A DNA stretch of 64,000 nt from the NCBI RefSeq assembly GCF_004363075.1, contig NZ_SNYN01000001.1, positions 811,602-875,601 on the forward strand, given 5' to 3'. Shown piece by piece: positions 1 to 64,000 of the stretch. This DNA is from Actinorugispora endophytica. GTDB taxonomy: Bacteria; Actinomycetota; Actinomycetes; Streptosporangiales; Streptosporangiaceae. The position numbers and the translations under genes are program-made. The stretch's first letter is position 1; the number at the start of each line of letters is the position of its first letter. Below the pieces are notes generated by a model that saw only the letters and a list, made by a program, of their open reading frames with translations, made no database searches and was not told the DNA's origin.

Positions 1-2
1 TC

Positions 3-311
3 GGCCTGCTCGGCTGGCAGGGCAAGATCCTCACCAGCAGCGATCTGCCCTCCCGGCCGGGCCGCTCCCAGTGGCTCGCCGATCTCTCCGCCATCACCGG
101 TGCCCGCGCCTATCTCTGCGGAACCGGCGGCATGACGTACCTCCATCCGGCATCGTTCGCCGCCGAGGACATCGCTATCACGCCGTTTCGGCCGCCGACA
201 ACCGGCACCTGGTCCTCCGATTGGAGTCTCAGTTCGCTTGGGGTATTGGCAGCACTCGGCCCGCAGGAGGTGGCCGCCATCATGCAGAGGCTCGCCTTGG
301 ACCACGTCTGA
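3..311 (+). CDS. WbqC-like family protein, 3' end only
   Basis: An open frame runs in from the left edge and stops at TGA 309-311. About 102 residues are visible. The stretch WLADLSAITGAR, then YLCGTGGMTYLHP, then IAITPFRPP resembles the C-terminal half of WbqC-type proteins, a family found beside surface-glycan and natural-product genes whose biochemical role is not settled. The start and N-terminal half lie outside the window, so completeness cannot be judged. The downstream DNA to about 2.7 kb is decayed accessory sequence, so this gene may belong to the same variable segment. The family call rests on remembered pattern similarity only. Confidence 0.5.
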   Translation, partial: GLLGWQGKILTSSDLPSRPGRSQWLADLSAITGARAYLCGTGGMTYLHPASFAAEDIAITPFRPPTTGTWSSDWSLSSLGVLAALGPQEVAAIMQRLALDHV

Positions 312-1047
312 TGGCGGCCGCCGCTTGACCGCGGCCTGTTGGCGACTGTTCCGGATCAGCGGTGTGCGCGGATCGGCCGACTCGTGGGAGTAGCGGCAGG
401 CACCGGCGGCAGGTCGTTGGGGGAAGGGGTGCCGAAGACTGATGCGGTAGTGCTTCGTAGGCGGGCTGCCTCGGCACGGAGATTGGGCGCGGGCGGGCCT
501 GTGGGCGGTGCCGAGCTCTCGGCGGGCGGCGGCTTCCTTGAGGAGCTGGGGGGCGTGGCCGCCGACTTCGGCGTCGGCGAGGACGGTGGCGAGGACCGGC
601 CCGGTCGGGTGGCTCAGGTCGGGGAGATAGCGAGGGAGCAGTGGGATTACGAGGCGGGTGCTGGCATCCAGCTCATCCGCCACGAGATCCCCGACCGCCG
701 GTTGGTGCACCATGCCCATGCCGTGTTCCTGGCGGGAGGCGAACGGCTCAACGTCGGAAGTCCTGCCCAATGGTCAACGTGGGCCTGGGAATTCGAGTCC
801 GGCCTGTACACGGACCTCTCGGTGCGTTAGCACACTTCGCGTCGCCCAGGCCAGGAGGTCGAGGCCCAGGTGCGTGGCACAGACAAGGACGCCGTCTCGT
901 CGGTCTACGTGGAGGCGTGCGCACAGGCTGTGGACCGTGCGCACCCCCGACACGTACGGCGACGGTCAGAGGCAGGGGCCGTCGTTCCTGTGAAGGGAAC
1001 CGAATACGGGGCCTCGACCAAGTTGGTCGGGGCGCTGTTCGTCACAT
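312..1047. other. Decayed segment with relaxase-like debris
   Basis: No intact gene is visible over about 735 bp. On the minus strand, roughly 510-700 encodes a helical stretch (PLLPRYLPDLSHPTGPVL, then LLKEAAARRELGTA) resembling the alpha-helical region of actinobacterial plasmid relaxase or mobilisation proteins. The frame has no credible start and continues into non-conserved sequence. A second minus-strand piece near 790-950 (LCARLHVDRRDG, LVCATHLGLDLLAW) ends at a stop and is also fragment-like. I read both as remnants of integrated mobile DNA. The match is weak and made from memory. Confidence 0.3.
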
Positions 1048-2388
1048 TCAGCTGGGAAGCCCGAGCTCCTTCAGATACGTGAGGCGAGCATTTATGGCAG
1101 CCGAGAAGTGCCGCCAGTCGAGGCTGTTCACCAGTTCGACGGGCTTAGGATCCTCGGCTGAGGACGTGACATAGCAAGCGGCGTACCAGGTTGCGAAGTC
1201 GATTGCTTCGGGAGCACCGAACGCCCGCGTGGTATCGGCTGCCACTGCAGCGCCTTGAGGGCGGTTGGAGATGAGCGTGATCGCAGGGTAGGCGGAAACC
1301 TGGTCATCGAAGGCGTCGACGTCGTGCATGACCAGAACCAGGTCCATGCTGAAGCTCTTGGTCACCAGCTGGCGAAGTCGGCGACCGTATTGATTACGCA
1401 TCCAACGGTCCGCACAGATGAAGCCCAACTGTCCGCCTGCGCTGAGGCTCCGGAGGGCGACTCGTAGAAGCCGACATAGATGTCCGCCCGACCGCCCATG
1501 GTGGGGCATGCATGGCGGTAGACGGCCATCCGGTCATCGGGGATGTCTTCGAGGCGGATGTCGGGTGGGTTCCCGACCACGTAGTCCGCTCCGTGGGCCG
1601 ACTCGGGCTGGAGCAGATATGGGGTTTCCGGCGCGGGGGTGTTTGGCGTGCTGGTGCTTTGGGTGAGTCGTTCGGCCTCACGTCCGCGAACCGCGAGGTG
1701 ACGGCGGGCGGCGACGGCGGGTGAGGGTCGAGGCCGCGCCCACGACGTCCGTTGCGTGGGGGTTCCGCTGACGGTCTTGGGCTTTCTGCCCGTTTCGGGG
1801 CTTGGAAGGGCGGAAAGCCCATGATCGTTCCGGGAGGGCGGGACCGGCCCTCGAACCGCCGCGTCACGGACATCCGGCGGTTATGCGCGGGCCTCCGGCC
1901 CCGCCCGCCGTCGCCGCTCGTCGTAACAGGCCCTGAGGGGACCCCGCCCCGGCAGAGCCCCGAATCACCCCCGCGCCGGAACCCCCATAATCGCCCTGCT
2001 CAACCCAGGCTGCCGCCACATCCCGGGCTTCCTCTGGTTGCCATCCCTCGTCGACCAGCTGCCACTCAACGACCTCACGGCTGGCTTGGACGTTGCGCTC
2101 CAGTAGACCGAGAGCGCGAACGGCCCCGAGCGCGTCACCGATAGGACGGTTCTGCTTGCGGCAGGACGCGCTGATGCGTTGCGCGACAACTCCTAGGAAT
2201 GCTCCTGAGCCACAGGCCGGCTCAATGAGTTTCACGTCACAGAGCGCCTTGTCCGCCGTGTAGCCCACGAGGTCGAGGGTCAAGTCGACCACCCAGCGTC
2301 GCGTGAAGACCTCACCGTGCTCCACGGCCTCCTCGGGGACAGCGGGAAGGGTGCGGAGGGCGGTGTCGAAGAACAGGGGAGCGGCCAC
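1048..2388 (-). pseudogene. Eco57I-type N6-adenine DNA methylase, interrupted and frameshifted
   Basis: The N-terminal part (1988-2388, GTG start after a GGGGCGAG-type ribosome site) carries EACGSGAFLGV, the SAM-binding motif of class I DNA methylases. The C-terminal part (1048-1619) carries VVGNPPDIRLEDIP, then GGQLGFICADRWMRNQYG. The two parts are split by a 368-bp repeat element (1620-1987). Removing the element with one TA joins the frames as GDY-LLQPESAHGADYVVGNPP. A second lesion near 1460, apparently one missing base, shifts the frame between VGFYE and ALRSLSAGGQLGF. The catalytic NPPY motif reads NPPD. The reconstructed product, about 320 residues, is shorter than the usual 500 or more, so an internal or 3' deletion is likely too. 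Confidence 0.75.
1620..1987. mobile_element. MITE-like element inserted in the methylase gene (copy 1)
   Basis: The ends are near-perfect 22-bp inverted repeats: TGGGGTTTCCGGCGCGGG... at 1620 and the complement of TGGGGGTTCCGGCGCGGG... at 1987. The element is flanked by TA at 1618-1619 and 1988-1989. Deleting it with one TA restores the host reading frame, so it is an insertion with a TA target duplication. TA duplications are typical of IS630/Tc1-mariner transposases. It has no transposase gene. The interior is an imperfect inverted duplication with a central hairpin (GGGCTTTCTGCCC at 1779-1791 against GGGCGGAAAGCCC). Related copies lie at 34351-34586 and 56773-56895. Confidence 0.85.
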
Positions 2389-2696
2389 ATCTCGCCCCTG
2401 CTAGGGACAATTTCAGCTGCGTGAGTTATCCGCAGGGGAGTGAGTGTTCAGCTCCCGGATGCGTGGAACCGGGTTACTCTGCCCCAATGCGGTGGATCCG
2501 TACGGTGTTCTACGGCGGCGCGAAGAAAAGTGCCTCGTTCCCTGCCCAAGTGCGATGAGCGACCGCCGCTGCGACGCACTGCTCCTGAAGCTGCCTTCGG
2601 ACGGCGGGAACGATGTCGCAGAGCGAAGCTGGCCGGACGCCCGCCGAGGAATCCCGGTGCGGCCGACCAACTGAGACTAAAACTAAGACTACGAAC

Positions 2697-2734
2697 GTCG
2701 AAGGGCCCCACCGCTCGCGGTGGGGCCCTTCGAC
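2697..2734 (-). terminator. Strong hairpin downstream of tRNA-Ser(GGA)
   Basis: A perfect 17-bp stem (GTCGAAGGGCCCCACCG) with a 4-nt loop lies 22 bp beyond the 3' end of the minus-strand tRNA. There is no long T-run on either side. It probably ends tRNA transcription and insulates it from the decayed segment. Confidence 0.7.
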
Positions 2735-2756
2735 TTCGTGCCCGGTGAGGCACTGG

Positions 2757-2841
2757 CGGAGGATACGAGATTCGAACTCGTGAGGGCTTGCACCCAACAC
2801 GCTTTCCAAGCGTGCGCCATAGGCCTCTAGGCGAATCCTCC
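2757..2841 (-). tRNA. tRNA-Ser(GGA)
   Basis: A class II tRNA read on the minus strand. The acceptor GGAGGAT (from 2841) pairs with ATCCTCC (2764-2758), with discriminator G at 2757. The anticodon stem CACGC/GCGTG closes the loop TTGGAAA, giving anticodon GGA. A long variable arm follows, then the T-arm GAGTTCGAATC. CCA is not encoded. Its 3' end faces the decayed accessory segment, a common integration side for islands. Confidence 0.95.
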
Positions 2842-2942
2842 GCAGACAACTCTACACGGGCCGCGCCGGTGCTCCGAACGGATGAGCGGGGGCGTGTCAG
2901 GGGCGGTCCGGTTCGCGGCACTCCCGTGATCCCTATATGCTG

Positions 2943-3037
2943 GGGGCAGCCCCTCGTGCGGCGTCACCTTATGAACCTCCCCAGGGCCGGAAGGCAGCAA
3001 GGATAAGTAAGCTCTGGCGGGTGCGCGGGGGGTCTTT
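2943..3037 (+). ncRNA. ffs: Signal recognition particle RNA (small SRP RNA)
   Basis: The diagnostic bacterial SRP RNA apical domain is present: GAACCTCCCCAGGGCCGGAA followed by GGCAGCAAGGATAAG. It is flanked by partly complementary arms (CCCCTCGTGC... and ...GTGCGCGGGGGG) that close the hairpin. The RNA pairs with Ffh and targets nascent membrane and secreted proteins to the translocon. A TATATG hexamer at 2934-2939 is a plausible -10 box. The position just before dnaX is common in actinobacteria. Ends are estimated from folding, to within about 5 nt. Confidence 0.88.
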
Positions 3038-3205
3038 TCGTGTCTCGGGACACCCCCGGTCCCCGCGTCCTCGCCCCTCCCAGCGGGCGATCCGGGCGAA
3101 GCCGCCCCCAGCTGTCACCGGCGCAGGGTTGAATGGGTGGCGTGGGCCCGGCCGGGGTCCGACAACCGCACAGTGCCGGTTCGCGGAGGGAGCAGTGAGC
3201 ACGCC

Positions 3206-5248
3206 GTGAGCATCGCCCTGTATCGCAAGTACCGCCCCGCGACCTTCGCCGAGGTCCGTGGGCAGGAGCACGTCACCGAGCCGCTGCGCCAGGCGCTGCG
3301 CAACGGCCGGATCAACCACGCCTACCTGTTCAGCGGTCCGCGCGGCTGCGGCAAGACCTCCAGCGCGCGCATCCTGGCCCGCTCCCTCAACTGCGAGCAG
3401 GGCCCCACCCCCGACCCGTGCGGGGCGTGCGACTCCTGCGTGGCGCTGGCGCCCGACGGCGGCGGCAGCATCGACGTCATCGAGATCGACGCCGCCTCGC
3501 ACGGCGGCGTGGACGACGCCCGCGACCTGCGCGAGCGCGCCTTCTTCGCGCCCGTGAACTCGCGCTACAAGGTCTACATCATCGACGAGGCGCACATGGT
3601 GACCCGCGAGGGTTTCAACGCGCTGCTGAAGCTCGTCGAGGAGCCGCCGCCGCACCTGAAGTTCGTCTTCGCCACCACCGAGCCCGAGAAGGTCATCGGG
3701 ACGATCCGGTCGCGCACCCACCACTACCCCTTCCGGCTGATCCCGCCGAGCACGCTCCGCGAGCTCATGGAGCAGATCCTCGGCGACGAGGGCGTCCCCT
3801 TCGACCCGGCGGCGCTGCCCCTCGTGGTCCGGGCCGGCGCGGGGTCCGCGCGCGACTCGCTCTCCATCCTCGACCAGCTGCTCGCGGGGTCGGACGAGAA
3901 CGGCATCACCCGCGAGGGCGCGGTCCAGCTCCTCGGCTACACCGACTCCGGCCTGCTGGGCGAGATGATCGACGCGTTCGGCGCGCGCGACGGGGCGGCC
4001 GTGTTCGGCCTGATCGACCGCATGGTCGAGGGCGGGCACGATCCCCGCCGGTTCGCCGCCGACCTGCTGGAGCGCGCCCGCGACCTCGTGGTCCTGGCCG
4101 CGGTGCCCGACGCCCTGGACAAGGGCCTGATCAACGTCCCGCCCGACGCGGTCGAGCAGATGCGCGAGCAGTCCGTCCGGCTCGGCCCCGCGGAGCTGAC
4201 CCGCGCCACCGAGATCCTCAACACCGGCCTGACCGAGATGCGCGGCGCCACCTCCCCGCGCCTGCTGCTGGAACTGCTGTGCGCCCGGATCCTGCTGCCC
4301 GGCGCTGCCGGAGCCGAGGACGGGACCGCCGTGGCCGCCCGGCTGGAGCAGCTGGAGCGCCGCGTCGCCTCCGGCGTCCCGGCGGCACCGGCCGCCCCGG
4401 CGCACCACGCGCCCCCCGCCCCGGTCGCGCCCCCGCCCGCTCCCGCCGCCCCGCCGGTTCCCCGGCACTCCCCCGAACCCGCCGCGCCGACGCCCCCCGC
4501 CCGCCCGGAACCGCGCCGCGCCCCCGCCGACGACTGGGGCACGCCGCCTCCCGCTCCCGCGCCCGCTCCCGCGCCGGCCCCCGAGCAGGCGCCGCCCGCC
4601 GTGTCCCGCCCGTCGGGCGGCCTGCCCGACGCCAGCGCCCTGCGCGGCGCCTGGCCGCAGATCCTGGAGGCGGTCAAGCGCCGCCGGAGGTTCGCCTGGA
4701 TGATCCTCACGGGCAACGACGTGCAGGTGATCGGGGTGGACGGCAACACCGCCCAGCTCGGGTTCGCCAAACCCAACGACGCCAAGGGCTTCTCCAACAG
4801 CGGCAGCGACAAGGTGGTCGCGGGCGCGATCCAGGACGTGCTGCGCGTGGAGATGCGCGTCGTCGCGCTGGCGGGCGGCGGAGCCCCGCCGTCGGCCCCG
4901 TCCCGCGTCCAGCGCCAGGCCGCCCCGCAGCCCCAGCCCCCCGAACCCGCGATCGTCGACTCGCCTCCGCCGCCCCCGGCACCGCCGCGCAACGAGGGGT
5001 GGGACACCCAGCCCCCGCCGCCCGACGACGGCTGGGACGACGCCCCGGCGCGCCGACGCCCCGAACCGGCCCCCCAGCCTCCTCGGAGCGCCACGCCGCC
5101 GCCCGCTCCCGAACCCGCCGACGACGCGCCCCCCGGCCCGGAGGACGCCGTCGAGAACGACCTCGACGAGGCCGCCTTCACCGGTTCCCTCCTGATCGAG
5201 TCCGAACTGGGCGGAAAAGTCATCGAGGAGATCGACAACACGGCCTGA
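3206..5248 (+). CDS. dnaX: DNA polymerase III subunits gamma and tau
   Basis: Clamp-loader ATPase that loads the beta sliding clamp during replication. The N-terminal AAA+ module has Walker A GPRGCGKT (about residues 44-51), a four-cysteine zinc knuckle (C63, C72, C75, C78), Walker B IIDEAH (about 125-130) and an arginine-finger region (GTIRSRTHHYPF). The C-terminal half is a long proline/alanine-rich tau-like linker around a conserved island (WPQILEAVKRRRRFAWMIL). Product is 680 residues. I chose GTG 3206 because family members begin VSIALYRKYRP. The frame is open upstream to ATG 3137 and the ribosome site before GTG is weak, so the start is moderately sure. A large palindrome follows 11 nt after the stop. 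Confidence 0.95.
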   Translation: MSIALYRKYRPATFAEVRGQEHVTEPLRQALRNGRINHAYLFSGPRGCGKTSSARILARSLNCEQGPTPDPCGACDSCVALAPDGGGSIDVIEIDAASHGGVDDARDLRERAFFAPVNSRYKVYIIDEAHMVTREGFNALLKLVEEPPPHLKFVFATTEPEKVIGTIRSRTHHYPFRLIPPSTLRELMEQILGDEGVPFDPAALPLVVRAGAGSARDSLSILDQLLAGSDENGITREGAVQLLGYTDSGLLGEMIDAFGARDGAAVFGLIDRMVEGGHDPRRFAADLLERARDLVVLAAVPDALDKGLINVPPDAVEQMREQSVRLGPAELTRATEILNTGLTEMRGATSPRLLLELLCARILLPGAAGAEDGTAVAARLEQLERRVASGVPAAPAAPAHHAPPAPVAPPPAPAAPPVPRHSPEPAAPTPPARPEPRRAPADDWGTPPPAPAPAPAPAPEQAPPAVSRPSGGLPDASALRGAWPQILEAVKRRRRFAWMILTGNDVQVIGVDGNTAQLGFAKPNDAKGFSNSGSDKVVAGAIQDVLRVEMRVVALAGGGAPPSAPSRVQRQAAPQPQPPEPAIVDSPPPPPAPPRNEGWDTQPPPPDDGWDDAPARRRPEPAPQPPRSATPPPAPEPADDAPPGPEDAVENDLDEAAFTGSLLIESELGGKVIEEIDNTA

Positions 5249-5258
5249 CACCCGCTTC

Positions 5259-5328
5259 CCTCGGTGATCTTGACGTTTCCGGGGTCTCGGACGCGGTTGA
5301 GACCCCGGAAACGTCAAGATCACCGAGG
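5259..5328. repeat. Long palindrome, family of two (copy A)
   Basis: Two perfect 30-bp arms (CCTCGGTGATCTTGACGTTT...) surround a 10-nt spacer. It begins 11 nt after the dnaX stop. The core GGTGATCTTGAC-TTT-CGGGGTCTC also forms the arms of the palindrome at 27653-27740, so this is a dispersed sequence family and not a chance hairpin. The likely local effect is transcription termination after dnaX, although no T-run follows. Confidence 0.85.
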
Positions 5329-5472
5329 AGAACGGGAGGCCGCCCCACCCTCCGTCAGCGCGTGGTCCGCGCGCTCGCCGGACGGCTGTCTCCGGTGCGC
5401 GGTAGCGTTGGGAAAGTCGTAGGCTCATGACTCGCCATCCGTCCATCGAGCCGCGTTTGGGGTAGTCGCGTC

Positions 5473-8400
5473 GTGACGACAGATTCCTTCGTCCACCTGC
5501 ATGTCCACACCGAGTACTCGATGCTGGACGGCGCCGCCAAACTCAAGCCGCTGTTCGCGGAGGCCGCCAGGCTGGGGATGCCCGCCGTGGCGATGACCGA
5601 CCACGGGAACATGTTCGGAGCCTACGAGTTCTGGAGCCAGTCCAAGGGCTCGGGGGTCAAGCCGATCATCGGCATCGAGGCGTACGTCGCCCCGGAGTCG
5701 CGGTTCCACAAGCAGCGGGTGTTCTGGGGGCGGGGCAAGGACGGCGGCGACACCTCGGCGGAGGGCGGCAAGGACGTCTCCGGCGGCGGCCGGTTCCTGC
5801 ACCTGACCATGACGGCGCGCAACGCCCAGGGGCTGCGCAACCTGTTCCGGATGTCGTCGATGGCCTCCATCGAGGGCTACTACACCAAGCCCCGCATGGA
5901 CCTGGAGCTGATGTCCAAGTACAGCGAGGGCGTCACCGTCACCACGGGCTGCCCGTCGGGCGGGGTGCAGACCCGGCTGCGCCTGGGCCAGGAGCGCGAG
6001 GCCATGGAGTACGCCTCGACGCTCCAGGACATCTTCGGGCGCGAGAACGTGCTCATGGAGCTGATGGACCACGACCTCGGCATCGAGCGCGACGTCCGCA
6101 ACGGGCTGCTCAAGCTCGGCAGGGAGCTGGGCATCCGGCCCGTCGTCACCAACGACTCCCACTACGTCACCGAGGACCAGGCGGCCGCGCACGACGCGCT
6201 GCTGGCGGTGGGCGTGGGCAAGAACCTCGACGACCCCACGCGCTTCCGGTTCAACGGCTCGGGCTACTTCCTCAAGAGCGCCGAGGAGATGCGCGGCATC
6301 AACTCCTTCGAGGAGTGGGCCGAGGGCTGCCGGAACACCCTGTGGGTCGCCGAGCAGGTCGAGGACGGCGCCTACGACGAGGTCTTCAAGCACCGCGACC
6401 TGATGCCGCGCTTCCCCGTGCCCGAGGGGGAGAGCCAGTCGAGCTGGCTGCGCAAGGAGGTCGAGCGCTGCCTGCCCAACCGGTTCCCCGACGGCGCCGA
6501 CCAGGAGACCCGGGACCGGATCGAGTACGAGCTGAGCGTCATCGAGGAGATGGGCTTCCCCGCCTACTTCCTCGTCGTCGCCGACATCTGCCAGTACGCG
6601 CGCAAGTCCAGGATCGCGCTGGGCCCGGGCCGCGGTTCCGCCGCGGGGTCGATGATCGCCTACATCCTGGGCATCACGGACCTGAACCCCATCCCGTACG
6701 GCCTGCTGTTCGAGCGGTTCCTCAACCCCGAGCGCGTCACCATGCCCGACGTCGACCTGGACTTCGACGAGCGCAAGCGCGGCGACATGATCCGCTACGT
6801 CACCGAGCGCTACGGCGACGAGCGCGTGGCCCAGATCCTCACCTTCGGCACCATCAAGGCGAAGGCGGCCATCAAGGACGCCAACCGCATCCTCGGCTTC
6901 CCCTACGCGCTGGGCGACAAGATCACCAAGGCGTTCCCGCCCGCCGTGATGGGCAAGGAGATCTCGCTCTCGGCGGTCTACGACGAGGGCGACCCCCGGC
7001 ACCACGAGGCCGGCGAGCTGCGCCAGATGATCGAGTCCGAGCCCGACGTCCGCAAGATCTACGAGACCGCCAGCGGTATCGAGGGGCTGACCCGCGGCAC
7101 CGGCGTGCACGCGGCCGGGGTCATCCTGTCCGCGGAGCCGCTGCTGGACGTCATCCCCATCCACAAGCGCGACGCCGACGGCGCCATCATCACCGGCTTC
7201 CCCTACCCTCAGTGCGAGGACATGGGCCTGCTGAAGATGGACTTCCTCGGCCTGCGCAACCTCACGATCATGGACGACGCCGTCCAGAACGTGAAGGCCA
7301 ACGAGGGCATCGACCTCGACCTCCCCAGCCTGCCCCTGGACGACAAGGCCACCTACGAGCTCCTGAGCCGCGGCGACACCCTGGGCGTCTTCCAGTTCGA
7401 CGGCGGCCCCATGCGCAACCTGCTCAAGCGCATGCAGCCCAAGTACTTCAGCGACATCTCCGCGGTCAGCGCCCTGTACCGGCCCGGTCCGATGGCCGCC
7501 AACGCCCACAACGACTACGCCGACCGCTCGAACGGCCGCCAGGAGATCACGCCGATCCACCCGGAGCTCAAGGACGCTCTGGACCCGATCCTCGGCGAGA
7601 CCTACCACCTGCTCGTGTACCAGGAGCAGATCATGGCGATCGCCCAGCAGCTCGCCGGGTACACCCTGGGCGGCGCGGACCTGATGCGCCGCGCGATGGG
7701 CAAGAAGAAGAAGGAGGCGCTGGAGAAGGAGTACGTCACCTTCCGCGCCGGGATGCTGGAGAAGGGCTTCTCCGAGGAGGCCATGCAGGCCCTGTGGGAC
7801 GTCATGCTCCCGTTCTCCGGCTACGCCTTCAACAAGTCGCACTCCGCGGCCTACGGCGTCGTCTCCTACTGGACCGCCTACCTCAAGGCCAACCACCCGG
7901 CGTCCTACATGGCCGCGCTGCTCACCTCGGTGGGCGACGACAAGGACAAGATGGCCGTCTACCTGGCCGAGTGCCGCAAGATGGGCATCAAGGTGATGCC
8001 GCCCGACGTCAACGAGTCGGGCCTGCGCTTCACAGCGGTCGGCACGGACGTGCGCTTCGGGATGGGCGCGGTCCGCAACGTGGGCGCCAACGTCGTGGCC
8101 TCGGTGGTCAAGACCCGCGAGGAGAAGGGCAAGTTCTCCTCGTTCGTGGACTTCCTGTCGAAGATCGAGGTCACCGCCTGCAACAAGCGCGTCATCGAGT
8201 CCCTGATCAAGGCGGGCGGGTTCGACTCCCTGGGCCAGCCGCGCCTGGACCTCTACCGCCACCACGAGACGGCGGTGGACGCCATGATCGGGGCCAAGAA
8301 GCAGGAGGCCAACGGCCAGTTCGACCTGTTCGGCGGGGGCGACGACGCCGACGGGGGGTCCGCGCCCATCGGGCTGGACATCAACTGGCGCGAGGAGGAG

Positions 8401-9039
8401 TGGGACCGCAAGACCAAGCTCGCGTTCGAGCGGGAGATGCTGGGCCTGTACGTGTCCAGCCACCCGCTGGCCGGCGCCGAGCGCATCCTCGCGCGCTCGC
8501 GCGACGTGGCGATCCTGGAGGTCGTCAACGGCGAGCGCCGGGGCAACGACGAGGTGCGCGTCGCCGGGCTGATCTCCAAGGTCGAGAAGCGGGTGAACAA
8601 GGCCGGCAACCAGTGGGCGATCGCCACCGTCGAGGACCTCGACGCCGCGATCGAGGTGCTGTTCTTCCCCAAGACCTACCCGCTGTACGTGGACGCCCTC
8701 GTCGAGGACACCGCGGTGACCGTCAAGGGCCGCGTCAACGACCGCGACGGCACCTACTCGATGTTCGTCTCGGAGATGTCCATCCTGGACATCTCGCACG
8801 TCTCCGAGGGCGAGCCGCCGGTCCTGCTCACCATCCCGGAGAAGCGCATCACCAAGGAGCTGGTCGGCGACCTCAAGCAGGCGCTGCGCAGCCACCGGGG
8901 CGACACCCCCGTGCGGATCAAGGTGGACAACCCGCTGCGGTCGCGGATCTTCGCCGTCGACGACTACCCGGTGCGGGTCGGTCCGGAGTTCTCCGGCGAG
9001 ATCAAGAGCATCCTGGGGCCCGACGCGATCCTGTACTGA
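5473..9039 (+). CDS. dnaE: DNA polymerase III alpha subunit (DnaE)
   Basis: Catalytic subunit of the replicative polymerase, 1188 residues as expected for the DnaE1 type. Order: N-terminal PHP domain (HLHVHTEYSMLDGAAK; TDHGNMFGAYEF), palm with the metal-binding motif PDVDLDFDERKR (about residues 424-435) and GPGRGSAAGS before it, fingers (GVFQFDGGPMRNLLKRM), helix-hairpin-helix region (KMGIKVMPPDVNES), and a C-terminal OB fold (VRVAGLISKVEKR). It starts at GTG 5473. A TAGCGT hexamer at 5403-5408 is a plausible -10. The gene stands alone between the dnaX palindrome and ybaB. Confidence 0.97.
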   Translation: MTTDSFVHLHVHTEYSMLDGAAKLKPLFAEAARLGMPAVAMTDHGNMFGAYEFWSQSKGSGVKPIIGIEAYVAPESRFHKQRVFWGRGKDGGDTSAEGGKDVSGGGRFLHLTMTARNAQGLRNLFRMSSMASIEGYYTKPRMDLELMSKYSEGVTVTTGCPSGGVQTRLRLGQEREAMEYASTLQDIFGRENVLMELMDHDLGIERDVRNGLLKLGRELGIRPVVTNDSHYVTEDQAAAHDALLAVGVGKNLDDPTRFRFNGSGYFLKSAEEMRGINSFEEWAEGCRNTLWVAEQVEDGAYDEVFKHRDLMPRFPVPEGESQSSWLRKEVERCLPNRFPDGADQETRDRIEYELSVIEEMGFPAYFLVVADICQYARKSRIALGPGRGSAAGSMIAYILGITDLNPIPYGLLFERFLNPERVTMPDVDLDFDERKRGDMIRYVTERYGDERVAQILTFGTIKAKAAIKDANRILGFPYALGDKITKAFPPAVMGKEISLSAVYDEGDPRHHEAGELRQMIESEPDVRKIYETASGIEGLTRGTGVHAAGVILSAEPLLDVIPIHKRDADGAIITGFPYPQCEDMGLLKMDFLGLRNLTIMDDAVQNVKANEGIDLDLPSLPLDDKATYELLSRGDTLGVFQFDGGPMRNLLKRMQPKYFSDISAVSALYRPGPMAANAHNDYADRSNGRQEITPIHPELKDALDPILGETYHLLVYQEQIMAIAQQLAGYTLGGADLMRRAMGKKKKEALEKEYVTFRAGMLEKGFSEEAMQALWDVMLPFSGYAFNKSHSAAYGVVSYWTAYLKANHPASYMAALLTSVGDDKDKMAVYLAECRKMGIKVMPPDVNESGLRFTAVGTDVRFGMGAVRNVGANVVASVVKTREEKGKFSSFVDFLSKIEVTACNKRVIESLIKAGGFDSLGQPRLDLYRHHETAVDAMIGAKKQEANGQFDLFGGGDDADGGSAPIGLDINWREEEWDRKTKLAFEREMLGLYVSSHPLAGAERILARSRDVAILEVVNGERRGNDEVRVAGLISKVEKRVNKAGNQWAIATVEDLDAAIEVLFFPKTYPLYVDALVEDTAVTVKGRVNDRDGTYSMFVSEMSILDISHVSEGEPPVLLTIPEKRITKELVGDLKQALRSHRGDTPVRIKVDNPLRSRIFAVDDYPVRVGPEFSGEIKSILGPDAILY

Positions 9040-9124
9040 CCCGGACCCGGCCGCGCGGGGCGGTCCCCGCGCGGCCGAGCGGATACGCTCGGGGACACGG
9101 ACATCGCAGGCAAGGAGCGGATCA

Positions 9125-9475
9125 GTGAACCCTGGCGGCGGAATGGACATGCAGGCGATCCTGCAGCAGGCCCAGCAGATGCAGCAGCAGCTCATGGCCG
9201 CTCAGCAGGAGCTGGACGAGGCCAAGGTGGAGGGCACCTCCGGTGGCGGGCTGGTCACCGTCACCGTGAGCGGGCGCGGGCAGGTCGAGGACATCAGGAT
9301 CGACCCCAAGGCGGTGGACCCCGACGACGCGGCGGACACCGCGCAGACCATCGCGGACCTGGTGCTCGCGGCCATCCGCGACGCCGAGCGCCTGGTGGAC
9401 GAGATCCAGCAGCAGAAGATGGGCCCGCTCTCGCAGGGTCTGGGCGGCGGGATGCCGGGTCTGCCCGGTTTCTGA
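9125..9475 (+). CDS. ybaB: YbaB/EbfC family nucleoid-associated protein
   Basis: Small DNA-binding protein of 116 residues. It has a glutamine-rich helical N-terminus (MQAILQQAQQMQQQLMAAQ), the conserved GGGLVTVTVSGRGQ strand region and a C-terminal helix (IADLVLAAIRDAE), ending in a Gly/Met/Pro tail. Family members bind DNA as dimers and are typically encoded just before recR, as here (100-bp gap). It starts at GTG 9125 preceded by AAGGAG. A role in recombination or replication is inferred from this conserved pairing. Confidence 0.93.
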   Translation: MNPGGGMDMQAILQQAQQMQQQLMAAQQELDEAKVEGTSGGGLVTVTVSGRGQVEDIRIDPKAVDPDDAADTAQTIADLVLAAIRDAERLVDEIQQQKMGPLSQGLGGGMPGLPGF

Positions 9476-9575
9476 CCCGGGGCGGGTACTCCGGGCCGGC
9501 GGGGCCCCGGCCGGGTCGGCGGCCCCGCTTCCTTGGGCTACCTTGGTAACCGAGCACTCCACGAGTAGGTAGGCG

Positions 9576-10175
9576 ATGTACGAAGGCGCGGTCCAGAATC
9601 TGATCGACGAGCTCGGGCGGCTGCCCGGCGTCGGTCCGAAGAGCGCGCAACGCATCGCCTTCCACCTGCTCTCCGCCGAGACCGCCGACGTCAAGCGGCT
9701 GGTCGGCGCGCTCGTCGAGGTCAAGGAGCGGGTCCGGTTCTGCTCGGTGTGCGGCAACGTCGCCGAGGAGAGCGAGTGCCGGATCTGCCGCGACCCCCGC
9801 CGCGACACATCGGTCATCTGCGTCGTGGAGGAGTCCAAGGACGTCGTGGCCATCGAGCGGACGCGGGAGTTCCGCGGCCGCTACCACGTGCTCGGCGGCG
9901 CGATCAGCCCCATCGAGGGCGTCGGCCCCGACGACCTGCGCATCAAAGAGCTCATGACGCGCCTCGCGGACGGCCAGGTCACCGAGCTGATCCTGGCCAC
10001 CGACCCCAACCTGGAGGGCGAGGCCACCGCCACCTACCTGGCGCGCCTGCTCAAACCCTTGGGGCTGAGAGTCACCCGGCTCGCCAGCGGGCTGCCCGTG
10101 GGCGGCGACCTCGAGTACGCCGACGAGGTCACCCTCGGCCGGGCCTTCGAAGGCCGCCGGTCCCTGGACTTCTGA
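9576..10175 (+). CDS. recR: Recombination mediator protein RecR
   Basis: 199 residues, standard length. Order: N-terminal helix-hairpin-helix ([18 protein letters not shown]), a C4 zinc finger ([16 protein letters not shown]), then a TOPRIM domain ([31 protein letters not shown]), and a C-terminal Walker-B-like strand ([18 protein letters not shown]). RecR acts with RecF/RecO to load RecA on gapped DNA. It follows ybaB and probably shares its transcript. The next 220 bp to lysC hold no gene. Confidence 0.96.
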
Positions 10176-10395
10176 CCGGTCTCAGCCCCCTCGCCCCAGA
10201 GCACGCGAAGTGTTCTCCCGAGCGGAGCCCTGCCCCGACCGGGAAGCATTTTGCGTCATTCATGCGTATTCGTCCGTCTCATGGGTAGGCCCTCGGCTCG
10301 GCGACCACAGGCCGGTCGGCCAGGTCCCATGAGAAACCCGATCGCTAGACTCTCTGGTTGATTACCTTGAACCCAACTCCTCAGGAGCGCCGACC

Positions 10396-11667
10396 GTGGC
10401 TCTGATCGTGCAGAAGTACGGTGGTTCTTCCGTGGCTGACGCGGAAGCCATCAAGCGAGTGGCCCAGCGGATCGTCGCCCAGAAGAAGGCCGGATACGAC
10501 GTCGTCGTGGTGGTCTCCGCCATGGGCGACACCACTGACGAACTCCTCGACCTCGCCCAGCAGGTGACGCCGCTGCCGCCGGGCCGCGAGCTCGACATGC
10601 TGCTCACGGCCGGTGAGCGCATGTCGATGGCGCTCGTCGCGATGGCCATCGGCAACCTCGGCTACGAGGCCCGCTCGTTCACCGGTTCGCAGGCGGGTGT
10701 CATCACCACGTCCCTGCACGGCAACGCCAAGATCATCGATGTCACGCCGGGCCGCATCCAGGGCGCCATCGACGAGGGCGCCATCTGCATCGTCGCCGGC
10801 TTCCAGGGGGTGTCCCAGGACAGCAAGGACATCACCACACTCGGCCGCGGCGGCTCGGACACCACGGCCGTCGCGCTCGCCGCGGCGCTCGACGCCGACG
10901 CGTGCGAGATCTACAGCGACGTGGACGGCGTCTTCACCGCGGACCCGCGAATCGTCCCCAACGCCCAGCGCATCCCCAAGATCTCCTACGAGGAGATGCT
11001 GGAGATGGCCGCCTGCGGCACCAAGATCCTGCACCTGCGCTGCGTGGAGTACGCCCGGCGGTACGGCATCCCGCTGCACGTACGCTCGTCTTTCAGCCAG
11101 AAGCCCGGTACCTGGGTCGTCTCGGAAGTTGAGGAAACCGAAGGCATGGAACAACCGATCATCTCCGGCGTCGCGCACGACCGGAGCGAGGCCAAGATCA
11201 CGGTCGTGGGCGTCCCCGACCGCGTCGGCGAGGCGGCCGCGATCTTCAAGGTCCTCGCCGAGGCCGAGATCAATGTCGACATGATCGTGCAGAACGTGTC
11301 GGCGGCCTCCACCTCGCGCACCGACATCTCCTTCACCCTTCCCGCCGACTCCGGCCAGACCGCGCTGAGCGCGCTGAAGAAGATCCAGGAGAAGGTCGGC
11401 TTCGAGTCGCTGCTGTACGACGACCAGATCGGCAAGGTCTCCCTGATCGGGGCCGGGATGCGGTCCTACCCCGGCGTCACCGCGCGGTTCTTCGACTCCG
11501 TGGCCCGCTCCGGGGTCAACATCGACATGATCTCCACCTCGGAGATCCGCATCTCGGTCATCGTCAGCCAGGACGGCGTCGACACGGCCGTCGCCGCGGC
11601 GCACACCGAGTTCCAGCTGGACGCCGACCAGGTGGAGGCCGTCGTTTACGGAGGTACCGGCCGATGA
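10396..11667 (+). CDS. lysC: Aspartate kinase
   Basis: First enzyme of the aspartate family pathway (lysine, methionine, threonine, diaminopimelate). 423 residues. The amino-acid-kinase domain has [11 protein letters not shown] near the start, [11 protein letters not shown], and [20 protein letters not shown]. Two ACT domains form the regulatory half ([34 protein letters not shown]). Actinobacterial enzymes of this type often make a separate beta subunit from an internal in-frame start; the methionine of [13 protein letters not shown] (about 11146) is a candidate. It starts at GTG 10396 and overlaps asd by 4 bp (ATGA), implying translational coupling. Confidence 0.96.
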
Positions 11668-12722
11668 GCAACCGTCTTCCCACCCTCGCCGTCGTCGGCG
11701 CCACCGGCGCCGTGGGCACCGTCATGCTGGACATCCTCTCTACCCGCGAGAACGTGTGGGGCGAGATCCGGCTGATCGCCTCGGCCCGCTCCGCGGGACG
11801 GAAGTTGACCGTACGCGGCGAGGAGGTCGAAGTCCAGGCTCTGACCCCCGAGGTCTTCGACGGCGTGGACGTGGCCATGTTCGACGTCCCCGACGAGGTC
11901 TCCAAGGAGTGGGCGCCGGTCGCGGCCGCGCGCGGCGCGGTCGCCGTCGACAACTCGGGCGCGTTCCGGATGGACGCCGACGTGCCGCTCGTGGTGCCCG
12001 AGGTCAACGCCGATCAGGCCCGCAACCGCCCGCGCGGCATCATCAGCAACCCGAACTGCACCACGCTGTCGATGATCGTCGCGCTGGGCGCCCTGCACCG
12101 GGCCTACGGGCTCACCAACCTGGTGGTCAGCTCCTACCAGGCCGCGTCCGGCGCGGGCCAGGAGGGCATCGACACCCTGCACGACCAGATCGCCAAGGCC
12201 GCCGCCGACCGCACGCTCGGCAGCCGCGCCGGCGATGTCCGGGCCGCGGTGGGCGCCCTGGGGCCCTTCCCCGCGCCGCTGGCGATGAACGTGGTGCCGT
12301 GGGCGGGCTCGCTCAAGGACGGCGGCTGGTCGTCCGAGGAGCTGAAGGTCCGCAACGAGTCCCGGAAGATCCTGGGCCTGCCCGACCTGAAGGTGTCCGC
12401 CACCTGCGTACGCGTCCCGGTCGTCACGACCCACTCGCTCACGGTCCACGCGACCTTCGCCGACGAGGTGGACGCCGACGCGGCCCGCGACCTGCTGGCC
12501 TCGGCCCCCGGTGTGGTCGTCCAGGACGACCCGGCGCGGGGCGAGTTCCCGACACCGGCCGACGTGGTCGGCACCGACCCGACCTGGGTGGGGCGTATCC
12601 GCCGCTCCATCGACGACCCGCACTCCCTGGACCTGTTCCTGTGCGGGGACAACCTGCGCAAGGGCGCGGCGCTGAACACCGCCCAGATCGCCGAGGTCGT
12701 CGCCGGGGAGTTCACCGGCTAG
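11664..12722 (+). CDS. asd: Aspartate-semialdehyde dehydrogenase
   Basis: Reduces aspartyl phosphate to aspartate semialdehyde with NADPH, the step after LysC. 352 residues. NADP-binding [15 protein letters not shown] lies at the N-terminus. The catalytic cysteine is C132 in SNPNCTT, and [14 protein letters not shown] follows. The ATG overlaps the lysC stop by 4 bp. A strong hairpin 34 bp after the stop closes the lysC-asd operon. Confidence 0.96.
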
Positions 12723-12755
12723 CGCGGGGTTCCGGGGTCCCGCGGGATCCTTCGG

Positions 12756-12795
12756 CGGGCGGCGGTCCGTTCCTTCGGGAGCGGACCGCCGCCCG
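12756..12795 (+). terminator. Terminator of lysC-asd
   Basis: Hairpin with arms CGGGCGGCGGTCCGY and its complement (about 14 bp) around a 10-nt loop, followed by GTTTCGG. It lies just after the asd stop. Confidence 0.75.
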
Positions 12796-12982
12796 TTTCG
12801 GGGGTCTATGGCCCCCGATCGCAGGAGATCAACCGCACCGCTGAGGTAAAAGACTGGCAACGCCCTCCGCATTCGGGTTTTCTTTGCGCCGATTATCGGG
12901 CATTGTATCTCTCGGTAACCGAACGACTACAAAGAGCGTTCGGGCGACCGGTTGATAGTCGTCTTGGAAAGGGATGTACTCG

Positions 12983-13210
12983 ATGCGTCGAATCATGAAG
13001 CTGGCGACGGTGGGCGCGATGAGCGTGGCTCTGGTCGGCGGAGGGGCCTCCGCGGCTCTCGCCAACGGCTACGGGGACACCGACACCAACGTGCAGTGTG
13101 TCTCCGGCCAGGAGGCCACCGGTGCCGGCCTGCTGCTCGGGCTGGGCCTGAACCTGAACCTGCTCAACTCCTACTCCTGCTCGGGCAGCAACGTCGACAT
13201 CGACGACTAG
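12983..13210 (+). CDS. Small secreted protein, Gly/Leu/Asn-rich, unknown function
   Basis: 75 residues from ATG 12983, which has GGAAAGGG upstream at a 9-nt spacing. An in-frame ATG at 12974 abuts that site and is less likely. A Sec-type signal peptide is clear: MRRIMK, a hydrophobic run, and cleavage likely after ASAALA. The mature part is about 48 residues with two cysteines (VQCVSG and YSCSGS) flanking LLLGLGLNLNLLN, and an acidic end (NVDIDD). The pattern suggests a small disulfide-bonded, surface-active or self-assembling exported protein. It lacks the chaplin and rodlin signatures I know. It is monocistronic with a strong terminator behind it. Confidence 0.75.
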   Translation: MRRIMKLATVGAMSVALVGGGASAALANGYGDTDTNVQCVSGQEATGAGLLLGLGLNLNLLNSYSCSGSNVDIDD

Positions 13211-13267
13211 CGACTGACTTCCCGGTCCGTTCCCGGACCCGGGATTCAGCACCGCCCTTGGGAGGGA

Positions 13268-13303
13268 CGGCCGCCCCCCGCGGAGATCCGCGGGGGGCGG
13301 CCG
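13268..13303. terminator. Bidirectional terminator between convergent genes
   Basis: A perfect 16-bp GC stem (CGGCCGCCCCCCGCGG) with loop AGAT. It separates the plus-strand secreted-protein gene from the minus-strand GntR gene. Confidence 0.8.
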
Positions 13304-13325
13304 CGTTGCTCCCCCGGACCGGTGG

Positions 13326-14045
13326 TCACGGCGCCCTGCGGGGCGCCTCGAACCGGTAGCCCAGCCGGCAGTGGTCCGCGGAGGCGATGAGGTCCGAGGT
13401 CTCCACCGGGCGCCGGCCGTCGAAGTGGGTGCGCCGGACCACGAGGGCCGCGGAGCCGGAAGGCAGTCCCAGGCGGTCCGCCTCCGGACCGCGCAGGGCG
13501 CGCACCGACACCTCCTCCTCGATCCGGTCGACGAAGACGCCCACCCCGGCGAGGCGGTCCGAGACGCTGAGAGCGGGCGCCGCGCCGGGCGCGCCGGACG
13601 TGTTGAGGGTGAGGGCCGCGGGTTCCCAGGAGACGTGCAGCGCGATCGGCGCGCCCCGCGCGTGGCCCAGGCACTCGGTCCGGTACAGCGTCTCGCCCGC
13701 GCGGACGCGCAGCCTGACCGCCAGCCCCCGGGCCGCGGCCTCGCTGCGGGTGCCGCGCCGTTCCACCAGGAGCGGCGCCAGCGCGGAACCGGGGCCGCTG
13801 CCGGTGCGAGGGAGCAGGTGGTCCGCCCGGGTCGCGCGCACGTAGTACCCGGAGCCGGGGCGGCTCTCGGCCAGCCCTTCGGCCACGAGCAGACGCAGCG
13901 CGTGGCGGGACACCTGCTCGCTCACCGCGTAGCGCCGCGAAAGCTGGACGCGCGAGGGCAGTCTGGTTCCGGGGGGCAGCGCACCGCCGAGAATGGGGCC
14001 GCGCAGGATGTCGGCGATCTGCTGGTAGCGCGGCTTCGCGGCCAC
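13326..14045 (-). CDS. GntR/HutC-family transcriptional regulator
   Basis: 239 residues. The N-terminal winged helix-turn-helix (YQQIADILRGPILGG, then LPSRVQLSRRYAVSEQVSRH, then GLAESRPGSGYYVR) is of GntR type. From about residue 90 a UTRA-like ligand domain follows, ending with the typical RTHFDGRRPVETSDLI. Ligand unknown. It starts at GTG 14045. Directly upstream, 14048-14173 could encode a 41-residue arginine-rich peptide (MGEHRQDRFRR...), possibly a leader, but it has no independent support. Confidence 0.88.
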   Translation of the reverse strand: MAAKPRYQQIADILRGPILGGALPPGTRLPSRVQLSRRYAVSEQVSRHALRLLVAEGLAESRPGSGYYVRATRADHLLPRTGSGPGSALAPLLVERRGTRSEAAARGLAVRLRVRAGETLYRTECLGHARGAPIALHVSWEPAALTLNTSGAPGAAPALSVSDRLAGVGVFVDRIEEEVSVRALRGPEADRLGLPSGSAALVVRRTHFDGRRPVETSDLIASADHCRLGYRFEAPRRAP

Positions 14046-14299
14046 GGCTAGCCTCGCCGGGCGGCCGGGCCCTCCGGAGGACGGTCCGCGTCTCTGGCCG
14101 GGGCCGACGGGGCGGCACGCCCGACGCGCTCTTCGAAGACTCGACGGAACCGATCCTGCCGATGTTCGCCCATGCCCCCAGTAAAGCAGTCGGACCGTCG
14201 CTCAGGGTGACGAATCCGGGGGTAGCCGTCGGTCCCGGCCGAACCGGCCGCGCGGGCCCCGGGAAAACCGGTGGAGGACCGTCGCGGCGGGGCCGCACA

Positions 14300-14899
14300 A
14301 TGACGCCCATGACACTCCGCCCCCGTCCCCCCATGACCGTCACCGAGCTCCGGGCCCGGCATCTCCGCGGGGAGCGGATGAAGTACCTGCTCTTCCGGGG
14401 ACACCGCCCCGGCGCCGACGGCTCTCCCGGTCCGGGCTGCCTGAGCCAGTGGTGGCCCGCCGCGTTCACCGTGGACGGCGTGGCCTACCGCACCGCCGAG
14501 CACTGGATGATGGCCGAGAAGGCCCGACTGTTCGGCGACGACGCCGCGCTCGCGCGCGTCCTGGCCGCGGACCACCCCCGGACCGCCAAGGAACTGGGAC
14601 GCGGGGTGCGCGGCTTCGACGAGGCGGTCTGGCGTGAGCGGCGCTTCGACATCGTCGTCCGGGGCTCGGTGCACAAGTTCGCCGGGCACCCGGGGTTGCG
14701 CGACTACCTTCTCGGCACCCGCCGGCGCGTCCTCGTCGAGGCGAGTCCGCTCGACCGCGTCTGGGGCATCGGCCTGACCGCGACCGACGAGCGCGCCGGG
14801 GACCCGTCGCGCTGGCGCGGTCCGAACCTCCTCGGCTTCGCCCTCATGCGGGCCCGGGACGAACTGGCGGCCGCGCGGCGGGCCCCCGCCGGGGCGTGA
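14300..14899 (+). CDS. NADAR-family protein (YbiA-like)
   Basis: About 199 residues. Motifs typical of the NADAR fold (NAD and ADP-ribose associated, N-glycosidase-like) are present: CLSQWWPAAFTVDGVAYRTA, EHWMMAEKARLF, GSVHKFAGHPGLRDYLL, and WGIGLTATDERAGDPSRW ending in GPNLLGFALM. Characterised members act on riboflavin-pathway intermediates or remove ADP-ribose; which applies here cannot be told. ATGs at 14300, 14309 and 14333 are all possible starts. Its 3' end overlaps the convergent HXXEE gene by 56 bp. Confidence 0.85.
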   Translation: MTPMTLRPRPPMTVTELRARHLRGERMKYLLFRGHRPGADGSPGPGCLSQWWPAAFTVDGVAYRTAEHWMMAEKARLFGDDAALARVLAADHPRTAKELGRGVRGFDEAVWRERRFDIVVRGSVHKFAGHPGLRDYLLGTRRRVLVEASPLDRVWGIGLTATDERAGDPSRWRGPNLLGFALMRARDELAAARRAPAGA

Positions 14900-15476
14900 C
14901 CGCCGCGGCGGGGGCGGCGGCCCCGTCCCGGCTGCGGGAGCGCCGGCCTCGGGCCCTGGCGGAGACGATCGCCGAGGCCGCGGTGTGCACCGTCGCGATC
15001 GCCACGGGGAACAGCGCGGCCGCGCCCGGTCCGACGGGCACAGCGGGCACCCCCGCCCTGCGCAGCTCGCGCCACGCCCACAGCGAGAACGGCGCCGCCA
15101 CGAGCGGAGCGGTCACGACACCGGGCGTGTACCCCCGGGTCGCCACCGCCGAGGCCACGTGCGAGACGGCGTGCAGGCCGAAACCGGCCAGGACGGTCTG
15201 GTAGAGGGCGCTGCGGCCGTTCGTGCGGGCCCCGTCGGCGGCGGCCGCCGCCACCAGGCAGCCCATCAGGCCGATGGAGACGTTCACGTGCTCCTGGGAG
15301 ACCCTCATCCGGTCCCACACCGCTGTGGGGACCCAGGGCAGGCGCGCCTCCAACCGGGGCCGGGCCCGCTCCGCCCACGTCGCCATGGTCGCCAGTTCCT
15401 CGATGTCGTGCGCCACCCAGGCCGCGAGCAGCCCCCAGGTCGCGGCGGCCGGCACTCTGGTCTCGGAAGTAGTCAC
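14844..15476 (-). CDS. HXXEE-domain membrane protein
   Basis: About 210 residues from GTG 15476. The signature HDIEE occurs in WGLLAAWVAHDIEELATMATW, which defines the HXXEE integral-membrane family. Further segments carry conserved histidines (SQEHVNVSIGLMGCLVAA; FGLHAVSHVASAVATRGY) and hydrophobic helices. The conserved polar residues inside helices suggest an enzyme or metal-binding membrane protein of unknown activity. The last 18 residues overlap the NADAR gene on the other strand and are Arg/Pro-rich, so they are not conserved-looking. Confidence 0.75.
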   Translation of the reverse strand: MTTSETRVPAAATWGLLAAWVAHDIEELATMATWAERARPRLEARLPWVPTAVWDRMRVSQEHVNVSIGLMGCLVAAAAADGARTNGRSALYQTVLAGFGLHAVSHVASAVATRGYTPGVVTAPLVAAPFSLWAWRELRRAGVPAVPVGPGAAALFPVAIATVHTAASAIVSARARGRRSRSRDGAAAPAAAVTPRRGPAARPPVRPGPA

Positions 15477-15618
15477 GCGCGCTCCAGTCGCCGTAGGGAG
15501 TCGGGTCCCGCTGTGGGCGACACTCTGCCAGACCGCGTTCCGCCGCCCCTCCCGGGCCCGGGCGGCTCCGCACACGGGAGCGGTGCCGCCCGGGCCCCGC
15601 CCCGACGGCACCGCTCGC

Positions 15619-15813
15619 CTACGAGGAGCAGACCGCCAGCGCCCGGTCGTCGTCGAACATCCACTCCTCCGCGGCCACCCGGTACAGCTCGTGCCGCAGC
15701 GCCAGCTCCAGGGCGGTGTCCCCCGGCGCGACCTCGTCGAGCCGGTCCAGCGCCGCCGAGAGCTCCTCGGCGGTCATCGAACCGACCGGCTTCCTCCCCC
15801 AGTTCCGCTTCAT
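15619..15813 (-). CDS. Small conserved-looking protein, unknown
   Basis: 64 residues from ATG 15813, preceded by GGGAAGGGGATGAG, a good ribosome site. The sequence starts MKRNWGRKPVGSMTAEELSAAL. It then has two amphipathic helices (LDRLDEVAPGDTALELALRH; ELYRVAAEEWMFDDDRAL) and ends in AVCSS. The strong site and dense helix pattern support a real gene. No family recognised. It is monocistronic between the HXXEE gene and serS. Confidence 0.6.
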   Translation of the reverse strand: MKRNWGRKPVGSMTAEELSAALDRLDEVAPGDTALELALRHELYRVAAEEWMFDDDRALAVCSS

Positions 15814-16090
15814 CTCATCCCCTTCCCGCCCCGCGGCCGAGACGGACCCGCGGGGCCGTGGCCGGTCCTCCCGGCCGGACAACGGGGCCCGCCCCCTTCG
15901 GGGCCCCGCCCGGGTACGCGCCTCCCGGTCCCATCCCCCCGGGACGCGCGCGCCCCAGCGCTCCTGACGAGCGCGCCGCGCCCCCATGACGCGGACTCCC
16001 AACGATGTCCTTCGACGGAATCGTGGATCCCATCGTTCCAGGAAGCTACGACAATGTGTCCTCGGTCCGCATGACCGGTACCCTGCTCAC

Positions 16091-17359
16091 GTGATCGACC
16101 TTCGTGCTCTACGGGATGACCCCGACCGGCTGCGGACCTCGCAGCGCGTCCGCGGCGAAGACGACTCCGTCGTCGACCGGCTGCTCGACCTGGACTCTCG
16201 GCACCGCTCCGCGCTGACGCGCTTCGAGTCGCTGCGCGCCGAGCAGAAGAGCGTCGGCAAGTCCGTCTCCCGGGCCTCCGCGGAGGAGCGGGAGGCCCTG
16301 CTGGCCCGCGCCAAGAGCCTGTCCGCAGAGGTCAGGACGGCCGAGACCGAGGCCGAGTCGCTGTCCGGCGAACTCACCGCGCTCCTGGGCACCGTGCCCA
16401 ACCTGGTCGAGGCCGGCGCGCCCGAGGGCGGTGTGGACGACTTCACGGTCGTCGAGGAGGTCGGCGTCCCGCGCGAGTTCGACTTCACCCCGCGCGACCA
16501 CCTGGAGCTGGGCGAGATGCTCGGCGCCATCGACACCGACCGCGGCGCCAAGGTGTCGGGGGCGCGCTTCTACTTCCTCACCGGCGTCGGCGCGATGCTG
16601 GAGCTGGGCCTGCTCACCATGGCCATGCAGCGGGCGGCCGCGAACGGCTTCACGCCGATGATCCCGCCCGTGCTGGTCAAGCCCGAGACGATGGAGGGCA
16701 CCGGCTTCCTCGGCGAGCACTCCGCCGAGGTCTACCACCTGCCCGACGACGACCTGTACCTGGTGGGCACCTCCGAGGTCCCGCTGGCCGGGTACCACTC
16801 CGGGGAGATCCTCCCCGCGGACTCGCTGCCCAACCGGTACGTCGGCTGGTCGCCGTGCTTCCGCCGGGAGGCCGGGTCCTACGGCAAGGACACCCGCGGC
16901 ATCATCCGGGTGCACCAGTTCAACAAGGTCGAGATGTTCGTCTACACCCACCCCGACCAGGCGCACGAGGAGCACCTGCGGCTGCTGGCGTGGGAGCGCG
17001 AGATGCTCGACACGCTGGAGCTGCCCTACCGGGTGGTGGACATCGCGGCGGGCGACCTGGGCACGAGCGCCGCGCGCAAGTACGACTGCGAGGCGTGGGT
17101 GCCCACCCAGGGCCGCTACCGCGAGCTCACGTCCACCTCGAACTGCACGGACTTCCAGGCCCGCCGCCTCAACATCCGGTACCGCGACGCCGACGGCAGG
17201 CCCCGCTTCGCCGCCACGCTGAACGGAACGCTCGCCACGACCCGCTGGATCGTCGCGATCCTGGAGAACCACCAGCAGGAGGACGGCTCCGTGGTGGTCC
17301 CCGAGGCCCTGCGCCCGTTCGTCGGCCGCGACGTGCTGGAGCCCGTCGGCAAGAAGTGA
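16091..17359 (+). CDS. serS: Seryl-tRNA synthetase
   Basis: Charges tRNA-Ser; class II synthetase, 422 residues. The N-terminal coiled-coil arm that grips the tRNA long variable loop spans about residues 30-100 ([16 protein letters not shown] onward). Motif 2 is [15 protein letters not shown] and motif 3 is [20 protein letters not shown] chose GTG 16091 because family members begin [13 protein letters not shown]. Three tRNA-Ser genes lie in the same window (2757, 22968, 34654). A long palindromic terminator follows. Confidence 0.96.
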
Positions 17360-17367
17360 GCGAGCCC

Positions 17368-17416
17368 CGAACGCCGGTGGCCCGGTCCTTCCGAAGGACC
17401 GGGCCACCGGCGTTCG
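17368..17416. terminator. Bidirectional terminator between serS and bpa
   Basis: Perfect 24-bp arms (CGAACGCCGGTGGCCCGGTC...) with one unpaired base between. It lies 8 bp after the serS stop and just before the convergent bpa stop. Confidence 0.85.
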
Positions 17417-17426
17417 ACGTGCCGCG

Positions 17427-17978
17427 CTACAGGTACGGGCCGGAGCCTCCCGCCATGCGGTGCGGGACGTCGCCCTCGGAGGCTCCCGGGGACATGCCCG
17501 CGGGCAGCGCCTTGCGCATGTTCTCCAGCTGGGCCCGGGCCGCCATCTGCTGGGCGAACAGGGTCGTCTGGATGCCGTGGAAGAGGCCCTCCAGCCAGCC
17601 CACGAGCTGGGCCTGGGCGATCCGCAGCTCGGCGTCGCTCGGGGTCGTGCCCTCGGTGAACGGCAGCGAGAGCCGCTCAAGCTCGCTCACGAGCTCCGGG
17701 GCCAGGCCGTCCTCCAGCTCCTTGATGGAGCTGGAGTGGATCTCCTTGAGTCTGACCCGGCTCGCCTCGTCCAGCGGGGCGGCCTTCACCTCTTCGAGCA
17801 GCTGGCGGATCATGCTGCCGATCCGCATGACCTTGGCGGGCTGCTCGACCATCTCGGTGATGGGGCGCTCGTCGGACCCCGCGCCGTCGCCGTCGGGCTC
17901 CCCGGACGGGAGGTCCGTCCCGCCCGGTCCCAGAATCAGGACCTGGGGGTGCTCTTCTCGATCTGGTCCGTTGCTCAT
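17427..17978 (-). CDS. bpa: Bacterial proteasome activator Bpa (DUF2587)
   Basis: ATP-independent ring-forming activator of the actinobacterial 20S proteasome (mycobacterial Bpa/PafE family). 183 residues from ATG 17978. The central helical domain has PAKVMRIGSMIRQLLEEV, LKEIHSSSIKELEDGLAPE, LERLSLPF, then AQLVGWLEGLFHGIQTTLF and AQQMAARAQLENMR. The flexible C-terminus ends GSGPYL. Known members end in a GQYL-type tail that docks into the proteasome alpha ring; here it is GPYL, one residue different. This implies a proteasome elsewhere in the genome. Confidence 0.9.
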   Translation of the reverse strand: MSNGPDREEHPQVLILGPGGTDLPSGEPDGDGAGSDERPITEMVEQPAKVMRIGSMIRQLLEEVKAAPLDEASRVRLKEIHSSSIKELEDGLAPELVSELERLSLPFTEGTTPSDAELRIAQAQLVGWLEGLFHGIQTTLFAQQMAARAQLENMRKALPAGMSPGASEGDVPHRMAGGSGPYL

Positions 17979-18030
17979 TGAACTCTCACCTTGCGACTGT
18001 TCGTATCGGGGATGGGGCGGAAAACTCGGT

Positions 18031-19017
18031 CTATCCGGTGCTGAGGAGGATCTTGCCGACGTGTCCGCCGGACTCCATGATGCGGTGCGCCTCGGCCGCA
18101 TCGCGCAGGGGGAGGACCCGGTCCACGACAGGCCGGACCGTCCCCTTCCCGACCAGCGGCCATACTTGCCCGGCCACCTGGGACACGATCTCGGCCTTCT
18201 CCGCGAGCGGGCGTGAGCGCAGCGTCGTGGCGTGCACGGAGAGCCGCCTGACGAGCATCCGGCCCAGGTCCAGTTCGGCCCTGCGCCCGCCCATCAGGCC
18301 GATGACGACCAGGCGGCCGCCCACCGCGAGGGAGCGGAGGTTGGCGTCCAGATAGCTCCCGCCCATGATGTCGAGCACCACGTCCACTCCGGCCCCGCCG
18401 GTCTCCTCCCGCACCCTGGCGGCGAAGTCCTCGGTCCGGTGGTTGACGGCCGCGACCGCGCCGAGTTCGAGGCAGCGCGCCAGCTTCTCGGGGCTGCCCG
18501 CCGTGGTCAGGACGCGGGCGCCGCGCGCGCGGGCCAACTGGATCGCGAAGGTGCCGATACCGCTGCCGCCGCCGTGCACCAGCAGGCTCTCGCCCGGGCC
18601 CAGGGCCGCGGTCATGAACACGTTGGACCACACCGTGCAGGCGGTCTCGGGCAGCGCGGCGGCCTCCACCAGCCCCACCCCGGCCGGGACCGGGAGCAGC
18701 TGGCCGACGGGGACCGCCACCCGCTCGGCGTAGCCGCCGCCGGCGAGCAGCGCGCACACCTCGTCGCCCACCCGCCAGCCCGACCCGTCGGTGCCGGGAC
18801 CGAGCGCGGCGACGCGGCCCGAGCACTCCAGCCCCGGGTACTCGGACGCGCCGGGGGGCGGCGGGTAGCTGCCCTGGCGCTGGTTGACGTCGGCCCGGTT
18901 GACCGCCGTGGCCGCCACCTCGACCAGGACCTCGCCGGGTCCCGGTTCGGGATCGGGGACCTCTCTCCAGGTGAGGACGTCGGGACCGCCGGGCTCGCTG
19001 ATGGCAATCGCTCGCAT
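18031..19017 (-). CDS. NAD(P)H:quinone oxidoreductase, MDR superfamily
   Basis: 328 residues from ATG 19017. Zinc-free medium-chain reductase of the PIG3/QOR type. The N-terminal GroES-like fold contains NRADVNQRQGSYPPPPGASE and PGLECSGRVAALGPG. The cofactor-binding Rossmann core has VHGGGSGIGTFAIQLARA, and VDVVLDIMGGSYLDANL follows. Members reduce quinones with NADPH; the true substrate is unknown. It is 52 bp upstream of bpa on the same strand, so co-transcription is possible. Confidence 0.9.
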   Translation of the reverse strand: MRAIAISEPGGPDVLTWREVPDPEPGPGEVLVEVAATAVNRADVNQRQGSYPPPPGASEYPGLECSGRVAALGPGTDGSGWRVGDEVCALLAGGGYAERVAVPVGQLLPVPAGVGLVEAAALPETACTVWSNVFMTAALGPGESLLVHGGGSGIGTFAIQLARARGARVLTTAGSPEKLARCLELGAVAAVNHRTEDFAARVREETGGAGVDVVLDIMGGSYLDANLRSLAVGGRLVVIGLMGGRRAELDLGRMLVRRLSVHATTLRSRPLAEKAEIVSQVAGQVWPLVGKGTVRPVVDRVLPLRDAAEAHRIMESGGHVGKILLSTG

Positions 19018-19299
19018 GCTGATCACGCTACCCACTGCCGGGAGGAGGATCCGCCCGGCGGGCCGGTGCCGTCGGCCGAGCCCGCCCGCCGACCGGTCGC
19101 CCGGCCGGACCGCGAACACGGCGGACAAACCCCAGGCGGCCACTTCTCATCCCTTGACCGCTAGTTTTATCGTTGTTGACCCGGAGCACTACGAGCAGGC
19201 GGAGGCGTGGCTCCCCGACACGGGCAACCGCCTCCGCCTCGTCCGCGTCCGGTATGTGTGCATACGAATGGTCCTCGAAGCGCCCTTAGGAGAACCGCG

Positions 19300-21336
19300 G
19301 TGGCCTACAGAGAGCACGACGGTTCGGAGCACTTCGGTGCCCGCTCGCCGCGTCCGGACCACGACGAGGCCGCGGCGCCCGGTGCCGCGCGCGACGAGGA
19401 CCCCGAGCGGGCGGACGAGGCCGGGCCGTCGCCCGCGGACGAGTGGTTCGGGGACGACTTCGACTCCGGGCCGATCGCGCCCCCTCCGCCCTACGCCCAA
19501 CCGCAGGGACCGGCTCCGAGCCCGCTGTACCCGCCGGCACCACCGCCGTTGTCCGAACCGCGGCCCGGACTCCCCGTCCCGGACCCCGAGCCCCGGGACG
19601 CCTCACCCGAACCCCCGGCCACTCCTCCGGAGCCTCCCGCGCCCCTGCCCAAACCCCCCACCGCTCCTCCGGAGCCTCCCGCGCCCCTGCCCAAACCCCC
19701 CACCGCTCCTCCGGAGCCTCCCGCGCCCCTGCCCGCACCCCCGGCCACTCCTCCGGAGCCTCCCGCGCCCCTGCCCAAACCCCCCACCGCTCCTCCGGAG
19801 CCTCCCGCGCCCCTGCCGAAGCCCCCCGCCGCCCTGCCCAAACCCCCGGCCACGCGCCCCGAACGGGTCGGGCCCGCCCCCGAGCCGCCGCCGAACGCGG
19901 CCCCCCTGTCGCCGCTCGCCCGCAACCGGCCGCAGATCCAGCGGCTGCTCCAGGAGCCCCAGCGCCCCGCGCCCAGGCCGGTCACCGACGACGTCCCCGA
20001 GCCGGAGCCGCTCCCGCCGCTGGACTACTCGGACGGGGCGCCCTACCGGACCCCCGCGCCGAACGCGCCCGCCCCCTGGGGCGCCGAGCCGCCGCGGCCC
20101 CCCGAACCGCCGGCGGCCGCGCCGCAGTCCCCCGCCGAGCAGTGGGGGCTGACCCCTCCGCTCGGCGCGCGGCCCCTTCCCCGGCCCGAGGCGGGGCGCG
20201 ACGCGCCTCCGCCGCACGACGCCTCCCACACGGGGCCCGCCCCGATGGCGCCCCCGGCCGCGCCGCAGCCCCCTCCCGTCCAGCCTCCTGCCGCCCGGCA
20301 GCCCGCACCCTCCGCCCCGCCGGTCCGGCCGCAGGAGCACCGCCCACCGCCCCCCGCCCCGCCGGGACCGGCGGCGTTCGGGCACACGCCCCCCGGCGGC
20401 ACGGTCCCCGCCGAGCCGACCGGTTTCGACCCGGGCGGGACCGCGCGCCGCCGCCAGGCGCCCGCGTCGGGGTGGCGCCGGATCGTGCACTCCGCGACCT
20501 TCGGACTGGTGCATCCGGGCGACTCGCCCGCCGAACTGCGCCGTCGCGAGCTGATGGACCGGGCGCGCACCTACGTGGTGGGCGGCCACCACCGGGTGGC
20601 CGTGCTCTCGCTCAAGGGCGGGGTGGGGAAGACCACGACGACCGTGGCGCTGGGCTCGACCCTGGCCAGCCTGCGCGGGGACCGGGTGCTGGCGGTCGAC
20701 GCCAACCCCGACCGCGGCACGCTCTCGGACAAGCTCCGTCTGGAGACCGCCGCGACCATCCGGGACCTGCTGAGGGAGAAGGAGACGATCTCGCGGTACG
20801 CCGACATCCGCGGGTTCACCTCGCAGGCGTCCTCGCGGCTGGAGGTGCTCGCCTCGGACCGGGACCCCGCGGTCTCGGAGGCGTTCAGCGAGTACGACTA
20901 CCGGGAGGTCTCCCGGCTCCTGGAGCACTTCTACTCGATCACGCTGACCGACTGCGGCACCGGCCTGCTGCACTCGGCGATGCGCGGCGTGCTGGGGCTG
21001 GCCGACCAGATCGTGGTGGTGTCCACCCCGTCCGTGGACGGCGCGCGCAGCGCCTCGGCCACGCTGGACTGGCTGGAGGCCCACGAGTACGGCTACCTGG
21101 TGCGCGGCGGCGTGGTGGTGCTGTCGATGGTGCGCCAGGGCGGCCGGTCGAGCGTGGACCTGCGGCGCCTGGAGGACCATTTCAACTCGCGGTGCCGGTC
21201 GGTGGTGCAGATCCCCTGGGACTCTCACCTGGAGGAGGGCGCGGAGGTGCACCTCGACCAGTTGCACCCGGCCACCCGCGACGCCTATCTGGAGCTGGCC
21301 GCCACCGTCGGGGAGGCGTTCGCCTGGCCGAGGTGA
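19300..21336 (+). CDS. EspI-like ParA/MinD ATPase with proline-rich N-terminal domain
   Basis: 678 residues from GTG 19300, with AGGAGA 6 nt upstream. Residues 1 to about 395 are low-complexity Pro/Ala/Glu, including five 14-residue repeats at about 108-177. A basic linker follows (RRIVHSATFGLVHPGDSPAE), then a MinD-like ATPase with deviant Walker A LKGGVGKTTTTVALGS (about residues 432-447), switch AVDANPDRGTLSDKL, and TDCGTGLLHSAMRGVL. This architecture matches ESX/type VII-associated EspI-type ATPases. No WXG100, EccC or EccD gene lies in the window, so it is an orphan here. Alternative: a general polar-localisation ParA. Confidence 0.85.
   Translation: MAYREHDGSEHFGARSPRPDHDEAAAPGAARDEDPERADEAGPSPADEWFGDDFDSGPIAPPPPYAQPQGPAPSPLYPPAPPPLSEPRPGLPVPDPEPRDASPEPPATPPEPPAPLPKPPTAPPEPPAPLPKPPTAPPEPPAPLPAPPATPPEPPAPLPKPPTAPPEPPAPLPKPPAALPKPPATRPERVGPAPEPPPNAAPLSPLARNRPQIQRLLQEPQRPAPRPVTDDVPEPEPLPPLDYSDGAPYRTPAPNAPAPWGAEPPRPPEPPAAAPQSPAEQWGLTPPLGARPLPRPEAGRDAPPPHDASHTGPAPMAPPAAPQPPPVQPPAARQPAPSAPPVRPQEHRPPPPAPPGPAAFGHTPPGGTVPAEPTGFDPGGTARRRQAPASGWRRIVHSATFGLVHPGDSPAELRRRELMDRARTYVVGGHHRVAVLSLKGGVGKTTTTVALGSTLASLRGDRVLAVDANPDRGTLSDKLRLETAATIRDLLREKETISRYADIRGFTSQASSRLEVLASDRDPAVSEAFSEYDYREVSRLLEHFYSITLTDCGTGLLHSAMRGVLGLADQIVVVSTPSVDGARSASATLDWLEAHEYGYLVRGGVVVLSMVRQGGRSSVDLRRLEDHFNSRCRSVVQIPWDSHLEEGAEVHLDQLHPATRDAYLELAATVGEAFAWPR
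19622..19831 (+). repeat. Five tandem 42-bp repeats inside the ATPase gene
   Basis: Units start at 19622, 19664, 19706, 19748 and 19790 and encode PPEPPAPLPKPPTA with small variations (unit 3 has PAPPAT). Units 1, 2 and 4 are essentially identical at DNA level, including synonymous positions. That points to recent slippage or unequal crossover, so the copy number is probably variable between strains. Confidence 0.92.
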
Positions 21337-21470
21337 CCCGCGTGTGTCCCGGACGGACACGGGCGGCCGGGGGTTTGTGTCCTCCCTGCACATGGCCGCC
21401 CGGGTGCCCCAATCCCTAGCGTTCCGCCTGGAAGACGCTGCGCATCCGCGCGAACCCACCGGGAGGACGC

Positions 21471-22229
21471 TTGCCGCTGAACAAGGTCGTCGACGATCCG
21501 GCCGCGGCCGTCGACGTGATCAGGAGCGGGGCATCGGTGGCCGTCGGGGGGTTCGGCCTGTGCGGCACCCCCATGGCGCTCATCGAGGCGCTGCACGCGG
21601 GCGGCGCCGACGACCTCAGGATCGTCTCCAACAACTGCGGGGTGGACGACTGGGGGCTGGGCATCCTGCTGCGCGACCGGCGGATCTCCCGCGTCACCGC
21701 CTCCTACGTCGGTGAGAACAAGGAGTTCGCCCGGCAGTTCCTGGCCGGGGAACTGGAAGTCGAGCTGTGCCCGCAGGGCACGCTGGCGGAGAGGCTGCGG
21801 GCGGGCGGGGCCGGCATCCCCGCCTTCTTCACGCCCACGGGCGCGGGCACCCTCATCGCCGAGGGCGGGCTCCCCTGGCGCTACGACGCCGAGGGGCGGG
21901 TCGTCGTGGCCTCCCCGCCCAAGGAGGTCCGCTCCTTCGGCGGGCGCGAGCACGTGCTGGAGGAGTCCGTCACCACCGACGCGGCCCTCGTGCACGCCGC
22001 GCGCGGCGACCGCCACGGCAACCTCTGCTTCACCACCGCCGCCCGCAACTTCAACCCCGTGTGCGCCATGGCCGGACGGGTCACCGTCGCCCAGGTCGAG
22101 GAGCTGGTCGAGCCCGGTGAGCTCGACCCCGACGAGATCCACCTTCCCGGCGTCTTCGTCGACCGGGTCGTCCCGCTGCGCGGCGCCGCCGAGAAGCGGA
22201 TCGAGCGCCGAACCGTCAGGAGGAGCTGA
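21471..22229 (+). CDS. 3-oxoacid CoA-transferase subunit A
   Basis: 252 residues. Start TTG 21471 with GGGAGGA just upstream. The glycine-rich GASVAVGGFGLCGTPMALIE and RIVSNNCGVDDWGLG are typical of family I CoA-transferase alpha subunits (ScoA/AtoD type), which move CoA from succinyl-CoA to acetoacetate or another 3-oxoacid. FTTAARNFNPVCAMAGRVT is conserved near the C-terminus. It is followed 3 bp later by the B subunit; the two form one heteromeric enzyme. Whether the substrate is acetoacetate or a beta-ketoadipate-type acid cannot be told. Confidence 0.92.
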   Translation: MPLNKVVDDPAAAVDVIRSGASVAVGGFGLCGTPMALIEALHAGGADDLRIVSNNCGVDDWGLGILLRDRRISRVTASYVGENKEFARQFLAGELEVELCPQGTLAERLRAGGAGIPAFFTPTGAGTLIAEGGLPWRYDAEGRVVVASPPKEVRSFGGREHVLEESVTTDAALVHAARGDRHGNLCFTTAARNFNPVCAMAGRVTVAQVEELVEPGELDPDEIHLPGVFVDRVVPLRGAAEKRIERRTVRRS

Positions 22230-22232
22230 GCC

Positions 22233-22880
22233 ATGGCCCTGACCCGTGACCAACTGGCCGCGCGCTGCGCCGCCGAACTGTCCGACGGCGAGTACGTCAA
22301 CCTCGGGATCGGCCTGCCGACCCTCGTGCCCAACCACGTCCCCGACGGGATCGACGTCGTCCTGCACAGCGAGAACGGGCTCCTCGGAGTGGGACCCTAC
22401 CCGCTGGAGGGGGAGGAGGACCCGGACCTCATCAACGCGGGCAAGGAGACGGTGACCCTGCGCCCGGGCGCCTCGGTGTTCGACTCGGCGCTGAGCTTCG
22501 GGATGATCCGCGGCCGCCACCTCGACGTCGCGGTCCTGGGCGCCATGCAGGTATCGGCGGGCGGCGACCTGGCCAACTGGATGATCCCCGGCAAGATGGT
22601 CAAGGGCATGGGCGGTGCGATGGACCTCGTGCACGGCGCCCGCCGCGTCATCGTGCTGATGGAGCACACCGCCAGGGACGGCTCCGCCAAGATCGTCACC
22701 GAGTGCTCGCTGCCGCTGACCGGACGCGGCGTGGTCGACCGGATCATCACCGACCTGGCCGTCGTCGACGTCACCGCGGCGGGCCTGGTCCTGGTGGAGA
22801 CCGCGCTCGGTGTCACCGTCGACGAGGTGCTGGCCGCCACCGACGCCCCTCTCGACACCACCGGGGCACACGCCGCGTAG
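22233..22880 (+). CDS. 3-oxoacid CoA-transferase subunit B
   Basis: 215 residues, ATG 22233. It has the [15 protein letters not shown] motif and the catalytic glutamate in [11 protein letters not shown], which forms the CoA thioester intermediate. Later conserved stretches are [19 protein letters not shown] and VMEHTARDG-type (here [13 protein letters not shown]). It is the partner of the gene at 21471. A probable terminator follows at 22922-22959. Confidence 0.93.
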
Positions 22881-22921
22881 CGGGGCGTCCGGGGCTCCCG
22901 CCGGGGCCGTGACGAGGAGAG

Positions 22922-22959
22922 GGCCCCGCTCCGGCCGCGGGTCGCGGCGGGGCGGGGCC
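22922..22959. terminator. Putative bidirectional terminator
   Basis: GC-rich hairpin: GGCCCCGCTCCGGCCGCG against CGCGGCGGGGCGGGGCC, with one bulge and one mismatch, loop GTC. It lies between the plus-strand CoA-transferase operon and the minus-strand tRNA-Ser(TGA), and would serve both. Confidence 0.6.
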
Positions 22960-22967
22960 TCCAGGGG

Positions 22968-23057
22968 CGGAGGGTGTGGGATTTGAACCCACGAGGCCGG
23001 GGTTACCGACCTAGCGCTTTTCAAGAGCGCCGCACTCGGCCGCTATGCGAACCCTCC
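22968..23057 (-). tRNA. tRNA-Ser(TGA)
   Basis: Minus strand. Acceptor GGAGGGT (from 23057) pairs with ACCCTCC (22975-22969), discriminator G at 22968. Anticodon stem GCGCT/AGCGC encloses CTTGAAA, giving anticodon TGA. It has a long variable arm and T-arm GTGGGTTCAAATCCCAC. CCA is not encoded. Confidence 0.95.
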
Positions 23058-23120
23058 ATGCGGGGCGGATCCCCCGCAAGCAGATGTTAGCCCAACCGGG
23101 GCCGCGCCCGGGAAACCCGG

Positions 23121-23151
23121 CGGCGCGCCCCGGACCGGACGGGGCGCGCCG
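23121..23151 (-). terminator. Terminator after the PIG-L gene
   Basis: Perfect 11-bp stem CGGCGCGCCCC with a 9-nt loop, 28 bp past the stop of the minus-strand deacetylase gene. It separates it from tRNA-Ser(TGA). Confidence 0.65.
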
Positions 23152-23178
23152 CCGTCGGGCGGCTCCGGGCCCGCCGGG

Positions 23179-23910
23179 TCAGCGCGCGAAGAGCTCGAAC
23201 GCGACCGCGGGACGGCCGCCGAAGGCCGGGGCGGTCGCCTCGGTGCCGCGGTCGAGGAACGCGCGCGCGTAGGCCTCGGGGTCCTCGTCGGTGAGCGCCT
23301 CGATGTAGCCGCGGTGCTCCAGCAGGGAGCGCAGCGCGCGTTCCCTGCCCTCGGTGACGTCGACCGCGTGGGTGGGCCGGGGCGAGGCCGCGACGGCGAC
23401 CCAGCGGACCCCGTCCCAGGGTTCGATCCCCTGGTCGGCGAGTTCGGGGAAGATCCAGCGGTTGCCCGCGTCCGCGGCGGCGTCGATGGCGGCCCGGCCG
23501 ACCGCCCGGTGGTCGGGGGTGTTCCAGGCGGTGCCGCCCCAGGTGTCGTGGTGGTTGAGGGTGATCACGAGTTCGGGCCGGTGCCGCCGGATCGCCGCGG
23601 CGATGTCGCGGCGCAGCGCGGGGCCGTACTCGATCACCCCGTCGCGGTGGTCCAGGAACTCGACGACGGACACGCCGACCTCGGCGGCGCCGGCCAGCTG
23701 CTCCCGCTCGCGCAGCGGCGCGGCCTCGGCCGGCGGGACCGTGTCGATCCCCGCCTCCCCCCGGGTGGCCAGCAGGTAGGCGACCTCCCTTCCGCCGCCG
23801 GTCCAGGTGGCGACGGCCGCGGCGGCCCCGTACTCCATGTCGTCCGGGTGCGCGACGACGGCCAGGGCGCGCCGCCAGTCGGCGGGCATCGGGGCGAGCT
23901 GCTCGGTCAT
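23179..23910 (-). CDS. PIG-L/LmbE family N-deacetylase
   Basis: 243 residues, ATG 23910. The zinc-binding AHPDDMEYG motif (about residues 20-28) defines the PIG-L fold. Downstream it has [26 protein letters not shown] and [11 protein letters not shown], supplying the third histidine ligand. Relatives include MshB and Mca in mycothiol metabolism and deacetylases of glycosylated antibiotics. The features visible do not decide among them. It is divergent from the hotdog thioesterase gene. Confidence 0.9.
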
Positions 23911-24055
23911 CCGCGTCTCTCCTTCTGTTCCCCGGCGGTCCGCCGAACGCGCCGCCGTCCGGACTCCGATGCTGCCAGGCGGACCGCCCGCGTGTCCGGT
24001 CCCCGCCGGGACGGAGGGCTGCCCAAAAAGACTACCGGCAAGTAACATCGATGCC

Positions 24056-24511
24056 ATGACAACCAGTGACGCCGACCTCGTGAAGTCGGGCCTGCTCGCG
24101 GCCGTGCCCTTCGCGCGCACCCTCAAGCTGGAGTTCGTGGACCTGTCCGGCGGCAGCGCCGTCCTGCGGCTCCCCGACGACCCCGCCCACCGCAACCACG
24201 TCGGCGGTCCGCACGCCGGCGCGATGTTCACCCTGGCGGAGACGGCCTCGGGCGCGATCGTGCTCGGCTCCTTCGGGGACCGGCTCGACCGCGCCGTCCC
24301 GCTCGTCGTGAGCGCCGAGGTCAGGTACCGGAAACTGGCCATGGGCCCCGTCGTCGCCGAGGCCCGCCTGGGCCGTCCGCGCGAGGACGTCGTCGCCGAA
24401 CTCGACGCGGGCGCCCGCCCCGAGTTCCCGGTGGAGGTCGAGATCCGCACCGAGGACGGCGTCCCCACCGGCGCGATGACCGTCGTGTGGACCCTGCGGC
24501 CCAACCGCTGA
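24056..24511 (+). CDS. Hotdog-fold thioesterase-like protein (DUF4442/PaaI type)
   Basis: 151 residues from ATG 24056. The conserved [19 protein letters not shown] stretch holds the hotdog long helix, followed by [19 protein letters not shown] and [15 protein letters not shown]. PaaI-type members hydrolyse acyl-CoA esters; DUF4442 relatives are uncharacterised. There is little room for a leader (GTAACATCG just upstream), so the transcript may be nearly leaderless. Confidence 0.82.
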
Positions 24512-24565
24512 CGCCCGCGCCCCGAGGGCCGCCCCGGGGCTCCCGGCCGCAGAAGGGGCGACAAG

Positions 24566-24586
24566 TTTTCCACAGCCTGTGGACGG
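24566..24586. promoter_or_regulatory. Inverted pair of DnaA-box-like sites upstream of the beta-clamp gene
   Basis: TTTTCCACA (24566-24574) and TGTGGACGG (24578-24586) face each other in an 18-bp near-palindrome, about 80 bp before the clamp gene. Each differs from TTATCCACA by one or two bases. Possible DnaA control of the clamp gene is inference. Confidence 0.5.
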
Positions 24587-24664
24587 CGCATGAGGATTGT
24601 CACCCGCCCTGGGTAGGTTCTCCTCGACTCCGGAAAACCGGACGCGCACGACCTGGAGGACCGA

Positions 24665-25819
24665 GTGAGATTCCGAGCCGACCGCGACGCGTTCGCGGAC
24701 GCCATCACCTGGACGGCGCGGGCACTGCCGGTACGCCCCGCGGTGCCCGTGCTCGCCGGGATGCGCCTGGACATCACCGACGCCGCGGCGGGCACGCTGG
24801 GGCTGTCCGCCTTCGACTACGAGGTCTCCACGCGCGCGTCCGTGGACGTCCAGGTCGAGGAGCCGGGCAGCGTCCTGGTGTCCGGCCGCCTCCTCTCCGA
24901 GATCGTCCGGAACCTCCCCCCGTACCCCGTCGAGATGCGCACCGACGGCTCCCGCGCGCTCCTGACGTGCGGAAGCGCCCGTTTCACACTGCTCACCCTC
25001 CCCATCGAGGACTACCCCACGCTGCCGTCCATGCCCGACGTCACCGGGTCCCTGCCCGGCGACGTGTTCGCCTCGGCGGTGCGCCAGGTGGCCCCGTCCG
25101 CCAGCCGCGACGACACCCTGCCCATGCTCACCGGCGTGAACCTGACCTTCTCCGGCGGCACCGTCTTCCTCGCGGCCACCGACCGCTACCGGATCGCCGT
25201 ACGCGAGGCGTGGTGGCAGCCGCGGTCCCCGGACGTCGACACCTCCGCGCTGGTCCCCGCGCGCACCCTCTTCGACACCGCGCGCTCGCTCACCTCGGGC
25301 GGAAACGTCGACATCGCGCTGTCCGCGGTGGACGGGAGCGGCGCCCGGGCCACCCGGGGGGAGGGCATGATCGGATTCGAGTACGCCGGTCGGCGCACCA
25401 CCACCCGGCTCATCGACAGCGACTTCATCACGTACGACTCCCGCTTCCCCACCGAGTTCGCGGCCACCGCCGAGGTCCCCGTCGCCCCGCTGGTCGAGGC
25501 GGTCAAGCGGGTGGCGCTCGTCGCCGACCGCAGCACCCCGCTGCGGCTCTCCTTCGGCCAGGGCGAGGTCGTCCTGGAGGCGGGCTCCGGCGACGACGCC
25601 CAGGCCGCGGAGGCGCTGGACGTCAAGTTCGAGGGGGAGCCCATGCGGATCGCCTTCAGCCCGCAGTACTTCCTCGACGGACTCGGCGGCGTCGAGAGCG
25701 AGACCGCCTTCCTCAACTTCACGGCCCCCACCAAACCGGCGGTGATCACCGGGGCCCCCGCCGAGGAGGGCGGCCGACCGAACTACCGCTACCTGGTGAT
25801 GCCGCTGCGCGTCGCCTGA
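24665..25819 (+). CDS. DNA polymerase III beta sliding clamp (DnaN-type)
   Basis: 384 residues, three clamp folds: domain I about 1-120 ([36 protein letters not shown]), domain II about 121-245 ([34 protein letters not shown]), domain III about 246-384, ending [11 protein letters not shown]. It starts at GTG 24665. The neighbours are unusual: canonical dnaN lies between dnaA and recF, while here mdh follows and no dnaA is near. I infer a second clamp gene (dnaN2-like), but the rest of the genome is not visible. Two DnaA-like boxes lie upstream. Confidence 0.9.
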
Positions 25820-25967
25820 ACCCCCGGGAACCGCGCAACACAACGGTGTCAAACAGGGGGCGGTCCACGGGTCCCGGCGCGCCGGTTGAAAGACTGGGCC
25901 GGATACGACTCGGGCGGGCCGGCACGCCGAGCGCCCACAGGCGCGGCGCGGCCCGCGGCAGTTCTAG

Positions 25968-26978
<1,011 letters not shown>

Positions 26979-27008
26979 CGGCACGCGGCCTTTCCGCGAA
27001 GCACGCGC

Positions 27009-27049
27009 GAGCAGCGGGGGCTGGTCAGTCGGGCCAGCCCTCGCTGCTC
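27009..27049. terminator. Hairpin shared by convergent mdh and oxidase genes
   Basis: Arms GAGCAGCGGGGGCTGG and CCAGCCCTCGCTGCTC pair over 16 positions with one G-T. It overlaps the last codons of the minus-strand oxidase-like gene and lies 30 bp after the mdh stop. Confidence 0.7.
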
Positions 27050-27450
27050 TCCACCTCGTCGTCGCCGACGATCCGCAGTTCGTAGTGGAGCGGCCGGTAC
27101 CGCAGCAGCCGGTCCGACAGGGGCATCGCCCAGCGTCGCAGCATCGGGTGCCGGCGTTCCAGCATGCGCGCGGCCCGGACCGCCTTCTCCCCTTCGAGCA
27201 GGCGCACCTCGCCGCGCAGCGGCTTCCCGGTCGGTTCTCCCCGGAACGTGCAGGTACGCAGGTCGACCAGCGGGTGGGCGGCGACGCGCGCGGCCGTGCC
27301 CGATTCCCTGCCGGCGCGGAAGAGCAGGCTGTCACCGTCCAGCACGATGCTCACCGGCGTGTCCACCGCGGTCGTGCCGTCGCGGTGGTACGTGGTCAAC
27401 AGGGCGGTCTTGTAGTGCCTGAACTCTTTGAGGAGAGTGGCCGCGGACAT
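27025..27450 (-). CDS. PPOX-class flavin/F420-dependent oxidoreductase-like protein
   Basis: 141 residues, ATG 27450. The split-barrel fold is suggested by LLTTYHRDGTTAVDTPVSIV, LFRAGRESGTAARVAAHPLV and the conserved end LRYRPLHYELRI. Family members bind FMN or coenzyme F420 and reduce or bind small molecules. The cofactor and substrate here are undetermined. About 200 bp upstream hold three DnaA-box-like sites and the 88-bp palindrome. Confidence 0.82.
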   Translation of the reverse strand: MSAATLLKEFRHYKTALLTTYHRDGTTAVDTPVSIVLDGDSLLFRAGRESGTAARVAAHPLVDLRTCTFRGEPTGKPLRGEVRLLEGEKAVRAARMLERRHPMLRRWAMPLSDRLLRYRPLHYELRIVGDDEVESSEGWPD

Positions 27451-27582
27451 CCTCGTCCTCCTCTGAACCGATACGCCGTCGGCTGCTTCCTTCCCCGATT
27501 CCGTGATTCGAGTCACTTTCGACCGGGCCGGTATCGGCACACCACCGGCAGAGGAGAGAACGGCCGATCCGCCGGAGTCGCT

Positions 27583-27613
27583 TTGTCCACAGATTTCCAC
27601 AGGCTTATCCACA
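27583..27613. promoter_or_regulatory. Three consecutive DnaA-box-like 9-mers
   Basis: TTGTCCACA (27583), ATTTCCACA (27593) and TTATCCACA (27605) occur in one orientation, spaced 10-12 bp, about one helical turn. Two are exact matches to known DnaA-box variants. They lie between the oxidase-like gene and the 88-bp palindrome. Confidence 0.6.
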
Positions 27614-27652
27614 GACTTCGAATACCGGGAAAACCCCATTTTCACCCGTGCC

Positions 27653-27740
27653 GTCCGTTTTCCCTGGTGATCTTGACCTTTTCGGGGTCTCAGCCATGGC
27701 TGAGACCCCGAAAAGGTCAAGATCACCAGGGAAAACGGAC
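27653..27740. repeat. 88-bp perfect palindrome, family of two (copy B)
   Basis: Perfect 44-bp arms with no spacer: it begins GTCCGTTTTCCCTGGTGATC and the centre is CAGCCA/TGGCTG. It ends 21 bp past the stop of the minus-strand DUF2786 gene. The arm core GGTGATCTTGACCTTTTCGG is shared, with few changes, with the palindrome after dnaX at 5259-5328. A cruciform or a very strong RNA hairpin is expected. Confidence 0.92.
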
Positions 27741-27761
27741 ACGAACCCCAGACGCGGGAAG

Positions 27762-28616
27762 CTAGTCCCCCTCGGCCAGTGAGTTCGAGTTCCCCCGGCC
27801 CACCGCCGTCTCCATGCCCAGTTCGGCGCGGCGGCCGCGAAGGTAGCCCGCCCGGTATCCGGCCCGGTGGTGGGTGCGTTCGGGACGGGTGGGACGCAGT
27901 TGCGGGAAGCGGCGCTCGAAGTCCTCCTGGACGCGGTCCACGTCCTCGCGCAGCACCAGTTCGGCGCCGCTCTTCGGGCTCTCCGACGCCGAGGCCGACC
28001 CGCTCCCCGCGCCGCCCGAGGAGTCCTCGGCCAGTCGGGCCCGGAACTCGCGGATGCGTTCGGCGACCGCGGAACCGTAGGCGCGGATGAAGGACCGGTA
28101 GAACCGGCTGCGTTCGGTGGCCAGCGCCGACCGGTCGTAGTTGCGCAGCTCCCGCAGACCTGTGACGTGCTCGCGCGCGGTGAACCGGGCGGACGCCTCC
28201 ATCTGCATGGTGATGGACGGCAGCAGCACGCGCAGCGAGTCGAGCGCGGTGACCGTCCCCACGATGATCAGTGTCCGGTCGGTGTTCGCCGAGGTGTTGC
28301 CCCGCACGGCCGACTGGCAGCCGTAGGCCGAGGCGATCGCCGCCAGCGACTTGACCCTGGCCTTGCCGTGCCCCCCGACACCGGAGACCGGGAAGTCCAG
28401 CCGGGTGATGTCCTCGGCCGCCTCGCCGCGCTGCGCCCGCGCCTCGGCCTCGGCGATCGCGTGCCGGGTCATGAGTTCGGCGGCCTTGGCCGTGAACGCC
28501 TGGCTCTCGGCGTCGGTGACCGCGGGGTCCTCCGCCATCCGGAGAAGTCCGCGGACCCGCTCGATCATCTTGTTCCGGGCGTCGTTCCCGGTACGTCCCT
28601 GCGCGTCAGACGCCAT
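27762..28616 (-). CDS. DUF2786 domain protein
   Basis: 284 residues from ATG 28616; GGAG lies 8 nt upstream. The N-terminal DUF2786 helix pair is clear: RNKMIERVRGLLRMAEDPAV and SQAFTAKAAELMTRHAIAE. A central region follows (VKSLAAIASAYGCQSAVRG), then a Ser/Gly-rich linker and a basic C-terminal segment with HHRAGYRAGYLRGRRAELG. The function of DUF2786 is unknown; several relatives come from phages or mobile DNA. An in-frame GTG at 28634 is the alternative start. Confidence 0.82.
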   Translation of the reverse strand: MASDAQGRTGNDARNKMIERVRGLLRMAEDPAVTDAESQAFTAKAAELMTRHAIAEAEARAQRGEAAEDITRLDFPVSGVGGHGKARVKSLAAIASAYGCQSAVRGNTSANTDRTLIIVGTVTALDSLRVLLPSITMQMEASARFTAREHVTGLRELRNYDRSALATERSRFYRSFIRAYGSAVAERIREFRARLAEDSSGGAGSGSASASESPKSGAELVLREDVDRVQEDFERRFPQLRPTRPERTHHRAGYRAGYLRGRRAELGMETAVGRGNSNSLAEGD

Positions 28617-28756
28617 CGGCGAAGCTCCGCTCACGCCGTCGGACCGTGGTCATGGACCCGCTCCGGGGCGGGGCGCCCGGAGCGGTCGGTGTGTTCTGCT
28701 CTGCTGTGCGGTGCGTGGTCATTCCTCCATGATCGGGCCGGGAAGCCCCCGGCCTG

Positions 28757-29200
28757 TCATCGCTTGTTCCCCGCCACCATGCCCATGATGCCGAGGATCA
28801 CCCAGATTACGGCCGCGGTGCCGATTCCGGCGGCGATCGCCCCGAACAGTCCGCCGATCAGCGAACCGCCCAGCGCCGAGAGGACGAAGGAGACCAGCGC
28901 GGTCCCGGCTCCGCCCACCATGGCCGGGGCCGCGGCGAACCGCCACGGGTACTGCCCGGCGTACCGGCGGGCCCGGCGGTCCCCCTTGCCGCCGAGGATG
29001 GCGACGCCGCCGCCGACCATGGCGAAGAAGAAGATCGCGGTGGTGGCCCCGCTGCTCAGCATGGAGAGCGGGCCGTTGCCGAGGTTGAGCAGCAGGGAGG
29101 CCGCTCCGGCGACGGCCCCGGCGGCCACCGAGGTGCCCCAGGGCCAGATCATCGTCGCCGAGGCGACGGGAGTGAATGCGTTGCCGCGCTCCAGCGTCAT
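28757..29200 (-). CDS. Small four-helix membrane protein, unknown
   Basis: 147 residues from ATG 29200. Four hydrophobic helices: TSVAAGAVAGAASLLLNL, GATTAIFFFAMVGGGVAIL, APAMVGGAGTALVSFVLSAL, and a long glycine-rich final helix (GLFGAIAAGIGTAAVIWVIL). A short basic loop (GGKGDRRARRYAGQYP) is the likely cytoplasmic turn. No family recognised. It is 141 bp upstream of the DUF2786 gene on the same strand. Confidence 0.72.
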   Translation of the reverse strand: MTLERGNAFTPVASATMIWPWGTSVAAGAVAGAASLLLNLGNGPLSMLSSGATTAIFFFAMVGGGVAILGGKGDRRARRYAGQYPWRFAAAPAMVGGAGTALVSFVLSALGGSLIGGLFGAIAAGIGTAAVIWVILGIMGMVAGNKR

Positions 29201-29445
29201 GTCTGCTCCAAGTCCGTAGTGAGCGGTCCGGGCCGTACGGCCCGGCCATCCTCTCCCAGCATGTCCCGACGAGGTCTCCGGCGCATCGGGGCCTCTACCC
29301 TGACTTACCCCTGAGCCTCCCTCCGGGCACCCGGGACGCCCGGGAAAAGTCAGCGGCGCCGCTGCGACTCGTCCACTCCAACGAACGGCGGCGGCCGGAA
29401 GTGCCCGTTCACACCCCTTCGGAGGGACCTCCTAGCCTGGACCTC

Positions 29446-30249
29446 ATGCACCGCTTCCGCGTCGTGGACGCCTTCACCGACCGCCCCTTCCGCGGCAACC
29501 CCGCCGCGGTCCTGGTTCTCGACCAGCCCTACGACGACGGCTGGGCCCAGCGGGTGGCCGCCGAGTTCAACCTCTCCGAGACCGCCTTCGTCCGCCCCGC
29601 CGACGGCCCCGGCGCCGACTACGAACTTCGCTGGTTCACCCCGGTCGCCGAGGTGGACCTGTGCGGACACGCCACCCTGGCGGCCGCCCACGCGCTGCGC
29701 GCGGACGGGCTCTCGGGCCCCTTCCGCTTCGGCAGCCGCAGCGGCGTGCTCACCGTGGCCGAGCGGGACGGCGTGCTTTGGCTGGACTTCCCCGCCAACC
29801 CGCCGCACGACCACGAGGTCCCCGGCGGCCTCGGCGACGCGCTCGGCGGCACCCCGGTCTGGACGGGGTACAGCGAGGTGGGCGACTACTTCGTGGAGTA
29901 CCCCGACGAGGCGGCCGTCCGCGGGCTCGCCCCCGACTTCGGCGCGCTCCGCCGACTCCCCGGGCGCGGGGTGATCGTGACCGCCGTCGCGGACCCGGGC
30001 AGTCCGTACGACTTCGTGTCCCGGCTGTTCGCGCCCAACCTCGGCATCGACGAGGACCCCGTGACCGGGAGCGCCCACACCGCCCTCGCCCCCTACTGGG
30101 CGGACCGCCTGGGCCGCACCACCCTCACCGCCTTCCAGTGCTCCGCGCGCGGCGGCCGCCTCGTCCTGGAGCTGCCCGCCGACGCTCCCGACCGGGTCCT
30201 GATCGGCGGAACCGCGGTGACCGTCAGCGAGGGGACCCTGCACGCCTGA
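29446..30249 (+). CDS. PhzF-family isomerase/epimerase
   Basis: 267 residues from ATG 29446. It shows the diaminopimelate-epimerase-like fold of PhzF: RVVDAFTDRPFRGNPAAV at the start, the catalytic glutamate in NLSETAFV, GHATLAAAHAL in the first half and DEDPVTGSAHTALAPYW in the second. PhzF itself acts in phenazine synthesis, but most homologs are of unknown substrate and no phenazine genes lie nearby. TAGCCT seven bases before ATG suggests a leaderless transcript. Confidence 0.9.
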   Translation: MHRFRVVDAFTDRPFRGNPAAVLVLDQPYDDGWAQRVAAEFNLSETAFVRPADGPGADYELRWFTPVAEVDLCGHATLAAAHALRADGLSGPFRFGSRSGVLTVAERDGVLWLDFPANPPHDHEVPGGLGDALGGTPVWTGYSEVGDYFVEYPDEAAVRGLAPDFGALRRLPGRGVIVTAVADPGSPYDFVSRLFAPNLGIDEDPVTGSAHTALAPYWADRLGRTTLTAFQCSARGGRLVLELPADAPDRVLIGGTAVTVSEGTLHA

Positions 30250-30329
30250 CCGGTCCCGGTCGCCGCGCGGCGGCCGCCGGGGTCCGGAACCCACTTCGAC
30301 CCGCAGGTGTCGGACCGGTCCTCGCGGTT

Positions 30330-31748
30330 ATGTTCGTCCGGAAGGGGTCGGCGTCGCCGGGGCCGGCCGTGGTGCTTTCGGCGAGTCCGGTGGATGACAG
30401 GGCGCTACCGGCCGGGGGGCGGGATCCGATCGTGGACGAGCACGGTGGTGGGCACGAACGGCTGCTGGGCGACCTGCTCGACGCCAGCCACACGCTGTCG
30501 ATGGAGCAGCTTCCCGGCACGGTGGCCGGGCGCGCGGCCCGCGCGGGGCTGCACGACACCCTGATCTACCTGGCCGACGTCCGGCAGGAGGTGGTCCGGC
30601 TGCTGACCGGGAGCGGGCCGGGCGCGAAACTGCGGGCGGACGGGGAACCGGCGGAGCTGCGCATCGACGGCACCCTTCCGGGGCGGGCCTTCCAGACCGG
30701 GCAGGTCCTCTCCGTCACGGGCGCGGGCGGCGGCGGCCGGTACCGGTGGTGGACCCCCCTGCTGGACGGAACCGAGCGCATCGGGGTGCTGCGGGCGGAC
30801 ACCGACACGGCCGACGAGCGGACGCGGACACTGCTGTGGCGGTTGGCGTCCCTGGTCGCGCTGCTGGTGGTGAGCAAGCGGCCGCACAGCGACTCCGGCG
30901 CCCGCCTGGTCCGCACCCGGCCGATGACGGTGGCCGCGGAGATGCAGTGGAACCTGATGCCGCCCCAGACCTTCTCCAACGACGAGGTCACCATCAGCGC
31001 CTCCCTCGAACCGGCATACGAGGTCAGCGGGGACGCCTTCGACTACGGGCTGACCGGCGGGGTCGTGCACCTGGCCGTCTTCGACGCCATGGGGCACGAC
31101 ACGGCCGCCGGGCTGACCGCCAACCTCGCGGTGGCCGCCTGCCGCAACCACCGCCGCCAGGGCGCCGGCCTGGACACCCTCGGGGAGAGGATCGAGCAGA
31201 CCCTGCTCTCCCAGTTCGGGCACGACCGCTTCGTCACCGCGGTCCTGGCCGAACTGGACACCCGGACCGGCGTGTTCTGCTGGGCCAACCACGGCCACCA
31301 CCTCCCCGTCCTCATCCGCGGCGGCCGTTGGGCCACCGACCTCGCCTGCCGGCCGGGCCACCCCCTCGGCTCCGATCTCGGCCTGCGGACCACCCTGTGC
31401 CAGGAGCGGCTCCAGCCCGGCGACCGCGTCGTGCTGTACACCGACGGCATCCTCGAGGCCCGCGACAGCCTCGGCCGGGAGTTCGGCCTGGAGCGGTTCA
31501 CCGACTTCCTGATCCGCCACCACACGGACGACCTGCCCGTCCCCGAGACCCTGCGCCGCCTCTCCCGCAGGGTGATGGCCTACCACCACGGAAGCCTCCA
31601 GGACGACGCCACCGTGCTGCTGACGCAGTGGCACGGCCCCGGCCAGGCCCCCTCCGGGGCCGCCTCGGACGGTCTCGGCAGAACCGGTTCGTGGCGGCAG
31701 CTGCGGGGCCGACCGGAAACGGCCCCCCGGCCTCCCCTCCGGCCCTGA
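30330..31748 (+). CDS. PP2C-type (SpoIIE/RsbU) serine phosphatase
   Basis: 472 residues from ATG 30330; the start is uncertain because the first 30 residues are unremarkable. Residues about 40-185 form a GAF-like sensor region. The phosphatase domain follows (about 205-430), with metal-binding aspartates in YEVSGDAFDYG and AVFDAMGHDTAAGLTA, then WANHGHHLPVLI, VVLYTDGILEARD and QDDATVLL. Such enzymes dephosphorylate anti-anti-sigma factors or control secondary metabolism. No partner anti-sigma gene is adjacent, so it acts alone or on distant partners. Confidence 0.87.
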   Translation: MFVRKGSASPGPAVVLSASPVDDRALPAGGRDPIVDEHGGGHERLLGDLLDASHTLSMEQLPGTVAGRAARAGLHDTLIYLADVRQEVVRLLTGSGPGAKLRADGEPAELRIDGTLPGRAFQTGQVLSVTGAGGGGRYRWWTPLLDGTERIGVLRADTDTADERTRTLLWRLASLVALLVVSKRPHSDSGARLVRTRPMTVAAEMQWNLMPPQTFSNDEVTISASLEPAYEVSGDAFDYGLTGGVVHLAVFDAMGHDTAAGLTANLAVAACRNHRRQGAGLDTLGERIEQTLLSQFGHDRFVTAVLAELDTRTGVFCWANHGHHLPVLIRGGRWATDLACRPGHPLGSDLGLRTTLCQERLQPGDRVVLYTDGILEARDSLGREFGLERFTDFLIRHHTDDLPVPETLRRLSRRVMAYHHGSLQDDATVLLTQWHGPGQAPSGAASDGLGRTGSWRQLRGRPETAPRPPLRP

Positions 31749-31861
31749 CCCGGCGGAACCTCCCCGCCGACCCGGCCCCTCCCCCCGGACCCCTGTAATC
31801 CCTGCTCAGTCGGTAAAATCCGGCGGCCCCGCCGTCCCCGTCCCCGCCTACCATTGGCCTC

Positions 31862-32170
31862 ATGGTCTTCAAGCGGGTCGGCAACGGCCGCCCCTACCCC
31901 GATCACGGCCTGTCCTCAGGAGAGTGGGCGCGGATAGCGCCGTGCCAGGTCCGGCTCGACGAGCTCGTCACCACCAAGGCGACCCTCGACCTGGAGCACC
32001 TGCTCGCCAGGGACTCCACCTTCTTCGGCGACCTCTTCCCGCACGTGGTGCGGTGGGAGGGCGAGCTCTACCTGGAGGACGGCCTGCACCGGGCCCTGCG
32101 CACCGCCCTCCAGCAGCGCGGCACGATGGCGGCCCGGGTGTTCGAGACGCCCCGCTGGTTCCCCGGGTGA
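31862..32170 (+). CDS. Conserved-looking actinobacterial protein with ParB-like DGLHR motif
   Basis: 102 residues. It begins MVFKRVGNGRPYPDHG and continues QVRLDELVTTKATLDLEHLL, then LYLEDGLHRALRTALQQR. The LDELVTTK segment plus EDGLHR resemble the substrate-like loop of ParB/Srx nuclease folds (DGHHR), but the similarity is slight. I recall near-identical proteins throughout filamentous actinomycetes, without known function. ACCATTGGCCTC before ATG leaves almost no leader. Confidence 0.7.
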   Translation: MVFKRVGNGRPYPDHGLSSGEWARIAPCQVRLDELVTTKATLDLEHLLARDSTFFGDLFPHVVRWEGELYLEDGLHRALRTALQQRGTMAARVFETPRWFPG

Positions 32171-32245
32171 CCGCGGCCCCGCCCCGGCCGGCCGGCCGAA
32201 GACGCCCGGCGTGTCCCCCGCCCCCCGCGGGAGAGAATCCCGTCC

Positions 32246-33319
32246 ATGGACACCACCGCTCCGGCCCTCCTGCCCGCCTCGGTCCGCGACGAGTTCACCC
32301 GCGACACCGTCTTCCTGAACACCGCCACCTACGGGCTGCCGCCGCGCGCGGCCACCGAGGCCGTGCACGCCGTCGAGCGCGACCGCGTGTCGGGAACGCT
32401 CTCCATGTCCGCGGCCGACGAGGTCGTGGCGCGCTCCCGCGCGGCCTTCTCCCGGCTCGTCGGCGTACCCGAGGCGCGGGTGGCGGTCGGCTCGCAGACG
32501 TCCCAGTTCGTCGGCCTGGTCGCCGCCTCCCTCCCCTCGGGCGCGACCGTCCTGGTCGCCGAGGGCGACTTCACCTCGCTGCTCTTCCCCTTCCTGGTCG
32601 CCGCCGAACGCGGCGTCCGGGTGCGGTCCGTACCGCTGGAGCGGATCGCCGACGAGGTCGACGGGACCGTCGACCTCGTCGCGGTCTCGGCCGCGCAGTC
32701 GGCCGACGGGCGCGTCGCCCCGGTCGATGACCTGATGGCGGCCGCCTCCGCGCACGGCGCCCGGGTGCTGCTGGACACGACCCAGTCCTCGGGCTGGCTG
32801 CCCGTTCCCGCCGACCGGGTCGACTACCTGGTCTGCGCCGGCTACAAGTGGCTGCTCGGTCCCCGGGGCACCTGCTTCCTCGCCGGGACCGAGGAGGCCC
32901 TCGACGCCCTGACTCCCCTGGCGGCCAACTGGTACGCGGGCGAGGACGTGTGGACCTCCATCTACGGGGCCCCGCTGCGGCTGTCGTCCGACGCGCGCCG
33001 CTTCGACCTGGCCCCCGTCTGGCCCGCGTGGACCGGGCAGGCCCCGGCCCTGGAGTTCCTGGCCGACATCGGCGAGGCCGCGATCGGCGCCCACGACCGC
33101 GCGCTGGCCGACCGCTTCCGCGCCGGACTGGGCCTGCCCCCGGGCGACTCGGCGATCGTGAGCCTGGCCGTCGACGAGGGGGCCGCCGAGGCCCTGGCCG
33201 GGCACCGGGTGGCCGCGGCGGTCCGCGCGGGCCGCCTGCGCTGCGCCTTCCACGTCTGCAACGACACCGCCGACGTGGACCGCGCCGTCGAGGCGGTCAG
33301 CGGACACCTGCTCCGGTAG
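32246..33319 (+). CDS. Class V aminotransferase-fold PLP enzyme
   Basis: 357 residues from ATG 32246. [18 protein letters not shown] at the N-terminus and the PLP lysine in [15 protein letters not shown] mark the NifS/CsdA-like fold; [14 protein letters not shown] holds the PLP-pairing aspartate. It has no cysteine-desulfurase active loop, so it is more likely a lyase or EgtE-like carbon-sulfur lyase, kynureninase-like enzyme or isopenicillin-epimerase relative. No ergothioneine genes are adjacent. GAGAATCCCGTCC just upstream suggests a nearly leaderless mRNA. Confidence 0.85.
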
Positions 33320-33367
33320 CCCGCACCGCGACGCGCGAGGGCGCTCCCTCGACCGCCGGGGCCGCCC

Positions 33368-33655
33368 TCATGCGTCGGGAGTCTTCTCCTCGGCTCTCTC
33401 CTTGACGAACGAGCCCATGCCCGGCGTCGTGGTGATGAGCCCTTCTGATCGGAGCGCTCCCGTGGCCTTCCGCACCGTCACGCGGGCCACGCCGAATTCC
33501 TGCTCAAGCCGCACTTCCGAGATGAGGTGGCGCGGCGGATACTCACCGGACTCGATGCGATCCCGGATCACGTCGGCTATCTGCACCCATTTGGGGCGCG
33601 TCGGATCGTACTCCATCACCTTCTGGACTGTACGTACCAGCGTCCCGCCGGTCAT
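33368..33655 (-). CDS. Small GntR-type winged-helix regulator
   Basis: 95 residues from ATG 33655 with GGAG 5-6 nt upstream. Essentially only the DNA-binding domain: PKWVQIADVIRDRIESGEYP, EVRLEQEFGVARVTVRKATG, LRSEGLITTTPGMGSFVK. No ligand domain is present, unlike FadR or HutC types. It faces two small plus-strand genes (33789, 34106) across a 133-bp AT-richer gap and probably controls them and itself. Confidence 0.86.
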   Translation of the reverse strand: MTGGTLVRTVQKVMEYDPTRPKWVQIADVIRDRIESGEYPPRHLISEVRLEQEFGVARVTVRKATGALRSEGLITTTPGMGSFVKERAEEKTPDA

Positions 33656-33788
33656 AGAGGCTCCTACGAGCCCACAGGGGTAGACAGGTATAGATATGCT
33701 CAAGTAGATTCCCATGCGAGACCCCCGCGACGGTTGCAGCCGTCCGGGGGCGCGGCACCCAGCTAAAACCCCAAGGAGCTGAGCACAC
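33656..33788. promoter_or_regulatory. Divergent promoter/operator region of the GntR cassette
   Basis: 133 bp between divergent genes. It holds an AT-rich patch, TAGACAGGTATAGATATGCT at 33681-33700, the most likely promoter core and GntR operator. AAGGAG precedes the plus-strand gene. Box assignments are uncertain. Confidence 0.4.
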
Positions 33789-34106
33789 ATGAACCCTATC
33801 CCCATGCGCTCGACCGGGACCCTCGTCAGGTTCCTGTCGTCCGTGGCCGGCCTCTTCCGGGGCGCTCCTCCGCCCTGCGGACGGCATGTCCGCGTCCCGG
33901 GCTCCGTCCCCCGGCCGATCCCCCTCCTGGCCCCGGCCGAGGGACGGTCGCGGACGCGCCCGTACGCGCCGGTGCCCTTCACCCCGATCCCCCGCGCCCG
34001 GCCGGTCCGGCCCCGCGCGGCGATGGTGCGCCCCTACCTCCTCGCCGCGGAACACCGCCGCCACGCCTCCGCATACGACCTGCTCGCTCCGGCGGCGGCT
34101 GCCTGA
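33789..34106 (+). CDS. Small basic Pro/Arg-rich protein of the GntR cassette
   Basis: 105 residues, ATG 33789 preceded by AAGGAG at good spacing. The middle is Pro/Arg-rich and low in order. The end VRPYLLAAEHRRHASAYDLL resembles a C-terminal motif I recall in many small Streptomyces hypothetical proteins (VRPYxxAxE). Its stop overlaps the start of the next gene (TGATG), implying coupling. Function unknown. Confidence 0.6.
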   Translation: MNPIPMRSTGTLVRFLSSVAGLFRGAPPPCGRHVRVPGSVPRPIPLLAPAEGRSRTRPYAPVPFTPIPRARPVRPRAAMVRPYLLAAEHRRHASAYDLLAPAAAA

Positions 34107-34402
34107 TGGACCACCGGGACGCCGACGAGGAGACACTCGCCCGGCTCAACAGGGACTACCCGGGCTACCGGACCTGGCGCTCCCTCGACCGCCGGGGCCG
34201 CCCCTCCGGCTGGGTCGCCACCAGCCGCGCCCCCGACAACGGGGACGCCCCCACCCTGCACGGGAGCACCGCACCCGAACTGGAGGAGCAGCTGCGCCGT
34301 CCGCCCCCCGGCTACGGCCGGAGCCTGGCCCGCCTGAAGACCGGCGAACAGGGAGTTGCCGGCGCGGGGGGTGAGGGCCGGTCCGGCCCTCACCCGGAAT
34401 GA
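34106..34402 (+). CDS. Small protein of the GntR cassette, C-terminus altered by repeat element
   Basis: 98 residues, ATG 34106 overlapping the previous stop. The conserved-looking core is LARLNRDYPGYRTWRSLDRR, then GWVATSRAP and APELEEQLRRPPPGYGRSL. The last 17 residues (GVAGAGGEGRSGPHPE region) are encoded by the inverted-repeat element at 34351-34586. The natural C-terminus was therefore probably replaced or extended by the insertion. Function unknown; the segment is tyrosine/arginine-rich like small DNA-associated proteins. Confidence 0.6.
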   Translation: MDHRDADEETLARLNRDYPGYRTWRSLDRRGRPSGWVATSRAPDNGDAPTLHGSTAPELEEQLRRPPPGYGRSLARLKTGEQGVAGAGGEGRSGPHPE

Positions 34403-34586
34403 TCACGGGCTTTCCGCCCTTCCCGGCCCCGAAACGGGCAGAAAGCCCAAGACCGTCGACGGAACCCTCACGCAACGGACATCACGGGCGCGGCCCCGAC
34501 CCGCACCCGCCCGCCGCCCGCCGTAACAGGTCCCGAGCAGGCCCTGCTCCAACAGAGCCCGAACCACCCCCGCGCCGGAGACTCCG
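34351..34586. mobile_element. MITE-like element, copy 2 (236 bp, internally deleted)
   Basis: Left end GGGAGTTGCCGGCGCGGGGG and right end (complement) CGGAGTCTCCGGCGCGGGGG match the termini of the element at 1620-1987. The core CGGGCTTTCCGCCCTTCCCG with GGGCAGAAAGCCC forms the same hairpin. TA follows the right end; the left flank is CA, so the duplication has decayed. The copy lacks most of one arm. Confidence 0.78.
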
Positions 34587-34614
34587 TAGGACCGGCCGCA
34601 CGCCATCGCGGACA

Positions 34615-34648
34615 CGAAAAAACCGCCTCCGGCGCACCGGAGGCGGTT
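34615..34648 (-). terminator. Rho-independent terminator of tRNA-Ser(CGA)
   Basis: Perfect 12-bp stem AACCGCCTCCGG with loop CGCA. Read on the minus strand it is followed by a run of six T. It lies directly past the 3' end of the tRNA. Confidence 0.88.
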
Positions 34649-34653
34649 CTTGG

Positions 34654-34738
34654 CGGTGGAGGTGGGATTTGAACCCACGGAAGGTCTCCCTTCACACGCT
34701 TTCGAGGCGTGCGCACTCGGCCGCTATGCGACTCCACC
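34654..34738 (-). tRNA. tRNA-Ser(CGA)
   Basis: Minus strand. Acceptor GGTGGAG (from 34738) pairs with CTCCACC (34661-34655), discriminator G at 34654. Anticodon stem CACGC/GCGTG encloses CTCGAAA, giving anticodon CGA. It has a long variable arm and T-arm GTGGGTTCAAATCCCAC. CCA is not encoded. Confidence 0.95.
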
Positions 34739-34748
34739 GCGGACAACT

Positions 34749-35240
34749 CTACCGGACCCGACGGCGTGCGAAGAACTCGGTCAACAGGCGGCGGCACTCG
34801 TCGGACAGGGCCTCGTCGACGAGGTCCGGGGGGATGACCTCGGGGCGGTGGTTGAGGCGGCGGTCGCGCACCACGTCCCAGAGGGAGCCGACGGCTCCGG
34901 CCTTGTCGTCGCGGGCGCCGTAGACGAGGCGGTCCACGCGGGACAGCACGACCGCCCCCGCGCACATCGTGCACGGCTCCAGGGTGACCGCCAGGGTGCA
35001 GCCGGTCAGCCGCCACTCGCCCCTGCTCCGCGCCGCCGCCCTCAGGGCCAGCACCTCGGCGTGCGCGGTGGGGTCGCCGGAGGCCTCGCGCTCGTTGCGG
35101 CCCGTTCCGATGACCTCGCCGTCGGGGCCGAGCACCACGGCACCCACGGGGACGTCGCCGCTGCCGGAGGTCAGCCGCGCCTCGTCCAGGGCCAGGCGCA
35201 GCGCCGCGTCGAACACGGCGCGCCCGCCGGGAGCGGTCAT
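34749..35240 (-). CDS. tadA: tRNA-specific adenosine deaminase TadA
   Basis: Converts wobble adenosine 34 to inosine in tRNA-Arg(ACG). 163 residues. The zinc site is HAE (residues 60-62) and PCTMC (89-93). RLVYGARDDKAGAVGSLWDV is typical of the family. The ATG overlaps the stop of the upstream TadA-associated gene by 4 bp. It ends 10 bp from tRNA-Ser(CGA). Confidence 0.94.
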   Translation of the reverse strand: MTAPGGRAVFDAALRLALDEARLTSGSGDVPVGAVVLGPDGEVIGTGRNEREASGDPTAHAEVLALRAAARSRGEWRLTGCTLAVTLEPCTMCAGAVVLSRVDRLVYGARDDKAGAVGSLWDVVRDRRLNHRPEVIPPDLVDEALSDECRRLLTEFFARRRVR

Positions 35241-35734
35241 ACCCGCAGCGCGTCCAGCGCCTCGGCGAACCCGGCGCGGTCGGCGACCTCGGCGAGCGCG
35301 TCCGCGGGCAGCAGGCCCTCACGCAGGGTCAGCGCCACCAGCTCCGCACCGGACGTGCCGAAGTCGGCGAGCAGCCCGGTGTCGCCGCTAGGATCGGGGT
35401 ACGGGGTCTGCCCGGTGCCCTCGGCGTCCTCCTCCTCGGGCTCGGGCGCGGCTCCGGTCTCCAGGAAGAGCAGGGCCACGGGGTGGCCGCGCACCGCCCG
35501 CACGTCGGAGAGGAAGACCCGGGGGTCGTTGCGGTCGTCCACCCGGACGATCCCGAACCACTCGTCGTCCGCCTCGGCGAACAGCAGCATGCCCTCCTCA
35601 CCGGCGCCCATGGCCGCGGCGGTGTCCCGCATCAGATCGGCGACGTCGTCGATCCCCTCGACTTCCGTCAGATCGACCTCAGCTCCCGTCCATCCCTTCG
35701 GCGAGCGGGAAAAAACCGCTGAGAAGACCGACAC
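35237..35734 (-). CDS. tRNA adenosine deaminase-associated protein (paralog 1)
   Basis: 165 residues from GTG 35734 (GGGAG upstream); the frame is open further to ATG 35821. Conserved blocks: DEWFGIVRVDDRNDPRVFLS, then DVRAVRGHPVALLFLE, and a C-terminal helical part (LLADFGTSGAELVALTLRE and VADRAGFAEALDAL). The family is defined by its constant place just before tadA; it is presumed to help TadA but its biochemistry is unknown. It is coupled to tadA by ATGA overlap. Confidence 0.85.
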   Translation of the reverse strand: MSVFSAVFSRSPKGWTGAEVDLTEVEGIDDVADLMRDTAAAMGAGEEGMLLFAEADDEWFGIVRVDDRNDPRVFLSDVRAVRGHPVALLFLETGAAPEPEEEDAEGTGQTPYPDPSGDTGLLADFGTSGAELVALTLREGLLPADALAEVADRAGFAEALDALRV

Positions 35735-35832
35735 CCTCGGCTCCCGTCCTCTCTCCGGAGCCCGCGGTGCGCGGGCGCCCGACACTCCTTCCGCGCGCGC
35801 CGGCGGGCACGTCGCGTCCACCGGTCCGAGGT

Positions 35833-36330
35833 CTACCCCATCGTGTCCAACGCACGCTGGAAAGCCTGCCGGAATCCCAGTCTTTCGGAGATGCTGGCCA
35901 GCACCTCGTCCGGATAGAGGTCGAGATCGCCCGCGAGCGCGCCGAGCTCCATCTCGTCCAGTCCGAGATCGGCCAGGATCGACAGGTCCCCCGCCGGCAG
36001 GACCTGGTCGAGGTCCTCCTCGTCGGGGATGTCGATGTCGAGGTAGTCCAGCACGTCCCGCGCGACCTCCCAGTCGACGGAGGCCGTGACGTCGGACAGG
36101 AAGAGGCTGACGTCGTTCCGCCCGTAGACGCGGACGAGGATGAAGAAGTCGTCGCCGACCGAGACCAGGCCGATCGCCCCGCTGATACTCGGCTGCTGCC
36201 GGAGCGCGTGCAGGAGCCCCTTGAGGTCCTGCGTCAGCGCCACCGGGAGCATGTCGACATCCCAGTAGTCCTCTTCGCGGTAGGCGACCGCGACGAAGTC
36301 GCCGTCGTCGTCCTGTTCGGGTCCCGTCAT
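35833..36330 (-). CDS. tRNA adenosine deaminase-associated protein (paralog 2)
   Basis: 165 residues from ATG 36330. It shares the layout of its neighbour: FILVRVYGRNDVSLFLSDVT matches GIVRVDDRNDPRVFLSDVR, followed by an acidic linker (DIDIPDEEDLDQ) and a matching C-terminus (ILADLGLDEMELGALAGD; ISERLGFRQAFQRALD). It therefore arose by tandem duplication, followed by strong divergence. It is separated from paralog 1 by about 100 bp. Confidence 0.82.
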   Translation of the reverse strand: MTGPEQDDDGDFVAVAYREEDYWDVDMLPVALTQDLKGLLHALRQQPSISGAIGLVSVGDDFFILVRVYGRNDVSLFLSDVTASVDWEVARDVLDYLDIDIPDEEDLDQVLPAGDLSILADLGLDEMELGALAGDLDLYPDEVLASISERLGFRQAFQRALDTMG

Positions 36331-36641
36331 CGTCACTCCACCCGGCTGGCCTTGATCTGGCCAGGATCGCAGATCGTCTCGGGCGGCGTCACCGAAATGG
36401 CTGCCCCCGTCCGCGACTCGGTCTCCCCATGGGGAGCTGTCTCCGTGATAGAAGTCCGCGCTCACGACTCCTATTAGAACGGACGCCCCATCCTTAACAG
36501 AACAAGAGCCCTGGTTCGCTCTCTCCGACACGGCTTCCGCGCTTCGGGAGCCCCGCACGTCGGCGTAAGAAATCCCTGGTGACGAACACCGCGCCGGTGC
36601 GGGGAGGGTCACGAACAGGACGAAGGGTAGTTTTGTCGACT

Positions 36642-37295
36642 ATGGAAATCCACGTCGTCGACCATCCGCTGGTCGCCCACAAGCTCACGACCCTGCGTGA
36701 TGTTCGCACCGACTCCCCGACCTTCCGCAGGCTGACCGACGAACTGGTCACCCTGCTCGCCTACGAGGCGACTCGGGACGTCCGGGTCTCCGACGTCACC
36801 GTCCAGACCCCGCTGACCGAGACGTCGGGCGTCCAGCTCACCCGGCCGACCCCGCTGGTGGTCCCGATCCTGCGCGCGGGCCTGGGCATGCTCGACGGCA
36901 TGACCCGGCTGCTGCCCACCGCCGAGGTCGGCTTCCTCGGGATGGCGCGCGACGAGGAGACCCTCCAGCCCGCCACCTACGCGGACCGCCTCCCGCAGGA
37001 CCTGGCCGGACGGCAGTGCTACGTGCTCGACCCGATGCTGGCCACCGGCGGAACGCTGGCGGCCTCCCTGAAGCTGCTCGTCGGACGCGGCGCCGACCAC
37101 ATCACCGCCATCTGCCTGCTCGCCGCGCCCGAAGGGCTGGAGGCCGTGGGGGCCGAACTCGACCGCGCGCTCGGCGCCGAGCGCGACGCGGTGCTGCGCG
37201 TGGTCACGGCCGCCGTGGACGAGCGGCTGAACGAGCAGGGCTTCATCATGCCGGGCCTGGGAGACGCGGGGGACCGGTTGTACGGCTGCGCCTAG
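36642..37295 (+). CDS. upp: Uracil phosphoribosyltransferase
   Basis: Salvages uracil to UMP with PRPP. 217 residues, ATG 36642. The PRPP loop is [37 protein letters not shown] and the C-terminal uracil-binding [15 protein letters not shown] are diagnostic. TAGTTT at 36628-36633 is a plausible -10, leaving a very short leader. In related genomes upp sits beside tadA, as here. Confidence 0.95.
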
Positions 37296-37746
37296 GAAGC
37301 GCCCGCTCCCGCCCCGGACCGCGCGTCCGGCCGCTCCCCGGCCGGGCGCGCTTCTCGTACCAATGGCGAGACAATGGCGGATTCCCTGGTTTGAAACGCC
37401 GGGATCAGGGGAAAGATTGGCTTTTAACCCTCATCCGGGAAAGACGTGTGAATACTGTGACCCGGGTTTTCTTGTGTCACCCGAATTCATCTTGAGACGC
37501 AGATGTGACACATTGGGGCGATCCTGGTTCTGATCGCCCTTAATCCTCCGAGCGAGACCGCCCGAAACCGCCATACCGCTCACGCCCTCACGAAGGCCCC
37601 GAACAGGCGCCGGTGACGGTCGGACGCGGCGACACCCGAAAACGTGCGCCCATCGCGTACGCCCGCCCGAGCCCTGCACCGACTACCGTCCGCAGGCGGG
37701 CCGGAGCGCACCGCGACCACTCACCCCCATCCCCTGAGGAGTGAAG
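37296..37746. other. Gene-free region downstream of upp with several hairpins
   Basis: 451 bp with no gene I can support. Next to upp a bulged GC hairpin (about 37297-37354) may terminate it. Further on, TGTGTCAC (37473) and GTGACACA (37505) form an inverted pair, and GGGCGATC/GATCGCCC (37516-37539) makes an 8-bp hairpin followed by TTAA. The 37380-37550 stretch is noticeably less GC-rich than its surroundings. It could hold a promoter, an operator or a small RNA. Confidence 0.45.
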
Positions 37747-37971
37747 ATGTCCCAGAAGCAAGACGCCGCGCCGCGCGAGTTCGCCCCCGTCACCCTGCGG
37801 CTCAGCACCGAGTTCGAGGGCGTGCACCCGCGGTCGACCGTGGCCCGCTGCGTGGCCGCCGCCCGGCACGGCGCCCTGGACGTGACCGGACGCGCAACCC
37901 CTGACCTGGTCGAACGGATCGCCCGCCAGCACCTGAAGGTCCTGGCCCTGGCTTTCGCGGAACAGCGCTGA
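37747..37971 (+). CDS. Small helical protein (three-helix-bundle type)
   Basis: 74 residues, ATG 37747 with AGGAG at 7 nt. The core VHPRSTVARCVAAARHGALD, then PDLVERIARQHLKVLALAFA gives three amphipathic helices. I recall similar short proteins annotated as a three-helix-bundle dimerisation domain in actinobacteria. The molecular role is unknown. It lies behind the 451-bp gene-free region. Confidence 0.68.
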   Translation: MSQKQDAAPREFAPVTLRLSTEFEGVHPRSTVARCVAAARHGALDVTGRATPDLVERIARQHLKVLALAFAEQR

Positions 37972-38111
37972 CCGATACCGTCCCATGAGCAGGACCACAA
38001 CACCCCCACCTGGGACGGCGCGCCGATAACGGTCATCTGCCTTTACGTGGACGATTACCGGTGTAACAATCGGGGTGGGTTAGTGGGTCTTCACAATTGG
38101 GGAGTGCGTCC

Positions 38112-38276
38112 ATGGCGAGGTTGAAAAAGTGGCTGGGGTATGCCCTCATTGCCTTCGTCATCTTCTACCTTCTGACTCAACCAGAGACCGTGGGGACCCT
38201 GGTCCTCTCCGCCTTCTCGGGCCTGGGCGGCGCAGCCGATTCGCTCTCCCGTTTTGTGAACACCCTGCTGCTGTGA
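38112..38276 (+). CDS. Very small membrane protein upstream of the PH-domain gene
   Basis: 54 residues, ATG 38112. MARLKKWLGYALIAFVIFYL forms one transmembrane helix, then TQPETVGTLVLSAFSGLGGA and an amphipathic end (SLSRFVNTLL). It is 14 bp before the PH-domain gene, so the two are almost certainly co-transcribed. I recall similar short proteins in this position in actinobacteria. Function unknown. Confidence 0.72.
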   Translation: MARLKKWLGYALIAFVIFYLLTQPETVGTLVLSAFSGLGGAADSLSRFVNTLLL

Positions 38277-38290
38277 GGGCCTGAGGCCGC

Positions 38291-38806
38291 ATGAAGCTCG
38301 TAACGCCAGGTGACGCCGCGCCGGCGTCGGTCAACCGCTATCTGCTTCCACACGAACAGCAGGTCATCACCATGCGACGGCACCCCGCGGTCCTGCTGGG
38401 GCCGGTCGGGATCGTACTGGGCAGTCTGCTCGCCGCGGGGATCCTGAGCAACACGCCGTTCACGTCGGAGCCGACCGTCCTGGCCGTCATCTGGTGGGTC
38501 TGGCTGCTGGTCCTGGTCTGGTTCGTGTGGAAGGTGGCGGAGTGGTCGGTGGACTACTTCGTGATCACGTCCGCACGCCTGCTGCTGACCACGGGCCTGA
38601 TCACCCGGCAGATCAACATGATGCCGCTCGGCAAGGTCACCGACATGCGCTTCGAGCGGTCGCTCATGGGCCGGCTGATCGGCTACGGCACGTTCGTCAT
38701 GGAGTCCGCCGGTCAGGACCAGGCGCTCAGCAAGATCAACTTCGTGCCCTATCCCGAGCAGCTCTACCTGGAAGTGGTCGGTCTGATCTTCCCCGACAAG
38801 GGGTGA
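38291..38806 (+). CDS. PH-domain (bPH2/DUF304-like) membrane protein
   Basis: 171 residues, ATG 38291. Two transmembrane helices lie at about 30-75 (VLLGPVGIVLGSLLAAGIL; LAVIWWVWLLVLVWFVW). A bacterial PH domain follows (YFVITSARLLLTTGLITRQI; MPLGKVTDMRFERSLMGRL; GTFVMESAGQDQALSKINFV). Such proteins are inner-membrane scaffolds of unknown role. A clear terminator follows. Confidence 0.88.
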   Translation: MKLVTPGDAAPASVNRYLLPHEQQVITMRRHPAVLLGPVGIVLGSLLAAGILSNTPFTSEPTVLAVIWWVWLLVLVWFVWKVAEWSVDYFVITSARLLLTTGLITRQINMMPLGKVTDMRFERSLMGRLIGYGTFVMESAGQDQALSKINFVPYPEQLYLEVVGLIFPDKG

Positions 38807-38835
38807 CCGGACCGGCCACCGGAAGAGCCGACACC

Positions 38836-38863
38836 AAGCGCCCGCCCACCGGCGGGCGCTTTT
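38836..38863 (+). terminator. Rho-independent terminator after PH-domain gene
   Basis: 11-bp stem AAGCGCCCGCC with loop CACC, followed by TTTT. It lies 30 bp after the stop. Confidence 0.85.
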
Positions 38864-38896
38864 CGTTGTCCGTGACCCGGAACACGTGGCCTCAAA

Positions 38897-38925
38897 TTGA
38901 CTTCAAAGTGAACAGAAGGTTAACT
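38897..38925 (+). promoter_or_regulatory. Housekeeping-type promoter
   Basis: TTGACT (38897-38902), a 17-bp spacer and TTAACT (38920-38925) form a good sigma-70-like promoter. It is 35 bp upstream of the small arginine-rich gene at 38961. Confidence 0.65.
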
Positions 38926-38960
38926 TGGCCTATCGATACATTGAACGAGGGGGTGACGTC

Positions 38961-39191
38961 ATGGCTCGCGAGGTGAGCAAGGCGCCGTCATCGGCCACCC
39001 GCCCGCCCACAACCCGCCGCCGTCGCCGTCCGGCCCGCGCGCTCAGCACCACGGGGCAGCTCTCCCCGTCCCCTGTCCCCCAGCAGCGTGAGGCACCCGA
39101 GGCCGAGACCATCTCGACCCGTCCCCGCCTGAACTGGGTGCTGGCTCCCGACGCGACCGGACGCATGCGCCCGGAGGCGCGCTGGCGCTGA
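38961..39191 (+). CDS. Small Arg/Pro-rich protein, unknown
   Basis: 76 residues, ATG 38961 with GAGGGGG upstream. Basic and low-complexity for two-thirds (TRPPTTRRRRRPARALSTTG), then a more conserved-looking end LNWVLAPDATGRMRPEARWR. It may bind nucleic acid, judging only by charge. Promoter and terminator frame it neatly, which supports a real gene. Confidence 0.62.
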   Translation: MAREVSKAPSSATRPPTTRRRRRPARALSTTGQLSPSPVPQQREAPEAETISTRPRLNWVLAPDATGRMRPEARWR

Positions 39192-39205
39192 TCCCGGACA
39201 GCCGG

Positions 39206-39251
39206 GACGAGTGAGGGGCCGACCACCCACGTGGTCGGCCCCTCACTCGTC
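39206..39251. terminator. Bidirectional terminator, perfect 21-bp stem
   Basis: Arms GACGAGTGAGGGGCCGACCAC with loop CCAC. It lies between convergent genes ending at 39191 (+) and 39293 (-). Confidence 0.85.
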
Positions 39252-39292
39252 CGTCCGCCGCCCCGACGGCTCCGGCGAACCGCCGGGCGCCG

Positions 39293-39943
39293 TCAGACCC
39301 CGGCCAGCGAACCCAGGACCCTGCCGACGGCCCCCTGCTCGTCGTCCGGCAGCCACCGGGCCGCGTGCAGCATGTGCAGTGCCGTGGCGATCCGCGTCCG
39401 GTCGTCCTCCGTACCGAGGTCCCCCAGGTAGGCGGGCAGCACCATCCCGAGCGCCCGGTAGTCGGCGCGGGCGCGGAACCCGTCGAGCAGGTCCACGAGG
39501 AGGCCGTCGGCGACGCGGGGCGCGGCCCCACCGGTCGAGCGCAGTCCCTCGGCGACCGCGAAACGGATCCAGTCGCCGTACTGCCCGGGAGGCACCTCGT
39601 GGATGTGCCCGGCGGCCAGCGCGAAGTGCTCACGCGCCCTGTCGGGTTCTCCGAGGTCCCGGTGGGCCCTGGCCATGTTCAGGTGCAGGGAGGGGTAGAA
39701 GCCCTTGACCCGGTCGTCGGCCACCCGGTCCGCCCGGTCGAGGCACTCCCGGTTCCAGCGGAGGACCTCCTCGGGGGTCGGCTGGTGCCGGGCGAGGTAG
39801 TGGGCGGCGACGCACGCCTCGTAGTCGTCGGCGGCGGACTCCCAGGCCCGCAGGAAGAGGCCGCGCGCGTCGGCGTCCCTGCCTTCGGTCTCGGCCCGCA
39901 TTCCCTGCGAGCACAGCCGGACGACCGGATTGTCGGAATCCAT
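39293..39943 (-). CDS. TPR-like helical-repeat protein
   Basis: 216 residues, ATG 39943. Helical pairs typical of tetratricopeptide folds: GRDADARGLFLRAWESAADD, ACVAAHYLARHQPTPEEVL, SLHLNMARAHRDLGEPDRAR, HFALAAGHIHEVPPGQYGDW. Such proteins act as scaffolds or, in actinobacteria, as regulators. It ends 47 bp before the end of the MerR-clamp fusion's coordinates and is read in the same direction, so it probably forms the second gene of that operon. Confidence 0.8.
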   Translation of the reverse strand: MDSDNPVVRLCSQGMRAETEGRDADARGLFLRAWESAADDYEACVAAHYLARHQPTPEEVLRWNRECLDRADRVADDRVKGFYPSLHLNMARAHRDLGEPDRAREHFALAAGHIHEVPPGQYGDWIRFAVAEGLRSTGGAAPRVADGLLVDLLDGFRARADYRALGMVLPAYLGDLGTEDDRTRIATALHMLHAARWLPDDEQGAVGRVLGSLAGV

Positions 39944-39989
39944 GTCCTCGTTCTCTCCTTCACACTGCGACGGGTACGGCGGGCGGGGC

Positions 39990-41069
39990 TCAGGCACCGG
40001 CGGGCAGGTCGCGGACCGGCATGACCAGCGTGGTGAAACTTCCCTGGTCGGCGGAGCGGACGACCACGGGAAGCGTCGGCGACGCGACCTCCAGGAGCAC
40101 GTCGGGGCCGACACCCGCGTCGAGCGCGGGCAGGAGGACCCCGGGATCGAAGGCGACGCGGAGCGGCGGGCCCGCGCAGATGGCACGCAGCCCGGTCTCG
40201 CCCGGGCCCCGGCCCGAGACCGCGACCCGCTGCCCCTCCGCACTCAGGACGACCGGACCGTCGCCCCCGACTCCGGCGAGGATCCTCCTGAGGACGTCCC
40301 GATCGGTGATCACCCGGTTCCGGACGGCCGGAAGGTCGTCCAGGACCGTCCGGTAGAGGGGGAACTCCCCGTCGACGGCCGACAGCGTCCGGGACTCCCC
40401 GCCGCCCCGGACCAGGACGCTCCGCCCCTCGACCTCGACATCGACCTCCGGCAGGCGCAGCGCCCATGACGCCGCCTCCCTCATCTCCGACGCGTCGACC
40501 GGCACCCGCAGGGGACCGCCGTGGATGAAGGCGGGGCGCAGCACCCGGACGGCCATGCGGTAGCGGTCGGTGGCCACCAGGCGGACCTCCTGGCCGTCGA
40601 GCTCGACCAGGACGCAGCCGAGCACCGGGAACTCCTTCCGGACCGCCGCGGAGGCCACAGCGGGCGCCACCTGCCGCACGGCACTGGCCAGCTCCGCTCC
40701 GCCGATCCGTGCCCCGGCCCGGTGCGCGCCGTCCGGCAGGTCCCGGAGGATGTCCTCGACCACCGAACGGGCCGCCGTCGCCGTGTCCATGGTCCTTCGC
40801 GCGTGGCCCTCCAGGACCTCGCGGGCCTCGTCACGGGGGCCGTCGAGCACGACCGAGGCGTCGACCAGGGGCAGCCCGGCCTCCCGCAGCCGCCGCACGA
40901 GGACCGCGCGGGGCTCCTGCCCCGGGTCGTAGTAGCGGTATCCCGTCGCCCCGTCCACGAGGGCGGGCCGCAGGACACCGCAGTCGTCGTAGAACCGCAG
41001 GGCGCTCGGCGCCAGCCCCACCCGCCGGGCGAAGGCGCCGATGCCCAGCAGCGATCCGGTGTCGTCCAT
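39990..41069 (-). CDS. MerR-type DNA-binding domain fused to two beta-clamp domains
   Basis: 359 residues, ATG 41069. Residues about 8-75 are a MerR winged helix (IGAFARRVGLAPSALRFYDD, then GVLRPALVDGATGYRYYDPG), followed by a helical linker (to about 118). Residues 122-240 match clamp domain [44 protein letters not shown]. Residues 245-359 match domain III, ending ADQGSFTTLVMPVRDLPAGA. The clamp at 24665 shares SAVRQVAP and ATDRYR-AVR. Clamp domain I is absent; MerR takes its place. No effector cysteine cluster is seen. It may be a transcription factor that uses the clamp fold for partner binding. Confidence 0.85.
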   Translation of the reverse strand: MDDTGSLLGIGAFARRVGLAPSALRFYDDCGVLRPALVDGATGYRYYDPGQEPRAVLVRRLREAGLPLVDASVVLDGPRDEAREVLEGHARRTMDTATAARSVVEDILRDLPDGAHRAGARIGGAELASAVRQVAPAVASAAVRKEFPVLGCVLVELDGQEVRLVATDRYRMAVRVLRPAFIHGGPLRVPVDASEMREAASWALRLPEVDVEVEGRSVLVRGGGESRTLSAVDGEFPLYRTVLDDLPAVRNRVITDRDVLRRILAGVGGDGPVVLSAEGQRVAVSGRGPGETGLRAICAGPPLRVAFDPGVLLPALDAGVGPDVLLEVASPTLPVVVRSADQGSFTTLVMPVRDLPAGA

Positions 41070-41188
41070 GAACGCGATTGTGGACTCTCAACCGGCTTGA
41101 AGGTCAAACCCCGGGGCCGGCTCCCTCCCCCGCGCGTCCGCCGGAGCCGCCCGGGACCGCCGGGGAACCGCTCCCGCGGACGGGCCCG

Positions 41189-42538
41189 TCACCCCGGCGC
41201 CATGTCGACGAAGCGGCTGTAGTGCCCCTGGAACGCCACGGTCACCGTCGCCGTGGGGCCGTTGCGGTGCTTGGCCACGATCAGGTCGGCCTCTCCCGCG
41301 CGCGGCGACTCCTTCTCGTGCACGTCCTCGCGGTACAGGAGGATGACCATGTCGGCGTCCTGTTCGATCGACCCCGACTCGCGCAGGTCGCTCACCTGGG
41401 GCTTCTTGTCCGTTCTCTGCTCCGGACCACGGTTGAGCTGGGACAGCGCGATCACCGGGACCTCCAGTTCCTTGGCCAGGAGCTTGAGCGACCGGGACAT
41501 CTCCGAGACCTCCTGCTGGCGGCTCTCCACCCGGCCCGGGGAGCTCATCAGCTGGAGGTAGTCGACGATGACGAGCTTGAGGTCGTGCTGCTGCTTGAGC
41601 CTGCGGCACTTGGCCCGGATCTCCATCATCGACATGTTCGGGGAGTCGTCGATGAACAGCGGCGCGCTCGCCACCTCGCCCATCCGCCGCGCCAGCCGGG
41701 TCCAGTCGTCGTCGGTCATCAGCCCCGACCGCATGGTGTGCAGCGGAACCCGCGCCTCCGCCGACAGCAGTCGCATGACGATCTCGTTGCGCCCCATCTC
41801 CAGGCTGAAGAAGACCGAGGTCAACTGGTGCTTGATCGACGCGGCCCGGGCGAAGTCCAGGGCCAGCGTGGATTTTCCGACCGCGGGCCTGGCCGCGATG
41901 ATGATCATCTGGCCCGGGTGCAGGCCGTTGGAGAGCGCGTCGAAGTCGGTGAAGCCGGTGGGCACGCCGGTCATGGTGCCGTCGTGGGACGAGATCGCCT
42001 CGATCTCGTCCAGGGCGCCCGGCATGATCTCGCTGAGGGGGAGGTAGTCCTCGCCCGTGCGCTTCTCGGCGACCCGGTAGATCTCGGCCTGGGCCCGGTC
42101 GACGAGGTCGTCGACCTCCCCGTCGCCGGAGTAGCCGATCTGCGCGATACGGGTGCCCACCTCGACCAGGCGGCGCAGGACCGCGCGGTCGGAGACGATG
42201 CGCGCGTAGTAGCCGGCGTTGGCCGCGGTGGGGACGGCGTCGGTCAGGGTGTGCAGGTAGGGAGCGCCGCCGACCCTGGCGACCTCCCCGCGCTTGGTGA
42301 GCTCGGCGTTGACCGAGACCGCGTCCACCGGCTCGCCCCGGGAGAACAGGTCGATGATCGTGTCGTAGATGGTCTGGTGGGCGGGACGGTAGAAGTCCGC
42401 CGAGCGCACGATCTCGACGACCTGGGTGATGGCCTCCTTGGACAGCAGCATGCCGCCGAGGACGCACTGCTCCGCCATGATGTCGTTCGGCGGTGTGCGC
42501 TCGAACCCGCTCTCCCCCGCCTGCTGGTCAACGCTCAC
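41189..42538 (-). CDS. dnaB: Replicative DNA helicase DnaB
   Basis: Hexameric 5'-3' helicase at the fork. 449 residues from GTG 42538 with GGGGGAAG upstream. N-terminal collar domain (ERTPPNDIMAEQCVLGGMLL), then RecA-like motor with Walker A AARPAVGKSTLALDFAR, Walker B LVIVDYLQLM, and LRESGSIEQDADMVILLYRE with the arginine finger. No intein. The upstream 300 bp hold a dense cluster of DnaA-box-like sequences. Confidence 0.96.
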   Translation of the reverse strand: MSVDQQAGESGFERTPPNDIMAEQCVLGGMLLSKEAITQVVEIVRSADFYRPAHQTIYDTIIDLFSRGEPVDAVSVNAELTKRGEVARVGGAPYLHTLTDAVPTAANAGYYARIVSDRAVLRRLVEVGTRIAQIGYSGDGEVDDLVDRAQAEIYRVAEKRTGEDYLPLSEIMPGALDEIEAISSHDGTMTGVPTGFTDFDALSNGLHPGQMIIIAARPAVGKSTLALDFARAASIKHQLTSVFFSLEMGRNEIVMRLLSAEARVPLHTMRSGLMTDDDWTRLARRMGEVASAPLFIDDSPNMSMMEIRAKCRRLKQQHDLKLVIVDYLQLMSSPGRVESRQQEVSEMSRSLKLLAKELEVPVIALSQLNRGPEQRTDKKPQVSDLRESGSIEQDADMVILLYREDVHEKESPRAGEADLIVAKHRNGPTATVTVAFQGHYSRFVDMAPG

Positions 42539-42627
42539 GGCTTCCCCCTGGAGCTGGACTACATGCCCGAACGTGACATGCCCGAACTTGGATTCTCGCC
42601 ACTTCCTCTGACAGTCGCAAAGTGACC

Positions 42628-42830
42628 TGTGGACGAACCTGGGGACAACCTGTGGATGACTGTCCCCCTGCTGGGGATAACCTGTGCACGCAGCCTGTGG
42701 ATAACTTTTCCACACCCTACATACATACGACTTGACCTGCAAAAACGCTGCCCGTCGGCTGTGCATGAAAGAAAGTTCACACCCGGATATCCACAACTTA
42801 TCCACAGGTCGCCCCGACGTCGGTGGATAA
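42628..42830. promoter_or_regulatory. DnaA-box cluster upstream of dnaB
   Basis: At least eight sites matching TTATCCACA with 0-2 changes in 203 bp. Reverse-orientation sites start at 42628, 42651, 42672, 42696 (exact) and 42822; forward ones at 42706, 42787 and 42798 (exact). The middle (42715-42775) is locally AT-richer. The layout resembles an origin or a DnaA-titration site; it could also regulate dnaB and the divergent exporter gene. Confidence 0.75.
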
Positions 42831-42947
42831 CCTCACGCACCTCCGCCATGACCCCGCGTGTCGCCGGAGACCCGGCCACCGGACCGCGCCGGCAACCGGT
42901 GATCCTCCCACCGGTCGCGAACCGGGCCCCGGTAGCGTTGTGGTGCC

Positions 42948-44300
42948 ATGCCACGCCTTCTCAGCGCCGCGCCGTTCCGGCACCCCCGCGACCGCGAGAT
43001 CCTCCGCCTCGCCGTCCCCACCTTCTTCGCCCTGATCTCGGAACCGTTGTTCCTGCTCACCGACTCCGCGGTCGTGGGGCGGCTCGGCACCGAGGCGCTC
43101 GGCGGGCTCGGCGTGGCCGGGCAGGTCCTGCTGACCCTCGCGAACCTGTGCGTCTTCCTGGCCTACGGCACCACCGCCGCCGTCGCCCGGAGGTTCGGCG
43201 CCGGGCAGACCGGGCCGGGGATCAGGCACGGCGTCGACGGGCTGTGGCTGGCCGTGCTGATCGGAGCCGCCACCGTCGCCGCGGGCTGGCCGCTGGCCCC
43301 GTGGCTGGTCCAGGCGCTGGGCGCGTCCGAGGCGGTCTTCCCCTACGCGCTGACCTACCTGCGGATCAGCCTGCTCAGCCTCCCGGCGCTGCTGATCATC
43401 ATGGCCGGGACGGGCGTGCTGCGCGGACTCCAGAACGCCCGCACGCCACTGCTGGTCGCGGTGGGCTCGAACCTCGCGAACATCGTGCTGTGCGTGCTGT
43501 TCGTGCTCGTGCTGGACTGGGGCATCGCCGGTTCGGCGTGGGCCACGGTGATCGCGCAGACCGCGGGCGCCGCGGTCTACCTGGCGGTGGTGGGTCGGGC
43601 CGCCCGACGGCACGGCGTCTCGCTCGCCCCCACCCTGACCGGGGTGCGCGCCGCCGCCACGGCGGGCTTCGCGCTGTTCGTCCGGACGGTCTCGCTGCGG
43701 GTGGTGCTGGTGGTCATGACCGCGATCGCGGCCCGGCTCGGCGACCCCGAGATCGCCGCGCACCAGGTGGTCTCCCTGCTGTGGTCGCTGCTGGTCTTCG
43801 CGCTGGACGCCATCGCGATCGCCGGTCAGGCGATCATCGGCCGCTACCTGGGGGCCTCCGACACCGTCGGCGCCCGCGGGGCCACCCGCCGGATGGTCGA
43901 GTGGGGGGTGCTGCTGGGACTCGTCTTCACCGTGCTGGTCCTCGCGCTGCGCCCCTGGGTGTGGATCCCGTTCACCGACGACCCCCGGGTCCGCGCCCTG
44001 ATCCTGGCGGCGCTGGTGGTGGTCGCGCTCCTGCAGCCGCTGGGCGGGGTCGTGATGGTCCTGGACGGGATCCTGATGGGCGCCGGAGACCAGCGCTACC
44101 TCGCCTGGGCGAGCCTGTGGACGATGCTCGTCTTCCTGCCCTTCGCCGCGCTGGTCCCCCTCCTGAGCCCTCCGGGCACCGGCGGCCTCACCCTGCTGTG
44201 GTCGGCCTTCGCGGTGTGGATGCTGGCCCGCGGGGTGACGCTGGGCCTGCGCGCCGCGGGGAGCGCGTGGCTGGTGACCGGGGCGGACAGCGGACGCTGA
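42948..44300 (+). CDS. MATE-family efflux transporter (DinF-like)
   Basis: 450 residues with 12 predicted membrane helices in two six-helix halves. ILRLAVPTFFALISEPLFLL at the start, SAVVGRLGTEALGGLGVAGQ and the matching second-half EIAAHQVVSLLWSLLVFALD fit the DinF branch, which exports organic cations or reactive compounds using Na+ or H+. ATG 42948 follows TAGCGT at about 12 nt, so the mRNA may be leaderless. It is divergent from dnaB across the DnaA-box cluster, an arrangement seen in Streptomyces. Confidence 0.92.
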   Translation: MPRLLSAAPFRHPRDREILRLAVPTFFALISEPLFLLTDSAVVGRLGTEALGGLGVAGQVLLTLANLCVFLAYGTTAAVARRFGAGQTGPGIRHGVDGLWLAVLIGAATVAAGWPLAPWLVQALGASEAVFPYALTYLRISLLSLPALLIIMAGTGVLRGLQNARTPLLVAVGSNLANIVLCVLFVLVLDWGIAGSAWATVIAQTAGAAVYLAVVGRAARRHGVSLAPTLTGVRAAATAGFALFVRTVSLRVVLVVMTAIAARLGDPEIAAHQVVSLLWSLLVFALDAIAIAGQAIIGRYLGASDTVGARGATRRMVEWGVLLGLVFTVLVLALRPWVWIPFTDDPRVRALILAALVVVALLQPLGGVVMVLDGILMGAGDQRYLAWASLWTMLVFLPFAALVPLLSPPGTGGLTLLWSAFAVWMLARGVTLGLRAAGSAWLVTGADSGR

Positions 44301-44307
44301 CCCGCGG

Positions 44308-44337
44308 GGGGCGCACCCCGGGGAACGGGGTGCGCCC
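44308..44337. terminator. Bidirectional terminator
   Basis: 12-bp stem GGGCGCACCCCG with loop GGGAA, between the convergent exporter and amidase genes. Confidence 0.75.
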
Positions 44338-44343
44338 GTCGGA

Positions 44344-45186
44344 TCAGCGGTCGGCGTCCTGTTTACCCAGGGCCGGGCCGTGGTAGTACTCCGCTGTCCG
44401 CTCCTGCCGGGGGACGTCGGGGAAGGTCGGGTGGTTCTCCTCCGGCACCTCCGCCGCCTCCTGCCTCGCCTGGTCCGTCGGCGGCAGGGCCCGCCGCAGG
44501 CGGGCGACCCGCGCGGTCGTGTCGGTGCGCAGCTTGGGCAGCAGCTCGTACAGCTCGTCTCCGGGACAGTTCGTGGAGTTGTAGTCCCGGTGCCCGACGA
44601 TCGCCGTCACGGGGTTCAGCCGGTATGCCAGGCACAGCCAGGCGCACGTGTCGATCAGTGCAGTCAGTAGCGCGGTCGGCGGCAGGGTCGACATGTAGGT
44701 GCCCTCGTTCTCGATGCCGATGGTGTGGTCGTTGTGGTTGGCCACGTGCGCGCCGACCACGTGCTCGCCCTCCTCGACGGCGGACAGGCTGCCCCTGCGG
44801 CCCTCCATGACGTACCCGCCCCGGCTGATGGTGATCTGCTGACCGGTGTCGTTCCAGCCGTTGACGTCCATGTGGTGGTTCTGGATCGCCCTGGACAGCG
44901 CGAACGCGCGCTGCCTGGAGTAGTCCTCGACGTTGGCGGTGGCCGTGTGGTGGACCACGATGTGGTCCGGTCCGCTGTCCAGGACCTTGATTCCGTACCG
45001 GGGATGTCGGGCGCCCCACTCCTCACGGGAGTACACGGACGGACCGCTGTCGGCCAGCGCCCCCCGTACGGCTCCGAGGTCCGCGCCCCCGCCGAGGAGC
45101 ACCCCGCCCACCGCGAGGACGGCTCCCCTGACCACGTTCCGCCGGTTCGGTCCGGGCTTCCCCGCATGCTGCTCATCAGTTGACAC
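44344..45186 (-). CDS. Exported peptidoglycan-recognition-type amidase
   Basis: 280 residues from GTG 45186. The N-terminus has twin arginines before a hydrophobic stretch (NRRNVVRGAVLAVGGVLLGG), so export by the Tat route is likely. The PGRP/amidase_2 domain follows: VYSREEWGARHPR, zinc ligands in IVVHHTATA and VGHRDYNSTNCPGD, and HVANHNDHTIGIENEGTYM. It should cleave the amide bond between N-acetylmuramic acid and the stem peptide in the cell wall. The last 50 residues are a charged tail of unclear role. Confidence 0.9.
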   Translation of the reverse strand: MSTDEQHAGKPGPNRRNVVRGAVLAVGGVLLGGGADLGAVRGALADSGPSVYSREEWGARHPRYGIKVLDSGPDHIVVHHTATANVEDYSRQRAFALSRAIQNHHMDVNGWNDTGQQITISRGGYVMEGRRGSLSAVEEGEHVVGAHVANHNDHTIGIENEGTYMSTLPPTALLTALIDTCAWLCLAYRLNPVTAIVGHRDYNSTNCPGDELYELLPKLRTDTTARVARLRRALPPTDQARQEAAEVPEENHPTFPDVPRQERTAEYYHGPALGKQDADR

Positions 45187-45309
45187 TTGACCTGACCCTT
45201 CCTTGGACCAATGGATCCACAGGAAAAGATAAGTGACCAACTGTAGCTAAATGACTACTTTAAGTAGCATGGCGTGTTGTCAAAATCCGGCAAAGGGCAC
45301 CCAAAAACG

Positions 45310-45347
45310 AGAGGTCCCGGCCCGCTCGAAAGCGGACCGGGACCTCT
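45310..45347 (-). terminator. Rho-independent terminator of the rpsF-rplI operon
   Basis: 17-bp stem AGAGGTCCCGGCCCGCT/AGCGGACCGGGACCTCT (one mismatch), loop CGAA. On the minus strand CGTTTTTGG follows. It lies 24 bp after the rplI stop. Confidence 0.88.
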
Positions 45348-45371
45348 GCGCGACGCTTGGCGCCCGACGCC

Positions 45372-45818
45372 TCAGGCGCCGACGACCTCGATCGCGACGG
45401 GGGCGCTGACCTCGGGGTGGAGGCGGACCTCGACCCTGTAGTCACCCACGGACTTGATCGGGTTGCGGATCTCGATCCGGCGCTTGTCGACCTGCGGGCC
45501 GCCGGCGGCCTTGATGGCCGCGGCGACGTCCGAGGCGGTGACCGAGCCGAACAGGCGACCGCTGTCACCCGAGCGCTGCGACAGCGTCACCTTGAGGGCG
45601 CCGAGCTGGCCGGCGACCTGCTTGGCCTCGTCCAGGCTGCGGATGTCGCGCGCCGCGCGGGCGCGGCGGATCGAGTCGACCTGCTTCTGCCCACCGCGCG
45701 TCCACCGGATGGCGAACCCGCGCGGCAGCAGGTAGTTGCGGCCGAAGCCGTCCTTCACCTCGACAACATCGCCCGGGGCGCCGAGACCGGTGACCTCGTG
45801 GGTCAAAATCAGCTTCAC
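45372..45818 (-). CDS. rplI: 50S ribosomal protein L9
   Basis: 148 residues, ATG 45818. It has the N-terminal rRNA-binding fold [20 protein letters not shown] with [20 protein letters not shown], a long connecting helix and the C-terminal domain ([15 protein letters not shown]). Last gene of the rpsF-ssb-rpsR-rplI block. Confidence 0.97.
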
Positions 45819-45844
45819 GACTAATACCTCCTCGTCAGTCCCGG

Positions 45845-46081
45845 TCAGCGAGCGGTGCTGGTGTAGGGCAGCAGCGCCATCTCGCGGGCGCTCTTGACCG
45901 ACGTGGCGATGTCACGCTGGTGCTGGGTGCAGTTGCCGGTGACCCGGCGAGCGCGGATCTTGCCGCGGTCGGAGATGAACTTGCGCAGGAGGGTGGTGTC
46001 CTTGTAGTCGATGTAGGACATCTTTTCCTGGCAGAACATGCAAACCTTCTTCTTAGGCTTGCGAACTGGCGGCTTTGCCAT
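45845..46081 (-). CDS. rpsR: 30S ribosomal protein S18 (zinc-type)
   Basis: 78 residues from ATG 46081. The metal-binding residues C14, C17, C51 and H54 are kept (KVCMFC; GNCTQHQ), making this a zinc-binding C+ paralog. The other S18 type lacks them. [15 protein letters not shown] and [10 protein letters not shown] are diagnostic. Actinobacteria often carry a zinc-free S18 elsewhere for zinc starvation. An in-frame start 18 bp upstream exists but is less likely. Confidence 0.96.
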
Positions 46082-46139
46082 CGTGGTGCTCCTTTTCAAG
46101 AGCCCCGCTTCTCACGGGGATGGTCACTGGGACAAATAC

Positions 46140-46727
46140 TTAGAACGGCGGTTCGTCGGAGTAGCCTCCGCCACCGCCGCCGAAACCTCCGCCACCGCCG
46201 TTGGTGGCCCACGGGTCGTCCGCGGGCGGGCCGGACCTGGCACCCTGGTTGCCGCCGAAGCCGCCACCCTGGTTGCCGTAACCGCCGCCACCGCCCTGCT
46301 GGCCGCCGCCGAAGCCGCCGCCACCACCCCCGCCGAAACCGCCGCCGCCCTGGCCGCCCTGGCGCTGCGTCTTGGTCACCTTCGCGGTGGCACTGCGCAG
46401 CGCGGGTCCGACCTCTTCGACGTCGATCTCGAAGACGGTGCGCTTCTCGCCTTCCTTGGTCTCGTACGACCGCTGCTTGAGCCTGCCCTGCACGATGACG
46501 CGCATGCCGCGCTGCAGGCTCTCGGCCACGTTCTCCGCGTACTGGCGCCAGACCGAGCAGGAGAGGAACAGCGACTCGCCGTCCTTCCACTCGCCCGACT
46601 GGCGATCGAAGGTACGCGGGGTCGAGGCCACGCGGAAGTTCGCGACCGCGGCCCCGCTGGGGGTGAACCGCAGCTCAGGATCGTCGACCAGGTTGCCGAC
46701 GATCGTGATCTGAGTTTCGCCTGCCAT
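46140..46727 (-). CDS. ssb: Single-stranded DNA-binding protein
   Basis: 195 residues. OB fold at about 1-110 ([58 protein letters not shown]). A glycine-rich disordered linker spans about 118-183, and the acidic tip ends DEPPF, the docking site for replication and repair partners. It sits between rpsF and rpsR, the usual actinobacterial order. Confidence 0.97.
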
Positions 46728-46870
46728 TGCTTGGCTCCGGATTCCTAGAAGCGGGGTGCGATGGGCGTGGTGCTGTGACCGGAGGGGTCGGGGTGCTCGG
46801 GAGGGCCGTTCCGGGCCCGCGTCCGTCGGGGACGGCGTCGACCGGAGCGGAGGCCCCTTCCGAACACGCC

Positions 46871-47161
46871 CTAGTGGACCTCGGGACGCAGGACCTTGGT
46901 GCGCAGGATGGCCTCGGTCAGGTTGAGCTGGCGGTCCAGCTCCTTGACCGTGGCGGGCTGGGCGGTGAGGTCGATGACCGCGTAGATTCCCTCGGAGTTC
47001 TTGGCGATGTCGTAGGAGAGCCGACGCTTTCCCCAGACGTCGACCTTCTCCACGGATCCGCCGTCGTTGCGGACGACCGCCAGGAACTGCTCGAGCGACG
47101 GTGCGACCGTGCGCTCGTCAAGGCTGGGGTCGAGGATGACCATGACTTCGTAACGACGCAT
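46871..47161 (-). CDS. rpsF: 30S ribosomal protein S6
   Basis: 96 residues from ATG 47161, preceded by [27 protein letters not shown] and [20 protein letters not shown] are characteristic. First gene of the operon; its leader carries a probable S6:S18-binding hairpin (47221-47257). Confidence 0.97.
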
Positions 47162-47220
47162 AGGCGTACGTACCTCCTCTGGACTGTTGCGGCCATGGTC
47201 TCTCCATGGCAGGAGGGCAG

Positions 47221-47257
47221 GAAGCCCCGGCAGCGAGCCTCGGCTCGCGGGGGCTTC
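47221..47257 (-). promoter_or_regulatory. Probable S6:S18 leader RNA element
   Basis: Read on the minus strand, GAAGCCCC pairs with GGGGCTTC and GCGAGCC with GGCTCGC, with an asymmetric bulge TGCC before the lower stem. This gives a CCG at the bulge, as described for the RNA structure bound by the S6:S18 complex in rpsF leaders. It is 60 nt before rpsF and would give autogenous control. It could instead terminate the upstream GT87 transcript. Confidence 0.55.
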
Positions 47258-47289
47258 GATAGCCGGACGAAGGTTAAGGCTATCAGTTG

Positions 47290-48648
47290 TCAAGCCGTGG
47301 AATCGCCGTTTCCCAGACAATCCACAACGATGAGCACACACACCATGAGCAGGGAGAACAGCCGTCCGAAAGCGAGGACGGCGTAGGCCGGCGCATCGAT
47401 CCCGGCCCCCTGCCCGGGGGCCAGGACGAACTCCAGGTGGTGCCAGATGCCCGCGATGTAGCCGATCTCGGCGAGCTGCCACAGCCCGACCACGGCGACG
47501 GCGACCCTCCGGCGGCCCCCGCCGCGCGGCCAGGCGAGCGCCGCGAGCGGCAGCAGCCACAGCACGAACTGGGGCGACCACACCTTGTTGGTGACCAGGA
47601 AGGCGGCCACGACCAGGAAGAGGAGCTGCTCGACAGGAGGGCGGCGCGGGGCGAGCAGGGCCAGCAGGGCGATGCCCACGCAGGCCAGCAGCAGCGAACC
47701 GGTGCCGAACAGGTTGACCGCGTCCAGGTCGTCGGAGGGGAACAGTCCGAAGCCGCCGAGCACGTAGTAGACCGAGCCCCAGTCGGCCCCGCGCTCCTGG
47801 CTGAAGGTGAAGAACTCCGCCCACCCCTCGGGGGCGGCCAGGTAGACGGGGAGGTTCACCGCGCCCCACGCGAGCAGCGCGCCGGCCAGCGGCCGGGCGA
47901 AGTCGGCGACGGCCGCCCGCCCCCGGCCCGCGAGCAGGTCGCGGACCATGAGCACGAACAGCGGGCCGAAGAACAGGAACGGGTAGAACTTGGCGGCGGT
48001 CGCCAAGCCGATCAGCGCCCCCGCCAGCCACATCCGCCGACGCGCGTACGCGGCGATCCCGCCCACCGCGAGCGCGACCGCGAGCAGGTCCCAGTTGATG
48101 TAGAGGGTCAGCAGCGCGGCCGGGACCAGCGCGGTGAAGGCCCCCGCGAGCAGCGCGGTCCCGGCGCGGAACGGGCGGCCGGGCTCGGCGCCGACCCCGC
48201 CGCGGCCCGCGAGCCAGCCGACCCCGACCACGGCGGCGACCAGGCACAGGCCCAGGACCGCGACGGTGGCGTCGAAGTAGCCGTAGCCCCGGGCGGACGG
48301 GCCGGGGAGCCAGGACACCGCCCTGGCCACGGCGTGCATGAGGCCGCCGGTGAGCACCGGGTACTCGACCGGCTTGTCGACGTAGGGGACGGTGCCGGCG
48401 TCCAGGCCGTCCCGGTAGTAGAGCGGGAAGACGTCGCTGTAGCACAGCTTCCGGAACTGCGTGCCGTCGGACCAGGCGCCGCCGAAGCGGCAGGGGGCCT
48501 TGGCCAGGTAGCCCAGGACCGCGCCGAGCAGGCCGATCCCGGCGAGCGGCAGCCAGGGCACCGCGTCCCGTCGTGGAACAGGCGGGGCGCCGACGGCGTA
48601 CGTGCCGTCGGCGCCCGCTGTTCCGGTCTCACCGGAAGGGTGCGACAT
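47290..48648 (-). CDS. GT87-type polyprenol-linked glycosyltransferase
   Basis: 452 residues, about ten membrane helices. The first extracellular loop holds [20 protein letters not shown] and [20 protein letters not shown], the conserved acidic region of GT-C enzymes (GT87, DUF2029). Relatives in mycobacteria are alpha-mannosyltransferases using polyprenyl-phosphate-mannose. The acceptor here is unknown. It is 5 bp downstream of the PBP gene on the same strand, so wall synthesis and glycan addition are probably co-expressed. Confidence 0.87.
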
Positions 48649-48653
48649 CGGGA

Positions 48654-51359
48654 TCAGAGGAATCCGTTGTCGTCATCGTCGTCGTTGCCGTTGTCGTTTC
48701 CGCCGCCGTTGTCCGGCGGTTCGTTCGAAGCCCCCGGTCCCGGGGACTCCTGCTCCATGCACTCGGGACGCCACCACTCGACCTCGCAGTCGGGCGCCTC
48801 CATGCTGGGCGACTCGTCCGGCGACTCGGGCGGCGACTCGACGGGCTCGTCGCTCGGCTCCGCCTCCTCGCTCTCCGACGGCGACGGGTCCGGGGTGGGG
48901 GTCGGGACGTGGTTCTGGACCTCGCCGCCGTACACCGGCTCGGGGAAGCTCTCGTGCTCGAGGCCGTCCAGGACCTTGGTCATGTAGGCCTTCCAGATCC
49001 GCGACGGCATCTGGCCGCCGTAGATGCTGTCCTCGCCCGGCAGCACCAGCGGCTGCCTGTCGCTGCGGTGCAGGCCGACCGCCGTGGACAGCTGCGGGAC
49101 GAAGCCCACGAACCAGGCCGAGACGGCGTCGTTCGAGGTACCGGTCTTGCCCGCCATCGGACGCCCGTCGTCCAGCCGCGCGTTGTGGTCCGGCGTGATC
49201 ACCTGCTGCATCGCGTAGGTGGCGTCGGCCGTGGTTTCGGCGCTGAACGCCACGGACCCGGTCTCCAGGAGCTCGGCGTCCTTGGGCACCAGCGGCTCGC
49301 CCTCGGGGCCGATGATCTCCTTGATCATGTGCCGGGGCATGTGCACGCCCCCGTTGGCGAAGGTCGCGAAGCCGCCCGCCTGGTCCAGCGAGGAGACCGA
49401 CACGGTGCCCAGCGCGATGTTGGGGCCGGGCTCGGCCGTGTCCAGCTGCTCCTGCGGGATGCCCGCGGCCAGGGCCGTGGCCAGCACGGCCGGAGGGGTG
49501 ACCTGCTCGGCCAGCTGCACGTAGCTGGTGTTGATCGAGTCCTTGGTGGACTGGATCAGGTCGACCGGGCCGTAGTTCACGTTGCTGTCGTTGTTGACCG
49601 GCTGGGCCAGCCCGGCGAACTCCTTGGGGCCGTCGCCGTCGTAGGTGCTCCTGAGGCTGATGCCCTGCTCCAGCGCGGTGGCCAGCACGTAGGGCTTGAA
49701 CGCCGATCCCGCCTGCTCGCGCTGGACCAGCGACTGGTTGGCGTACTGGGTGGGGTCGGGCCCGCCGTAGAACGCCTTGATCTCTCCCGTGGCGGGGTCG
49801 ACCGTGGTGATGCCGAACTGGGTCTCCGCGGGGATCTCCTGGCCGGTGGTGTCCAGGACGCGCTGCCGCTCCGCCTCGACGACCTCCTCGGCGTACTTCA
49901 TCCAGTCCTCGTTGAGGGTGGTGGTGATCTGGTAGCCGCCCCGCCCGATCTGCTGGTCGCTCAGGCCGTAGCGGTCCGCCATCTCGGTGCGGACGGCCTC
50001 CTGGATGTAGCCCCGGTAGCCCGAGTAGTTGTCGTTGTCCGACTGCGGCAGGGGCTCGGGGAACTCCAGCGCGTCGGCCTCCTCCTGGGTGAGGCCGCGG
50101 TCGGGGTTCTCCGCGTTCATCTCGACCAGGCCCTCGACCGTGTACCCCCAGCGCTCCTGGAGGATGTCGTACATCTCCGACCCGGGAACGGCGGGGCCGA
50201 AGTTGCCCGGCTGCTGGATGACCGTGCCGATGAACGCGCCCTCGGCGTAGTCCAGCTCGCTGACGTCCTTGCCGAAGTAGCCCTGGGCCGCGGTCTGCAC
50301 GCCCAGGCCGCGCCCGAAGTAGATCGTGTTCAGGTACTGCTCGATGATCTGGTCCTTGCTCAGGCTCTGCTCGACCTTGAACGCGATCATGATCTCGTTG
50401 AACTTGCGGACGTACGACTCGATCCGGGACGGCTCGTTCCGGGTCAGGCCGTCGTAGTAGTTGCGGGCCATCTGCTGGGTGATGGTCGATCCGCCGCCCT
50501 GGGTCCCGCCGAAGACGACGCCGCGCGCCAGGCCGACGGGGTTGATCGCGCCGTCCTCGTAGAAGGTGCGCTGCTCGGCGGCCAGCACGCCGTCGATCAC
50601 GGAGTCGGGAATCTGGTCGATGGTGACCGGGATGCGCTGGCTCTCGCCGAACTGGGTGGCCTTGTCGCCGTCCTCGAAGGTGACGAGGGTCGCGGCGAGT
50701 TCGACGTCGGCCTGCGAGTCCATCTCCTCGGGTGAGGGCGCCATCACGTACGCGACGCCGATCCCCACGACGCCGAGGATGAACAGGACCGAGAAGGTGA
50801 TGAGCGCGGGCTTCCACGTCTTGGCGAAGAAGCGCTTGACCGGGCCCCGCTCGTCGAGCTCCTCGTCCTCGTCCTTGCGTGCGCGGCGGCGGCCGGACTC
50901 GGCGCGGGCGCCGTGCGCGGTGGCGCGGCGGCGCCCTCCCCTGCCCTCCTCGTCGGGACGGCGGCGGCGCGGAGGCCGCTCGTCGGGGTCGCCGTCCCCG
51001 CGGGCGCGGCGGCGGCCGCCGGCCCCCCCGCTCTCGGCCGCGGCCGCGCGGCGGCGCGGGCGCTCCTCGTCGGCGTCCCCGCCCGCACGCCGGGAGCGGC
51101 GCGGCCGGTCGTCCACGTCGTCCTGCGCGGCACGGGAGCGGCGCGGCCGCTCCCCCTCGTCACGGGACGGCGCGGAACGGCGGGGGCGCTCGTCCGCCCA
51201 GAAGCCGTCCTCCTCGCGCGGCCCGCGGCGGCCCGCCGCGGCGCGCTCGTCCTCGGCGGGACCGCCCCGGCCCCGCCTGCCGCCGTTGCCGCGCGGTTCG
51301 TCCACCGGGCCATCGGCCCGGCGGCGACCACCGGCGCTCCGTCGTCTTTCGGTACTCAC
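48654..51359 (-). CDS. Class A penicillin-binding protein (transglycosylase/transpeptidase)
   Basis: 901 residues from GTG 51359. Residues 1 to about 180 are an extremely charged disordered region ([20 protein letters not shown]-like stretches). One transmembrane helix follows (LITFSVLFILGVVGIGVAYV, about 187-206). The GT51 glycosyltransferase has EDGAINPVGLARGVVFGGTQ and GGSTITQQMARNYYDG. The transpeptidase has SxxK in GSAFKPYVL, SxN in DSINTSYVQ and KTG in AGKTGTSND. The C-terminus is a Ser/Pro/Glu tail ending in Asp/Asn repeats. It polymerises and cross-links peptidoglycan. No PASTA domains. Confidence 0.94.
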   Translation of the reverse strand: MSTERRRSAGGRRRADGPVDEPRGNGGRRGRGGPAEDERAAAGRRGPREEDGFWADERPRRSAPSRDEGERPRRSRAAQDDVDDRPRRSRRAGGDADEERPRRRAAAAESGGAGGRRRARGDGDPDERPPRRRRPDEEGRGGRRRATAHGARAESGRRRARKDEDEELDERGPVKRFFAKTWKPALITFSVLFILGVVGIGVAYVMAPSPEEMDSQADVELAATLVTFEDGDKATQFGESQRIPVTIDQIPDSVIDGVLAAEQRTFYEDGAINPVGLARGVVFGGTQGGGSTITQQMARNYYDGLTRNEPSRIESYVRKFNEIMIAFKVEQSLSKDQIIEQYLNTIYFGRGLGVQTAAQGYFGKDVSELDYAEGAFIGTVIQQPGNFGPAVPGSEMYDILQERWGYTVEGLVEMNAENPDRGLTQEEADALEFPEPLPQSDNDNYSGYRGYIQEAVRTEMADRYGLSDQQIGRGGYQITTTLNEDWMKYAEEVVEAERQRVLDTTGQEIPAETQFGITTVDPATGEIKAFYGGPDPTQYANQSLVQREQAGSAFKPYVLATALEQGISLRSTYDGDGPKEFAGLAQPVNNDSNVNYGPVDLIQSTKDSINTSYVQLAEQVTPPAVLATALAAGIPQEQLDTAEPGPNIALGTVSVSSLDQAGGFATFANGGVHMPRHMIKEIIGPEGEPLVPKDAELLETGSVAFSAETTADATYAMQQVITPDHNARLDDGRPMAGKTGTSNDAVSAWFVGFVPQLSTAVGLHRSDRQPLVLPGEDSIYGGQMPSRIWKAYMTKVLDGLEHESFPEPVYGGEVQNHVPTPTPDPSPSESEEAEPSDEPVESPPESPDESPSMEAPDCEVEWWRPECMEQESPGPGASNEPPDNGGGNDNGNDDDDDNGFL

Positions 51360-52096
51360 GCGTCCTCGTTCGTCTGATAGCGGCCGATCGGCCTGATGAC
51401 TCCTGGGAGGGGCAGCTGCGGCCCCGGAGCGGCGCGGGGAGAGCCCGCCCGCCCTAGAGCGTGTTCATCAAGGTCGTTCCGGAGTCGCGACCACCAGGAC
51501 GGCGTTCGCGGAACCGGTGTCGCCCGTACAGCCGACCGGGCGGACCGTCCTGCGATCTCTGTTCTGGATGACGCTCGCCAATCCGGAAGCACCCGAGAAT
51601 CACTCCCTGGGTCGTAGTTCTCGAAAAGCGTTTCGGGCCCGTGGTCGTCCAGGCGCGTTCGCTCGCGATTATCGCGCAACGGGCGCACTGGGTCGTTCCA
51701 CCGGTCGAGAGACCTTTCTCGATCACTCCCGTCGTTCTCCCGTCCTGGCCTCCCCCACCGGATCCGTCCTCCGGACGTGGCGGTACGGGGCTCCCGGGCG
51801 GGATCGAACCGGCTGCTGCCTGACCTCCTGTCACTGGCCGTTCGGAGCGGGGCTTCAGGGGCGACTCCGCGTTCGCGGACCCTTCGCGCGGGCCGCGCTT
51901 CGACAGGACGCCACGGGGTAGAGAGATCCCCGGGACGACCACGAGGCCGCTCCTCGTTCTGGCCGTTCACTGTCGTCCGTGAACGGTGGACCGGCCGCAC
52001 CGCCGGTATCTGGCTTAATACCGGCTGCCGCGCGGAGCGCTCTGCGGCGGTGGTCCTGTTGGGGGCGAACGTTACGTTAGGGCGGTAGCGCCGCAT
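51356..52096 (-). CDS. Possible charged Arg-rich protein upstream of the PBP gene
   Basis: A frame of 246 codons from ATG 52096 ends in TGA that overlaps the PBP GTG start by 3 bases, the pattern of coupled genes. The composition is Arg/Pro/Asp-rich without recognisable domain; the most ordered part is SWWSRLRNDLDEHALG near the end. Third-position GC is clearly lower than in neighbours (many A/T-ending codons), which argues against a typical gene. It may be a long leader or a young, fast-evolving gene. Confidence 0.3.
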   Translation of the reverse strand: MRRYRPNVTFAPNRTTAAERSARQPVLSQIPAVRPVHRSRTTVNGQNEERPRGRPGDLSTPWRPVEARPARRVRERGVAPEAPLRTASDRRSGSSRFDPAREPRTATSGGRIRWGRPGRENDGSDRERSLDRWNDPVRPLRDNRERTRLDDHGPETLFENYDPGSDSRVLPDWRASSRTEIAGRSARSAVRATPVPRTPSWWSRLRNDLDEHALGRAGSPRAAPGPQLPLPGVIRPIGRYQTNEDA

Positions 52097-52644
52097 AGCA
52101 CAACCCACGCGTGAGGGTACCCGCCCCGGTGCCCCGAGCGCATCGTCCGGAGCCGGCCGACGCGCGGATGACAGCGTACGCCCCAACGCCCGGACGGCGG
52201 GGACCCGTCGGGGGCGCGTGTCCACCGGAGGGGCCGCACAGGCGGAAGAAGAGCGGAAAGCGCTTGTCACCCGGAGGGGTCACGGCAGCCCGGTGTTAGG
52301 AACGCAACACCGGACGGCGGAAGAAAACAGCGGCCTCCGCCGCGGCCCGCCGGGACGTCGCCCTCCGCGCCCGGTTTCCGCACCGCCGGACCCGCCCGTG
52401 ATCTCGCGGTTTCCCCGATTTCCTCCGAACGGCCTCGGGAAGGGCTCCGGAGCGGCTCCGTCCGGGGAGGGGGCGCCCGCTGCGGAAGAAGCCTCGCCCC
52501 CCAGGCGTTCCAAGGGTCACAGGGTGGTGAAATATATCGGCCCGATATACTCATACTCACCCAAAACACGTGGACGCGCACGCCCCTCCCTCTCGGGCAG
52601 GGGCTTTTCAATGCGTCCGGTGAAGGCACGGGCGGAGGTGACGG
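52097..52644. other. Gene-free region between PBP operon and padR
   Basis: About 550 bp with no supportable gene. Contents: the palindrome at 52533-52549 and, at 52580-52606, a short hairpin GCCCCT/AGGGGC followed by TTTT that could attenuate padR. The remainder shows nothing I can name. Confidence 0.5.
52533..52549. promoter_or_regulatory. Palindromic operator upstream of padR
   Basis: TATATCGG-C-CCGATATA is a perfect 17-bp dyad in otherwise GC-rich DNA, 96 bp before padR. AT-rich dyads like this are typical of PadR or other winged-helix operators; autoregulation is likely. Confidence 0.6.
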
Positions 52645-53241
52645 ATGAGCGCGCGCAGGACGAGGGTGCTGGAGCTCGCGGTGCTGGGGCTGCTGTACGA
52701 GGCCCCGCTCCACGGCTACGAGCTGCGCAAGCGGCTGACCTTCCAACTCGGCGCGTTCCGGGCGTTCTCCTACGGCTCGCTGTACCCCTGCCTGAAGGAG
52801 ATGCTCCGCCAGGGGCACGTCTCCCAGACGCCGCAGGCCGAGGGCTCGGCGCGCGGCGGCAGGCGGTCCCGGATCGTCTACCGGCTCACCGACACCGGCC
52901 ACGAGCACCTGCACGGGCTGCTCACCGAGGTCGCTCCGGCGACTTCCGACGACGAGTGCTTCGGCGTGCACTTCGCACTGTTCGGCCACACCGGGCCGGA
53001 CGTGCGGTTGCGCATCCTGCACGGTCGCCGGGACCGGTTGCACACCCGGCTGGCGGACCTGCGAGCGCGCCTGGCGCACGCTCCGGGACCCGCCGACGAC
53101 TACACGTTCGAGCTGTACCGCCATGACGCCGAGTCCGTGGAACGGGAGATCCACTGGCTGGACGGCCTCATCGCGCGGGAACAGCGAGACGCGCGGTCCC
53201 GGCCGGGCCCCGCACCGCCCCGGCCGGGACCGCCGGTGTGA
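52645..53241 (+). CDS. PadR-family transcriptional regulator
   Basis: 198 residues, ATG 52645. The winged helix [20 protein letters not shown] with [20 protein letters not shown] and [18 protein letters not shown] is classic PadR. The C-terminal helical domain dimerises ([27 protein letters not shown]). It lies 88 bp before ino1 in the same orientation, an arrangement conserved in Streptomyces. It probably responds to a cell-envelope or metabolic signal. Confidence 0.92.
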
Positions 53242-53329
53242 CACCCGGCGACACCCGGCCACAGCGCGGCGCGCCCCGGGAGGCGCCGCGCGAACTCAGG
53301 ATTCAGACCAACAGAAGGAGACCACCGCC

Positions 53330-54409
53330 ATGGGTTCGGTACGCGTAGCCGTCGTGGGCGTGGGGAACTGTGCCGCCTCGCTCGTCCAGGGCGTCCATTA
53401 CTACCGGGACGCGGACCCCGCGTCCCGCGTGCCCGGCCTCATGCACGTGGAGTTCGGCCCGTACCACGTACGGGACATCGAGTTCGTCGCGGCGTTCGAC
53501 GTGGACGCCAAGAAGGTGGGACAGGACCTGTCCGCCGCGATCACGGCGAGCGAGAACAACACCGTGAAGATCTGCGACGTCCCGCCGAGCGGCGTGACGG
53601 TGCAGCGCGGTCCGACCTTCGACGGGCTGGGCAAGTACTACCAGGAGACCATCGAGGAGTCCTCCGAGGACGCGGTCGACGTGGTCGCGGCCCTCAAGGC
53701 GGCGAAGGTCGACGTCCTGGTCTCCTACCTTCCGGTGGGCTCGGAGGAGGCGGACCGCTTCTACGCCCAGTGCGCCATCGACGCGGGCGTCGCGTTCGTC
53801 AACGCCCTTCCGGTGTTCATCGCCTCGGACCCCGTGTGGGCGAAGAAGTTCGCCGACGCGGGCGTGCCCATCGTGGGCGACGACATCAAGTCGCAGATCG
53901 GCGCGACCATCACGCACCGCGTGCTGTCCAAGCTGTTCGAGGACCGGGGGGTGATCGTGGACCGCACCTACCAGCTGAACTTCGGCGGCAACATGGACTT
54001 CAAGAACATGCTGGAGCGCGAGCGGCTGGAGTCCAAGAAGATCTCCAAGACCCAGTCCGTCACCTCGCAGATCCCGCACGAGATGAAGGCCGGCGCGGTG
54101 CACATCGGCCCGTCGGACCACGTGCCGTGGCTGGACGACCGCAAGTGGGCGTACGTCCGCCTGGAAGGCCGCGCCTTCGGTGACGTCCCGCTGAACCTGG
54201 AGTACAAGCTGGAGGTGTGGGACTCGCCCAACTCCGCGGGGATCATCATCGACGCCGTGCGCGCCGCGAAGATCGCCAAGGACCGCGGCATCGGCGGACC
54301 GATCCTGTCCGCGTCCTCCTACTTCATGAAGTCCCCGCCCGAGCAGTACTCCGACGCCGAGGCCCACGACGCCGTCGAGAAGTTCATCTCCGGCGAGATC
54401 GGGAGCTGA
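53330..54409 (+). CDS. ino1: Myo-inositol-1-phosphate synthase
   Basis: Converts glucose-6-phosphate to inositol-3-phosphate, the precursor of phosphatidylinositol and mycothiol. 359 residues, the short actinobacterial form. NAD-binding [20 protein letters not shown] at the start, then [58 protein letters not shown] and [23 protein letters not shown] 53330 follows AAGGAG. A strong hairpin terminates it. Confidence 0.95.
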
Positions 54410-54449
54410 GCGGGGGCGGGGCGACCACCGCTCCGCCCTCGCGGCCCCG

Positions 54450-54497
54450 CGGGTGCCGGCGCGACCGCCGTTCGGCGGTGGCGCCGGCACCCGTTTT
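54450..54497 (+). terminator. Terminator of ino1
   Basis: Nested hairpin: outer 13-bp stem CGGGTGCCGGCGC, inner stem ACCGCCG/CGGCGGT with loop TT, then TTTT. Confidence 0.88.
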
Positions 54498-54756
54498 CCG
54501 TCGGTCCGCGAGGAAACGACCGGGATGATCCCGAACCAGACGCCGGTTCACGTCATCTCAACGGAGTGCGAGGAACCGGGGTGGTGCGGGAACCGCACGA
54601 CTCGGAAGAGCCCGGGCACGGGCCCCGCTCCCGCCGAGAAGCCGCCGGACACGAACGCGGAACGGTCGGCCGACACCTGGTGTGCTCCCCATGCCCCGCG
54701 TCCTATGATCCGCTGGAAGAACTGGCGCCTTTTCCCCCGGAAGGGACGGCCGAACC

Positions 54757-55455
54757 GTGACCTACCCCCAGCAACCTCCTTTTCCGCCCGAGCAGGGGCC
54801 GCAGTGGCAGGGCGGCTACCCCCCGCCGCAGTACGGCCCGCCCGCGCCGCCTCCCCCTCCCCGGCGCGGGAACCCCGCCGGCGTGGTGCTGGTGGCCGCG
54901 GGAGGCGTCGTCATCGTGGGCCTGGTCATCGCGATCATCGTGGTGCTCGTACGCGGAGGCGGGTCGGGAGGGCCCGAGGCCCGCCAGGACCCCACCCCGG
55001 TGACCGAGTCCTCGCCGGCCGAGGAGACCACACCCGAGAGCACCCCGGAGACCACCCCGGAGGAGACCCCCCGGGAGTCCCCGGAGGAGACCACGGAGGG
55101 GCGCGGCGTCTTCCCCGAGGCCATGGACGGCAGCTGGTCGGGGACCATGACGCAGTACGACCCCGACGGCGCCGAGGTGAGCACCTGGGAGCTGGAGATC
55201 CACATGACCGCCGGGGAGAGGGTCGGCACGGCCGACCTGTCCATGGGCGACGGCACGACGTGCGAGTGGGAGGTCCTGGCCACCGACAGCACCGATGAAA
55301 GCGTCGACCTCCAGTACTCCACCACCGACGACGGCGGCGGCTCGTGCACCAGCAGCGGCTTCGTCCACCTCATCGTGAGCGGCGACCAGCTGGCCGCCGG
55401 CGTGGCCACCGACTGGCCCACCGGGGTCAGCACCGCGGACGGCATGCTGGAGTGA
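54757..55455 (+). CDS. Membrane-anchored exported protein, unknown
   Basis: 232 residues from GTG 54757. The cytoplasmic head is Pro/Gln/Tyr-rich (MTYPQQPPFPPEQGPQWQGG), one transmembrane helix (GVVLVAAGGVVIVGLVIAII) follows at about 42-65, then a Thr/Glu/Pro-rich extracellular linker (about 85-118) and a beta-rich domain of about 110 residues (GSWSGTMTQYDPDGAEVSTW; one cysteine pair CEW...SCTSS). No family recognised. Such layouts are common for actinobacterial surface proteins. It precedes the MFS gene by 18 bp. Confidence 0.75.
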   Translation: MTYPQQPPFPPEQGPQWQGGYPPPQYGPPAPPPPPRRGNPAGVVLVAAGGVVIVGLVIAIIVVLVRGGGSGGPEARQDPTPVTESSPAEETTPESTPETTPEETPRESPEETTEGRGVFPEAMDGSWSGTMTQYDPDGAEVSTWELEIHMTAGERVGTADLSMGDGTTCEWEVLATDSTDESVDLQYSTTDDGGGSCTSSGFVHLIVSGDQLAAGVATDWPTGVSTADGMLE

Positions 55456-55473
55456 CCGCCTTACGCTAGGCGG

Positions 55474-56772
55474 GTGTCCTTCTACGGTGATCTGCGCGAA
55501 GTGCTGCGCGGCCCCCGGTTCCGCAGGCTCTTCGCGACCCGGGTGGTCTCGCAGTTCTCCGACGGCGTCTACCAGGCCGGGCTTGCCGGGTACGTCTTCT
55601 TCACACCCGAGCAGCACACCACGGCCGGGGCGGTGGCGGCGGCGTTCGCGGCCCTGCTGCTGCCCTTCTCCCTGGTGGGGCCGTTCGCCGGGGTGTTCAT
55701 CGACCGGTGGTCGCGCCGGCAGGTCCTCCTGTCGTCCGCGCTGATCAAGGCGGTGCTCGCGGCGGCGACGGCCGCGCTGGCCGCGGCCGGGTCGGACGGC
55801 GCGCCGTTCCTGCTCGCCGCGCTGTGCCTGCTGAGCGTCAACCGGTTCTTCCTGGCGGCGCTGTCGGCCGCGCTTCCGCACGTGGTGGCGCGGGAGAAGC
55901 TCGTCATGGCCAACGCGGTCACCCCCACCTGCGGGACCGTGGCCGCCTTCCTCGGCGCGGGCGCCGGGGCCGGGCTGCGGCTGCTCGGCGGGGAGGGCAC
56001 CGGCGGCACCGCGCTGATCCTGCTCGGCGCGGGCGCCGGGTTCGGCCTGGCCGGGGTCGCCGCCGCGACCCTCCGCCGCGACGAACTGGGCCCCGACCTG
56101 GCCGCCGAGTCGGAGCGGGTGCGGGCGGCGCTGCGCGGCGTCGTGGCGGGGATGGCCGACGGCGCGCGGCACATCTGGCTGCGCCGGCCCGCCCGCGACG
56201 GACTGGCCACGATCGCCGGGCACCGGTTCCTGTTCGGCGTCTCCACGATCATGACGCTGCTGCTCTACAACAACACCTTCACCGCCGGGGGGACCGCCGG
56301 GCTCGCCTCGTTCAGCGTGTCGCTGGGGGCGTCCGCGGCGGGCTTCCTCGTCGGCGCGGTCGCCACCCCGTGGGCCCGGGACCGGATGCGCGCGGAGACC
56401 TGGGTCGCCGGTCTGCTGGTGTCCGGGGCGGTGTCGCTGCTGGCGTTCGGGACCCCGTTCGACGCCGCGGTGTTCCCGGTCGCGGCGTTCGCGCTGGGCG
56501 TGGTCTCCCAGGGCGTGAAGGTCACCGTCGACACGCTGGTCCAGCGGCATGTCGACGACGCCTACCGGGGCCGGGTCTTCTCCGTCTACGACACGCTCTT
56601 CAACGCCGCCTTCGTCGCGGCCGCCGCCGTCGCGGCGCTGGTGGTCCCGCCCTCGGGGGTCTCCCTCCCGGTGGTGCTGGCGATGGCCGCCGGGTACGGC
56701 CTGATGGCCGCGTGCTGGCTGGTCCTCCGGCACCGGGCGGCGCCGGTTCCCGAACCCGCCGCGCGCACCTGA
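55474..56772 (+). CDS. MFS transporter
   Basis: 432 residues from GTG 55474, about 12 helices. RRLFATRVVSQFSDGVYQAG at the start and LVGPFAGVFIDRWSRRQVLL hold the loop 2-3 MFS motif (G-x3-DRWSRR). It resembles enterobactin-exporter-like MFS proteins. Substrate unknown. Probably co-transcribed with the upstream membrane-anchored gene. Confidence 0.88.
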   Translation: MSFYGDLREVLRGPRFRRLFATRVVSQFSDGVYQAGLAGYVFFTPEQHTTAGAVAAAFAALLLPFSLVGPFAGVFIDRWSRRQVLLSSALIKAVLAAATAALAAAGSDGAPFLLAALCLLSVNRFFLAALSAALPHVVAREKLVMANAVTPTCGTVAAFLGAGAGAGLRLLGGEGTGGTALILLGAGAGFGLAGVAAATLRRDELGPDLAAESERVRAALRGVVAGMADGARHIWLRRPARDGLATIAGHRFLFGVSTIMTLLLYNNTFTAGGTAGLASFSVSLGASAAGFLVGAVATPWARDRMRAETWVAGLLVSGAVSLLAFGTPFDAAVFPVAAFALGVVSQGVKVTVDTLVQRHVDDAYRGRVFSVYDTLFNAAFVAAAAVAALVVPPSGVSLPVVLAMAAGYGLMAACWLVLRHRAAPVPEPAART

Positions 56773-56895
56773 CGGATGCCCGTGACGCGGGGGTTCGCGG
56801 GCCGGTCCCGCCCGGAATGATCACGGGCTTTCCGCCCTTCCCGGCCCCGAAACGGGCAGAAAACCCACGACCGTCGACGAAACCCTCATGCTCGG
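56773..56895. mobile_element. MITE-like element, copy 3 (core fragment, 123 bp)
   Basis: It starts at the base after the MFS stop. GGATGCCCGTGACGCGGGGG, GGGCCGGTCCCGCC and the hairpin GGGCTTTCCGCCC / GGGCAGAAAACCC match the centre of the element at 1620-1987. ATGATCACGGGCTTTCCGCC is identical in copies 2 and 3. The terminal inverted repeats are absent. Confidence 0.75.
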
Positions 56896-56937
56896 TCCTC
56901 GCCCCGGGGAGCGCGGATCCGAACCCGCCCTCCACAA

Positions 56938-56954
56938 CTGACGGGATCTGTCAG
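56938..56954. promoter_or_regulatory. Small dyad upstream of the hydrolase gene
   Basis: CTGAC-GGGATCT-GTCAG is an inverted repeat 22 bp before the first possible start of the hydrolase gene. It may be an operator. Confidence 0.35.
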
Positions 56955-57009
56955 CTTCGGGAGCGAGGATCGTCCCATGTCGAAGAACCCACAGCACGAG
57001 GAGTCCTCA

Positions 57010-57840
57010 ATGCCGCCCCGGACCGGTACCAACCCGCGGATCGGCGCGGCCGCGGGGGTTCCCTACGTCGCCCTGCCCCCGGCCGGCGGGGCCGCCTCCG
57101 CCCCGCTGGTCGTCGTCTGGCACATGATGGACGCGCCCCGCTCCGCCGAGGCGATGGCCGCGGCGCTGCCGCTGGCGGGCCTGGACGCCTGGCGGGTCTT
57201 CCTGGACCTGCCGCTGCACGGGGCGCGCACGCCCGACGACATCGAGACCGTCATGGGCGACGCGGTCACCGATCCGCTGCTGAAGCTGTACCGGCCGCTG
57301 ATCCGGGACGCGGCGCGGGAGTTCCCCGCCGTGCTGGCCGCGCTGCGCGAGCGGTTGGACGCCTCCGACGGGCCGGTCGGCCTGGTCGGCGGCTCGGCGG
57401 GCGGCGCGGTCGCCCTCACCGTGCTGGCGGAGGCCGAGGTGCCGGTCGCCGCAGCGGTACTGGTGAACCCGGTGATCACCGCGCGCGGCCTGATCGCCGT
57501 CGGCGAACGCGCGTACGGCGGGCGCTACGAGTGGACCCCCGCCGCCGAGGAGGCCGCCGACCAGATCGACTACGTCGCCCGCGCCCCGGAGATCGCCGGA
57601 CTCGCGGTGGCTTCCCGTCTGCTGCTGATCAGCGGCGAGCACGACCACGCCGAGTTCCGCGACGACGCGGTCCGGCTCCGCGACGCCCTGGGCGCCGCCC
57701 TCGTGGAGGTTCCCGGCATGGCGCACCCCCTCGCGGAGGAGCCGGGTGTCTCGGCGGCCCCGCAGACCCCGCACGCCAGGACCGTCGACGCGGCGGCCGC
57801 CGACTGGCTCGGCCGTCACCTCACGGACGGGAGGCCCTGA
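57010..57840 (+). CDS. Alpha/beta hydrolase
   Basis: 276 residues from ATG 57010 (GAGGAG at 6 nt); the in-frame ATG 56977, also with an AGGA, would add 11 residues. It has the nucleophile elbow GLVGGSAGGAVAL, the acid loop LLISGEHDHAEF and the catalytic histidine in VPGMAHPLAEE. WHMMDAPRSAEAMAAALPLA lies where the oxyanion loop is expected. Substrate unknown; likely an esterase. A plausible operator dyad lies upstream. Confidence 0.86.
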   Translation: MPPRTGTNPRIGAAAGVPYVALPPAGGAASAPLVVVWHMMDAPRSAEAMAAALPLAGLDAWRVFLDLPLHGARTPDDIETVMGDAVTDPLLKLYRPLIRDAAREFPAVLAALRERLDASDGPVGLVGGSAGGAVALTVLAEAEVPVAAAVLVNPVITARGLIAVGERAYGGRYEWTPAAEEAADQIDYVARAPEIAGLAVASRLLLISGEHDHAEFRDDAVRLRDALGAALVEVPGMAHPLAEEPGVSAAPQTPHARTVDAAAADWLGRHLTDGRP

Positions 57841-57888
57841 GAAGACGGGCCGTCCGTTCCCGGGGCTCTCCCGTGGACCGGCCCCGGT

Positions 57889-59130
57889 TCAGCCGCCCGC
57901 GGCCTCGGCCAGGTAGGCGCGGGTGGCCTTCTCGTCGCCGAGCCAGCCCATCATGTCCGCGGGGTCGTTGAAGCCCTCGACGAAGCGGTCGGCGACGGCC
58001 TGGCAGGTGTTCGCGGTCTTGTACACCTCGTACAGGTGCGGCGGGACCGTGGACATGAGCCGTACCAGGTCGCCGCAGAAGGGCCGGGAGAACTCCTCGA
58101 ACCCGGCGAAGGCCGCGCGCATGAAGTCCTCGTCGAAGGGCCGGTCCTCGTGCTCGAGGATGGCCCTGAGGTAGACGTCCGCGCTGCGGCACTCGTTGTT
58201 GGCGTTCTGCGCGAAGCCCGGCATCGTCACGACGACGGTGTCGCCGATCCCGAGCACCCGCCTGCCCGAGGGCAGGACCGCCACCGGATCGCGGACCAGC
58301 GGGACCGAGTAGTCCATGGTCACGGACCTGCGGTCGACGAGCTGGACGTCCTTGTACACCTCGTACAGGTCCGGGAGGTGGTCCTCGACCGCGTCCAGCA
58401 TCAGGTCCAGCTGCTTCCGGGGGGTCATCCGCTCGGGCCATGACCCCATGGCCCCGGCCGTGGGCCCCCCGATGTAGAGCAGGCGGCAGGGGCCGTTCAG
58501 CGACAGGCTGGGGATGCTGATCAGCTGACCGATCCCGGGCATCCAGCCCCCCACGCTCAGCTCGGCGGCCGGGTCCCCCTCGACCTCGGTGACGTAGGCG
58601 ATCGCCGTGACGCTCTCGACCAGGCCCTCCCGCCCCCGCCGGTCGTGGTCCGCCGGGAACATCTCCGCCAGGCCGGACTGGCCCGCGGCGACGACCGTCA
58701 GGTCGTACATCCTCGTGAGGTGGTCGAGGTCCGAGACGGTGACGGGGTGGATGACGACCCTGCCGCCCATCCGCTCGAACAGATCGAGCCAGACCGACAT
58801 CTTGACGCGCTCGTCCACCGACTGCGCGGGCTCCCGGTAGTAGCCCGTCCAGTCGTATCCGGGCCACGGCCCGACCTCGGGGCTGAACAGGTGCGAGCCC
58901 CGGATGGGGGGTGCCTGACCGTCCCACAGGTCCAGGCCGTAGGCGCGCTCCAGGGCGAGCTGGTCCCCGGTGATCATGTTGACCGAGACGGCCCGCCCGG
59001 TCGCGACCTCACCCGCGGTGCGGGCCGTCATGACGGTGACGTCGTACTCGTGCTGCAGGAGGCTCAGGGCGAGCTGGAGGCCCGCCTGTCCGGCCCCGAC
59101 GATCAGTATCTTGCGCATTCCCTTGTCCAC
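57889..59130 (-). CDS. StyA-like flavin monooxygenase, fifth gene of the conservon
   Basis: 413 residues from GTG 59130 (or 409 from ATG 59118). FAD-binding KILIVGAGQAGLQLALSLLQ (GxGxxG) at the start. GRRVLGIGDTVVVTMPGFAQ and NANNECRSADVYLRAILE are typical of the styrene/indole monooxygenase oxygenase component, which needs FADH2 from a separate reductase. No StyB-like reductase is adjacent. It starts 7 bp after the CvnD stop, in the place where conservons often have a cytochrome P450, so its product may be the output of that signalling unit. Confidence 0.87.
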   Translation of the reverse strand: MDKGMRKILIVGAGQAGLQLALSLLQHEYDVTVMTARTAGEVATGRAVSVNMITGDQLALERAYGLDLWDGQAPPIRGSHLFSPEVGPWPGYDWTGYYREPAQSVDERVKMSVWLDLFERMGGRVVIHPVTVSDLDHLTRMYDLTVVAAGQSGLAEMFPADHDRRGREGLVESVTAIAYVTEVEGDPAAELSVGGWMPGIGQLISIPSLSLNGPCRLLYIGGPTAGAMGSWPERMTPRKQLDLMLDAVEDHLPDLYEVYKDVQLVDRRSVTMDYSVPLVRDPVAVLPSGRRVLGIGDTVVVTMPGFAQNANNECRSADVYLRAILEHEDRPFDEDFMRAAFAGFEEFSRPFCGDLVRLMSTVPPHLYEVYKTANTCQAVADRFVEGFNDPADMMGWLGDEKATRAYLAEAAGG

Positions 59131-59137
59131 TCACTCG

Positions 59138-59734
59138 TCAGGCGGTCAGGGCGGGGCCCGCCTCGAACCTCATGGTGTACTCCACCAGCTGCGCCAGGAC
59201 CCCGGCCGACTGCCTCCGGTCGCGGGCGTCGAACACGGTGACGGGTACGTCGTCGTCCAGGGCGAGCGCCGAGCCGATGTCCTCCACCGGGTGCATCGGG
59301 ACACCCTCGAACCGGTTCACCGCGATCAGGAACGGGAGGTCGGTGTACTTCTCGAAGTAGTCGATGGCCTGGAAGGAGTCCTCCAGCCGGCGGGTGTCGA
59401 CGATGATGACCGCGCCGAGCGCCCCGCGCGTGAGGTCCTCCCACATGAACCAGAACCGGGACTGGCCCGGGGTTCCGAAGAGGTAGAGGATCAGGTCCCG
59501 GGCGATGGTGATGCGCCCGAAGTCCATGGCGACCGTGGTGGTCGTCTTGTCGGGGACGTCCGAGAGGTCGTCGTGGTCCGCGCCGGCCTGGGTCATGATC
59601 GCCTCGGTGTTGACCGGGGGGATCTCCGAGACCGCGCCGACCAGCGTCGTCTTGCCGACGCCGAAGCCGCCGGCCACGACGATCTTCGCCGAGACCTTCT
59701 TGGAGCCGCTACCCGGCGATGGCGTGGAGGCCAT
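59138..59734 (-). CDS. cvnD: Conservon GTP-binding protein CvnD
   Basis: 198 residues. P-loop GGFGVGKTT (22-30), switch region TTTVAMDFGRITI, G3-like LFGTPGQSRFWFMWEDL, and VNRFEGVP in place of NKxD. These features define the Ras-like GTPase of actinobacterial conservons, which works with CvnA-C at the membrane. Its start overlaps cvnC by 26 bp. Confidence 0.94.
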   Translation of the reverse strand: MASTPSPGSGSKKVSAKIVVAGGFGVGKTTLVGAVSEIPPVNTEAIMTQAGADHDDLSDVPDKTTTTVAMDFGRITIARDLILYLFGTPGQSRFWFMWEDLTRGALGAVIIVDTRRLEDSFQAIDYFEKYTDLPFLIAVNRFEGVPMHPVEDIGSALALDDDVPVTVFDARDRRQSAGVLAQLVEYTMRFEAGPALTA

Positions 59735-60074
59735 GAAGGATCCTCTCCAGGAGTTCGGTGTCCGCCTGCGGCCCGCTTCCGACGGTGCGGTGGACCTCGA
59801 CCAGGTTCTGCTGGGCGAGGTCGCTGACGAGCACCCGCACCACGCCGACGGGCAGTTCGACCTCGGCGGCGATCTCGGTGACCGACCGCGACTCCGCGCA
59901 GGCCAGGTAGATCCTCCGCTGCTCGGGCGTCATCGCCGCGAGCCCGGCCGGGCCGGGGTCCAGGGCGGTCACGAGGGTTTCGAGGAGCAGCGGGACGGAG
60001 GGCCTGGTGCGGCCCAGCGTCAGGGCGTACGAACGAACCCGCGTGCTCGCCCCCGGTGGTGGCGTGGGGATCAT
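59709..60074 (-). CDS. cvnC: Conservon protein CvnC (DUF742)
   Basis: 121 residues, ATG 60074. The winged-helix-like DUF742 core has VRSYALTLGRTRP, QRRIYLACAESRSVTEIAAE and VELPVGVVRVLVSDLAQQNL. It couples the CvnA/CvnB signals to the GTPase CvnD in known systems. Overlaps cvnD. Confidence 0.93.
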   Translation of the reverse strand: MIPTPPPGASTRVRSYALTLGRTRPSVPLLLETLVTALDPGPAGLAAMTPEQRRIYLACAESRSVTEIAAEVELPVGVVRVLVSDLAQQNLVEVHRTVGSGPQADTELLERILHGLHAIAG

Positions 60075-60112
60075 GGTGCGCGTCCCTCCTGGGTGGTCGT
60101 CGGCGGCCGCGG

Positions 60113-60535
60113 TCAGTTGATGAGTGCTTCCCGTAGTTCACCCCGGAGCCTGGGGGTGAGCACGTGCCCGGTGTTCTCCACGAGCATCGCCATCTGGTAC
60201 GCCACGACCTTCATGTCGCAGTCGCTGGCGGCCAGGACGGTCAGGCACGACCCGTCGCCGATCGAGGTGAGGAAGAGGTAGCCGCGCTGCATGCGGACGA
60301 TGGTCTGCTCGCAGTCCCCCTGGTCGAACATGCGCGACGTGCCCTGCGCGAGGCTGAGCATCCCGCTGGCGACCGCCGCCAGCTGCTCGGCCTGCTCGGT
60401 GGGCAGCCCTCGGGAGCGGGCCAGCAGCAACCCGTCGGCCGAGACCACCGCGGCGTGGTTCACCCCCGCCACGTCCCGCACGAAGTTGTCGATGACCCAG
60501 TTGAACTTCTCGACCTCGGAACCCGAACCGGTCAT
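60113..60535 (-). CDS. cvnB: Conservon roadblock/LC7 protein CvnB
   Basis: 140 residues, ATG 60535. Roadblock fold: FNWVIDNFVRDVAGVNHAAV, VSADGLLLARSRGLPTEQAE, LAAVASGMLSLAQGTSRMFD and YLFLTSIGDGSCLTVLAASD. Roadblock proteins act as GTPase-regulating dimers. The ATG overlaps the cvnA stop (ATGA). Confidence 0.95.
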   Translation of the reverse strand: MTGSGSEVEKFNWVIDNFVRDVAGVNHAAVVSADGLLLARSRGLPTEQAEQLAAVASGMLSLAQGTSRMFDQGDCEQTIVRMQRGYLFLTSIGDGSCLTVLAASDCDMKVVAYQMAMLVENTGHVLTPRLRGELREALIN

Positions 60536-61911
60536 TTCTCCACCGCCTTCCCCGGACCTGCTGCGCGCTCGTTCCCCTCGCCACCGCGCGCGACCCGCTC
60601 GGCCGCCTCGGTCTGCCCGCTGATGAAGCCGTCCAGGTCGGCGCGGATCCGCTCGGCGAAGCCGGGCGACCGCCCCGCCGCCGACGCGGCGGCCCGCTGG
60701 GGGCGACGGCCGCGCGCCGGCGCCGTCTCCTCCCCCTCCTCCGCGCTCCTCCCGCCGCGGCTCCGGCGCGGTTCCTCGACGGGCCTGCGGCGGGGCAGCT
60801 CCCACAGCTCGCCGTCGGCCCTCTCCGGGGCCCCGTGCCGCCGCGGCCCGTCCCGCTCGGGAGCGGGCTCCACGGGCACGTCCCGCCTCCGCTCGGGGTC
60901 CCTGCGGGGCAGACCGGTCGGCCCCACGGACGTGGCGGAGCCGGAACGGGGGACAGGGCCCCGGCGTGGTGCGGGAAGGCCCGGGGCCTGCGGCTCCACC
61001 GGAGCGGCCGGACCGCGCGGCGGACGCGGAACGGGACCGATCACCTCGGCCGGGACGCGGATGTGGGCGGTGGTCCCGCTGAAGGGCCTGGTCTGCAGCC
61101 GCACGCCGGCGCCCTGGCGGGCGGCGAGGCGGCTGACGACGTAGAGGCCCATGTGCCGGATGACCTCCTCGTTCAGCGAGGGCGGGGTCGCGAGCCACGT
61201 GTTGAGCTGGGCGAGGCGGTCGTCCGGTATCCCGATCCCGTCGTCGACGACCTCCATCAGGAGCGCGCCGTCCTCGGCCAGCCGTCCCCTGACCGTCACC
61301 GGGATGCTGTCCGAGGAGTTCGCGATGGCGTTGTCCAGCAGTTCGGCGATGAGGTGGCTGATGTCGTCCGCCGCCTCGGGGGAGATCGCCGTGTCCTCCG
61401 GAAGCTCCCGGGTCCGCACCCGGGTGTACTCACTGACCTCGGACATCGCGGCGCGGACGACGTCGAGCAGGGGGACCGCCTCGCGGTGCTTGCCCTCGAC
61501 CCCGTGTCCCGCGAGGATCAGCAGGTTCTCGCCGTTGCGCCGCATACGGGTGGCGAGGTGGTCGATCTGGAACAGCACGTCGAGCTGTTCGGGGTCCTCC
61601 TCCTGCCGTTCGAGCCGTTCGACGAACGCCAGCAGGGAGTCGACGAGCGTGAGGTCGCGCATGGCCAGGCTCGCCAGCGCGGTGGGAAGCAGGTCCTCGG
61701 AGTCGTCCCGGTTCTGCGGCTCCGGGTCGCCCTGGGGCGGCCTCGACTCGGGCCGCGCCTGCCGGGCCGGGGGCTCCGGCGCCGGCGGGGCCTGCGCGGC
61801 TCTGCCCGTCAGCCACCGCCACCAGCGCTCACGGCGCGGTCGACCGCCTCTCGCGAGCCCGGGCGCGCCCTCCGGGGAGTGCGCGCGCTCGCCGTCGACG
61901 GGCTTCCCCAT
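60532..61911 (-). CDS. cvnA: Conservon histidine-kinase-like CvnA, short form without sensor
   Basis: 459 residues, ATG 61911. An HATPase_c domain is present: N box LIAELLDNAIANSSD, G1 VVDDGIGIPDD, G2 HMGLYVVSRLAAR. Upstream is a helical dimerisation segment (VDSLLAFVERLERQEEDPEQ; IDHLATRMRRNGENLLILAG). Typical CvnA proteins begin with transmembrane helices and a nitrate-sensor-like domain; none is present here, only a Trp-rich basic stretch (RWWRWLTGRA). The C-terminal third is Arg/Pro-rich and disordered. It is probably a soluble scaffold or intracellular sensor. Confidence 0.92.
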   Translation of the reverse strand: MGKPVDGERAHSPEGAPGLARGGRPRRERWWRWLTGRAAQAPPAPEPPARQARPESRPPQGDPEPQNRDDSEDLLPTALASLAMRDLTLVDSLLAFVERLERQEEDPEQLDVLFQIDHLATRMRRNGENLLILAGHGVEGKHREAVPLLDVVRAAMSEVSEYTRVRTRELPEDTAISPEAADDISHLIAELLDNAIANSSDSIPVTVRGRLAEDGALLMEVVDDGIGIPDDRLAQLNTWLATPPSLNEEVIRHMGLYVVSRLAARQGAGVRLQTRPFSGTTAHIRVPAEVIGPVPRPPRGPAAPVEPQAPGLPAPRRGPVPRSGSATSVGPTGLPRRDPERRRDVPVEPAPERDGPRRHGAPERADGELWELPRRRPVEEPRRSRGGRSAEEGEETAPARGRRPQRAAASAAGRSPGFAERIRADLDGFISGQTEAAERVARGGEGNERAAGPGKAVEK

Positions 61912-62577
61912 AACGCCATCCCCTTACTCTCCGTGAGAACGGAAGAATGCCATCCGTTCTCGCCGGACCGTGCCGGAACAGATCGGAACCTGCCCGTCAG
62001 AGGTGCTCCCCCTCGGGAACCCGGGATGACCACGGCGACCTTAGCAGCACCCGGGCGGAATTCTCGAGGGGTCGCAGCGGATGCTCCGGACCATCAGGCC
62101 GTACTCCCCGTCCACTCGTCTTCCGCGAATCCCGCAGGACAGAAGGGGCTATTCGATCGCGGGTTCGAAAATTGAATTCATTTCAATTTTTCGACAAATG
62201 CTAACTCTCAGTAGCGAAAAACGGATTGCGTTCAGCTTCGCCCTTCGCCGGAAGCCATCGATCGCGGCCGGGACGCGGCCTCCCGATTCCGGGCCGGGGC
62301 GGAACCAGGGGGACGGAACGTCTTACCCGGAAGGAGATACGCCGCGTCGCACGACTTTCCGCCGCAGACGCCCCCCATACCCCCGATAGGTGACCGATCG
62401 TTCACAACAGTGACAACGGAACGTAATGGACACAGGTGGAAGGACACTGGACGGTAACGATGGCGCGGAGGACCGGCCGGTTCCCCGGGGAAACGCCCCG
62501 CCCGACAACGGCAACGGGACCCGCCGGGCGGGGAAGACCGCGGCGGCGGCCTCCCCGCGGGTCCGGCGGTCCACCGC
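61912..62577. other. Gene-free region upstream of cvnA with an AT-rich inverted repeat
   Basis: 666 bp without a supportable gene. At 62165-62194 TCGAAAATTGAA is repeated inversely (TTCAATTTTTCGA) around a short loop, in the only strongly AT-rich patch nearby (62135-62225). It probably holds the conservon promoter and an operator. GTGACCGATCGTTCACAACA at 62389-62408 is a second noteworthy stretch. Confidence 0.5.
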
Positions 62578-64000
62578 TCAGTCGACCCGTTCCTGCCCGG
62601 CGGCCCAGGCACGCAGCTCCTCGGCCGCGGCCTCCTTCCCCATGGGGCCGTTCTCCAGGCGCAGCTCCAGCAGGAACTTCCACGCCCGGCCCACGACGGG
62701 GCCGGGACCCACACCGAGGACCTCCTGGATCTCGTTGCCGTCGAGGTCCGGGCGGATCCGGTCCAGTTCCTCCTGCTGCTCCAGCTGCTCGATACGCAGT
62801 TCGATGTCGTCGTACGCGCGGGCCAGCGCGGCGGCCTTGCGCCTGTTGCGGGTGGTGCAGTCGGCGCGGGTCAGGATGTGCAGGCGCGACAGCAGCGGCC
62901 CCGCGTCGCGGGCGTAGCGGCGCACCGCGGAGTCGGTCCACTCGCCCTTGCCGTAGCCGTGGAACCGCAGGTGCAGGGCGACCAGCTTGCTGACGTCGTT
63001 CACGACGTCCTTGGGAAAGCGCAGCGCGCCCAGGCGGCTCCTGCTCATCGACGCGCCCACCACCTCGTGGTGGTGGAAGGTCACCCGGCCGCCCGACTCG
63101 AAGGCCCGGGTCTTGGGCTTGCCGATGTCGTGCAGCAGCGAGGCCAGGCGCAGCACCAGGTCGGGCGCCATACCGCGGGCGCGCTCCAGCTCGACCGCCT
63201 GGTCGAGGACCGTCAGCGAGTGCTCGTAGACGTCCTTGTGGCGGTGGTGCTCGTCAATGGCCAGCCTCATCCTGGGAAGCTCGGGGAGCACGTGGTCGGC
63301 GATCCCCGTGTCCACCATCAGGGCGACGCCGACCCGCGGCGCGGGACTCAGCAACAGCTTGACGAGCTCGTCGCGGACCCGTTCGGCCGAGACGATCCCG
63401 AGCCGGTCCGACATCGCGGTCGCGGCCTCCCGCACCGGTCCGTCGATGGCGAACCCCAGCTGCGCGGCGAACCGGACCCCCCGCATGATCCGCAGCGGAT
63501 CGTCGCTGAACGAGTCCTCGGGCCTGCCGGGCGTGCGGAGCCTGCGCGCGGCCAGGTCCGCGAGCCCCCCGAACGGGTCCACGAACTCGCCGCCGGGAAG
63601 CCTGACCGCCATCGCGTTGACCGTGAAGTCGCGCCGGACCAGGTCCTCGTACAGCGAATCGCCGTAACTCACGTCGGGCTTGCGGGACTTGAGCCGGTAG
63701 GACTCGCTCCGGTAGGTGGTGATCTCCACCTGGTGGCCGTTCTTGCGCAGGCCGACGGTGCCGAACTCGATCCCGATCGTCCACACCGCGTCGGCCCAGC
63801 CGTCGACCAGTTCCAGGACGCGCTGGGGCACCGCGTCGGTGGTCAGGTCGATGTCGTGCACCTCACGCCCGAGCAGCGCGTCGCGGACGGGGCCGCCGAC
63901 GACCGCCAGCTCGTGCCCCGCCCCGGCGAAGCGCTCCCCCAGTTCGGTGACGACCGCGCCGACCGAACCCAACAGCGAGGCGACCGCCGCCCGCTGCTCG
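62578..64000 (-). CDS. cca: CCA-adding tRNA nucleotidyltransferase, 5' end beyond window
   Basis: About 473 residues are visible; the frame is open at the right edge, so the start lies outside. The nucleotidyltransferase head has VVGGPVRDALLGREVHDIDL and RRDFTVNAMAVRLPGGEFVD. RNA-binding RGVRFAAQLGFAID follows, and the HD domain has LASLLHDIGKPKTR with FHHHEVVGASMSRSRLGALR. It builds or repairs the 3'-CCA of tRNAs, which matters here as none of the three tRNA genes in this window encodes CCA. Confidence 0.94.
   Translation of the reverse strand, partial: EQRAAVASLLGSVGAVVTELGERFAGAGHELAVVGGPVRDALLGREVHDIDLTTDAVPQRVLELVDGWADAVWTIGIEFGTVGLRKNGHQVEITTYRSESYRLKSRKPDVSYGDSLYEDLVRRDFTVNAMAVRLPGGEFVDPFGGLADLAARRLRTPGRPEDSFSDDPLRIMRGVRFAAQLGFAIDGPVREAATAMSDRLGIVSAERVRDELVKLLLSPAPRVGVALMVDTGIADHVLPELPRMRLAIDEHHRHKDVYEHSLTVLDQAVELERARGMAPDLVLRLASLLHDIGKPKTRAFESGGRVTFHHHEVVGASMSRSRLGALRFPKDVVNDVSKLVALHLRFHGYGKGEWTDSAVRRYARDAGPLLSRLHILTRADCTTRNRRKAAALARAYDDIELRIEQLEQQEELDRIRPDLDGNEIQEVLGVGPGPVVGRAWKFLLELRLENGPMGKEAAAEELRAWAAGQERVD

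Follow-up and report, generated by a model that had tools for sequence, protein, structure and literature searches.

The dnaB locus and its DnaA-box cluster

The window analysed here is a stretch of 64,000 nucleotides (C1:811602-875601) from the 5.25-Mb genome of Actinorugispora endophytica, which is assembled in 44 contigs. It contains the replicative helicase gene dnaB and, divergent from it, a gene for a MATE-family transporter, with a dense cluster of predicted DnaA boxes between them (Table 1). This placement, already proposed in the original prediction, is borne out by a TIGR00665 match on the minus strand and a TIGR00797 match on the plus strand. The start of dnaB at 42538 was inferred from the family alignment, its N-terminus being conserved in relatives. 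Adjoining dnaB, at window positions 39990-41069 on the minus strand, is a gene whose product combines a MerR helix-turn-helix at its N-terminus with a weakly beta-clamp-like part; to the right of the MATE gene lie an amidase-like ORF, rplI and ssb. Among the named dnaB loci retrieved, the most similar one (L050) comes from a Nocardiopsaceae bacterium and is 89% identical in the part that matched. As had also been claimed, dnaA and dnaN are absent from the window; both are on the same contig, about 42 kb from the box cluster.

Table 1. Features of the dnaB region and places in the genome with exact DnaA boxes close together. Coordinates are those of the window unless preceded by a contig name (C1, C7); mismatches are counted against TTRTCCACA.
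Feature	Coordinates	Strand	Remarks
dnaB, replicative helicase	41189..42538	-	GTG start at 42538; TIGR00665, E 1.6e-164 on the longer ORF 41189-42805
-10-like GAGAAT, presumed dnaB promoter	42592..42597	-	GA[C/G]AAT in 24/30 family loci (best 30 of 144)
-35-like TTGCGA, presumed dnaB promoter	42615..42620	-	TTTGC beside box in 26/30 family loci (best 30 of 144)
DnaA box 1, TCGTCCACA	42628..42636	-	1 mismatch; adjoins -35-like element
DnaA box 2, TTGTCCCCA	42640..42648	-	1 mismatch
DnaA box 3, TCATCCACA	42651..42659	-	1 mismatch
DnaA box 4, TTATCCCCA	42672..42680	-	1 mismatch
DnaA box 5, TTATCCACA	42696..42704	-	exact
DnaA box 6, TTTTCCACA	42706..42714	+	1 mismatch
15-bp element, TGACCTGCAAAAACG	42733..42747	+	exact copy at oriC, C1:896332
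Weak box-like site, TCATGCACA	42760..42768	-	2 mismatches
Conserved stretch, GAAAGAAAGTTCACA	42767..42781	+	
DnaA box 7, ATATCCACA	42787..42795	+	1 mismatch; first of + + pair
DnaA box 8, TTATCCACA	42798..42806	+	exact; second of + + pair
DnaA box 9, TTATCCACC	42822..42830	-	1 mismatch
MATE-family transporter	42948..44300	+	divergent neighbour; TIGR00797
Exact-box cluster, window 27583-27613	C1:839184-839214
Exact-box cluster, dnaB array	C1:854297-854407		full array C1:854229-854431, ~42 kb from oriC
Exact-box cluster before dnaA (rpmH-dnaA)	C1:893613-893823		rpmH read by eye
Exact-box cluster in dnaA-dnaN gap, oriC	C1:896094-896442
Exact-box cluster directly downstream of crgA	C7:159937-159979

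Nine sites with at most one mismatch to TTRTCCACA, two of them exact, lie within 203 bp (42628-42830), six on the minus and three on the plus strand, and a tenth site with two mismatches is found at 42760 on the minus strand. The earlier count of at least eight sites in about 200 bp and in both orientations is thus slightly exceeded. The cluster is directly upstream of dnaB, whose start is 90-292 bp downstream of the nine boxes. In 2000 first-order shuffles of the 408-bp stretch 42540-42947 the mean number of such sites was 0.17 and the maximum 3. Across the whole window, 11 sites differ from TTATCCACA by at most one base where 1.28 +/- 1.19 are expected, and none of 100 shuffles reached 11; the second-densest place (27583 onwards) has two sites at this threshold.

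DnaA-box clusters across the genome

Exact TTRTCCACA occurs 52 times in the genome, compared with 12 occurrences of the same pattern read backwards, while the number of sites with at most one mismatch (520) is near the background of 444. Consequently, isolated one-mismatch sites weigh little and the signal lies in clustering. At only five places do at least two exact boxes lie close to each other (Table 1); the dnaB array is one of them and the dnaA-dnaN gap another, and the search of window and genome did not turn up the many equally dense clusters that would have made this one unremarkable. The dnaA gene is flanked by box clusters on both sides (L009:7602-7929 and L009:10095-10443), of which the one between dnaA and dnaN has a DnaA-trio and the 15-bp element described below.

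The three sites of the small cluster at window 27583-27613, about 57 kb from oriC, are all on the plus strand; two are exact boxes and the third has two mismatches. Beside it is a perfect 88-bp palindrome with 44-nt arms and no loop (27653-27740), and less than 2 kb away lies a second full gene for a DnaN-like beta clamp (window ~24665-25819; L012:267-1421, plus strand; TIGR00663, E 1.2e-77) with all three Pfam clamp domains. Outside this genome, four exact boxes were seen at G162:C1:4406103-4406414, about 96 kb from dnaA, in an assembly that is, by inference, probably a Streptomyces; this group might be the high-affinity cluster of that genome.

Conservation of boxes upstream of dnaB

We compared 110 dnaB loci, comprising 30 family loci from the best 30 of 144 matching genomes and 80 named loci kept from 589 confirmed stretches; the set includes the window's own locus (L017), contains one repeat (L050 repeats L040) and over-represents Streptomyces. 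Within the 700 bp upstream of dnaB, at least one box with at most one mismatch was present in 109 of these 110 loci and at least three in 103, and the reversed pattern reached three in a single locus.

The position of dnaB relative to dnaA was analysed in genomes that have both genes on one contig. A first set of 40 genomes comprised 39 of the 53 one-contig genomes together with G277 (two contigs), and shares G085 with the 110-locus set. The 14 remaining one-contig genomes were those whose match was not among the matches listed; of these, G166, G169 and G211 entered a second set and 11 were left out altogether. The second set also included four genomes of the class that are assembled in 2-7 contigs, as well as 13 genomes not belonging to the class, of which three have 2-3 contigs. 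At least two boxes precede dnaB in 46 of 47 class genomes (at least three in 39), and dnaB lies 20-86 kb from dnaA in 46 of the 47. The only class genome with a distant dnaB (G320, 267 kb from dnaA) has no boxes upstream of it. Within the family, dnaB lies 23-57 kb from dnaN in the 24 genomes, among the best 30 of 144, that have both on one contig.

Outside the class, at least two boxes were found upstream of dnaB in only two of 13 genomes. There, they are present in one of seven genomes whose dnaB is no more than 62 kb from dnaA, and a dnaB 220 kb away has three. Judged by these boxes, control of dnaB by DnaA through such sites is not universal. Extra dnaB genes lacked boxes in all four cases looked at; in the contaminated assembly G036, two contigs with dnaB have three and four boxes. 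No MATE gene was detected at 69 of 150 loci, and at least one box is still present at 67 of these; absence of the gene is less sure for 40 of the 150, where only 1.8-1.9 kb were covered.

Architecture of the array and the presumed dnaB promoter

A typical family array begins with box 1 beside TTTGC, continues with more boxes about one helical turn apart, a gap and more boxes, and then has the 15-bp element, a GAAAGAAA stretch, the + + pair and often a final minus-strand box; the underlying conservation profile excludes six family rows whose layout differs. Same-strand spacings between sites with at most two mismatches are mainly 11-13 and 21-24 bp in the arrays, and 11-13 and 19-22 bp, plus 9 bp for an abutting pair, in oriC of the same genomes.

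Read in the sense of dnaB, the order here is TTGCGA (42620-42615), 17 nt and GAGAAT (42597-42592). Of the 30 family loci (best 30 of 144), 24 retain the arrangement TTTGCN, 18-19 nt, GA[C/G]AAT; 26 have their nearest box directly adjoining TTTGC, and four lack this contact. A scan with the sigma-70 consensus returned no promoter at the TTGCGA/GAGAAT position. From this conserved geometry, we infer that the two hexamers form the dnaB promoter, in which case DnaA would be bound from about -45 upward.

A 15-bp element common to oriC and the dnaB array

A 15-bp element, TGANCTGCRAAAACR, stands directly before the paired boxes at oriC and lies within the array at dnaB; in this genome the exact 15-mer occurs at these two places only. 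An in-frame query located DnaN in all 30 family loci and confirmed each of the 30 oriC regions to within 12 bp. The oriC segment was chosen by position and not by sequence, as the 15 bp ending four bases before the + + pair and trio, in 27 of 30 family genomes. Its consensus over these 27 genomes is TGACCTGCGAAAACA. A pattern written for the oriC element hit 27 of the 30 family genomes (best 30 of 144), and related sequences were present in two of the three missed. A scoring matrix was built on 26 oriC copies with the source genome excluded. When it was run over the dnaB arrays of the best 30 of 144, 28 scored higher than every one of their 60 shuffles, each time on the plus strand; L028 and L030 did not. 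In the window, only one of 319 tiles of 200 bp scored 17 or more.

Beyond the family, several genomes from other families have a related sequence ahead of the trio, and dnaB loci from Arthrobacter, Pseudarthrobacter and Nocardioides contain strong matches (L088, L092, L094, L096, L085, L111). Raw scores, taken without shuffle comparison, exceeded 13 at 13 of the 80 named dnaB loci and at 8 of 40 dnaB regions from closed genomes, and were at least 14 in 11 of 20 further oriC regions. Thus, the element looks old, as far as these matches can tell, and patchy in distribution. In this genome it was not found at the rpmH-dnaA and 839-kb clusters (best scores 5.7 and 9.2), and an alignment of the array with oriC did not bring the shared element into register.

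Gene conversion or a recent duplication between oriC and dnaB was considered as its source and rejected: the two elements differ on average by 3.52 positions within and 3.68 between genomes (25 of 30 usable), and the within-genome likeness was reached by 1033 of 5000 permutations, which indicates no coupling. Two elements from the same genome scarcely resemble each other more than two from different genomes do, which agrees better with a shared constraint; the exact 15/15 match in this genome is partly luck. A text search for the core of the element together with oriC and DnaA, the scope of which excluded figures and most subscription papers, returned only unrelated papers. Within that scope, the element is possibly new.

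The crgA cluster

The cluster directly downstream of crgA in this genome extends over L010:3360-3502 (C7:159859-160001). At least three boxes were found just downstream of crgA in 24 of 30 family genomes (best 30 of 144), compared with none of 30 upstream and none of 30 for the reversed pattern. A sequence related to the 15-bp element, in opposite orientation, had a score reached by at most one in 100 shuffles in 12 of 30 genomes and by 3 of 100 in the source genome; the presence of the element at crgA is suggestive only.

IDAP-seq identified five DnaA regions in Mycobacterium tuberculosis, namely oriC, Rv0010c-Rv0011c, Rv0057 upstream of dnaB, Rv3843c-RVnc0040 and rpmH-dnaA, and ChIP-seq in M. 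smegmatis recovered homologues of the same five (PMC7738170). The authors of that study saw no obvious correspondence of the Rv0010c-Rv0011c site in other species (PMC7738170). Our data suggest that the crgA clusters of the family are its counterparts. If Rv0011c is crgA, as we take it to be, then four of the five exact-box clusters found here match the mycobacterial list.

Probable control of dnaB by DnaA and alternative explanations

We consider it likely that the array is a DnaA-bound control region of dnaB, probably an activating one, with titration as a by-product of its position. DnaA would bind the helically phased boxes, oligomerise and reach the -35-like element of the presumed dnaB promoter; abundant active DnaA would most likely switch dnaB on, so that helicase supply tracks initiation. 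Some titration of DnaA is to be expected because the locus is near oriC and copied soon after initiation, and the array should assemble DnaA without opening the DNA because the DnaA-trio of oriC was not found in it. In mycobacteria, a DnaA mutant with weaker binding upstream of dnaB has lower dnaB expression (PMC7738170). By analogy, DnaA would behave towards dnaB in A. endophytica as it does in mycobacteria, and its effect would be activation, the sign being taken from this one published mutant. The original prediction had offered a second DnaA-binding locus, such as a titration site of the datA or DARS type, or direct control of dnaB by DnaA. Conservation within the class and published mycobacterial binding support a locus at dnaB to which DnaA binds; titration stands only as possible.

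A wider proposal, more tentative than the control of dnaB itself, is that TGANCTGCRAAAACR, shared by oriC, the dnaB array and the crgA cluster of some relatives, is the site of a partner protein that works with DnaA. It would tie together initiation, helicase supply and perhaps cell division, and would make the dnaB array an orisome-like platform without the unwinding part. We regard this as possible, with the chances somewhat against it. Finding the binder of the element at oriC and dnaB could reveal a new initiation factor of actinobacteria.

The main rival to control of dnaB is that the array is chiefly an oriC-proximal sink, which is duplicated early, captures DnaA and stops early re-initiation, its adjacency to dnaB being secondary. 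Consistent with a sink, dense boxes lie near but outside oriC, other exact-box clusters of this genome are near oriC as well, dnaB is close to dnaA in 46 of 47 class genomes and to dnaN in the 24 family genomes that have both on one contig, and the sole distant dnaB of the class (G320) has no boxes. Clusters near oriC in Streptomyces coelicolor and Bacillus subtilis are said to repress untimely initiation (PMC4585315, PMC10950094). However, the conserved contact between box and promoter-like element is unnecessary for a mere sink, outside the class boxes are rare even where dnaB is nearby and are present at the dnaB 220 kb away, and the published mutant ties DnaA binding to dnaB expression (PMC7738170). 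The two readings are poorly separated because dnaB is nearly always near oriC within the class. The contact with the presumed promoter and the mutant favour regulation, whereas G320 fits a sink slightly better; on balance, we find a sink unlikely as the chief function, and titration may be a second role of the array.

That the array is datA-like or DARS-like, promoting DnaA-ATP hydrolysis or DnaA-ADP exchange, appears improbable to us. In its favour, the array is a DnaA-box cluster near yet outside oriC, and the further conserved element could bind a partner protein; in Escherichia coli, datA and DARS require IHF or Fis.

A second, cryptic replication origin is very improbable. Box spacing resembles that of oriC, the 15-bp element and the + + pair are present in both, and the source genome has a trio-like CCTACATACATACGAC after box 6 (42716-42731), but the other 109 dnaB loci all lack the core of this look-alike, CTACATAC, the DnaA-trio motif TA[CT]TA[CT]TA was found in all 30 oriC regions of the family but in none of its 30 dnaB arrays (best 30 of 144), and the coarse 4-kb skew profile, computed for the window only, is mostly negative and near zero after 44 kb with no clear sign change. 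Control of the divergent MATE gene, for which the array is suitably placed, 117 bp ahead of the MATE start in the region between the two divergent genes, has just as slight a chance, since the boxes abut the dnaB side and persist in nearly all loci where no MATE gene was detected (67 of 69, with the reduced coverage noted above).

Comparison with known DnaA-binding sites

Within the same genome, oriC (C1:896094-896442) resembles the dnaB array in its phased boxes, + + pair and 15-bp element; it differs in having the DnaA-trio and in a pair spacing of 9 bp (abutting) instead of 11 bp. Streptomyces coelicolor also has box clusters near oriC but outside it, H69, H24 and D78, reportedly described by Smulczyk-Krawczyszyn et al. 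in 2006, and D78 is said to have been studied as a DnaA sink. The oriC-proximal box clusters of B. subtilis, which reportedly were described by Okumura et al. in 2012 and are said to repress untimely initiation, are similarly placed, although in another phylum. In Caulobacter crescentus, boxes are predicted upstream of dnaB and dnaB belongs to the DnaA regulon (PMC8203912).

The closest parallel in gene and kind of place is the mycobacterial Rv0057 region, where DnaA binding was measured in vitro in M. tuberculosis and in vivo in M. smegmatis (PMC7738170); it belongs to another family, and the likeness drawn here is one of gene and position. Binding of DnaA upstream of dnaB is already known, and the additions made here are the class-wide spread of the boxes, their contact with the presumed promoter and the shared element. 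The DnaA-dnaB link measured in mycobacteria is extended to a layout found in nearly every class genome tested, with a promoter geometry that is testable.
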